NCBI GenBank assembly: GCA_034189865.1
Contig: JAXHTV010000024.1
Coordinates: 1 to 36,957 of the forward strand
Reading direction: 5' to 3'
Length of the DNA: 36,957 bases
Source: Pseudomonadota bacterium
GTDB lineage: Bacteria; Pseudomonadota; Gammaproteobacteria; UBA5335
Shown here: positions 1 to 36,957 of the stretch, in pieces
Layout: the number at the start of each line of letters is the position of its first letter
Numbering within the stretch: position 1 is the first letter of the stretch
Notes under the pieces: generated by a model
What the model was told of the DNA's origin: nothing
Databases searched by the model: none
What the model saw: the letters and a program-made list of their open reading frames with translations, nothing else
Position numbers and translations under genes: made by a program

Positions 1-2
1 TG

Positions 3-827
3 GGGCAAGGACTCAGTGCGATCGTGCGTACTCGGGATCATGTCCTGGTGTTCGATGCTGGTCCTCGCCATGCCAGTGGCTCCGATGCCGGCCGTTTGGT
101 GGTGATTCCGTATTTGAAATCACTGGGGGTGCAGCGGGTGGATGCCTTGGTTGTGAGTCATGCCGATCAGGATCACGCTGGCGGCGTGGCCGCATTGCGC
201 GCCGAACTAAATGTCGACCGCGTATGGATGGGTGATTCCGACCAGCGGCGGTTCCCGGCGGTTTTACCCTGTCGGGCGGGTGAGGTCTGGGCGTGGGACG
301 CGGTGCAGTTCAAGTTTTTGCATCCCCAGCCAGATAAGACAGTGTCTGCCGGCAACGAAGGCTCTTGCGTGCTGAGTGTCAAGGCCCCCGGAGGGCATGT
401 TTTACTCACCGGCGATATCGGATTCGAGTCGGAACGGCTCTTGTTGCAGGCACCCGAGGCGTTGGATGCCGATGTGCTGGTGGTGCCGCACCATGGCAGC
501 GCCGGTTCGTCCTCGCCAGCGTTTGTGGCCGCGGTGTCACCGAACTGGGCTTTGGTGTCTGCGGGGTATGGCAATCGCTACGGGTTTCCCAAGGCGGAGG
601 TGGTCGATCGTTATCAGAGGCTCGGCGCATCGGTGGATGTGACAGGACATAGCGGCGCGATTCGCCTTGTCCTGCCCAGCAACGGTGAGCCGAAGTTGGA
701 GAACTGGCGTGAAAGCGGTCGACGTTACTGGCACGAGCCGGATGGGTGTCACGCTGATTTGGCCCAGGGAAGTGCCCGGCTTCAGTGGTGCGGTTCGAAT
801 GCCAAATCAAGTATGATGCCGCACTGA
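3..827 (+). CDS. comEC: ComEC/Rec2 DNA-uptake protein, C-terminal metallo-beta-lactamase domain (5' end outside window)
   Basis: Open from the first complete codon, so the gene starts upstream of the window; the GTG at 24 lies inside the conserved start of the domain and is not a real start. The visible part is the soluble domain that follows the membrane channel of ComEC, the inner-membrane protein that passes single-stranded DNA into the cytoplasm during natural transformation. The metallo-beta-lactamase fold shows as a GQGL segment at the edge, a VFDAGP strand, the metal motif SHADQDHAGG (H, D, D and H ligands), LTGDI and PHHGS. The last 40 residues or so are poorly conserved. It is followed after 50 nt by exbB, the usual gammaproteobacterial neighbour order before msbA. 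Identity is quite sure; competence of the organism is not shown. Confidence 0.88.
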   Translation, partial: GQGLSAIVRTRDHVLVFDAGPRHASGSDAGRLVVIPYLKSLGVQRVDALVVSHADQDHAGGVAALRAELNVDRVWMGDSDQRRFPAVLPCRAGEVWAWDAVQFKFLHPQPDKTVSAGNEGSCVLSVKAPGGHVLLTGDIGFESERLLLQAPEALDADVLVVPHHGSAGSSSPAFVAAVSPNWALVSAGYGNRYGFPKAEVVDRYQRLGASVDVTGHSGAIRLVLPSNGEPKLENWRESGRRYWHEPDGCHADLAQGSARLQWCGSNAKSSMMPH

Positions 828-877
828 GCAACTTCCACCAACTGTGGTGTTTTCCGAAGAAGAGGCTTTCAAATAGC

Positions 878-1528
878 ATGTGGGAAATTGTCCAGGCCGG
901 TGGCCTTTTGATGGCGCCGATCATCCTGTGTTCCCTGTTGTCTGTGGCGATCTTCGCCGAGCGACTGTGGACACTCCGGCGGGAAAAAATCGTGCCCGCG
1001 AATCTGGTCGAGCAAGTTCGCGGTTCCCACCAAGGTAAAGCGTTAGACGCGACTCAACTGACACAACTTCGCCAGCATTCTCCGCTCGGTCGGGTCCTGG
1101 CGGCCGGTTTGGCGAACGAACATCTGGACCGCACGGCGGTGAAAGAGGGGATCGAAGATGCCGGCCGACATGTAGTCCACGAGCTCGAGCGCTACTTGAA
1201 CACCCTGGGCACCATCGCCGCCATTACCCCGTTGCTGGGGCTTCTCGGGACGGTGATCGGCATGATCAAGGTGTTTTTTGCTATCACTACCGTCGGTGTC
1301 GGTGATCCGACCGCGCTGGCCGAAGGTATCTCCGAAGCGCTGATTACTACCGCTGCGGGTTTGTCCGTCGCGATTCCATCGTTGATTTTTTACCGTTATC
1401 TGCGTGGGCGTGTGGCTGAGATCGTCGTCGATATGGAAGGTCAGGCCATCCAGCTGATGGAAGCCTTGTATGCGGAAGGCGTTCGTCCTCGCCGCCGGAC
1501 CACACGCGCCAAGGCGGCCACGTCATGA
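878..1528 (+). CDS. exbB: ExbB/TolQ-type proton channel protein
   Basis: Inner-membrane subunit of the MotA/TolQ/ExbB family, which forms a pentameric proton channel around ExbD/TolR dimers. I start at the ATG at 878 (MWEIVQAGG), preceded by AGAAGAGG; the reading frame stays open back to 785 but that part overlaps comEC and does not look like an N terminus. The protein is 216 residues, with a first membrane helix near residues 10-30 and two more in the second half (an ITPLLGLLGTVIGMI segment, then an ALITTAAGLSVAIPSLI segment), as expected for the family. Its stop overlaps the exbD start by 4 nt (ATGA), so the two are translationally coupled. There is no tonB nearby, so the energised partner is unknown; a role linked to the envelope operon that follows is inference. 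Confidence 0.9.
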   Translation: MWEIVQAGGLLMAPIILCSLLSVAIFAERLWTLRREKIVPANLVEQVRGSHQGKALDATQLTQLRQHSPLGRVLAAGLANEHLDRTAVKEGIEDAGRHVVHELERYLNTLGTIAAITPLLGLLGTVIGMIKVFFAITTVGVGDPTALAEGISEALITTAAGLSVAIPSLIFYRYLRGRVAEIVVDMEGQAIQLMEALYAEGVRPRRRTTRAKAATS

Positions 1529-1947
1529 AACTCCAGCCGCGGCAGGGCGAGGAACCCGAACTCAATCTGACACCACTGATCGATGTGGTGTTTTTGTTGT
1601 TGATCTTTTTCATGGTCACGACCAGTTTCATCCGTGATGCCGAACTTCGGATCGAGTTACCCAAGGCGAGCCTGGAACCCCAGGTGACCCGGGCGGATGG
1701 GTTGGCGGTGGTCATCGACCAGGACGGCCGCTTTTTCATCAATGAGCAAGAAGTGGTGAATGCCCGTCCGGAAACGCTACGCCAGGCCATGACCAAAGTG
1801 GCGGGAGACAATCGCGGCCTGTTGCGCGTGCGGGCCGACGCCCGTGCTTCACACCAAGCGGTGGTCACTGTGCTGGATGTCGCCGGGCAGCTGGGTTTCT
1901 CGGACATCGTTATCGAAACGGCGAATCTTTCTGCCGACGGCTCATGA
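1525..1947 (+). CDS. exbD: ExbD/TolR-type biopolymer transport protein
   Basis: Partner of the ExbB-like protein encoded just upstream. 140 residues: a short cytoplasmic N terminus, one membrane helix at about 15-36 (LTPLIDVVFLLLIFFMVTTS) containing the essential proton-accepting aspartate (Asp20), and a periplasmic domain to the end. The layout and length match ExbD/TolR. The gene overlaps exbB by 4 nt at its start and msbA by 4 nt at its end, so three genes in a row are coupled. The same pair precedes msbA in many non-enteric gammaproteobacteria. Whether it works with TonB, TolA-like or another partner cannot be read from this window. Confidence 0.92.
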   Translation: MKLQPRQGEEPELNLTPLIDVVFLLLIFFMVTTSFIRDAELRIELPKASLEPQVTRADGLAVVIDQDGRFFINEQEVVNARPETLRQAMTKVAGDNRGLLRVRADARASHQAVVTVLDVAGQLGFSDIVIETANLSADGS

Positions 1948-3707
1948 GCAGTCGTGACCAAACCAACTCGGGCGCCGCAATCTATCGGCGCCTGTTGGGC
2001 TATTCCATGGCGGATTGGCCGATTTTTGCGGTCGCCATCGTGGGCATGGTCCTGTTCGCCGTGGCGGAAACGGGTTTCGCATGGATGATGAAACCCTTGT
2101 TGGATGGCAGCTTTGTCGAGCGTGATCCCGCGGTGATCCGGGCGATGCCCTTTGTGCTGATCGGGTTGTTCCTGCTTCGGGGCGTGGCCGCCGTGGCTTC
2201 GGGTTACGGCATGGCGGTGGTGGGCCAGAATGTGATCCACACCATGCGCTCGGAATTGTTTAGCCATATGCTTCGTCTGCCGGCGTCGTTCTTTGACCGG
2301 AACCCCTCCGGTCAGTTGCTTTCCCAACTGACGTTCAACGTCGATCAGGTCTCACAAGCCGCCACCCAAGCCGTCACGGTGTTGATCCGCGATACGCTGA
2401 AAGTCATCGGGTTTATCGGTCTGATGTTTTATTTGAATCCGCTATTGAGCGGTTTCGCGCTATTGGTGGGCCCGTTGATCGCGTTGCTGATCCGTTTCGT
2501 CAGCCGACGGTTCCGGCGAATCAGTACCCGCATCCAGAATTCCATGGGCGAGCTTACGCATACCTCCGAGGAAATGATCGACGGCCAACGTATCGTCAAG
2601 ATTTTTGGCACCCAGGATTACGAGCAAGGCCGATTCGAAAAGGTCAACGAACACAATCGACGTTTGAATCTGAAACGTTCGCTGACCCAGCAGGCCAGCA
2701 ACCCGACGGTTCAGCTGATCGCTGCGATACCTATCGCGGGGATCGTCTACGTTGCCACCAGCGAGAATGTGCTTGGGACCATGTCGCCGGGCTCCTTCGC
2801 GGCGTTTCTCGGCGCCATGATCGGGTTGCTCAATCCGCTCCGACAATTGACCACGGTAAACGCTCAGTTGCAGCGGGGTATCGCCGCCGCCGAGAGCATT
2901 TTCGATCTGTTGGGAACCGAGCCGGAGGCGGATGTCGGCACCCGGCGTCTGCCGCGGTCCCAGGGCCACATTCAGTTCGCGGGGGTTCGGTTTCGATATA
3001 AAGCCGAGCATCGCCCCGTGCTTGATGGCATCGACCTGGAGGTGAAGCCCGGTCAGACCGTCGCTTTGGTGGGACGATCCGGCAGCGGAAAAACCACGTT
3101 GGTGAGCTTGTTACCGAGGTTCTACGATGTGGACCAAGGTCGGGTGCTGCTGGACGGTCAGGACGTTCGCGAATACCGCCTGGCGGATTTACGCAGCCAA
3201 ATCTCGGTTGTCAGTCAGGAAGTGGTGCTTTTCAACGACACGGTTGCGGCCAATATTGCCTACGGCGTGGTCGGAGAGATCACGGAACAGCGCTTGGAAG
3301 ATGCTGCCCGGGCAGCCCATGCGTGGGAGTTCATTCAGGCGTTGCCGCAGGGGCTCAGTACCCCCATCGGCCAGCACGGCACACTGCTATCCGGTGGCCA
3401 GCGGCAGCGCTTGGCGATTGCACGTGCTTTGCTCAAGGATGCGCCTATTCTGATTTTGGATGAGGCGACTTCCGCTTTGGATTCCGAGTCGGAACGCCAT
3501 ATCCAAGCGGCGCTGGAAGAACTGATGCGAGAACGCACCACTTTGGTGATCGCGCATCGCCTTTCCACCGTGGAAAGGGCAGATCAGATCATCGTGATGC
3601 ACAACGGCCGGATCGTCGAACAGGGAACCCATGCCGAGCTGCTGGCGCAGGGAGGGCACTATGCAGAGTTACACCGGCTACAGTTCCGGGAATCCGAAAC
3701 AGCCTGA
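1944..3707 (+). CDS. msbA: Lipid A flippase MsbA (ABC transporter, fused permease and ATPase)
   Basis: Inner-membrane ABC exporter that flips core-lipid A to the periplasmic face before transport to the outer membrane; it works as a homodimer. At 587 residues it has the family length. The first 330 residues or so hold the six-helix permease domain, with the first helix near 28-48. The nucleotide-binding domain has a Walker A (GRSGSGKTT, about residues 377-385), the ABC signature LSGGQ at about 480, Walker B ILILDEATSALD at about 503-514 and the switch histidine in VIAHRLSTV. The start overlaps exbD (ATGA). A 192-nt stretch without a convincing gene separates it from lpxK, the usual next gene, which acts on the same molecule. 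Confidence 0.95.
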   Translation: MSSRDQTNSGAAIYRRLLGYSMADWPIFAVAIVGMVLFAVAETGFAWMMKPLLDGSFVERDPAVIRAMPFVLIGLFLLRGVAAVASGYGMAVVGQNVIHTMRSELFSHMLRLPASFFDRNPSGQLLSQLTFNVDQVSQAATQAVTVLIRDTLKVIGFIGLMFYLNPLLSGFALLVGPLIALLIRFVSRRFRRISTRIQNSMGELTHTSEEMIDGQRIVKIFGTQDYEQGRFEKVNEHNRRLNLKRSLTQQASNPTVQLIAAIPIAGIVYVATSENVLGTMSPGSFAAFLGAMIGLLNPLRQLTTVNAQLQRGIAAAESIFDLLGTEPEADVGTRRLPRSQGHIQFAGVRFRYKAEHRPVLDGIDLEVKPGQTVALVGRSGSGKTTLVSLLPRFYDVDQGRVLLDGQDVREYRLADLRSQISVVSQEVVLFNDTVAANIAYGVVGEITEQRLEDAARAAHAWEFIQALPQGLSTPIGQHGTLLSGGQRQRLAIARALLKDAPILILDEATSALDSESERHIQAALEELMRERTTLVIAHRLSTVERADQIIVMHNGRIVEQGTHAELLAQGGHYAELHRLQFRESETA

Positions 3708-3899
3708 TCGTGAGCTGCCGCGCCGCATGGTCCTTGCGGCAATGATTCAATGCGCCATGCCTCAAGGCTGCTCGAGGCTGGCGTTCCTCGCGGCGAGATC
3801 GATCCGGTGTCGATCGTCCGTCGATTTCGTGCATCTTCTCCGGGGCTTCGGTCGAATCGGATGCGTTTTTGCCTGCTTTTTGCGCACTCGGTACCGCCC

Positions 3900-4961
3900 A
3901 TGAATCGGTCCGTCGATCCTCGAATCCGGATCCGGCTGGAGCGCGGAATCAATCGCCTGTGGTATGGGGCACGATGGCGATCTTGGCCGCTGTGGCCGCT
4001 GAGCGCGTTGTTCTGCGCCATCGTGGTGGTTCGGCGCTGGCGGCTTGTGCGTGTTCAGCGTAAAAAAAAGCCATCCCCGGTTCCGGTTGTTGTGGTCGGG
4101 AACATCACCACCGGGGGAACCGGCAAGACCCCGTTGGTGGTGGCGATTGTGCGCCACTTGCGGCAGGCCGGTTATTCGCCTGGTGTGATTACGCGGGGCT
4201 ACGGGGGCCGGTCGCCGGCTTGGCCCCAACGGGTCGTACCGGATAGCGACCCGCGTTGGGTGGGTGATGAACCGGTGATGTTGGCGCGATCCTGTGCTTG
4301 TCCGGTGGTTGCCGGCCCCGATCGCATGGCGGACTTGGGCCTGCTTGTCAGTTCCGAGCGCTGCGATGTGGTGGTCAGCGACGACGGCTTGCAACATTAC
4401 CGCCTGCCGCGGGATGTTGAGATCGCGGTCCTGGACGGTGAGCGCGGTTTGGGTAACCGTCTTTGCCTGCCCGCTGGGCCGCTCCGTGAGCCGTCGGGCC
4501 GATTGCGGCAGGTCGACTTTGTGGTCATCAACGGTGGCGGAGATGATGCGGGCGTGCCAATGCAGCTCGCGGCTGCAATGCCCGTGAATCTGACCAGCGG
4601 CGAACAGCGGCCTCTCTCGGCGTTTGCCGATGCGCAGGTCCACGCCATTGCCGGAATCGGCAACCCCGAGCGTTTCTTCACGACGCTAAAGCGCGCTGGG
4701 TTGCAAATTCTGGAACACCCTTTTCCCGACCATTATGATTATCATCCACACAATCTGGACTTCGGTGATGATAGGGCGCTTATTATGACCGAGAAGGACG
4801 CCGTCAAATGCGCGGGGATCGCCCCGGCCAATGCATGGTATCTCCCGGTGGAGGCGGTTTTGCCGGATTCTTTTTTCGATTCGCTTGTTCGTCGGATTCA
4901 AAGTCGGCGGCGTACCGGGCGTTCCGTTGTGCCAGCTGAAGCAGAGGTCAAGGATGGATAA
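3900..4961 (+). CDS. lpxK: Tetraacyldisaccharide 4'-kinase LpxK
   Basis: Phosphorylates the 4' position of the lipid A disaccharide to make lipid IVA, on the cytoplasmic face of the inner membrane. From the ATG at 3900 the protein is 353 residues, close to the family size; the frame is open back to 3750, but those 50 residues show no LpxK similarity. A hydrophobic N-terminal anchor covers about residues 28-46 ([19 protein letters not shown]), and the Walker [12 protein letters not shown] lies at 67-77. The motifs VITRGYGG and [12 protein letters not shown] are typical of LpxK. The end overlaps the next small gene by 8 nt. It is one of several lipid A and KDO genes in this operon. I see no sign of damage. 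Confidence 0.94.
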
Positions 4962-5133
4962 AAAACTACTGGATATTCTCGCTTGCCCGGTTTGTAAGGG
5001 GCCTTTGGTCTACGACAAGTCGCGCAAAGAGCTAATTTGCAAGCCCGACCGATTGGCGTTTCCGATTCGCGACGAGATTCCGGTGATGCTGGAAGAAGAG
5101 GCGCGTCAACTGGCGGCGGACGAGGAAGTTTAG
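4954..5133 (+). CDS. ycaR: Trm112-family small protein (YcaR-like)
   Basis: 59 residues, starting at the ATG at 4954 with AGAGGTCAAGG just upstream, inside the end of lpxK. It matches the YcaR/Trm112 family: [14 protein letters not shown] at the start with one CxxC (Cys11 and Cys14), a [20 protein letters not shown] stretch and an acidic tail. The cellular role of bacterial YcaR is not established; eukaryotic Trm112 activates methyltransferases, and the family sits almost invariably between lpxK and kdsB in gammaproteobacteria. The stop codon directly abuts the kdsB start, so the three genes are translated together. Confidence 0.9.
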
Positions 5134-5898
5134 ATGAATTTCAAAGTCGTGGTACCCGCACGACATGGCGCCAGCCGGCTGCCCGGAAAACCCCTTAGGG
5201 ACCTTGCCGGCCGACCGCTCATTTGGCACGTCTACCAACGTGCATGCGAGAGTGGCGCCTCGGAAGTGGTCATTGCCACGGAGCATGATTTGGTCCGGGA
5301 CGCCGCGGAAGGCTTTGGCGCACAGGTGTGCATGACACGGGTCGATCATGCGTCGGGCACCGACCGTATCGCCGAGGTTGCGGAACAATGTGGTTGGGAT
5401 GACGATGAGATCGTCGTCAATTTGCAGGGCGATGAACCGCTTATGCCGGGTGAGAATATCGCCCGGGTAGCTCAGAATCTGGCACTGTCGGACTTGGCTG
5501 ACATCGCCACCTTGTGCACGCCGGTCGGCAACGTGGAATCGCTCCTCGACCCGAATGTCGTCAAGGTAGTCCGCGATGCACGGCAATTCGCGCTTTATTT
5601 CAGTCGGGCGCCCATTCCTTGGAACCGCCAGGGTGGGTTTTCGGTGGATGCCGGCATGCCGCCGGGGAACTGGTATCACCATATCGGGTTGTACGCCTAT
5701 CGTGTGGGGGTGCTGAAGACATTCGCAACATTGCCACCGTGCGATTTGGAGCACCGGGAGCTTCTAGAGCAGCTCCGCGCCTTGTGGCATGGCATGCGCA
5801 TTCACGTCGGTGACGCGATCGCACTGCCCGGTATCGGCGTGGACACGGAAGCCGATCTGCTGCGCGTTGAACAGCTACTCAAAGACGCCGTGGCATGA
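5134..5898 (+). CDS. kdsB: 3-deoxy-manno-octulosonate cytidylyltransferase KdsB
   Basis: Activates KDO with CTP to give CMP-KDO, the donor for the inner core of lipopolysaccharide; cytoplasmic. 254 residues, the usual size. The nucleotide-binding N terminus reads FKVVVPARHGASRLPGKPL, and the later NLQGDEPLMP and DPNVVKVV segments are characteristic of the family. The ATG follows the stop of the preceding small gene with no gap, so it depends on coupled translation. Downstream is a 122-nt spacer before the phosphatase gene. Together with msbA and lpxK this makes the operon a lipid A and KDO supply unit. Confidence 0.95.
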   Translation: MNFKVVVPARHGASRLPGKPLRDLAGRPLIWHVYQRACESGASEVVIATEHDLVRDAAEGFGAQVCMTRVDHASGTDRIAEVAEQCGWDDDEIVVNLQGDEPLMPGENIARVAQNLALSDLADIATLCTPVGNVESLLDPNVVKVVRDARQFALYFSRAPIPWNRQGGFSVDAGMPPGNWYHHIGLYAYRVGVLKTFATLPPCDLEHRELLEQLRALWHGMRIHVGDAIALPGIGVDTEADLLRVEQLLKDAVA

Positions 5899-6020
5899 AG
5901 CTGGTCAACGACGGGTTGTTCATACCACAGCGTTTGTCCGGCACGCCGCGGTCGTGATCCAGGACGTTTGCCAAAAACGATTCGCTCTGGCGCTTACGGT
6001 TTGAGATAGGAAAGCACGCG

Positions 6021-6491
6021 ATGCGTAAGGTCTTGTTCGTTTGTATGGGCAATATTTGCCGGTCGCCGGCGGCGGAAGGCGTGTTCCGGGGCTTGGTAAC
6101 ACGACACGGCTTGTCCGAGCGGATTTATATCGAATCGGCTGGGACGCACCGATACCACGTGGGTGCACCACCGGATCCCCGCATGGTCGAGGCGGCCCTG
6201 GCGAGAGAGATCGATCTGCGTGAGATCCGAGCAAGGCAGGTCACCGCTGAGGATTTTTTTCGTTTTGACTATATTCTCGCCATGGATCAAGCGAATTTGA
6301 GCGGCTTGAGCGCAATCCGTCCCGGCGCGTTCAGTGGGCATTTGGGGTTGTTTCTGGATTTTGCCAGTGACAAGGCCCGTCGGGATGTTCCCGATCCTTA
6401 CTATGGAAGCGAGCGTGGTTTTCAGCTGGTGATCGACTTGGTTACCGAGGCGTCCGAGGGCCTGTTGGCTGAGATTCGAAAACAACTTTAA
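6021..6491 (+). CDS. Low-molecular-weight protein tyrosine phosphatase
   Basis: Cytoplasmic phosphatase of the LMW-PTP family, 156 residues. The P-loop near the N terminus, CMGNICRS, gives nucleophile Cys8 and phosphate-binding Arg14; the general acid is Asp125 in DPYYGS, the conserved D-P-Y/W loop. Such enzymes either regulate tyrosine kinases of polysaccharide export (Wzb/Etp type) or act on other phosphoproteins and arginine phosphate; no kinase gene is nearby, so the substrate is open. It is the last gene of the plus-strand block and ends 23 nt before a strong hairpin terminator shared with rne. Confidence 0.9.
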   Translation: MRKVLFVCMGNICRSPAAEGVFRGLVTRHGLSERIYIESAGTHRYHVGAPPDPRMVEAALAREIDLREIRARQVTAEDFFRFDYILAMDQANLSGLSAIRPGAFSGHLGLFLDFASDKARRDVPDPYYGSERGFQLVIDLVTEASEGLLAEIRKQL

Positions 6492-6514
6492 CAGTTTTGA
6501 CAACGCAATAGCGG

Positions 6515-6555
6515 AACGGGGCTAACGCACAGAATCATGCGTTAGCCCCGTTTTT
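6515..6555. terminator. Rho-independent terminator between the phosphatase gene and rne
   Basis: A perfect 15-bp inverted repeat (arms 6515-6529 and 6538-6552, 8-nt loop) is followed by a run of T on the plus strand. The arms also begin with AA, giving a short T stretch on the minus strand. It sits between two convergent genes and probably serves both directions, more strongly on the plus strand. Confidence 0.88.
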
Positions 6556-6566
6556 CGGTTAAGGGC

Positions 6567-9164
6567 TCAGCCCTTATCTGCGGTTTCCGTTTTTGGTTTT
6601 GTCATCGAGTCGGGTTTTTCAGACGGTGGCGAGGTCCCCGCATCGGGGGCGGGCTTGGTTTCGCTACGTTCTGCTGCGGGGCCCGGCGCGGGTCCGTTCT
6701 CGGGCTGCTTTTTCGGTTGATCGTGTTCAGATCGTTCCTTGGGGCGCGACGGCGCCTCGGCAGCGGATTCTGGATGTACAGATCGGCTTTGTTCGTTCTT
6801 CACCGCATCACGGGCCGGCTGCGCATCGGCCATGGGATGTGGTTCAGTCGGTGGTTGATGTCGGGTGCCATCCGCTTGACCGCCCTGTTTCGCGTCCTCG
6901 CTACCTGAGGCCCGTTTCGTCTCGGCTGAGTCGTCACGTTTGGGTTGTGGCTCCCTTGGGTGTCTCGGTTTTGAGCTGCCTTCCTCGGATGCTCCGGAGG
7001 CTGGTTTATCGTTCGCCTTGGGAGCGGTCTCTGTCGGAGCGGTTGTTTCGACGTTCGATTGCGCGCCTTCCGTTTGGGTCCCGGCTGGTGTGCGCCGACG
7101 ACGCCGACCACCGCGGCGCCCCCGACGGGTTTTTCCGCTGCTGCCTTCGCCTTCTTTTCGGTCCGGTTCTTTGGATGTTTCCGGGCCCGTGGTTACCGCC
7201 TTCTTGGCTTCTTCGGGCGATGGCTTTTGTTCGCCGCTGGTCTTGTCCGCGGATTTTTTCTCCGGACGTCCGCCGGCTGCGGCAGCGGTCGTGGATTTCG
7301 CGCCATTCGGGCGAGATCGCTTGCGGCGTTGCGGCTGACCACTCCTTGCAGGGCTGTCACCCCGAGCCCCCGAGGCCGATCGGGGTTTCCTCGCCCCCTG
7401 GCGAGCCGGTTTTTCTTCCGGCTCGGGCTTGACTGGCTCGGACGTCGTTTCTTCGACTTCCGGAAAGAGTTTTTGCCAAAGCCTTTTCAACAGGCCGTTT
7501 TGCTGCTGGCCTGGTCCGTCGGCTGCTTTCGAGCTTTGCGAGACCGGCGGCGCCGCAGTGGGCGGTGCCGTCAATCGCACGGCGGGTTGTTCCGCCGTGC
7601 GTGTCGTGGCGCTCTCGGTTGGTTGTACCCGGGCGGGTTCAGCTTTCTTGACCAATTCGTGGCTGGCGTCCGCCTCGGCGTCGCTTCTCGCGTCGTCTTC
7701 CCGGATACGTTCCACTTGGTAGTGGGGCGTTTCCATGTGCGGGTTAGGCACGATAACGATTTGAATTTTGTACCGCCCCTCCAGTTGGGTGACGTCCGGG
7801 CGCTTTTCATTCAGCAAGAACGCCCCGACGGGAACCGGCACCTGAGCCACCACTCGGCCGGTTTTCTCTTTCATCGCTTCTTCTTCGACCAGTCGAAGAA
7901 TCGACAGCGCCATGGACTCGACGGTCCGGATCATGCCTTGACCCTCGCAGCGAGGGCACGGCACTTGGCTGTACTCGCCGAGCGATGGGCGGAGTCTTTG
8001 ACGAGACATCTCGAGCAAACCAAAACGAGAGATACGACCGATTTGTACTCGTGCGCGGTCCACTTTGGTGGCGTCCCGGAGACGATTCTCCACCTCGCGC
8101 TGGTTTCTGGTCGGCGTCATGTCGATAAAGTCGATCACGAGCAAACCGCCCAGGTCACGTAATCGGAGTTGCCGGGCAATTTCATCGGCCGCTTCCAGGT
8201 TGGTGATCAGCGCCGTTTCTTCGATGTCGGCGCCCTTGGTTGCACGTGCCGAGTTGATGTCGATGCTGGTCAGCGCTTCGGTGTGATCGATCACCACCGA
8301 GCCGCCGGAGGGCAGGATCACGCTGCGAGAGAAGGCGGTTTCGATTTGGCTTTCAATCTGAAAGCGGGTGAATAGCGGCGTGTGATCTTTATAGTGTTTC
8401 AGCCGGGAAATGTTCTGGGGCATGAACTGCGCCATGAAGTCTTTCGCCTGCTGGTAGACTTCTTCGTCATCAACGAGGATTTCGCCGATGTCGGCGCGTA
8501 AATAATCGCGCAGCGCCCGGATGATGACGTTGCTTTCTTGGTAGATCAAAAATGGTGCGGAACGTTCGGCTGCGGTTTCGATGGCCTGCCAGAGGTGGAT
8601 CAGATAATCCAGGTCCCACTGCAGTTCTTCGATGTTGCGCCCCATGCCAGCGGTACGGACAATCAATCCCATACCGTTGGGAATCTCGAGGCTTCGCATC
8701 ACTTCGCGCAGCTCTTCCCGCTCGTCACCTTCGATCCGGCGTGAGACACCCCCGGCGCGCGGGTTGTTGGGCATCAAGACAAGGAAGCGGCCTGCCAGAC
8801 TGACGAAGGTGGTCAGGGCGGCACCTTTGGTTCCGCGTTCCTCTTTTTCTACCTGGACGACAAGTTCCTGGCCTTCCTTGACGGCATCGGCAATGTTGAC
8901 CCGACCGCTGCCGAGGTCAATGCCTTCGCGGAAGTAGCTCCGCGCGATTTCCTTCATCGGAAGAAAGCCGTTCCGTTCGGCGCCGTAGTCGACGAACGCG
9001 GCGTCCAGGCTGGGTTCTACCCGGGTAATTCGGCCTTTATAAATATTCGATTTTTTTTGTTCTCGTGATGGAACTTCGATATCGAGATCATAAAGTCTCT
9101 GTCCATCCACTAACGCAACACGCAACTCTTCTGGTTGAGTTGCGTTGACCAGCATTCTTTTCAT
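6567..9164 (-). CDS. rne: Ribonuclease E
   Basis: Essential endoribonuclease and scaffold of the RNA degradosome, attached to the inner membrane. 865 residues. The N-terminal 500 or so residues are the catalytic half: S1 domain near 36-120, DNase I-like core with magnesium-binding Asp302 and Asp345 (SIDINS and VIDFIDMTP), and the zinc-link cysteines Cys403 and Cys406 (CPRCEGQG) that tie the tetramer. The start MKRML is the same as in E. coli RNase E; an AGAGAG lies about 10 nt before the ATG. The C-terminal 350 residues are low-complexity, rich in Lys, Arg, Glu, Pro and Ala, with an [12 protein letters not shown] run typical of RNA-binding arginine-rich segments. Partner-binding motifs in this part are species-specific and I cannot assign them. 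RNase G lacks this tail, so the call is RNase E. Confidence 0.96.
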
Positions 9165-9651
9165 ATTTTGAATTCTCTCTGAAGCTGCGCATAAACGGCT
9201 CTCCGTAACGAGTCAGTTCGGAATCAACTGGGGCGGTAAAAATCCTCTGGTTGCCGTTATCGCGAACCCGCACGAGGAATTGATCTGGCGCGCGATGTGC
9301 CAGTTCGTTCCGCCCGATTTGTGCAAGTTTGCGCGCTAAAATAGGGTTCAAACGATTGGTTTGTTTATATCGGTGAGCCCGTGCCACAGAAGGGACACAT
9401 GGGCCATCCTTCCCGGCAGGCGTCAATGGAAAGAAAAACTGGGGCCAGCACTGAGTGGACGAGTTTGGTTGACCGTAAGAAATAAACCGATCACCCATCG
9501 CACGACCAATCTTTAATAATAGGCCGTTTCTCAGTACCAATCGCAGGCAGTTTCCGCTGCGCGCCTGGCGGTAGAAAACTGTGCCTGTCCTCATCTTGAC
9601 CTGCTTTTAGCAGTTGAAGTGACCTTAGCGGATTCTGGACAGGTGAGTATA
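9165..9651 (-). other. Long untranslated leader of rne
   Basis: About 490 nt without a convincing gene lie between the candidate rne promoter and its start codon. A minus-strand frame (9088-9594) is open but overlaps the rne start in another frame and resembles nothing. In E. coli the rne mRNA has a 361-nt leader whose hairpins let RNase E cut its own message; a leader of similar scale here suggests the same autoregulation. A small CTGCT/AGCAG hairpin lies at 9601-9613. I did not identify a specific equivalent of the E. coli hp2 element. Confidence 0.5.
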
Positions 9652-9680
9652 AATATAGCAGTGGTGGTTGGTTCCTTCAA
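9652..9680 (-). promoter_or_regulatory. Candidate sigma-70 promoter of rne (extended -10)
   Basis: Read on the minus strand: TTGAAG (9675-9680), a 17-nt spacer, then TATATT (9652-9657) directly preceded by TGC, which makes an extended -10. The -10 matches consensus at 5 of 6 positions, the -35 at 4 of 6. Transcription would start near 9645. Confidence 0.6.
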
Positions 9681-9706
9681 TCGGTGTCAGCCGTCTCCGT
9701 CCCAAC

Positions 9707-10987
9707 TTAATCGTTAGTCGGCGGTTTGCGGCTCCGTGGCGGTGTGATCCGCACCGTCTGGACCGCTCGTCCGTGCGTTTTGAGTATCTCGACTTGGTAG
9801 TCGCCGAGTTTGAGGCTGGTTCCGGCTTCGGGGATAGCTTCCATATACTCCACGATCAATCCGTTGAGTGTCCGCGGGCCGCTGGTCGGCAGGTCCCAAG
9901 CCAGGCCGCGATTAATCGCCCGGATGGTGGCGCCGGCGTTGACGGTGAAACTGCCATCGGGCTCGGGACGAAACTCGGGTGAGGCTGCGGCGGGGTCGGT
10001 TGTGAATTCACCGACGATTTCCTCAAGGATGTCTTCCAGGGCCACCAATCCTTGGATATCGCCGTACTCGTCGACCACAAATCCTACCCGGCGCCGGAGA
10101 CGCTGAAAATTCAGCAGCTGGACGTTCAACGGGGTACCTTCCGGAATAAAATAGCCTTCGCGCGCCATGGCGATGAGCGTCTGTTTGTCCAGTTCGTCGC
10201 GCTTCAGCTTGCTCAGCAATCGCCGCAGGTGAATGACACCAATTAGGTTATCAATGCTGTCTTCATAGATAGGTACGCGAGTGTGTTGACTGTTGATGAT
10301 GGCGTCCAGAACGTCCTTCCAGTCTTCGTTCAGATCGATACCCACAATCTCGTTGCGCGGAATCATGATGTCTTCGACGGTCGCTTTTTGCAGGTCGAGG
10401 ATGCTTAAAAGCATGCGTTGGTGCCGTTTCGGGATCATGGCGCCGGCTTCCAAGACCACCGTGCGCAGCTCTTCCGCGCTTAGGGCTTGATATTCCGCCG
10501 TCTCGACTTTGATCCTCATCAGTCTAAGGAATCCGCTGGCCAGCAAGTTGACGGACCAGACAATGGGATAAGTAATGCGCAGCAGCGGCCAGTACACGCG
10601 AGCCGCAGGATAAGCCAGTCGTTCGGGATACAGGGCGGCGACTGTTTTGGGGCCGACTTCCGCGAAAATGAGGATCACCAGCGTCAATAGCAGACCCGCC
10701 GCAAACAGTGAGTACTCACCCCACAACCGCAGAGCGATGATGGTTGTCAGCATGCTGGCGGCGATGTTGACCAGGTTGTTGCCAATGAGTATCAAGCCGA
10801 TGATGCGGTCTGGTCGTTGCAGTAGCCGTTCCGCTACGATTGCGCCTCGGCGCCCGGCTTTGGCGTGATGCCGCATCCGGTAACGATTGACGGTCATCAG
10901 ACCGGTTTCTGAGCTGGAGAAAAGCGCCGACAAGACGATCATCAAAATCAGCAGGGCGAACAACAGCCCTAATGGCACATCATCCAA
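9707..10987 (-). CDS. corB: CNNM/CBS-domain transporter of the HlyC/CorC family (CorB-like, YfjD)
   Basis: Inner-membrane protein of 426 residues. N-terminal CNNM (DUF21) domain with four hydrophobic segments in about residues 5-150, including SALFSSSETGLMTVNRYRM and GNNLVNIAASM; a pair of CBS domains follows (IMIPRNEIVGIDL ... TRVPIYED ... GFVVDEYGDIQGLVALEDILEEIVGE); the CorC_HlyC domain is at the C terminus (EPDGSFTVNAGATI). Members are linked to magnesium and cobalt resistance or export; recent work on CNNM/CorC proteins supports magnesium transport. It is downstream of the CorE-like gene with a 45-nt gap, the same pair and order as yfjD-ypjD beside ffh in E. coli. No clear terminator separates it from the rne promoter, so read-through into rne is possible. 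Confidence 0.88.
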   Translation of the reverse strand: MDDVPLGLLFALLILMIVLSALFSSSETGLMTVNRYRMRHHAKAGRRGAIVAERLLQRPDRIIGLILIGNNLVNIAASMLTTIIALRLWGEYSLFAAGLLLTLVILIFAEVGPKTVAALYPERLAYPAARVYWPLLRITYPIVWSVNLLASGFLRLMRIKVETAEYQALSAEELRTVVLEAGAMIPKRHQRMLLSILDLQKATVEDIMIPRNEIVGIDLNEDWKDVLDAIINSQHTRVPIYEDSIDNLIGVIHLRRLLSKLKRDELDKQTLIAMAREGYFIPEGTPLNVQLLNFQRLRRRVGFVVDEYGDIQGLVALEDILEEIVGEFTTDPAAASPEFRPEPDGSFTVNAGATIRAINRGLAWDLPTSGPRTLNGLIVEYMEAIPEAGTSLKLGDYQVEILKTHGRAVQTVRITPPRSRKPPTND

Positions 10988-11032
10988 GAGGATTCCTTCC
11001 GTTCCGGTTATGACTGCACGAGGCCCAAGGTG

Positions 11033-11851
11033 TTAACCCCACTGGCGCCCCAGGATTAACTCCAATACGAATTTGCTGCCAAAGTAGGCAAGGGTGAGGG
11101 CCGCTCCCCCGCTTACGGTCCATCTTACGGCGGTGCGGCCTCGCCAGCCGTACCGCCAGTGGCCCCAGAGCAGGACGCCGAAGATCATCCAGGCGATAAA
11201 TGAAAGCGTGGTCTTGTGTACCAAGTGCTGGGAAAACAAATCATCAATGAACAGCAGGCCGCTTACCAGTGCCAGACTGAGCAAAAAGAATCCCAGTACC
11301 AACATTTGGAACAAGAGTTCCTCCATGGTTTCCAAGGGGGGGAGGGCGCGTACAAATCCCCCCGTTTTGTGGCGATGAAGTAAACGGTTTTGTATCGCCA
11401 GCAGCATCGATTGGGCAACGGCGAGCAACAGGAGGCTATAGGCCAGAATTGACAGCACGATATGGGCATCAAGTTGCCAATTGTTGTGCGAGGGACGCGA
11501 CATGTTGGCCGGGACGGCCACATTGACGATGAGCGCAATGGCCGCAATGGGTAGAATGATAATGCCCAGATTATCGACCGGGCGGCGAAAGCTGGCCAGC
11601 AGGTATAATAAGACGATCTGCCAATTGATCAGTGACGCCGCGCTGATGACGTTGAGGCGGGACTCATCCAGAGGGAACGTGGTCCACCGCAGGATCAGCG
11701 TGTGGCATACGATGCCGATGACGACCAACAATCGCCCCGTATGCGGCCAAGTGGCAAATGAGAATTTTGAGGGGCTCGCGTTGGTGATGAACCAAATCGC
11801 GGCCATGACGTAAGCGGCACTTCCGACCAACGTCGTCAGAAATACAGTCAT
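11033..11851 (-). CDS. ypjD: CcsA/HemX-type membrane protein (YpjD/CorE-like)
   Basis: 272 residues with eight or so hydrophobic segments, belonging to the cytochrome c assembly (CcsA/CcmC/HemX) superfamily. Family-type features are the central NNWQLDAHIVLSILAYSLLLLA segment with its histidine and the late LVHKTTLSFIAWMIFGVLLWG segment, also with a histidine. In enterics ypjD (corE) lies next to ffh and yfjD and has been tied to cobalt and magnesium resistance; a role in haem or cytochrome handling is the family-wide alternative. It heads the minus-strand pair with corB and is divergent from ffh. The exact function is not certain. Confidence 0.83.
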   Translation of the reverse strand: MTVFLTTLVGSAAYVMAAIWFITNASPSKFSFATWPHTGRLLVVIGIVCHTLILRWTTFPLDESRLNVISAASLINWQIVLLYLLASFRRPVDNLGIIILPIAAIALIVNVAVPANMSRPSHNNWQLDAHIVLSILAYSLLLLAVAQSMLLAIQNRLLHRHKTGGFVRALPPLETMEELLFQMLVLGFFLLSLALVSGLLFIDDLFSQHLVHKTTLSFIAWMIFGVLLWGHWRYGWRGRTAVRWTVSGGAALTLAYFGSKFVLELILGRQWG

Positions 11852-12044
11852 AGAAATTGGATGCCTGGATGACGAGTTAGCATCATCTCACATGTGAGAT
11901 CGCGGTTGAAGCCGAGGCTGAATTGCAGCGATGGCTTTTCTATAAGTGACGTTTTTCCGATGATAGTTTAATTTGGACAGCTTGGCACAAACCCATTGAG
12001 CCGGATGAGAGCATTCCGATTTCCCTACCGCATGGCACAGAACG
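11852..12044. promoter_or_regulatory. Divergent control region between ypjD and ffh, with a perfect 16-bp palindrome
   Basis: This 193-nt region must carry promoters for both directions. It holds a perfect 16-bp palindrome at 11885-11900 (ATCTCACATGTGAGAT), about 35 nt before the ypjD start, which looks like an operator. Toward ffh there are AT-rich stretches (TATAAG near 11940, TTTAAT near 11967) but no convincing -35 and -10 pair. The regulator is unknown; the spacing is wrong for a CRP site. Confidence 0.5.
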
Positions 12045-13397
12045 ATGTTTGACAACCTGACAGAGCGGTTGAACCGCACGATTCTTAATCTCCGTGGCAA
12101 AGGCCGCCTCAGCGAAGAGAATATTCAGGAGGCCATTAAAGAAGTTCGTATGGCTCTCTTGGAGGCCGACGTGGCCCTGCCCGTTGTCCGGGATTTTGTG
12201 GATCACGTACGCCAACGCGCCATCGGGCAGGAAGTGACCACCAGCCTCACGCCGGGCCAGGTTTTTGTTCGCATCGTCCAAGAAGAGTTGGTCAAAGTGC
12301 TCGGCGGTGAAACCGTTGAGATCAATCTGCGGACGCAACCACCGGCGGTGATTATGCTCGCTGGTCTGCAGGGGGCCGGGAAGACCACAACTGCGGCCAA
12401 GCTGGCCAAATACCTTAAGGAGCGGCTACGCAAGCGGGTATTGCTCGCCAGTTGTGACATTTATCGCCCTGCGGCCATTCAGCAACTCGAAACATTGGCG
12501 GGGCAAGTTGGCGCCGAATTTTTCCCCAGTGAGACCACCGAAGATCCGGCCGATATCGCGCGTAGAGCGTTGGAGCACGCACGGCGGAAGTTTCTCGATG
12601 TGGTGATCGTTGACACAGCCGGTCGTTTGCACATCGATGAAGCCATGATGGACGAGGCCAAGCGCGTCCATGCTGCCGTCAATCCCATCGAGACGTTGTT
12701 TGTCGTCGACAGCATGACGGGCCAGGACGCGGCCAATACCGCGAAGGCATTCGATGAAGCCTTGCCCCTGACCGGTGTTGTGCTGACAAAAATCGATGGT
12801 GATGCACGAGGCGGTGCCGCGCTTTCGATTCGGCAAATCACCGGCAAGCCCATCAAGCTCATGGGGATTGGTGAGAAGACCGATGCGTTGGAGCCGTTCC
12901 ATCCGGATCGCCTGGCATCCCGAATTCTCGGTATGGGTGACGTGCTGACGCTGGTCGAGGAAGTCGAGCGGACAGCAGATAAGGAAAAGGCCGACAAGCT
13001 GGCGCGCAAGCTGCAGAAAGGTAAAGGCTTGACGCTCTCGGACTATCGCGATCAATTGAATCAGATGATGAATTTGGGGGGGGTCAAAGGCATCATGGAG
13101 AAGCTTCCGGGTGCGATGCAGATGCCGGAAGCCGCCAAAAGCCAGGTGGGTGACCGCGACATTCGACGAATGATCGCCATCATCAATTCCATGACCGCGC
13201 TGGAACGACGTCGGCCGGAGATTATCAAGGCGTCCCGTAAGCGGCGAATCGCGAACGGTTCCGGTACACAGTTGTCGGATGTCAACCGGTTGCTGAAGCA
13301 GTTCTCCCAGACCCAGAAAATGATGAAACGCTTTAGCAAGGGTGGTATGGCGAAGCTGATGCGGGGCGGTCGTTTGCCGCCTGGGATGGGATTTTAG
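12045..13397 (+). CDS. ffh: Signal recognition particle protein Ffh
   Basis: GTPase of the bacterial SRP; binds 4.5S RNA and signal sequences of inner-membrane proteins and delivers ribosomes to FtsY. 450 residues, the family length. The N domain opens MFDNLTERLNRTILNLRGKG, almost as in E. coli. The G domain has the P-loop GLQGAGKTT (about residues 107-115), VDTAGRLH at about 189-196 and TKIDGDARGG at about 248-257. The methionine-rich M domain follows, with INSMT, SRKRRIANGSGT (RNA-binding loop) and QKMMKRFSKGGMAKLM. Followed by the S16 operon in the usual order. Confidence 0.97.
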   Translation: MFDNLTERLNRTILNLRGKGRLSEENIQEAIKEVRMALLEADVALPVVRDFVDHVRQRAIGQEVTTSLTPGQVFVRIVQEELVKVLGGETVEINLRTQPPAVIMLAGLQGAGKTTTAAKLAKYLKERLRKRVLLASCDIYRPAAIQQLETLAGQVGAEFFPSETTEDPADIARRALEHARRKFLDVVIVDTAGRLHIDEAMMDEAKRVHAAVNPIETLFVVDSMTGQDAANTAKAFDEALPLTGVVLTKIDGDARGGAALSIRQITGKPIKLMGIGEKTDALEPFHPDRLASRILGMGDVLTLVEEVERTADKEKADKLARKLQKGKGLTLSDYRDQLNQMMNLGGVKGIMEKLPGAMQMPEAAKSQVGDRDIRRMIAIINSMTALERRRPEIIKASRKRRIANGSGTQLSDVNRLLKQFSQTQKMMKRFSKGGMAKLMRGGRLPPGMGF

Positions 13398-13473
13398 CCT
13401 CAATAATGCGCTTAAGTACGCTCGCTCGTCGCGCTGCCGCAGCCGCTGTTTAGCTCAGCCGACTCAAAAGCGG

Positions 13474-13509
13474 TTTCCTTGTGACGGAAGATCCCTTAGA
13501 ATAGCGCGT
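13474..13509 (+). promoter_or_regulatory. Candidate promoter of the rpsP operon
   Basis: TAGAAT at 13497-13502 fits a -10 box, 60 nt or so before the S16 start; the hexamer 17 nt upstream (13474-13479, TTTCCT) is a poor -35. The 170 nt between ffh and rpsP hold no clear terminator, so part of the expression may come from ffh read-through. Confidence 0.35.
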
Positions 13510-13568
13510 TTTCATCGCCGGGTTGTCTGTCTTGGCGCGGAATTTTCCGAGAGGGAATAGAAACTTAC

Positions 13569-13808
13569 ATGGTCACCATTCGCTTATCTCGCGGGGGCGC
13601 AAAGAAGCGGCCCTTTTATCACATTGTGGTTGCTGATAGTCGATGCCCCCGTGACGGGCGTTACATCGAGCGTCTTGGTTTCTTTAATCCCCAGGCATCT
13701 GGTGAGGAAGAGTCCCTGCGTTTGGATAAGGACCGCATCGATTATTGGTTGAGTCAAGGTGCTCAGGCGAGCGAGCGTGTCGCCAAGCTGCTGAAGAAGG
13801 CAAGCTGA
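13569..13808 (+). CDS. rpsP: 30S ribosomal protein S16
   Basis: 79 residues, [25 protein letters not shown] at the start, then [13 protein letters not shown] and VAKLLKKAS, all standard for bacterial S16, an early-assembly protein of the small subunit. AGAGGGA lies about 12 nt before the ATG. First gene of the rpsP-rimM-trmD-rplS operon; rimM begins 11 nt after the stop. Confidence 0.97.
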
Positions 13809-13819
13809 TTTAGCCGATA

Positions 13820-14377
13820 GTGGTTTCGAGCACGTTAGAGCGCCGTGTGGTGGATCGGGCTGTGCCCCAGGTCGATCCGGATCGGCTGATCGTAATGGGC
13901 AGAATCACCGGTTTGTTTGGCGTCCGGGGTTGGGTCAAAGTCTATTCCCACACGCGTCCGCCCGAGGGCCTGTTTGATCATTCGCAGTGGCAAGTCCGGC
14001 GTGGTTCGGAGTGGCTCCAATTTAAGTTGGATTCGGCCCAGGTCCATGGCAAGGCATTCATTGCCAAGCTGGAAGGTGTGGACTCGCGAGATGCGGCGGC
14101 CGACTTGACGGGTTCGGATATCGCTGTACCCCGATCTGCGTTACCGCCGTCTGATGACAGCGGCTATTTTTGGGCGGATCTGGTGGGATGCCGGGTCGCC
14201 ACGGTCGACGGCGTCGAACTCGGTGAGGTTTCCAATATGATGGAAACCGGTGCCAACGATGTGATGATTGTGCACGGGGCGCGAGAGCGGTTAATTCCTT
14301 TTGTGCGACCGGATGTGATCAAAGACGTGGATTTGGCACGCGGTGTGATCACGGTGGATTGGGATCCGGAGTTTTGA
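13820..14377 (+). CDS. rimM: 16S rRNA processing protein RimM
   Basis: Assembly factor that binds S19 and the 16S 3' domain head during maturation of the 30S subunit. 185 residues from the GTG at 13820. The N-terminal RimM domain reads [20 protein letters not shown]; the C-terminal PRC-barrel domain contains [16 protein letters not shown] and RLIPFV, ending in DWDPEF. The start is not secure: the first 25 residues are not conserved, and a GTG slightly downstream or the ATG before GRITG are possible alternatives. It lies in its standard operon, and a strong palindrome separates it from trmD. Confidence 0.93.
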
Positions 14378-14380
14378 GGT

Positions 14381-14398
14381 TGGCCGCGATCGCGGCCA
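14381..14398 (+). other. Perfect 18-bp palindrome between rimM and trmD
   Basis: The sequence TGGCCGCGATCGCGGCCA starts 3 nt after the rimM stop and ends 13 nt before the trmD ATG. In mRNA it folds into a GC-only stem that nearly touches the weak trmD ribosome-binding region (AAAG). There is no T run, so it is not a terminator by itself. In E. coli, RimM and TrmD are made far less than S16 and L19 from the same mRNA; this hairpin could contribute to that here. Confidence 0.7.
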
Positions 14399-14411
14399 GC
14401 AAGATTTAAAG

Positions 14412-15191
14412 ATGCAATTCGACGTCGTGACGCTGTTTCCGGAGATGGTAGACACAATCTCGCGGATGGGTGTTGTGGGTCGAGCGGTGTCCGACGGCTT
14501 GATTGGCGTGCGGTGTTGGAATCCCCGGGACTACACCCAGGACCTGCACCGGACCGTGGATGATCGTCCCTACGGTGGCGGCCCAGGGATGGTTTTAAAG
14601 GTCGAGCCGCTCAGGGCTGCTATAGACGCCGCGGTATTACAAGCGCCCGAGGGCAGCCCGGTGATTTATTTAAGCCCTCAGGGTGACCGACTCACGCAAG
14701 AGATGGCCGAAGAGTTGGCCGCACTTCCAGGGTTGGTTTTGATCGCCGGGCGTTACGAAGGGATCGATCAGCGAGTTATTGATTCGATGGTCGATCGAGA
14801 AGTCTCCGTTGGTGACTACGTCCTTAGTGGTGGTGAGTTGCCGGCGATGGTGGTCGTGGATTCGGTTGCCCGCTTGATACCCGGTGTACTGGGCGATACG
14901 GAATCTGCGAAGCGGGATTCTTTCTCAGAAGGGTTGTTGGATTTTCCACACTATACGCGGCCGGACGTACTTGATGTTGGAGCCGTTCCGGACGTATTGC
15001 TGAGTGGAGACCATGCCCGAATTGAACGTTGGCGATTGAAGCAGGCGCTTGGTCGGACTTGGTTGAGACGGCCGGATTTGCTGCAATCGATCCAGCTGGA
15101 TGCGCAACAGCGGATGCTGCTGGATGAGTTTGTTACAGAGTTCGAACAGAATCAGTGCCGAGATGGCAATGAAGGAAATGGCGATGACTGA
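14412..15191 (+). CDS. trmD: tRNA (guanine-N1-)-methyltransferase TrmD
   Basis: Methylates G37 next to the anticodon with SAM to prevent +1 frameshifting; a homodimeric trefoil-knot (SPOUT) enzyme. 259 residues. Family motifs: DVVTLFPEM at the start, [22 protein letters not shown], the knot region [27 protein letters not shown] and [24 protein letters not shown], where the Asp of GDYVLSGGE lies near the methyl-transfer site. The ribosome-binding site is weak, preceded by a strong palindrome. The end overlaps the L19 start by 8 nt. Confidence 0.96.
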
Positions 15192-15546
15192 CATTATCCG
15201 TGAAATTGAAGCCGAGCAGATGCAACGTGAGGTGCCCGAATTCGGGCCCGGCGATACGGTGGTCGTGCAGGTTAAGGTGAAGGAAGGTGAACGTGAACGT
15301 CTCCAAGCCTTCGAAGGCGTTGTGATTGCCAAGCGTAACCGGGGATTGAACTCCTCGTTCACCGTGCGCAAGGTGGCGCATGGCGAAGGGGTGGAGCGGG
15401 TATTTCAGACCTACAGTCCGGCTATCGAAGGCGTTGAAGTTAAGCGCCGAGGTGATGTGCGTCGCGCCAAGCTTTACTACCTTCGCGAGCGGCAGGGTAA
15501 GGCGGCTCGTATTAAAGAGAAGCTCTCGACGAAGTCGAACGGCTAA
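15184..15546 (+). CDS. rplS: 50S ribosomal protein L19
   Basis: 120 residues from the ATG at 15184 ([13 protein letters not shown]), which aligns with the known L19 start and has AAGGAA upstream; earlier in-frame ATGs lie inside trmD. The conserved core is [44 protein letters not shown] and [21 protein letters not shown]19 sits at the 30S-50S interface. Last gene of the operon, 28 nt before a hairpin terminator. Confidence 0.97.
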
Positions 15547-15574
15547 CGACCTTTCCTTTTTCGGTCTGTTATGC

Positions 15575-15610
15575 GCGAGCCCACAGATTTTCTGTGGGCT
15601 CGCTTCGTTT
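15575..15610 (+). terminator. Rho-independent terminator after rplS
   Basis: Perfect 13-bp stem (arms 15575-15587 and 15591-15603) with a TTT loop, followed by TTCGTTT. It closes the S16-L19 operon. Confidence 0.85.
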
Positions 15611-15753
15611 ATGGGGGCGGGAATGTTTTTCCGACGGTGGATAGTTCCGATCGGCGGCCGATCTATGCAACACTCCATGGTCAAAGTCGTCACTACACGG
15701 CTTTGGAATAGCCGACGAGTGCAGTCGCAGCACGACGAAAAAGGTGAGATCGA

Positions 15754-17589
15754 ATGGCGAAACGTAGCGGTGGGCTGATGCGATACGTGGGCAAGATCAT
15801 GAACGTGATCGATACCGTGCGCCGGATGCTTGTTAATCTGGTGTTTCTCGGCATATTGGTGTTTGTGTTGCTCACCCTACGAGGCGACATCGGTGTATCC
15901 ATTCCCGACGGCGCTGCCTTGATTGTCTCGCCCATTGGTGAGTTGGTCGAACAGTATGAGGGTGATCCGAGCGAATACGCCTTGCGGTCTTTTGTCGGCG
16001 CGGCTCCTCGCGAAACGCGCGTCCGGGATTTGGTATGGGCAATTGAACAGGCCAAAGACGATGATCGGATCAGGGCGCTGGTGTTGCAGTTTGGCGAGTT
16101 CCACGGCGGACATTTGTCCAAGTTAACTGTCGTGGCGGATGCCATCGAGAAGTTTAAAGTCAGCGGGAAACCCGTTCTCAGCTACGGCGATGCGTACTAT
16201 CAAGACGCCTATTATCTTGCTGCCCATGCCGATGAAGTTCACCTTCACCCGATGGGTATGGTGTTGCTCGAAGGCTATGGCGTATTTGGTAAATACTTTA
16301 AGGATTTGCTCGATAATATTGACGTAAAAGTTAATGTGTTTCGCGTAGGCGAGTTCAAGTCCGCCGTGGAGCCATTCTTGCGCAACGATATGTCAACCGA
16401 GGCCCGCGAAGCGAATGAGGACTGGCTCGGCGATCTGTGGACGGCGTACAAAACCGACGTTGCGACGATGCGTTCGCTCGCTGCGCAGGCGCTGCAGGAC
16501 TACTCCGATGGGTTTGATGCGTTGATTGCGAATCATCAGGGCGATACGGCGTCGTTGGCTCAAAATTATGGTCTGGTGACCCGGATATCCGATCGACCTG
16601 CGTTCCGGGAACGGATGATCGACCTGGTAGGTGAGAATGGTGCGGGCGGTTACGCCCACGTTTTCAGTGAGGATTACCTGTTCGCTCGCCGGAGAGAAGT
16701 GAGTGCCCCCGCGCAGCCGGCGGAGATTGGGGTGGTGGTTGTTGCTGGCGCGATCGTCGATGGCGAGCCCATGCCCGGATCGGTCAGCGGCGATCGGATC
16801 GCTGAACAAATCCGGGAGGCGCGACGCGACGAGACGATTCGCGCCATCGTGTTGCGCGTGGATAGTCCCGGTGGGAGTGCCTTTGCCTCCGAGGTGATTC
16901 GGCGAGAGTTGGCACTCACGCGAGAGGCGGGAAAACCGGTCGTGGTGTCGATGGGCAGCGTCGCTGCTTCCGGCGGTTATTGGATAGCCACCGCTTCGGA
17001 TCAGATTTGGGCATCTCCGGTTACCATCACCGGTTCGATCGGTGTTTTTGGTGTGATCCCGACTTACGAGGGCACGCTGGCAAAACTGGGTATTTACTCC
17101 GACGGCGTGGGGACAACACGACTGGCCGGTGGATTGCGCCTGGATCGAGATCTAGAGCCCCAGTTGGCCCGTTCTATTCAGCAGATGGTGGAAGGAACCT
17201 ACCGCGAGTTTCTAAAGCACATAAGCGATGCGCGCCAGATGACACCGGAGGCCATCGACAAGATCGCGCGTGGCAGAGTGTGGAGTGGTCAGGACGCTGC
17301 GGAGCTGGGTTTGGTGGATGCGATGGGTGAGTTGCCTGACGCGTTGGATGCAGCGGCGGAGTTGGCGGGGCTGGGTGACGACTACACCCATCGCTATATC
17401 GCCCCGGATCGCCAAGTGTATGAAGTGTTGTTCGATCAGATGCGAAGTGGTGTGTTGATCGATGAGATCCGCCGGCTTGCGAAACATATTTTACTTGACG
17501 CCACTCAGGTCACGACCTTGATACCTACCGTGTGGCAACTTGCCGATCCGAAGGGGATCTACGCTTACTGTGACTGTGATCCCGGTTGA
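15754..17589 (+). CDS. sppA: Signal peptide peptidase SppA (long, 67-kDa type)
   Basis: Membrane-anchored serine/lysine protease that degrades cleaved signal peptides on the periplasmic side. 611 residues, the long two-repeat form. One membrane anchor at about 24-42 ([18 protein letters not shown]). The catalytic lysine is Lys202 in EFKSAVEPF of the N-terminal repeat, and the nucleophile Ser406 in [10 protein letters not shown] of the C-terminal repeat; the [10 protein letters not shown] oxyanion-side motif is at 370-379. AAGGTGAG precedes the start. The amidotransferase gene starts 17 nt after the stop, so the two are probably cotranscribed. Confidence 0.95.
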
Positions 17590-17606
17590 CTTGCAGAGGA
17601 ACCGGT

Positions 17607-18392
17607 ATGTGTGAGTTGCTCGGTATGAGCGCCAACGTACCAACGGATATCGTATTCAGTTTCAGCGGATTGATTCGTCGCGGGGGTGCTACGGGCCCCC
17701 ACAGCGATGGCTGGGGAATCGCGTTCTACGAAGGTCGGGGCTGCCGAGCGTTTCATGATCCCGTTGCCGGTGCGAATTCCGAAATCGCCGAACTGGTTCG
17801 TCATTATCCCATCAAAAGCCGGACTGTGATTAGTCATATCAGGAAGGCTAATCGAGGTCGGGTGTGTCTGGAAAATACCCATCCTTTTCTGCGGGAGCTA
17901 TGGGGGCGCACATGGTGTTTTGCTCACAATGGCCAGTTATCGGGTATCAAAAAACTGCCGTTGGAGTATTTTCACCCCGTTGGTACAAGCGACAGTGAGT
18001 TCGCATTCTGCTGGTTGCTGGATAGATTACGGCGACGCTTTGGCGCGACACCCCCCAGTCAAGGAAAATTAACCGCCGTGATTCGTGACTGCCTTGTCGA
18101 GCTCAGTGATTATGGGGTATTTAACGTGTTGCTTAGCGACTCACGGCAATTGCTTGTGCATTGCAGTACACGTTTGACATGGATCACCCGCGAAGCGCCC
18201 TTTGGTCGGGCCCGTTTGGTGGATTCGGACATGGCGGTGGATTTTAGCCAGCTTACCTCGCCCGGTGACGTAGTCAGCGTGATCGCCACAGATCCATTGA
18301 CGCACGACGAGCGTTGGACCCCGATGTCGCCCGGCGAGAGCTTGGTTTTTCGGGCGGGACGCCCGCACAAAATTCCTACGACGAGGCCCTAG
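17607..18392 (+). CDS. yafJ: Class II glutamine amidotransferase domain protein (YafJ-like)
   Basis: 261 residues. The start at 17607 is fixed by the chemistry: MCELLG puts Cys2 at the N terminus after Met removal, as needed for the N-terminal nucleophile of class II amidotransferases; GAGGA lies just upstream. Other family features are [26 protein letters not shown] and FAHNGQL (glutamine binding), then [12 protein letters not shown]. There is no fused synthase domain, so the ammonia acceptor is unknown; E. coli YafJ is likewise uncharacterised. It follows sppA closely. After it comes a 400-nt stretch leading to the large c-di-GMP gene. Confidence 0.87.
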
Positions 18393-18455
18393 CGCGGCTG
18401 CCAAGTGCTTCGGTTTCCACTCTCTATAACGACCGGATACGGTTGTCCTTTCACC

Positions 18456-18482
18456 TCAAGTTAAGTTGGGCTATGCCGCTAA
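18456..18482 (+). promoter_or_regulatory. Candidate sigma-28 (FliA) promoter
   Basis: TCAAGTTA (18456-18463), exactly 11 nt, then GCCGCTAA (18475-18482). Against the enteric FliA consensus TAAAGTTT-N11-GCCGATAA this is 6 of 8 and 7 of 8 with the exact spacing. It points toward the GGDEF-EAL gene; transcription would begin near 18490, leaving a leader of about 300 nt. Confidence 0.68.
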
Positions 18483-18499
18483 GATTCCTAGCGGAAAAC

Positions 18500-18781
18500 A
18501 TGCGAACGGACCCTAATCGCAGACTGATTTAATGAGCGTTCAAAGGGCCGGCAAGATGGACGACCCGGAGTTACCGCTGTGTTGGTCGTGGCCGGTTCGC
18601 GTTTTCTCATGACAGTTCGCAGTTTGCCTGATTTTTCGGCCGTTGCGGCGTATAAGCAGAACATAGAATGAGGAAGAACATGAGGTCGACGGATCATCCA
18701 ACGGATCCTTTGGGTTTGCCCGGTCATTCAGAAAAAAATATTCCCACCGCCGAGCCGCGACCGGCTGTTTCGGCCAGTTGA
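18500..18781 (+). other. Chain of four overlapping mini-ORFs in the leader of the GGDEF-EAL gene
   Basis: Four short frames follow each other with overlapping stops and starts: 18500-18532 (10 residues), 18532-18612 (26 residues; TAATG overlap), 18609-18671 (20 residues; ATGA overlap) and 18668-18781 (37 residues; ATGA overlap). The last ends 13 nt before the GTG of the large gene. GCGGAA lies before the first ATG, and AGGAAG precedes the internal ATG at 18680 in the last. No similarity to known peptides was recognised. They could relay ribosomes to the poorly marked GTG, or be chance. The rest of the 400-nt region (18393-18794) holds only the sigma-28-like promoter. Confidence 0.35.
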
Positions 18782-18794
18782 GCGTGTTGCGACC

Positions 18795-21700
18795 GTGACA
18801 GAACGCACCCGCTTGCCGGGGGGGCTTTCCCCGTACCACAGCAGATCCTTACTGGTTCTGCTGTGGTCAGTGGCGGCATTGTCCTTGGCCGCTGTGTTGG
18901 TCGTCTGGTTTACGGCGGAAAGTGCGACCGGGAGCGGGTTGAAGACGTTTGTGCCTTGGGTTCTGTTGAGCGTCTTTTCGACTTGCATCGCATTGTTTGG
19001 GCAATTTTCCCCACGGCTGCGCCGGCACTCCTTTGCTCGCTTTCAGATGTTGGCCGACGAGAGTTTGGATGGTGTCTTGGTGGTGGACGCCGATGGTTTA
19101 ATCATTTCTGCCAACGATAATGCTTACCGAATTCTGGGTTACGAACCTGGCGCTCTGCTAGAGCATGCCATCCTCGATATCCTCGATCCCTCCGATCCGC
19201 GCACCGAGCCGGCACGCCAGGCGCGAAGAGAGGACAGATGTTTCTACGGGCATCTGTATCTGCGCAAAGCGGATCACTCTCGTTTGCCTGCCACCATGCG
19301 CTGCACCGTGCATGAAGACGATGGCAAAGAACTGGTCACCACGATCTTGTTCCGGGACGATTCAGCCCGAGTTGAACTCAAGAATCATCAGAACCTGCTT
19401 ATGTCCTCGATCGACCGATTGAGCGATGTGATTCTGGTGATCAGCCCCAAGGCCTGGGGTGATGAAGGGCCGATCGTGACCTTTGCCAACCGTTCGTTTG
19501 AGTGTGTGACGGGCTGGAAGGGCGAAGATTCCGTCGGTAGAGGCCTTAGAGAATTATTTGGTGCGGAAAACAGCCGTGATGCGGTCGAACACATCATCGA
19601 CGCCATGGCAGGGGGGCAATATTGTTTCGAGCGTCTGGAGGGCGAGAACCCGCGGGGGCAAAGTTATTGTTTGGAACTCAAAGTTCAGCCGGTGACGCGG
19701 GGGGACGGCCAGATTCGAAACTATGTCGCGATTGGTCGTGATGTCAGCGAGCAAAGAAAGGCGGTGCAGCGTCTTAGAGAGAGCGAACAGCGGTTCCGTG
19801 CGATTTTTGATCAGAATCCCGATCCAATTTTTATCACGGACTTGGAAGGCTGTGTAATTTCCTGTAACTCGGCGGCCGCTGCACTGGCCGGCAAGACGCC
19901 CGAAGAGCTCGTTGGAAACTCGTTCGAGCTAGCCGTCGCCGAAGATAAACGAGAACTCGCCTGGGAAATCATCGACCGAATCGTAAAAGAACGCCAGCCG
20001 GTTCGTTACAAAACCCGCAGTATCGACCTGAATGGTCGAGGTCGTGATATTGAAGCGACGGTGGTGCCTATCGTGGCGGGTGGCAAGATCGTTGGCTTGA
20101 GCGCGCTGTTGAAAGACATCAGCGAACGGGAGCAGACACTCAGTCAACTCAGTCAGAGCGAGCAGCGGTTCCGTGCCATTTTTGATCGTAACCCCGCAGC
20201 CTTGTTCGTTTCCGATTTGCAGGGGCGCATCATATCGAGCAATCAAGCAGCCAGTCGACTGGTCGGCTTACCACCCGAGGGGATGGATGGTCTGACTTTC
20301 CGCGACATGGTCACAGACGAGGACATCGATAATTGTTTCGAAGGTATTCGCCGTGCGATGGGGGGCGAGACCTATCTTTTAAGTGCCACCGGCCGCCGCG
20401 CCAACGGCGAGCTTCGCGACGTCGATGTGACGATCGTGCCGATCATCGTTGAAGGTGTCGTATCCGGTTTGGCCGTCCTGATTGAAGATGTCACCGAAAG
20501 GAACCAGGCAGAGACGCGTCTTAAGCAAAGTGAACGGCATTATCGGGCGATTTTCGATCAGAATCCCGCTGCGATCTTCGTAACCGATCTACAAGGCAAC
20601 ATTACCTCTTGCAATCACGCCGCGGCGGCCATGGCCGGCGTTGAACCGGGCGCGGTAGAGAATATTACTTTTCCCGATCTTGTTCATTCGGAAGGTCACT
20701 CGAGTGCGTTCGAGGCATTCGTGGCGGCTTGCAAGGGCGAGACTCGGCGGCTTGTGACTCGCGGTTTGACGTCGACCGGAGACGTTCTGGATGTGGACGT
20801 CACCATCGTGCCCATTGTGGTGGAAGCTCAGGTGATCGGGTTGGCGGCGTTGGTGGTGGACATTACCGAAACCATGCAGGCGCAGGCCAAGCTGGTTGAG
20901 AGTGAGCAGTACTATCGGGCCGTATTCGACCAGAACCCATTCCCTGTTTTCGTAACCAACACTGAGGGACGGATTGTTTCTTGCAACGCCGCGGCCGGCG
21001 CTCTTTTAGCCAGCAGTCCAACGGAGCTGGCCGGGGCTACGATTAATGAATTGGTGGAATCGACTGACAAAGATGCGACCTGGAACGCGTTTCGGGCAGC
21101 CCTGGACGGAAAAATGCAGCATTTGGTCACCCAGGGTGTTCGTCGGGACGGGGTTCATCGAGACATCGAATGTACGTTGGTGCCAATCGTTGTCGATGGT
21201 GAAAGTCGCGGGGTAACTTGCATCGCCGATGATGTGACCGAGCTTCGAAAGGCCGAAGAGGGATTGCGGTTATCGGCGAAAGCCTTGGAAAGCGTGGCCG
21301 AGGCGTCGGCCATCACGGATCTATCGATTCGGATCGTGTCGGTCAACAAAGCGTTCGCCGATATTACCGGTTTCAGCGGGCCGGAGGTCAAAGACAAGAC
21401 CCCGTTCGACCTCATGACCGATTCCAACGATCCGGATTTGGTCTCGACCATCGCCACTGCTATTGCGCAGGCGGGGCATTGGCAGGGTGAGATGTGGTTG
21501 GCCCGCAAAGATGGCGAGGAATATCCTGTGCTGATGACCATCAGCGCGGTTTACGACGAATCCGGTGCCGTGACCCACTATGCCACGGTGTTCACCGACA
21601 TCTCCCAGTACAAGCGTTATGAAGAACGTTTGGAGTTCATGGCCCACCACGATTTCCTTACGCGCCTGCCCAACCGTGCCTTATTCCAGGAACGTTTGGA

Positions 21701-22949
21701 AAACGCCATCGCTCGCGCCGCACGCCACGAGAGCATGGTCAGCGTGCTATTTATCGACCTCGATCAGTTCAAATCGATCAATGACTCGCTGGGCCATGGG
21801 ATTGGCGACGACCTGTTGGTTAAGGTCTCGGAGCGTTTGGGCGGACTGGTGCGCGGCACTGACACCGTCGCCCGTCTGGGGGGGGATGAGTTCGCTGTTT
21901 TGTTGGAAGACTTGAAGGACGATCAGGATCTTATTCGCGTAGCGGATAAGATCATCGCCGCTTTTGGATCGCCCTTCGAGCTGGAAGGGTATGAGCTCTT
22001 CACTTCCGCCAGCATGGGGATCGTGTGCTACCCCTCAGATGGTGAAGACGCCGAGACCTTGCTGAAAAAAGCTGACGCGGCCATGTACCAGGCCAAAGAC
22101 TACGGTCGCAACAACTATCGTTTCTTCTCGCCGGAAATCAACGCCAAGGCGCACGAATACCTTGTGTTGGCCAATAATCTTCGCTATGCGCTGGAGCGAG
22201 ACGAGTTCCGTTTGTACTACCAACCTCTGATTGACCTGAGCACGGGAGAAGTTCGTGGAGTGGAGGCCTTGATTCGCTGGCAGCATCCCGAGTTTGGCTT
22301 GGTGTCGCCGGTGACCTTCATTCCGGTGGCGGAGGCGACTGGGCTCATCAACCAGATCGGTACCTGGGTGCTGCGTACCGCCTGCGTTCAGGGCAAAAAG
22401 TGGCAGGATGCGGGCTTTGCCCCGATTCGAATCGCGGTCAATCTATCCGCACGTCAGTTCCGCGATGCGGCCTTGGTCGATACCTTGAACCAAATTTTGG
22501 AAGAAACCGGGCTGGACGGGCGCTGGGTGGAGCTTGAAGTGACCGAAAGCATGATGATGGAGAACCCATCCCGGGTTAAAGACATCATGTACGCGCTTAA
22601 GAAAAACCACGTCAGTATCGCCATTGACGATTTTGGCACCGGCTATTCGTCCCTCAGCTATCTCAAAGAGTTTCCCTTCGACTTTATCAAGATCGATCGC
22701 TCATTCGTCATGGGTATTCCCGGCAACAAGAGCGATACCAGTATCACCGAAACCATCATCGCCATGGCCAAGAGCTTGCACATTGCCGTAATTGCCGAAG
22801 GCATTGAAACCCCTGACCAAGAAGAATATCTGCTCAAACAGGGTTGTGACGAAGGGCAAGGTTATCTCTTCAGCAAACCGGTCCCCGCGGACCAACTCGA
22901 GTTACTTCTGAGTAAATGGCCTCACCCCGAACAATCACGTCTTAAATAG
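18795..22949 (+). CDS. Membrane-anchored seven-PAS GGDEF-EAL cyclic-di-GMP protein
   Basis: 1384 residues. Two hydrophobic segments at about 18-40 and 50-70 anchor the N terminus; seven PAS-type sensor domains follow (about 83-205, 205-330, 331-455, 456-579, 580-703, 704-828, 835-945), then GGDEF and EAL. The GGDEF motif is intact at 1029-1033, with an RxxD product-inhibition site five residues before it (RGTD, TVARL). EAL is intact at 1157-1159 within GVEALIRW, and the DDFGTGYSSL loop is present, so both synthesis and breakdown of c-di-GMP look possible. The GTG start is chosen because no ATG exists in frame after the last upstream stop (18681-18683); its ribosome-binding site is poor. The sigma-28-like promoter upstream suggests expression with the flagellar regulon. 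Signals sensed are unknown. Confidence 0.92.
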   Translation: MTERTRLPGGLSPYHSRSLLVLLWSVAALSLAAVLVVWFTAESATGSGLKTFVPWVLLSVFSTCIALFGQFSPRLRRHSFARFQMLADESLDGVLVVDADGLIISANDNAYRILGYEPGALLEHAILDILDPSDPRTEPARQARREDRCFYGHLYLRKADHSRLPATMRCTVHEDDGKELVTTILFRDDSARVELKNHQNLLMSSIDRLSDVILVISPKAWGDEGPIVTFANRSFECVTGWKGEDSVGRGLRELFGAENSRDAVEHIIDAMAGGQYCFERLEGENPRGQSYCLELKVQPVTRGDGQIRNYVAIGRDVSEQRKAVQRLRESEQRFRAIFDQNPDPIFITDLEGCVISCNSAAAALAGKTPEELVGNSFELAVAEDKRELAWEIIDRIVKERQPVRYKTRSIDLNGRGRDIEATVVPIVAGGKIVGLSALLKDISEREQTLSQLSQSEQRFRAIFDRNPAALFVSDLQGRIISSNQAASRLVGLPPEGMDGLTFRDMVTDEDIDNCFEGIRRAMGGETYLLSATGRRANGELRDVDVTIVPIIVEGVVSGLAVLIEDVTERNQAETRLKQSERHYRAIFDQNPAAIFVTDLQGNITSCNHAAAAMAGVEPGAVENITFPDLVHSEGHSSAFEAFVAACKGETRRLVTRGLTSTGDVLDVDVTIVPIVVEAQVIGLAALVVDITETMQAQAKLVESEQYYRAVFDQNPFPVFVTNTEGRIVSCNAAAGALLASSPTELAGATINELVESTDKDATWNAFRAALDGKMQHLVTQGVRRDGVHRDIECTLVPIVVDGESRGVTCIADDVTELRKAEEGLRLSAKALESVAEASAITDLSIRIVSVNKAFADITGFSGPEVKDKTPFDLMTDSNDPDLVSTIATAIAQAGHWQGEMWLARKDGEEYPVLMTISAVYDESGAVTHYATVFTDISQYKRYEERLEFMAHHDFLTRLPNRALFQERLENAIARAARHESMVSVLFIDLDQFKSINDSLGHGIGDDLLVKVSERLGGLVRGTDTVARLGGDEFAVLLEDLKDDQDLIRVADKIIAAFGSPFELEGYELFTSASMGIVCYPSDGEDAETLLKKADAAMYQAKDYGRNNYRFFSPEINAKAHEYLVLANNLRYALERDEFRLYYQPLIDLSTGEVRGVEALIRWQHPEFGLVSPVTFIPVAEATGLINQIGTWVLRTACVQGKKWQDAGFAPIRIAVNLSARQFRDAALVDTLNQILEETGLDGRWVELEVTESMMMENPSRVKDIMYALKKNHVSIAIDDFGTGYSSLSYLKEFPFDFIKIDRSFVMGIPGNKSDTSITETIIAMAKSLHIAVIAEGIETPDQEEYLLKQGCDEGQGYLFSKPVPADQLELLLSKWPHPEQSRLK
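19788..21278 (+). repeat. Four tandem PAS-coding repeats inside the GGDEF-EAL gene
   Basis: PAS domains 3 to 6 begin with near-identical words (RFRAIFDQNP, RFRAIFDRNP, HYRAIFDQNP, YYRAVFDQNP) at 19788, 20163, 20535 and 20907, giving periods of 375, 372 and 372 nt. Each ends with a V-P-I-V/I segment and a D-I/V-T/S-E linker. This is in-frame tandem duplication of one sensor unit. Confidence 0.8.
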
Positions 22950-23122
22950 CACTTGCCCTCCCCGAGACCACGTGCCGGCTCGGGCCTTCTGAGGTCTTCT
23001 GCGTATAGCACGAAACCGTTGGTTATGTATGTCACGGTAGGGCTTGGGAAGGCCGATTCGTGTAATCGCTGAATCCGTGTCTGCGACGAATGGTCGCGGT
23101 TGGCGAGCTGATGGATCGCAGG

Positions 23123-23131
23123 TGTCATAAT
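23123..23131 (+). promoter_or_regulatory. Candidate extended -10 promoter for cioAB
   Basis: TGT followed by CATAAT (23126-23131) forms an extended -10 about 64 nt before the cioA start; there is no good -35. The spacer 22950-23194 otherwise shows only a weak CCCGAG/CTCGGG stem just after the preceding gene and no obvious FNR/ANR-type site. Confidence 0.4.
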
Positions 23132-23194
23132 GTCTGCGAGATGCTAACGGTTCTATCATCCGAATACGGTTCAACTCAGCAACGGGGTTAACCG

Positions 23195-24544
23195 ATGCCC
23201 TTAGACCCTTTTGTTTTGGCCCGAATCCAGTTTGCGGCCAACATCAGTTTTCACATTCTTTTTCCCTCCATCTCCATCGGCTTGGCTTGGGTCCTTTTTT
23301 ACTTCCGCTATCGATACCATCTATCGGGAGACAAGGCCTGGGACTATGCGTACCTGTTTTGGGTGAAAATCTTCGCGCTCACGTTCGCGCTGGGTGTGGT
23401 CAGCGGGATCACCATGAGTTTTCAGTTCGGGACAAACTGGCCGGGTTTCACCGAAACCACCGGCAACATTTCCGGTCCGCTGCTTGGGTACGAGGTGTTG
23501 ACGGCATTTTTTATGGAAGCGTCGTTTCTCGGCATCATGCTGTTCGGACGCAAACGGGTTTCCGCGCGAGTGCATGTTGTCGCCACTGCGCTGGTGGCAA
23601 TTGGTACAACGCTTTCGGCGTTTTGGATTCTGAGTTTGAATTCCTGGATGCAAACGCCATCCGGTTACGAGATCGTGGACGGTGAATTTTACGCCGTCGA
23701 TTGGCTTGCGATTATTTTTAATCCTTCTTTTATCTATCGGTTTGCCCATTCTGTGAATGCGTCGTTGATTACCAGCGCGTTCTTAATCATGGGCGTGAGC
23801 GCCTGGCGGATTTTCAAATCCCTGGATGGCCCGGCCACACACCAGGTGCTTAAAACCGGCGTGGTCATCGCGGTGGTCGCCACGCCCACGCAACTGTTGC
23901 TCGGGGATCTACACGGCCTGAACACCCTTGAACATCAACCGGCCAAAATCGCCGCCATGGAAGGAATTTGGGAAACCGAATCCGGCGCGCCTTTCACGCT
24001 GTTTGCTTGGCCGAACGAAGAAACTCAGGCGAATGATTTCGCCATCACCATTCCGAAACTCGGCAGTCTCATCCTCACTCATCAGCTCGACGGCACGGTG
24101 AGAGGTTTGAGTGAATTTGAGCATGCGCGTCCACCCGTTGCGCTGGTGTTTTGGTCTTTTCGTGTGATGGTGGGTGTCGGCCTCCTGATGATCGTCATCG
24201 CCTGGTGGGTTGGTTGGCGCCTGTGGCGCCAGCGCGCCTTATCCCATGTTCAGCTGCTCGCGCTCAGCGCAATGACATTCTCCGGCTGGGTTGCCACGTT
24301 GGCCGGCTGGTGGGTGACGGAAGTTGGCCGCCAGCCTTATATCGTTTACGGCTTGGTGCGCACACAAGAGGTGGTGGCGCCCCACGGTGGTGGGGTGGTG
24401 GCCACAACCTTGGTGGCCTATTTGCTGCTCTATGTGTTGTTGCTGGCGTCTTATATCGGAGCGATTCGCTATCTCTCCAGTAAACCGGCGGCTTCATTGG
24501 CGTTGACCCAGTTTCCGGCAAAATCTTCTGCGGAGGCCGGCTGA
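23195..24544 (+). CDS. cioA: Cytochrome bd-type ubiquinol oxidase subunit I, cyanide-insensitive (CIO) type
   Basis: Haem-bearing subunit of a bd-type terminal oxidase that oxidises quinol and reduces oxygen to water without pumping protons. 449 residues, shorter than E. coli CydA (522), because the Q-loop is short; this marks the CIO/CioA group. Conserved residues: His20 (haem b595 side), Glu100 and Glu108 in GYEVLTAFFMEASF, His185 (haem b558) in YRFAHSVNAS, and the quinol-site Lys251 and Glu256 in KIAAMEGIWE. Another family segment is GWWVTEVGRQPYIVYG. Hydrophobic helices run through the protein. Its stop overlaps the cioB start by one base (TGATG). Such oxidases tolerate cyanide, sulfide and oxidative stress, which suits the peroxide genes that follow. 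Confidence 0.94.
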   Translation: MPLDPFVLARIQFAANISFHILFPSISIGLAWVLFYFRYRYHLSGDKAWDYAYLFWVKIFALTFALGVVSGITMSFQFGTNWPGFTETTGNISGPLLGYEVLTAFFMEASFLGIMLFGRKRVSARVHVVATALVAIGTTLSAFWILSLNSWMQTPSGYEIVDGEFYAVDWLAIIFNPSFIYRFAHSVNASLITSAFLIMGVSAWRIFKSLDGPATHQVLKTGVVIAVVATPTQLLLGDLHGLNTLEHQPAKIAAMEGIWETESGAPFTLFAWPNEETQANDFAITIPKLGSLILTHQLDGTVRGLSEFEHARPPVALVFWSFRVMVGVGLLMIVIAWWVGWRLWRQRALSHVQLLALSAMTFSGWVATLAGWWVTEVGRQPYIVYGLVRTQEVVAPHGGGVVATTLVAYLLLYVLLLASYIGAIRYLSSKPAASLALTQFPAKSSAEAG

Positions 24545-25536
24545 TGGATACCCTGCTACCGCTGATATTTTTCTTCATCATGGGTTTTGCCGTGCTGACC
24601 TACAGCATACTGGACGGCTATGACTTGGGCATTGGGATTTTGCTTCCGTTGGGCGATGAGGCCGAAAAGGATCAAATGATCGCCTCGATCGGGCCATTCT
24701 GGGATGCCAACGAAACCTGGATCGTGCTCGGCGTTGGGGTGTTGTTGATCGCTTTTCCGGAGGCCCATGGACGGGTGCTCACAGCGCTGTACCTGCCCGT
24801 CACGCTCATGCTCATTGGGTTGATACTCCGCGGTGTGGCGTTTGATTTACGTGTAAAAGCAGGACTCAATCAAAAGCATCTTTGGGATCGGGCGTTTTTT
24901 GCGGGTTCACTGTTGGCCTCTGTGACTCAGGGCTGGATGGTAGGGGCCTACATCACCGGTTTAAAACCGGGTCTGACCAATACCTTGTTCGCCGGATTAA
25001 TCGCGGTGTTATTGCCGGCATTCTATGTTTTTCTCGGCTCGGCCTGGTTGATGATCAAAACCGAAGGGGTGCTGTTCGACAAAGCTGTTGGCTGGGCCAA
25101 GCGGGCCATTCCACCCATGGCCGGGGCACTGTTGTTAATCTCGATTGCAACGCCTTTGGTCAGTGCCACTATCGCGGCGCGTTGGTTTACGTTGCCTAAC
25201 GCCATCGGCCTTTCGCCCATACCCATCAGTTGTGTCTTGGTATTCGGTGCGCTAATCGGTTTTTTTAGCCGGTCTCGGCAGACGCTTTATCGCTATGCCT
25301 GGATGCCCTTTGCCGGTACGGTGGTCATCGGACTTATGGCCGCCATCGGGCTGGCGTATAGCCTGTATCCGTACATCGTCATCGACGAGCTCACCATTTG
25401 GGAGACGGCCTCCGCCACCAACTCGCTCCTATTCGTGTTGGTGGGAGTTGCCGTGAGCGTGCCGGCTATTATTGGCTACTCAATTTTCGTATATCGAACA
25501 TTCGCCGGAAAAACCGGGGATCTGGAATACGATTGA
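24544..25536 (+). CDS. cioB: Cytochrome bd-type oxidase subunit II, CIO type
   Basis: Structural partner of CioA, 330 residues, with about eight hydrophobic helices. The start MDTLLPLIFFFIMGFAVLTYSILDGYDLGIGILLP carries the conserved D-G-Y/F-D-L-G motif, and FWDANETWIVLGVGVLLIAFP is the other family landmark. Start and stop are coupled to cioA by TGATG. No CydX-like small subunit (a peptide of 30-40 residues with one helix) is visible in the 75 nt after the stop, before the convergent oxyR gene. Confidence 0.94.
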   Translation: MDTLLPLIFFFIMGFAVLTYSILDGYDLGIGILLPLGDEAEKDQMIASIGPFWDANETWIVLGVGVLLIAFPEAHGRVLTALYLPVTLMLIGLILRGVAFDLRVKAGLNQKHLWDRAFFAGSLLASVTQGWMVGAYITGLKPGLTNTLFAGLIAVLLPAFYVFLGSAWLMIKTEGVLFDKAVGWAKRAIPPMAGALLLISIATPLVSATIAARWFTLPNAIGLSPIPISCVLVFGALIGFFSRSRQTLYRYAWMPFAGTVVIGLMAAIGLAYSLYPYIVIDELTIWETASATNSLLFVLVGVAVSVPAIIGYSIFVYRTFAGKTGDLEYD

Positions 25537-25558
25537 ATCGATCGGGAAATATTCTCCC

Positions 25559-25581
25559 AAACTGCCTAGAACTCAGTTTTT
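25559..25581 (+). terminator. Weak hairpin terminator after cioB
   Basis: AAACTG (25559-25564) can pair with CAGTTT (25574-25579), followed by more T. The stem is only 6 bp; the position between convergent cioB and oxyR supports the call. Confidence 0.42.
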
Positions 25582-25611
25582 CGGTTGCCTGGGCGGTGCG
25601 CAGAGAAGCGG

Positions 25612-26553
25612 TTATCGTCCGGGACTGAGTGAAATCGGATCATCCGTCGTCTGGCTGGTTTTTTTGGTCAAGGCGGCTTCGCACAGGGCGATCAAGGCCT
25701 CGATGCTGGAGATTCGCGTGTAGTTGGGCCGGATGACAAAGGCGATCCGGCGGTGGGGGCCGGGTTCATTCAGGTGCACGGCGGAAAGTGCCGGGTTCTG
25801 GGAGATCAGTTGGTCTAGCGCCATTTCCGGAATGAGCGTGGTCCCCAGTCGGCCCATGACCATTTGCACCAGGGTGTTCAGACTGGTGGCGCCAAAACCG
25901 TGATTGGCCGTTTGCTCCGAGAGCTTGCAGGCATCGAGAATGTGGTCCTTCAGACAGTGACCCTCTTTCAGCAACATCAGATTGCTGTGGTTCAACTCAT
26001 CGCTGGTAATTTCTTTCTGCTGCGCATGCTTGTCGTCTTTTAAGGCCACCCAATAAAAATCCTCCTGCCAAAACTCCAGCTTCAATAGGCCGTCAATGGG
26101 AAACGGTAGCGCCAATATGGCGGTATCGATTTCACCGGCTCGGACCATGTCCACCAAAACCTGTGATTGTTCTTCGACGATATTGAGTTGCGCGCGAGGG
26201 TAGTGCCGATTCAGCGCCGGCAGGATTTTCGGTAGCAGGAAGGGGGCCACGGTGGGGATGATGCCCACCGACAGCGGAAAACTGAGCGGTATTTTCTGGC
26301 TGTCGGCGAGATGCTGTAACTCTTCCACCTGTAGCATGATTCGGCGTGCTTGTTCCAAAACCTGCTTTCCGATGGGCGTGACCAACACTTTTTTGTTGTC
26401 TCGCTCGAAGATCTGCAGGCCGAGTTGCTTTTCCAGTTCGTTTAGCGCGGTGCTCAGTGCCGACTGGCTGATATTGCACAGCTCTGCAGCTTTTCGGAAA
26501 TGCAGTGTTTTTTCTGCTGCCAGCGCGTAGGAAAGTTGCTTGATGGAAATCAT
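25612..26553 (-). CDS. oxyR: Peroxide-sensing LysR-type regulator OxyR
   Basis: 313 residues. LysR-type helix-turn-helix at about 1-60 (LHFRKAAELCNISQSALSTALNELEKQLG), then a substrate-like sensor domain. The redox pair is present: Cys200 and Cys209 in EGHCLKDHILDAC, with the nine-residue spacing of E. coli Cys199 and Cys208. Hydrogen peroxide would form this disulfide and switch the protein to activate ahpC, katG and similar genes. It is divergent from ahpC, the usual arrangement for a LysR regulator and its target, so the shared 146-nt region is its likely binding place. Confidence 0.92.
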   Translation of the reverse strand: MISIKQLSYALAAEKTLHFRKAAELCNISQSALSTALNELEKQLGLQIFERDNKKVLVTPIGKQVLEQARRIMLQVEELQHLADSQKIPLSFPLSVGIIPTVAPFLLPKILPALNRHYPRAQLNIVEEQSQVLVDMVRAGEIDTAILALPFPIDGLLKLEFWQEDFYWVALKDDKHAQQKEITSDELNHSNLMLLKEGHCLKDHILDACKLSEQTANHGFGATSLNTLVQMVMGRLGTTLIPEMALDQLISQNPALSAVHLNEPGPHRRIAFVIRPNYTRISSIEALIALCEAALTKKTSQTTDDPISLSPGR

Positions 26554-26699
26554 GGGGCACCTGAGATGGCTGTTCGAACGTTCATTATTTTAGAACGTTA
26601 TTATGAATTTTATCAATTTTACAGATCAAAGGTGCCGCTTTATCCTAACCCTCGCAACGAAACTAAACCGTTCATAAACCAACTCACAGGGAGGCCACC
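26554..26699. promoter_or_regulatory. Divergent oxyR/ahpC control region with direct repeats
   Basis: 146 nt, clearly more AT-rich than the surroundings. GAACGTT occurs at 26576-26582 and 26593-26599, a 17-nt period, each followed by TTAT-rich sequence; the first copy is part of GTTCGAAC. The classical four-part ATAG/CTAT OxyR pattern is only loosely matched (TTAG-N7-TTAT at 26590-26604). A ribosome-binding site (AGGGAGG) precedes ahpC. Confidence 0.5.
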
Positions 26700-27263
26700 A
26701 TGGCACTTATCAACACCAAAATTAAACCGTTTAAAGCAACCGCCTTTAAGAATGGCGAGTTCATCGAGGTGTCCGATCAGGATCTTCAAGGTAAGTGGTC
26801 GGTGTTCTTCTTCTATCCCGCCGATTTCACTTTTGTGTGTCCGACGGAGTTGGGCGATCTGGCCGACCACTACGAAGAGTTCCAAAAGCGCGGTGTCGAG
26901 ATTTACTCCGTGTCCACCGACACTCACTTTACCCACAAAGCCTGGCACGACGCCTCTGACACCATCGGCAAGATCCAGTACACCATGATTGGCGATCCCA
27001 CCGGTGAAATCACCCGTAACTTCGAAGTCATGCGCGAGGGTCAGGGCTTGGCGGATCGTGGCACCTTCGTGGTCGATCCCGAAGGCGTGATTCAGGCGAT
27101 GGAAATCACCGCCGAAGGCATCGGTCGGGATGCCGAAGATCTGCTGCGTAAAGTAAAAGCGGCGCAATACGTGGCCGCCCACCCCGGCGAAGTCTGCCCG
27201 GCCGCTTGGAAAGAAGGCGAACAGACCCTGGCGCCGTCGCTGGATTTGGTTGGAAAAATCTAA
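26700..27263 (+). CDS. ahpC: Alkyl hydroperoxide reductase subunit C (2-Cys peroxiredoxin)
   Basis: Reduces hydrogen peroxide, organic peroxides and peroxynitrite; decameric and cytoplasmic. 187 residues, as E. coli AhpC. The peroxidatic cysteine is Cys47 in FVCPTE and the resolving cysteine Cys166 in EVCPAAW, both at the standard positions. The disulfide is reduced by AhpF, encoded next. AGGGAGG precedes the ATG. Probably induced by the divergent OxyR. A strong hairpin follows the stop, before ahpF. Confidence 0.97.
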
Positions 27264-27274
27264 TCAGGAAGCGT

Positions 27275-27306
27275 GGTGTGAGCCCGACCCCGGTCGCGCT
27301 CACACC
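27275..27306 (+). other. Strong hairpin between ahpC and ahpF
   Basis: Arms 27275-27289 and 27292-27306 pair at 14 of 15 positions (one C/C mismatch). There is no T run, so it would not stop all transcription. Likely roles are partial termination or protection of the ahpC mRNA 3' end, giving more AhpC than AhpF. Confidence 0.75.
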
Positions 27307-27348
27307 CCACCTTGATCGGGTAACGCAAGAACGAGGAGAAACCGAATC

Positions 27349-28965
27349 ATGTTAACGAACGATATCTTACAAGCATTAAAAGGCTACACCGCGAACATGC
27401 AGCGGACGGTGACTTTCGTCTTGCAAACCGGCGAGCACAACAAACGTGAGGAGCTGGCGAAGTTCTTATCCGACATCGCCGGCGTGAGTGAAAAAATTAC
27501 GCTCGAAGAGCGAGACACCGCAGGAAAGCTCCGTAGCCCCATCAGTTTTGCCCTTGAAGCCGATGGCAAGGATATGGGGATTCAGTTCTCCGGTATTCCC
27601 AGTGGCCATGAGTTCAACTCACTGGTGCTCGCGATCCTGCAGGCTTCCGGCACGCCCCTGAAGCTGGACGATTCGCTCCAAGACATGGTTGCCCGTGTCG
27701 CGGACGATTTACGCTTCGAGGTGTTCGTCAGCCTGGGCTGCCACAACTGCCCGGACGTGGTGCAGGCCCTGAATCAATTTGCTTTACTCAACGACCGCAT
27801 CCGTACCGAGATGATCGATGGCGGCCTGTTTCAAAACATCATTGAGGAACGCGACATCCAGGGTGTGCCCAGTGTCTACCTCAACGGTGAGCTGTTCGCC
27901 AATGGCAAAGTCACCGCGGCGGAACTCATCGACCGCTTGATCGAGCGCTATCCCTCCATCGCCCAATCGGGATCCGCGGCGCAGTTGCCGTTGCAAGACG
28001 TGGTCGTGATCGGCGGCGGTCCGGCCGGTGTGAGCGCGGCCATCTACAGCGCCCGGAAAGGTCTGAAGGTTACCTTGATTGCCGATCGTATCGGCGGCCA
28101 GGTGAAAGACACGCTAGGTATCGAAAACCTCATTTCCGTACCGCAAACCACCGGACCGGAATTGGTGGGCGCCCTGCAGGCGCACATGAACGACTACGAG
28201 ATCACCGTCAAGGAACATCTCAAAGTCACTCAAGTTGAACAAGCTGACATCAAAACCGTCACGCTCTCATCCGGCGAGCGAATTCACACCAAAACGCTGA
28301 TTGTGGCAACGGGCGCCAAATGGCGCGAGCTGGGCGTGCCCGGAGAGAAGGAGAACATCGGTAACGGCGTGGCCTATTGCCCGCACTGTGACGGCCCGTT
28401 CTTTAAAGGCAAAGACGTTGCCGTGATCGGTGGCGGCAACTCCGGTATCGAAGCTGCGCTGGATTTGGCGGGCATCGTCAAGTCGGTGACCGTGTTCGAG
28501 TTTCTGCCGGAACTCAAAGCGGACCAAGTGCTGGTAGATAAAGCCGTGGCGAAGGACAACATCACCATCTACAGAAACGTGGCAACCAAAGCGATCAAGG
28601 CCGAAAACGGCAAGGTCAATGCCATCGAGTACGTGGATCGGGGAACCGAACAAGTCCACACGCTGGCGCTGGATGGCGTTTTCGTCCAGATCGGCCTGGT
28701 GCCCAACAGCGGTTTTCTGGCCGATGTGGTCGAGCGCACGCGATTTGGAGAAATCGTCATCAACGAAAAAGGTCAGACATCGGAAACGGGCATTTATGCC
28801 TGCGGTGATGTGACCACCGTACCCTACAAGCAAATCGTCATCGCCATGGGCGAAGGCGCCAAAGCATCGTTGGCGGCGTTTGAATACCTGCTGACACATT
28901 CCGACGCCTTGGAGCAATCCTACCTAGCGGAAAACGCCAAAAATCAGACCGCAAAGGTCGCCTGA
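27349..28965 (+). CDS. ahpF: Alkyl hydroperoxide reductase subunit F
   Basis: NADH-dependent disulfide reductase that recharges AhpC. 538 residues. The N-terminal glutaredoxin-like domain carries the CHNC pair Cys131/Cys134. The FAD-binding GGGPAG is at 222-227, the thioredoxin-reductase active site CPHC at 344/347 ([10 protein letters not shown]), and the NAD-binding GGGNSG at 361-366. Electrons flow NADH to FAD to the CPHC pair to the CHNC pair to AhpC. The presence of the N-terminal domain makes it AhpF and not thioredoxin reductase. GAGGAG lies about 9 nt before the ATG. A 12-bp hairpin follows the stop. Confidence 0.97.
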
Positions 28966-28972
28966 TCGCGAC

Positions 28973-29003
28973 CCCTGAAGGCCCGGAAACAGGGCCTTCA
29001 GGG
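28973..29003 (+). terminator. Hairpin after ahpF, probable terminator
   Basis: Perfect 12-bp stem (28973-28984 with 28992-29003, loop of 7). The right arm is partly repeated straight after (GGCCTTCAGG twice). There is no T run, so termination is likely but not certain. Confidence 0.5.
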
Positions 29004-31770
<2,767 letters not shown>

Positions 31771-31784
31771 CTCACCAACAAACC

Positions 31785-31820
31785 AGCCCCGGCGCACCCT
31801 GTGGCGTGCCGGGGCTTTTT
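31785..31820 (+). terminator. Rho-independent terminator after katG
   Basis: AGCCCCGG... pairs with ...CCGGGGCT (arms about 31785-31797 and 31806-31816, small bulge) followed by five T. Separates katG from the lipase gene. Confidence 0.82.
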
Positions 31821-31993
31821 GTTCAGGCGAGTGCGCCGCTTGTCGCGAGTCATACGGTCTTTAGAGCCGTTCCCGAGGTGGAGAAACACGAACTACGCTT
31901 CTCGTTGGGATAATGGGGAGTCCGCCTGATGCGCCGAAGATTGCACGGCGCGCCCCACTGATTTTGCTGGGTCACCTCCTTGAGCGATACATC

Positions 31994-32911
31994 ATGATGC
32001 GAAATATTGCCGTCTTATTGTTTCTTTGCTTTTTCTGTTTGCCCGCCGGTGCGACGTCTTCGTCGGTCACGCCGAGATACCCCGTGGTATTGGTCCACGG
32101 TTTCATTGGTTTCGACCAATTGTTCGGGATCGTTCCATATTGGTTTGGTATCGCCAAAGAGCTGGAACGGAGCGGCGTCGAGGTTTACGTCGCCCAAGTC
32201 TCCGCCGTGAATTCTTCGGAAATCCGGGGCGACCAATTGATCGAGCAGATCGAGCATTTTCTGCAACAAACGGGCGCCAGTAAGGCCAACATTATCGGTC
32301 ATAGCCAAGGTGGCTTGTCGGCGCGTTATGTCGCTGCCGAACGCCCGGATTTGGTCGCCAGCGTGACCACGGTCGGTGCACCCCACAAGGGCAGTGAATT
32401 GGGAGATTTTGTGCGGCGCCTGACTGGAGGTGACCAAACGTTACGGGCTGGTTTCGTTCACGTAACCGTCGGTCTGCTCGGGCGGCTGATCGATCTGTCG
32501 TCTACCGGCGGTTATCCGCAGGACGGTAAGGCGGCATTGTCGTCGCTGACGGCCGTGGGTCTTGAAGACTTCAACCGTCGTTATCCACAAGCCGTACCCG
32601 AGGATTGTGGCGAGGGTGCTTATGAGGTCGACGGGATTCGGTATTACTCATGGGGTGGGGTGCGGAACTGGACGACCGTCGTTGATCCCAGCGATGTCAT
32701 CTTGTGGTTGACAGGGTTGGTTTTCGAGGAAGAAAACGACGGACTGGTCGGTCGCTGCAGCAACCATTTGGGTATGGTGATACGGGACGATTATCCCCAT
32801 AACCACATTGATGAGATTAATCAAATACTGGGATTGGACGGATTCGGGCCATTCGAGCCGAGCGAAATTTATCTCGAGCACGTGGCCCGACTGCGTGAGG
32901 CCGGTTTGTGA
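31994..32911 (+). CDS. Secreted triacylglycerol lipase, family I (Pseudomonas LipA-like)
   Basis: Alpha/beta hydrolase of 305 residues. The start is taken at the double ATG 31994/31997, which gives a clean signal peptide (MMRNIAVLLFLCFFCLPAGA); the frame is open back to 31913 but that would bury it. The mature part follows Pseudomonas LipA closely: PVVLVHGFIGFD (oxyanion hole), IIGHSQGG with nucleophile Ser104, catalytic Asp249 in ENDGLVG and His271 in HNHIDEIN, and cysteines 205 and 255 placed as the LipA disulfide. DPSD and HLGMVIRD are also family signatures. Such lipases usually leave by the type II system and need the steric foldase LipB; no lipB follows here. The ribosome-binding site is poor. 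Substrate preference is unknown. Confidence 0.9.
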   Translation: MMRNIAVLLFLCFFCLPAGATSSSVTPRYPVVLVHGFIGFDQLFGIVPYWFGIAKELERSGVEVYVAQVSAVNSSEIRGDQLIEQIEHFLQQTGASKANIIGHSQGGLSARYVAAERPDLVASVTTVGAPHKGSELGDFVRRLTGGDQTLRAGFVHVTVGLLGRLIDLSSTGGYPQDGKAALSSLTAVGLEDFNRRYPQAVPEDCGEGAYEVDGIRYYSWGGVRNWTTVVDPSDVILWLTGLVFEEENDGLVGRCSNHLGMVIRDDYPHNHIDEINQILGLDGFGPFEPSEIYLEHVARLREAGL

Positions 32912-33007
32912 CGCCGGTTCACTGATCGCGGTGTCCGCAACCCCGCGGGGGCGTTGCGGGCGGAGGGGTTGGTCACTGGATGTTGGCTGTGCTCTGTCGC
33001 CAGAACA

Positions 33008-33043
33008 GGTTTGCCGGCGCTGCCCTGGCAGCGCCGGCAAACC
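33008..33043. terminator. Long perfect hairpin between lipase and glycosidase genes
   Basis: A 36-bp perfect palindrome (17-bp arms, centre CT) in the 152-nt gap between convergent genes. There is no T run on either side, so it may end transcripts with other factors, or protect 3' ends from both sides. Confidence 0.55.
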
Positions 33044-33063
33044 GGCGGGCGCGTCTAAGGGTT

Positions 33064-34131
33064 TTACGGGCTGTACTGTCGGATGACGCGCTCGTATTCA
33101 AACCAGCTCAGTTTTGGGGAGCGATCTTCTTCCAACAATCCACTGTGGCGTTGGCGGGGCTGGGACTCGTTTGGATTATCCAGATACTCGTACCAGAAAA
33201 AACCCACCGCGCCGGCGCGCAGCGTGTATTCCGCCATGTTGCGTAAAAAAAGCCGTTGCGCCTCCGGTGTGCGACCCTCACCATCACCGGTCTTGAAACC
33301 CGTTTCCAGGACAATCACGGGTTTGCCACCGCTGGCGTATCTAGACTGAGTGATCACGCGGCAGACATAACCCGCAAAACCTTCTGTGATCGGTCCGCCG
33401 ATGGCCGGGTACATGTATACGCCCACAAAATCGTAATCCGCGACCAGTCTCATTCTTGCGATAAACTGCAGGAATCCCGGGACGGCGACGACCGATAGGA
33501 CCGTCTTTGCCGAGCGGTCAGTCTGTTTCACTGCTTCGTTCAAGGTATGAATGATCCGCATTTTGGCGGTGGGTGACCACAGATGGGCCCGCTGATTACT
33601 CGCCACGTGCTGATAATCCAAATTGATTTCGTTCTCCAGCGACCAGTATTCGATGGTGTCGTGATACCGCTCGACCACTGCGCGGGCATAACGGTCAAGA
33701 ACATCCAGGTACTCGCCGATTCGCAAGTCTCCCGTCCACTCGGGTGCGACGGCCCGGTCCCGGTTATAGCCGTTGCCGATTTGGCCAATAATCTGGATGC
33801 CGTTGCGGGCGGCTTCCTGGGTGACCATGTCGAAATAGCTGAAATCGTAGGGTTCACCTCGTACCGGCTCGATTCGCTTCCAGGCATAGTCGACCCGAAT
33901 CCAGCGGATGCCAATTTCGGCCATCGCGCGGAAGTCGTCGGGGTAAAGTTCGTAGTCGGGCAGGGGGATGTGGTAGGCCGTGATTCCCCACATAAACCCC
34001 TCCGGAGCCTGAGCGGGCGGCTCTGCGGTGCAGTTGTCGCGACCACCCGTGAGTTGCTCCAACGGGTTTCCATAGCTCAAGGTGCTGGTCGTTGCGAGGG
34101 CGATGATGAATATCCAAACGTACTTTCGCAT
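33064..34131 (-). CDS. Secreted clan GH-A glycoside hydrolase, substrate unknown
   Basis: 355 residues from the ATG at 34131, which has AGGAG upstream and begins a signal peptide (MRKYVWIFIIALATTSTLSYG); the frame is open to 34287 but that part overlaps the upstream gene. The (beta/alpha)8-barrel clan A pattern is visible: GIRWIRVDYAWKRIEP (early strand), WSLENEIN with the acid/base Glu168 after Asn167, and VIVLETGF with nucleophile Glu276. Related families include GH5, GH39 and GH42; I cannot choose one. It is exported, probably to the periplasm. It is the last gene of an operon with a VTT membrane protein (14-nt gap) and a glycosyltransferase-sulfotransferase, so its target may be the glycan made by that enzyme (inference). 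Confidence 0.82.
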   Translation of the reverse strand: MRKYVWIFIIALATTSTLSYGNPLEQLTGGRDNCTAEPPAQAPEGFMWGITAYHIPLPDYELYPDDFRAMAEIGIRWIRVDYAWKRIEPVRGEPYDFSYFDMVTQEAARNGIQIIGQIGNGYNRDRAVAPEWTGDLRIGEYLDVLDRYARAVVERYHDTIEYWSLENEINLDYQHVASNQRAHLWSPTAKMRIIHTLNEAVKQTDRSAKTVLSVVAVPGFLQFIARMRLVADYDFVGVYMYPAIGGPITEGFAGYVCRVITQSRYASGGKPVIVLETGFKTGDGEGRTPEAQRLFLRNMAEYTLRAGAVGFFWYEYLDNPNESQPRQRHSGLLEEDRSPKLSWFEYERVIRQYSP

Positions 34132-34145
34132 GCAAAATTCTCCTG

Positions 34146-34883
34146 CTAGGCCGGCGGCAATAACCGTCGGACAATGACGGTCAGCACCATTCCAAAGAGC
34201 GCCAGGACCACGATCTCTGGCGAGTACCACCAGCCGGGTTCGGCGTTTAGGGCGCGTTCGATTGCTCGCGGGCCGAGGGTGCTCCACAGCACGATATGGG
34301 GTATTCCTCCCAGTACCGAAGCGAAAATGTAATTCCGCCGTGTGACATCCAGCGTCGCCAATGCCCAGTTGACCGGCGGCACGGCGAACATCATCAGCCG
34401 CATGTAAAGCACGGTTCGAAAACCGTTGCCGTTGATGAGCTCAGAAGCCTTAGCCGGAAGCGCTCGGAAGCACATCGCGACGAACTCTTGGCCGAGCCGC
34501 TGACCGATGGTGTAAGTGAAATAACACGCGATGGCCCAATAGATGAGGGTCAGTACGATCGTCATCATGGGGCCGTAGATCAGGGACACGGCGATCAGTA
34601 CCAGCACGGTGGGGACATTCAGCAACACACCACCGACCCCGAGAACAATGATCGCCAGCGGACCGAAAACACCCCATGACAGGCTCCATTCCCGTAACAG
34701 ATCGACCAAGTCATTGATTCCCTGTCGGCTGACATCGACCTCTACAGGCAAGCTGCGGGAAGCGGCGGCCAAGGCCAGAATGACGACGAGCAGGAGCAAA
34801 AAGCGCAGGGCGCTCGGAAATACCCGGCGGGGTTTTTCTGCCACCTCGATTTCCGACAGGTCACGTAAGGTTCGTTTGTGCAT
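34146..34883 (-). CDS. TVP38/TMEM64 (VTT-domain) inner-membrane protein
   Basis: 245 residues. One hydrophobic segment at about 26-44, then a block with the VTT/SNARE-associated pattern: GPLAIIVLGVGGVLLNVPTVL, AVSLIYGPMMTIVLTLIYWAIACYFTYTIGQRLG, and YMRLMMFAVPPVNWALATLDVTRRNYIFASVLGGIPH, ending in a last helix at about 222-240. The wider DedA/VTT superfamily includes lipid scramblases and carriers for undecaprenyl phosphate, so a role in moving a lipid-linked product is plausible, not shown. The ATG at 34883 has GGGAGGTG 6 nt upstream and lies inside the end of the preceding gene (23-nt overlap), so the two are coupled. Confidence 0.85.
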   Translation of the reverse strand: MHKRTLRDLSEIEVAEKPRRVFPSALRFLLLLVVILALAAASRSLPVEVDVSRQGINDLVDLLREWSLSWGVFGPLAIIVLGVGGVLLNVPTVLVLIAVSLIYGPMMTIVLTLIYWAIACYFTYTIGQRLGQEFVAMCFRALPAKASELINGNGFRTVLYMRLMMFAVPPVNWALATLDVTRRNYIFASVLGGIPHIVLWSTLGPRAIERALNAEPGWWYSPEIVVLALFGMVLTVIVRRLLPPA

Positions 34884-36924
34884 GGCTTACACCTCCCTTG
34901 TAAGCGACAGGAGAAGTCGTCCCTTCTTCGTACCAACCGATGGGGCGGCGTTCCAACAGGGCGAGCACCTGCTGTTCTTCCCTTTCGGACAGCAGGTATT
35001 GCCCTTTGCTTTGCATACGAGAGCCTTGCTGGGAGTTGCGGGCAAGCAAATCTGCGATGGCATTCGGTTCCAGCCCGGTGACCGGATAACCGAGCTCGGA
35101 AAATAGTGTGCTAATGCACGGGCCGGGATCTTTAAGTAGCTCCTCATAGCGGATGATCGCGTTGAAAAAAGGAGGCGCTGTTCGTTGCAGTCGGGCGCTC
35201 TCCGCCATGTGAGAGAGCCACTGCAGCGTGAAATAAGCCACCGCGCTGGCGCGTCCGTGCCGATGGAATTCCGGGTGATTGAAGAGTGGAACAGTCGCTC
35301 CCAATGCTTTGCGCGTATGGGGGATCGACCCCAGTGTGGAGAGCAGCAGCCTATCGAGTCCGAGGCGTCTCCAGATGCGATACTGTCGCTCGGAAAAATA
35401 GGCATTGAGGAAGGAATTGATCGTGGGCAGCGGGTCGCGGTAAAGAAAAACATGATCACCGCGGACACTGAGCGGTTCAAACAGCGGTGCGGCGAAAAGA
35501 CACCAGCTGCGCAATTTTATCAGGGGCTGCGTCATCTTCGGATCGCGACAGCGCAGGTGGTGGCCGAGCAATCGTGTGCAACGATCCATAAGCGCACGCA
35601 ATTCCTCGTCGCGTCGGCCTTCCGCCATACGCGAGAGCAATACAGCCTGGCTGTAGAAGTCCGGTTCGGAGATGGACTGGACATTCCCGGTGGTTGCCAA
35701 CAGTTGGCTCAGCAACGTCGAACCGCAGCGCCCGGTGCTGTGCAAAAAGATCGGACGGGGGATTTGCTCCGCGGGCAGTAAGGCATCGACCAAGCGCTCC
35801 AAATCACCGTAAGCCACGGCGTGGATTCGAATTGCGTGATCACGCTGAGCTTCATAGAAAAACGGATCCGCCGTGAGCAGATCGACTGTCTCAGGGGTTT
35901 CCACCAAGAGCAGCCGACGACGATGATCATCCAGGCAATAGGGCGTAATGTGCGCGCCGCGTTCATTCAGCAATTTAACGATGTCAGTTTGGCCGTCCGC
36001 GCGTTTGAAGAAATGGCTTGGGCTGGCCAGTTCTGCGGGGACGAGGCGAGGCCAACGAGCGACGATCTTGTAGGAGTTCGCCAATACCCGAGGCAGGTGG
36101 GCATTGGTATGGAGCCGTTCTGCAGGGTCGTTGCCCGAATGATTGGCGGCGTATTCGAACGGCGGGTTGATCAGTACCGGTTTGACGGATTGAATCACCG
36201 TGCCGAAGACCATCTTCCACAACAAGCGAAGACGTCCCTCGCTGTGGAAACGTCGCATGTCCAGCATGATTCGCCCACGCTTCAGTAGACGAAACCGCGT
36301 GCCATCGCTCGCCCTGCGGAGATACTCCACATCTTCGCCAAAATGCATGTTCTCGTTGAAGCCGCCTTGGCGCTCGTGAACATCACGTAGCACGAGATAA
36401 CCGGCCGAACCAGGGGCAGTGGGAGCGACGTGTTGCAATAGCCCCATACCCATATTGAAAAGGCGGGCGATGAGTCGGTCGCCCCAACAGTCGGAACCGC
36501 TGATAAAGCGGAACGCGGCCGTGCTTAAGCCGCGTTGTTGCATTTCCGCGGTGGCATCTAAAAGGGTGCGTGGGGAGATGCGGGCATCCGCATCCAGGAA
36601 TACCAGGTACTGTCCGCGTGCATGCTTCGCGCCGGCGTTTCGCGCAGATGAAACACCTTTTACCGGTGCCTGCACAAGCCGGATGCGGTCAGGTTGAGAA
36701 CGTGCCAATGCCTCGACAATTCGTGGCGTGCGATCTGTGCTGCCATTGTCGGCGACGATGATTTCCAACTTGGCAGTGGCGTCTTGCAAGAGATCGCCGA
36801 GCAAGCGATCGACCACGCCCTCTTCGTTCAGAGTCGGAATGACCACACTAATATACGGTCTCTCCGTGGTGGCGTTTCGGCTTTTCGGAGCGATTTTTAG
36901 GCATGATTGGGATGAGATAGGCAT
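34861..36924 (-). CDS. Fusion of family 2 glycosyltransferase and PAPS-type sulfotransferase
   Basis: 687 residues, two enzymes in one chain. Residues 24-250 or so are a GT2 glycosyltransferase: ISVVIPTLNEE (25-35), ADNGSTDRTP, the metal-binding DADARIS (111-117) and FGEDVEYLRR (195-204) with the catalytic ED. Residues about 388-650 are a sulfotransferase of the Sulfotransfer_3 type: HSTGRCGSTLLSQLL (395-409) is the 5'-phosphosulfate loop and FLYRDPLPTINSFL (493-506) the 3'-phosphate motif with Arg496 and Ser504. Residues 255-387 are an unassigned linker or domain. No membrane helix is obvious, so it is probably cytoplasmic. The start is firm: AAAGGAGGG precedes the ATG at 36924. First gene of the operon seen here; only 33 nt remain upstream. 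Confidence 0.88.
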   Translation of the reverse strand: MPISSQSCLKIAPKSRNATTERPYISVVIPTLNEEGVVDRLLGDLLQDATAKLEIIVADNGSTDRTPRIVEALARSQPDRIRLVQAPVKGVSSARNAGAKHARGQYLVFLDADARISPRTLLDATAEMQQRGLSTAAFRFISGSDCWGDRLIARLFNMGMGLLQHVAPTAPGSAGYLVLRDVHERQGGFNENMHFGEDVEYLRRASDGTRFRLLKRGRIMLDMRRFHSEGRLRLLWKMVFGTVIQSVKPVLINPPFEYAANHSGNDPAERLHTNAHLPRVLANSYKIVARWPRLVPAELASPSHFFKRADGQTDIVKLLNERGAHITPYCLDDHRRRLLLVETPETVDLLTADPFFYEAQRDHAIRIHAVAYGDLERLVDALLPAEQIPRPIFLHSTGRCGSTLLSQLLATTGNVQSISEPDFYSQAVLLSRMAEGRRDEELRALMDRCTRLLGHHLRCRDPKMTQPLIKLRSWCLFAAPLFEPLSVRGDHVFLYRDPLPTINSFLNAYFSERQYRIWRRLGLDRLLLSTLGSIPHTRKALGATVPLFNHPEFHRHGRASAVAYFTLQWLSHMAESARLQRTAPPFFNAIIRYEELLKDPGPCISTLFSELGYPVTGLEPNAIADLLARNSQQGSRMQSKGQYLLSEREEQQVLALLERRPIGWYEEGTTSPVAYKGGVSHAQTNLT

Positions 36925-36957
36925 TTTGCCCTCCTTTGGGGGAGAAGGTGCGAAATA

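Follow-up and report, generated by a model that had tools for sequence, protein, structure and literature searches.

A GT2–sulfotransferase fusion encoded with a VTT-type membrane protein: a possible sulfated-glycolipid operon in a gammaproteobacterium

A minus-strand operon at the end of a gammaproteobacterial contig encodes, in this order, a GT2–sulfotransferase (ST) fusion, a VTT/TVP38-type membrane protein and an exported glycosidase. We propose that the operon may make and export a sulfated glycolipid, with the glycosidase acting on the headgroup outside, a reading to which we give an even chance of being right. The gene order, the domain make-up, the intact active-site motifs and the association of the ST with the VTT were read from the sequence. 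To our knowledge, no GT–ST–VTT operon has been described, and a search of open-licence papers for an ST together with DedA/TVP38 proteins found no relevant report.

The window, the whole stretch of DNA analysed, is the entire contig (G000:C24, 36,957 b), and its sequence ends 33 nt upstream of the fusion gene. The first-pass annotation had described three minus-strand genes with a 23-nt overlap between the fusion and VTT genes, a 14-nt gap between the VTT and glycosidase genes and a good ribosome-binding site (RBS) for each, and this layout was confirmed. The features are the following:

31913–32911, plus strand: secreted lipase-like alpha/beta hydrolase, convergent neighbour (PF00561, 4.4e-21)
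33064–34131, minus strand: exported clan GH-A glycosidase gene, 355 aa (GH42/GH1 Pfam matches, barrel model)
34139–34144, minus strand: RBS of the glycosidase gene, aggaga (sequence)
34146–34883, minus strand: VTT/TVP38-type membrane protein gene, 245 aa (PF09335; member of the ST-linked VTT clade)
34365–34400, minus strand: clade motif RLxxFAxPPxNW, R162–W173, at the second re-entrant helix (15/15 clade members, 0/29 other VTTs)
34861–36924, minus strand: GT2–sulfotransferase fusion gene, ATG start, 687 aa (Pfam PF00535 and PF13469)
34891–34899, minus strand: RBS of the VTT gene, aagggaggt, within the fusion gene (sequence)
34945–36027, minus strand: sulfotransferase region, residues ~300–660 (alignment A3 of 12 sequences, 44 invariant columns)
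35410–35448, minus strand: 3'-PB region FLYRxxxxTxNSF, residues 493–505, with R496 and S504 (Arg and Ser invariant in 12/12 ST-A)
35713–35739, minus strand: 5'-PSB loop STGRCGSTL, residues 396–404, PAPS-binding type with RxG motif (invariant in 12/12 ST-A)
36139–36867, minus strand: GT2 domain, residues ~20–262 (profile and motifs; DAD, D111/D113; ED, E197/D198)
36929–36937, minus strand: RBS of the fusion gene, aaaggaggg (sequence)

The GT2 half of the fusion belongs to PF00535 (1.9e-28 over residues 26–150; 100 bits against a cut-off of 23.3), and the D111/D113 and E197/D198 motifs were invariant in all five fusions. The other half matched Sulfotransfer_3 (PF13469, 1.2e-5, residues 391–451), scoring 27.9 against a cut-off of 27 when the ST region was scanned alone and 26.1, slightly under the cut-off, within the full protein. 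Together with the 5'-PSB and 3'-PB motifs, the profile of the ST region alone indicated a PAPS-dependent ST of the PF13469 type. The region starts with an N-terminal mini-domain (PYCLDD...FFYEAQR) common to the stand-alone ST-A proteins. The AlphaFold2 model of the fusion (mean pLDDT 64) showed a GT-A fold at residues ~25–240 and a P-loop fold at ~390–610. In Foldseek the best matches were GT2 enzymes, RmlT, the chondroitin polymerase K4CP and PcManGT among them; the 50 matches listed were almost all glycosyltransferases, and the search was uninformative about the ST half. No membrane segment was found in the fusion protein. Full-length fusions were present in five gammaproteobacterial genomes, with 50–62% overall identity to that of the window and invariant catalytic motifs. 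Searching plasmid records with the fusion gave no record covering 80% of it, and a PHROGs search returned nothing useful.

A comparable pairing of enzymes exists in the rhizobial Nod-factor pathway, where a sulfated glycolipid is built by a GT2 (NodC, the chitooligosaccharide synthase) together with NodH, an ST of the PF13469 type that has an RxG loop. The operon differs in that GT2 and ST form one protein, and in that no genes for the NodA acyltransferase, the NodB deacetylase or the NodIJ exporter lie beside the fusion, the VTT standing in the exporter's place. The mycobacterial pathways for sulfolipid and sulfated glycopeptidolipids (Stf0 and related STs) resemble the proposed one in sulfating a glycolipid before or during export. 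They rely on MmpL-type export and polyketide acyl chains, however, and no relation was found beyond the ST fold. NodH carries the RxG motif and Stf0 also uses an Arg in its PAPS loop (reviewed in PMC11625862).

The first-pass annotation had made its interpretation depend on conservation of the operon in relatives, and the operon is indeed conserved: the VTT gene lies downstream of the fusion in four of the five fusion genomes, and G001 has unfused GT2, ST and VTT as neighbouring genes. The three families had been expected together in this order; the GT2–ST with the VTT recurs, whereas the glycosidase is a local addition, the full trio being restricted to two related genomes, that of the window and G004. 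One fusion, in L012, has no VTT beside it. A second operon in the genome of the window, repeated in two relatives, consists of a GT1, a different ST and a VTT, and its GT1 falls in the macrolide family (TIGR01426), scoring 309 where the cut-off is 260. A third type of locus has the ST and VTT without a GT (contig C17 of the same genome; G002–G005). In G002, a gene for a SulP-type sulfate permease follows an unfused GT2. As far as sequence comparison goes, the sulfated-glycolipid idea gains from the parallel ST–VTT and GT1–ST–VTT operons, and these related operons are stronger support than the trio itself; the fusion/VTT family is small and phylogenetically narrow, and these associations are not many independent events. 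Exported hydrolase genes also stand next door to several of the related loci, as the lipase-like gene does here.

The VTT protein is a member of the VTT/DedA superfamily (PF09335, 48.6 bits against a cut-off of 33.9). In the tree, the ST-linked VTTs formed one clade on one side of a 100/99 branch. A class-wide search placed nine of ten clade members directly behind an ST, the exception being the clade VTT of G021:C39, which no ST adjoins; no ST relatives were found beside 30 other VTT loci. Among the residues Glu39, Asp51, Arg130 and Arg136 of YghB (controls E. coli YghB and YqjA), only the equivalent of Arg130 was kept, in 15/15 clade members, and the clade VTTs did not fall within the undecaprenyl-phosphate flippases of COG0586. 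The recycling of C55-phosphate by the VTT, an option of the earlier interpretation that did not survive, was rejected on this residue comparison: the acidic residues and the second arginine that undecaprenyl-phosphate flippases carry are missing from all 15 clade proteins, which makes a C55-phosphate carrier unlikely. The likeness is to COG0398 (TVP38/TMEM64), which shares the PF09335 fold, a re-entrant helix 1 without an acidic residue and a helix 2 with a single Arg; the related COG0398 proteins are believed to act as phospholipid scramblases (PMC10127716). The residue pattern of the clade fits COG0398, yet the clade branches apart, with good support, from all other sampled VTTs, including E. 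coli YdjX and YdjZ; it differs further in having FAxPPxNW in place of the usual PxxPFxxxN and in its nearly constant position behind a sulfotransferase.

The glycosidase has an N-terminal hydrophobic export-type leader; an alternative, longer GTG start is not needed. Its model is a (beta/alpha)8 barrel (pLDDT 87) with an Asn-Glu acid/base on strand 4 and a Glu nucleophile on strand 7, as in clan GH-A retaining glycosidases; the catalytic E168 and E276, as well as N167 preceding E168, were invariant in nine sequences. Pfam gave weak partial matches to GH42 and GH1. In a profile search, PslG was the PDB match over most of the barrel (49–334 of 342, 5e-8), and Foldseek ranked GH1, GH10 and GH39 alike. 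Strong scores for this family were confined to three of 369 genomes of the class, and all three have ST-A. A functional tie between the operon and the convergent lipase-like gene is possible, by association.

We infer what each protein does, that the acceptor is a lipid, which way the product is moved and how the steps follow one another. In the cytoplasm, the GT2 domain would attach a sugar to what is most likely a lipid acceptor, and the ST fused to it would transfer sulfate from PAPS, probably onto that sugar; the product would be a sulfated glycoside, most likely a glycolipid. The co-translated VTT would let the anionic sulfated lipid cross the inner membrane, and the exported glycosidase may trim or turn over the headgroup in the periplasm. 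Counted against this pathway are the L012 fusion without an adjoining VTT, the G021:C39 VTT without an ST, the occurrence of the glycosidase in two operons only, and the missing APS kinase; moreover, nothing in the fusion proves a lipid acceptor. Neither an APS kinase (PF01583) nor a Sat-CysC was found in the assembly of the window's genome. Sat-CysC PAPS synthase is encoded upstream of the malic-enzyme gene in 5/5 family members compared, and contig C53 breaks off inside the malic-enzyme gene, where Sat-CysC should be; the missing PAPS-making gene is therefore probably an assembly gap. A genuine absence of PAPS synthesis was weighed and set aside after this comparison of synteny.

The pathway might instead lead to a sulfated polysaccharide, the GT2 extending a polyprenyl-linked oligosaccharide, the ST sulfating it and a PslG-like glycosidase clipping or clearing the polymer in the periplasm. 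Polyprenyl-linked acceptors are frequent for GT2 enzymes, and PslG, a GH39 enzyme of the Pseudomonas Psl exopolysaccharide cluster, shares with the glycosidase the clan-A barrel matched above, its export and a place among biosynthetic genes; exopolysaccharide clusters commonly include hydrolase genes (PMC9075953). We nevertheless hold this to be unlikely. Identity to PslG is ~16–18% in structure alignments, where GH1 and GH10 barrels match equally; the neighbourhood of the fusion operons showed no recognisable polymerase, Wzx flippase or ABC exporter and no extra glycosyltransferase; the residues of undecaprenyl-phosphate flippases are missing from the VTT; and the GT1 of the parallel operon is of the macrolide type, which typically goes with hydrophobic acceptors. 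The VTT could also be a housekeeping or stress membrane protein, merely co-transcribed with the GT2–ST and not handling its product. The eight VTT proteins of this genome and the two unpaired cases in L012 and G021 speak for this, and we judge it improbable in view of the three ST–VTT pairs in one genome (~1e-6 by chance, in a rough Poisson estimate) and the association of one VTT clade with STs from two subfamilies and GTs from two families.

Sulfated arsenosugars exist, and the fusion might make one, or another small soluble sulfated glycoside. The best curated model for the GT2 domain was the arsenosugar glycosyltransferase TIGR04283 (107 bits), and ArsS (TIGR04167) scored above cut-off in 4/5 fusion genomes and in 0/5 ST-A genomes without the fusion (Fisher p 0.048). 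The exact GT2 score of 106.9 bits is under the equivalog cut-off of 182, however, and TIGR04283 membership was rejected. The GT2 of the fusion carries an ST and was not seen beside ArsS; no GT2 of its family lies near ArsS in G000 or G004 within the available flanking DNA; G018 has a TIGR04283-like GT beside ArsS and the fusion on another contig; and the GT1 of the second operon is unrelated. We regard such a product as very unlikely. That the three genes are unrelated neighbours with no common pathway would agree with the absence of the glycosidase beside three of the five fusions, and is hardly credible given the tight spacing with overlap, the fusion of two functions and the gene order kept across genomes.

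Returning to the sulfated glycolipid, the distinct VTT/TVP38 clade might consist of dedicated sulfolipid scramblases or exporters, paired with at least two unrelated GT–ST modules and placing sulfated glycolipids outside some gammaproteobacteria; we advance this tentatively, at somewhat less than an even chance. The recurrence of the ST–VTT operons suggests a job for a VTT family of largely unknown function: few substrates are known for the COG0398/TVP38 branch of the DedA proteins in bacteria, and the ST-linked clade offers a concrete candidate substrate. For a bacterial family in which we found no described sulfated glycolipids, the operon points to their presence, and a system of two or three genes is small enough to be rebuilt in E. 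coli.

As gene calls and Pfam confirm, three genes lie on the minus strand exactly where the first-pass annotation had placed them:

34861–36924, minus strand, GT2-ST fusion (glycosyltransferase family 2, Pfam GT2 1.9e-28; sulfotransferase, Sulfotransfer_3)
34146–34883, minus strand, VTT membrane protein (Pfam VTT_dom)
33064–34131, minus strand, glycosidase (Pfam clan-A glycosidase families)

The fusion and VTT genes overlap by 23 nt, 14 nt separate the VTT stop from the glycosidase ATG, and a strong Shine-Dalgarno sequence precedes each gene. The window is one entire contig of a 2.9 Mb assembly in 72 contigs, and the visible upstream DNA ends 33 nt from the fusion, at the contig edge. Elsewhere in the window, an apparently periplasmic catalase-peroxidase KatG with an export-type leader (29548–31770) adjoins OxyR, AhpC, AhpF and cytochrome bd oxidase, an oxidative-stress island.

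The fusion is genuine: full-length relatives in four further genomes (50–62% overall identity to the window protein) keep the catalytic motifs in alignments, namely DAD and ED in GT2 and, in the ST region, STGRCGST of the PAPS loop together with Arg and Ser of the 3'-PB. The predicted structure, of modest confidence (pLDDT 64), combines GT-A and P-loop ST folds with a mini-domain. In genome G001 GT2 and ST are separate adjoining genes followed by a VTT; in G002 and G021, GT2 and ST-A (the subfamily of the fusion's ST half, including stand-alone genes) lie on different contigs. The unfused GT2 relative of G002 (L123, contig C10, 5372–8059) precedes a SulP-type sulfate permease, and the pair adjoins OxyR-AhpCF, like the window's surroundings. 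In G021 a GT2 relative (L128, contig C26, 3000–7967) lies behind a protein of 1360 aa that carries PIG-L deacetylase, GT2 and group-1 GT domains.

Four of the fusion loci have a VTT directly after the fusion, namely the window, L010 (G004), L011 and L013 (G018), whereas L012 has none there; among fusion loci the full trio occurs only in the window and L010, both of one family, the L010 glycosidase missing its last ~50 residues near a contig end. The core is therefore GT2-ST plus VTT, with the glycosidase a local addition. Stand-alone ST-A is followed by VTT in the own genome (C17) and in G002–G005, and such pairs are usually accompanied by a convergent alpha/beta-hydrolase-like gene with motifs GGFDPxRG and GMSxS and no match in Pfam or NCBIfam. 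Alpha/beta-hydrolase-like genes near ST-VTT:

L120, 10436–11308, minus strand
L122, 5884–6846, plus strand
L124, 797–1684, plus strand
L125, 4159–5109, minus strand
L011, 11400–12227, plus strand

A parallel operon of a macrolide-family GT1 (TIGR01426), a different ST (Sulfotransfer_3, 3.7e-20 in the own contig C8) and a VTT of the same clade as the window's was found at three loci:

L142 (own contig C8), 1414–4603
L198, 3936–7172
L199, 608–3721

An exported hydrolase-like gene without Pfam family lies close to the operon in L142 and L198. At the edge of own contig C14 (L144, 6537–8591), a further ST precedes a macrolide-family GT1 running off the contig.

A profile built from 11 ST-linked VTTs gave sharply bimodal scores against 369 class genomes, with ten places at 176–343 bits and the next at 80. 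Nine of the ten lie behind an ST. Four were outside the building set: those on G002:C8 and G003:C20 stand directly behind GT1-ST, that on G021:C31 follows a pair of STs in which each kind is represented once, and inspection of G021:C39 showed no ST ahead. The ST, GT and GH queries tested had zero matches across 30 other VTT loci. In a tree, a branch supported at 100/99 separates the 15 clade members from 28 further VTTs and from four DedA proteins of E. coli, and RLxxFAxPPxNW is present in all 15 and in none of 29 others. The first-pass annotation had considered a C55-phosphate carrier; of the YghB positions E39, D51, R130 and R136 the clade keeps only R130, which, with the published pattern of undecaprenyl-phosphate flippase residues and of the phospholipid-scramblase-like COG0398 branch (PMC10127716), argues against such transport. 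The residues fit the COG0398 branch, to which the clade may belong, although in the tree it branches apart from all other VTTs sampled.

The glycosidase is modelled with confidence as a barrel (pLDDT 87), and its catalytic residues N167-E168 and E276 are invariant across nine relatives. Its profile aligned PslG across most of the domain among PDB sequences; this is not taken as the family, because several GH-A families score similarly by structure. Strong matches occur in three of the 369 class genomes (four copies in the own genome, two in G002 and two or three in G021), each of them carrying ST-A (hypergeometric ~1e-6, ignoring kinship). ST-A itself is found in 5 of 369 class genomes, and this small group comes mostly from one bacterial family, so the associations described here, including that of ST with VTT, are not many independent events. 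Glycosidase paralogs adjoin exported alpha/beta-hydrolase-like genes in L219 and L222, and acyl-CoA dehydrogenase pairs in L220, L222 and L223.

Taken singly, sulfated glycolipids, GT2s, STs and DedA proteins are already known; to our knowledge no GT-ST-VTT operon has been described, nor was a report of one found in the open-licence literature. The fusion implies that its halves would act in consecutive steps on one molecule. Because VTT follows ST with either GT or none, it more probably acts on the sulfated product than on the donor or carrier of the sugar. From the known roles of the VTT family, the simplest reading is that a sulfated lipid would cross the inner membrane via VTT and the exported glycosidase would act on its headgroup.

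Neither APS kinase nor Sat-CysC was found in the whole own assembly. Each of the five family members compared carries Sat-CysC upstream of the gene for malic enzyme, and own contig C53 stops within that gene, at codon 38, so that an assembly gap is the likely cause. APS kinase is also present in G018 and G021, both of other families.

The main rivals to a transported sulfated lipid are a sulfated polysaccharide as product, a VTT merely co-transcribed with GT2-ST, and a sulfated arsenosugar. The arsenosugar enzyme ArsS occurs in four of the five genomes with the fusion versus none of five ST-A genomes lacking it, a small-sample hint that is not explained away, although at no locus seen does the fusion adjoin ArsS. 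As a separate observation, on own contig C37 (L143, 6436–10259) ArsS and a VTT that carries a fused disulfide-reductase-type domain lie close together.
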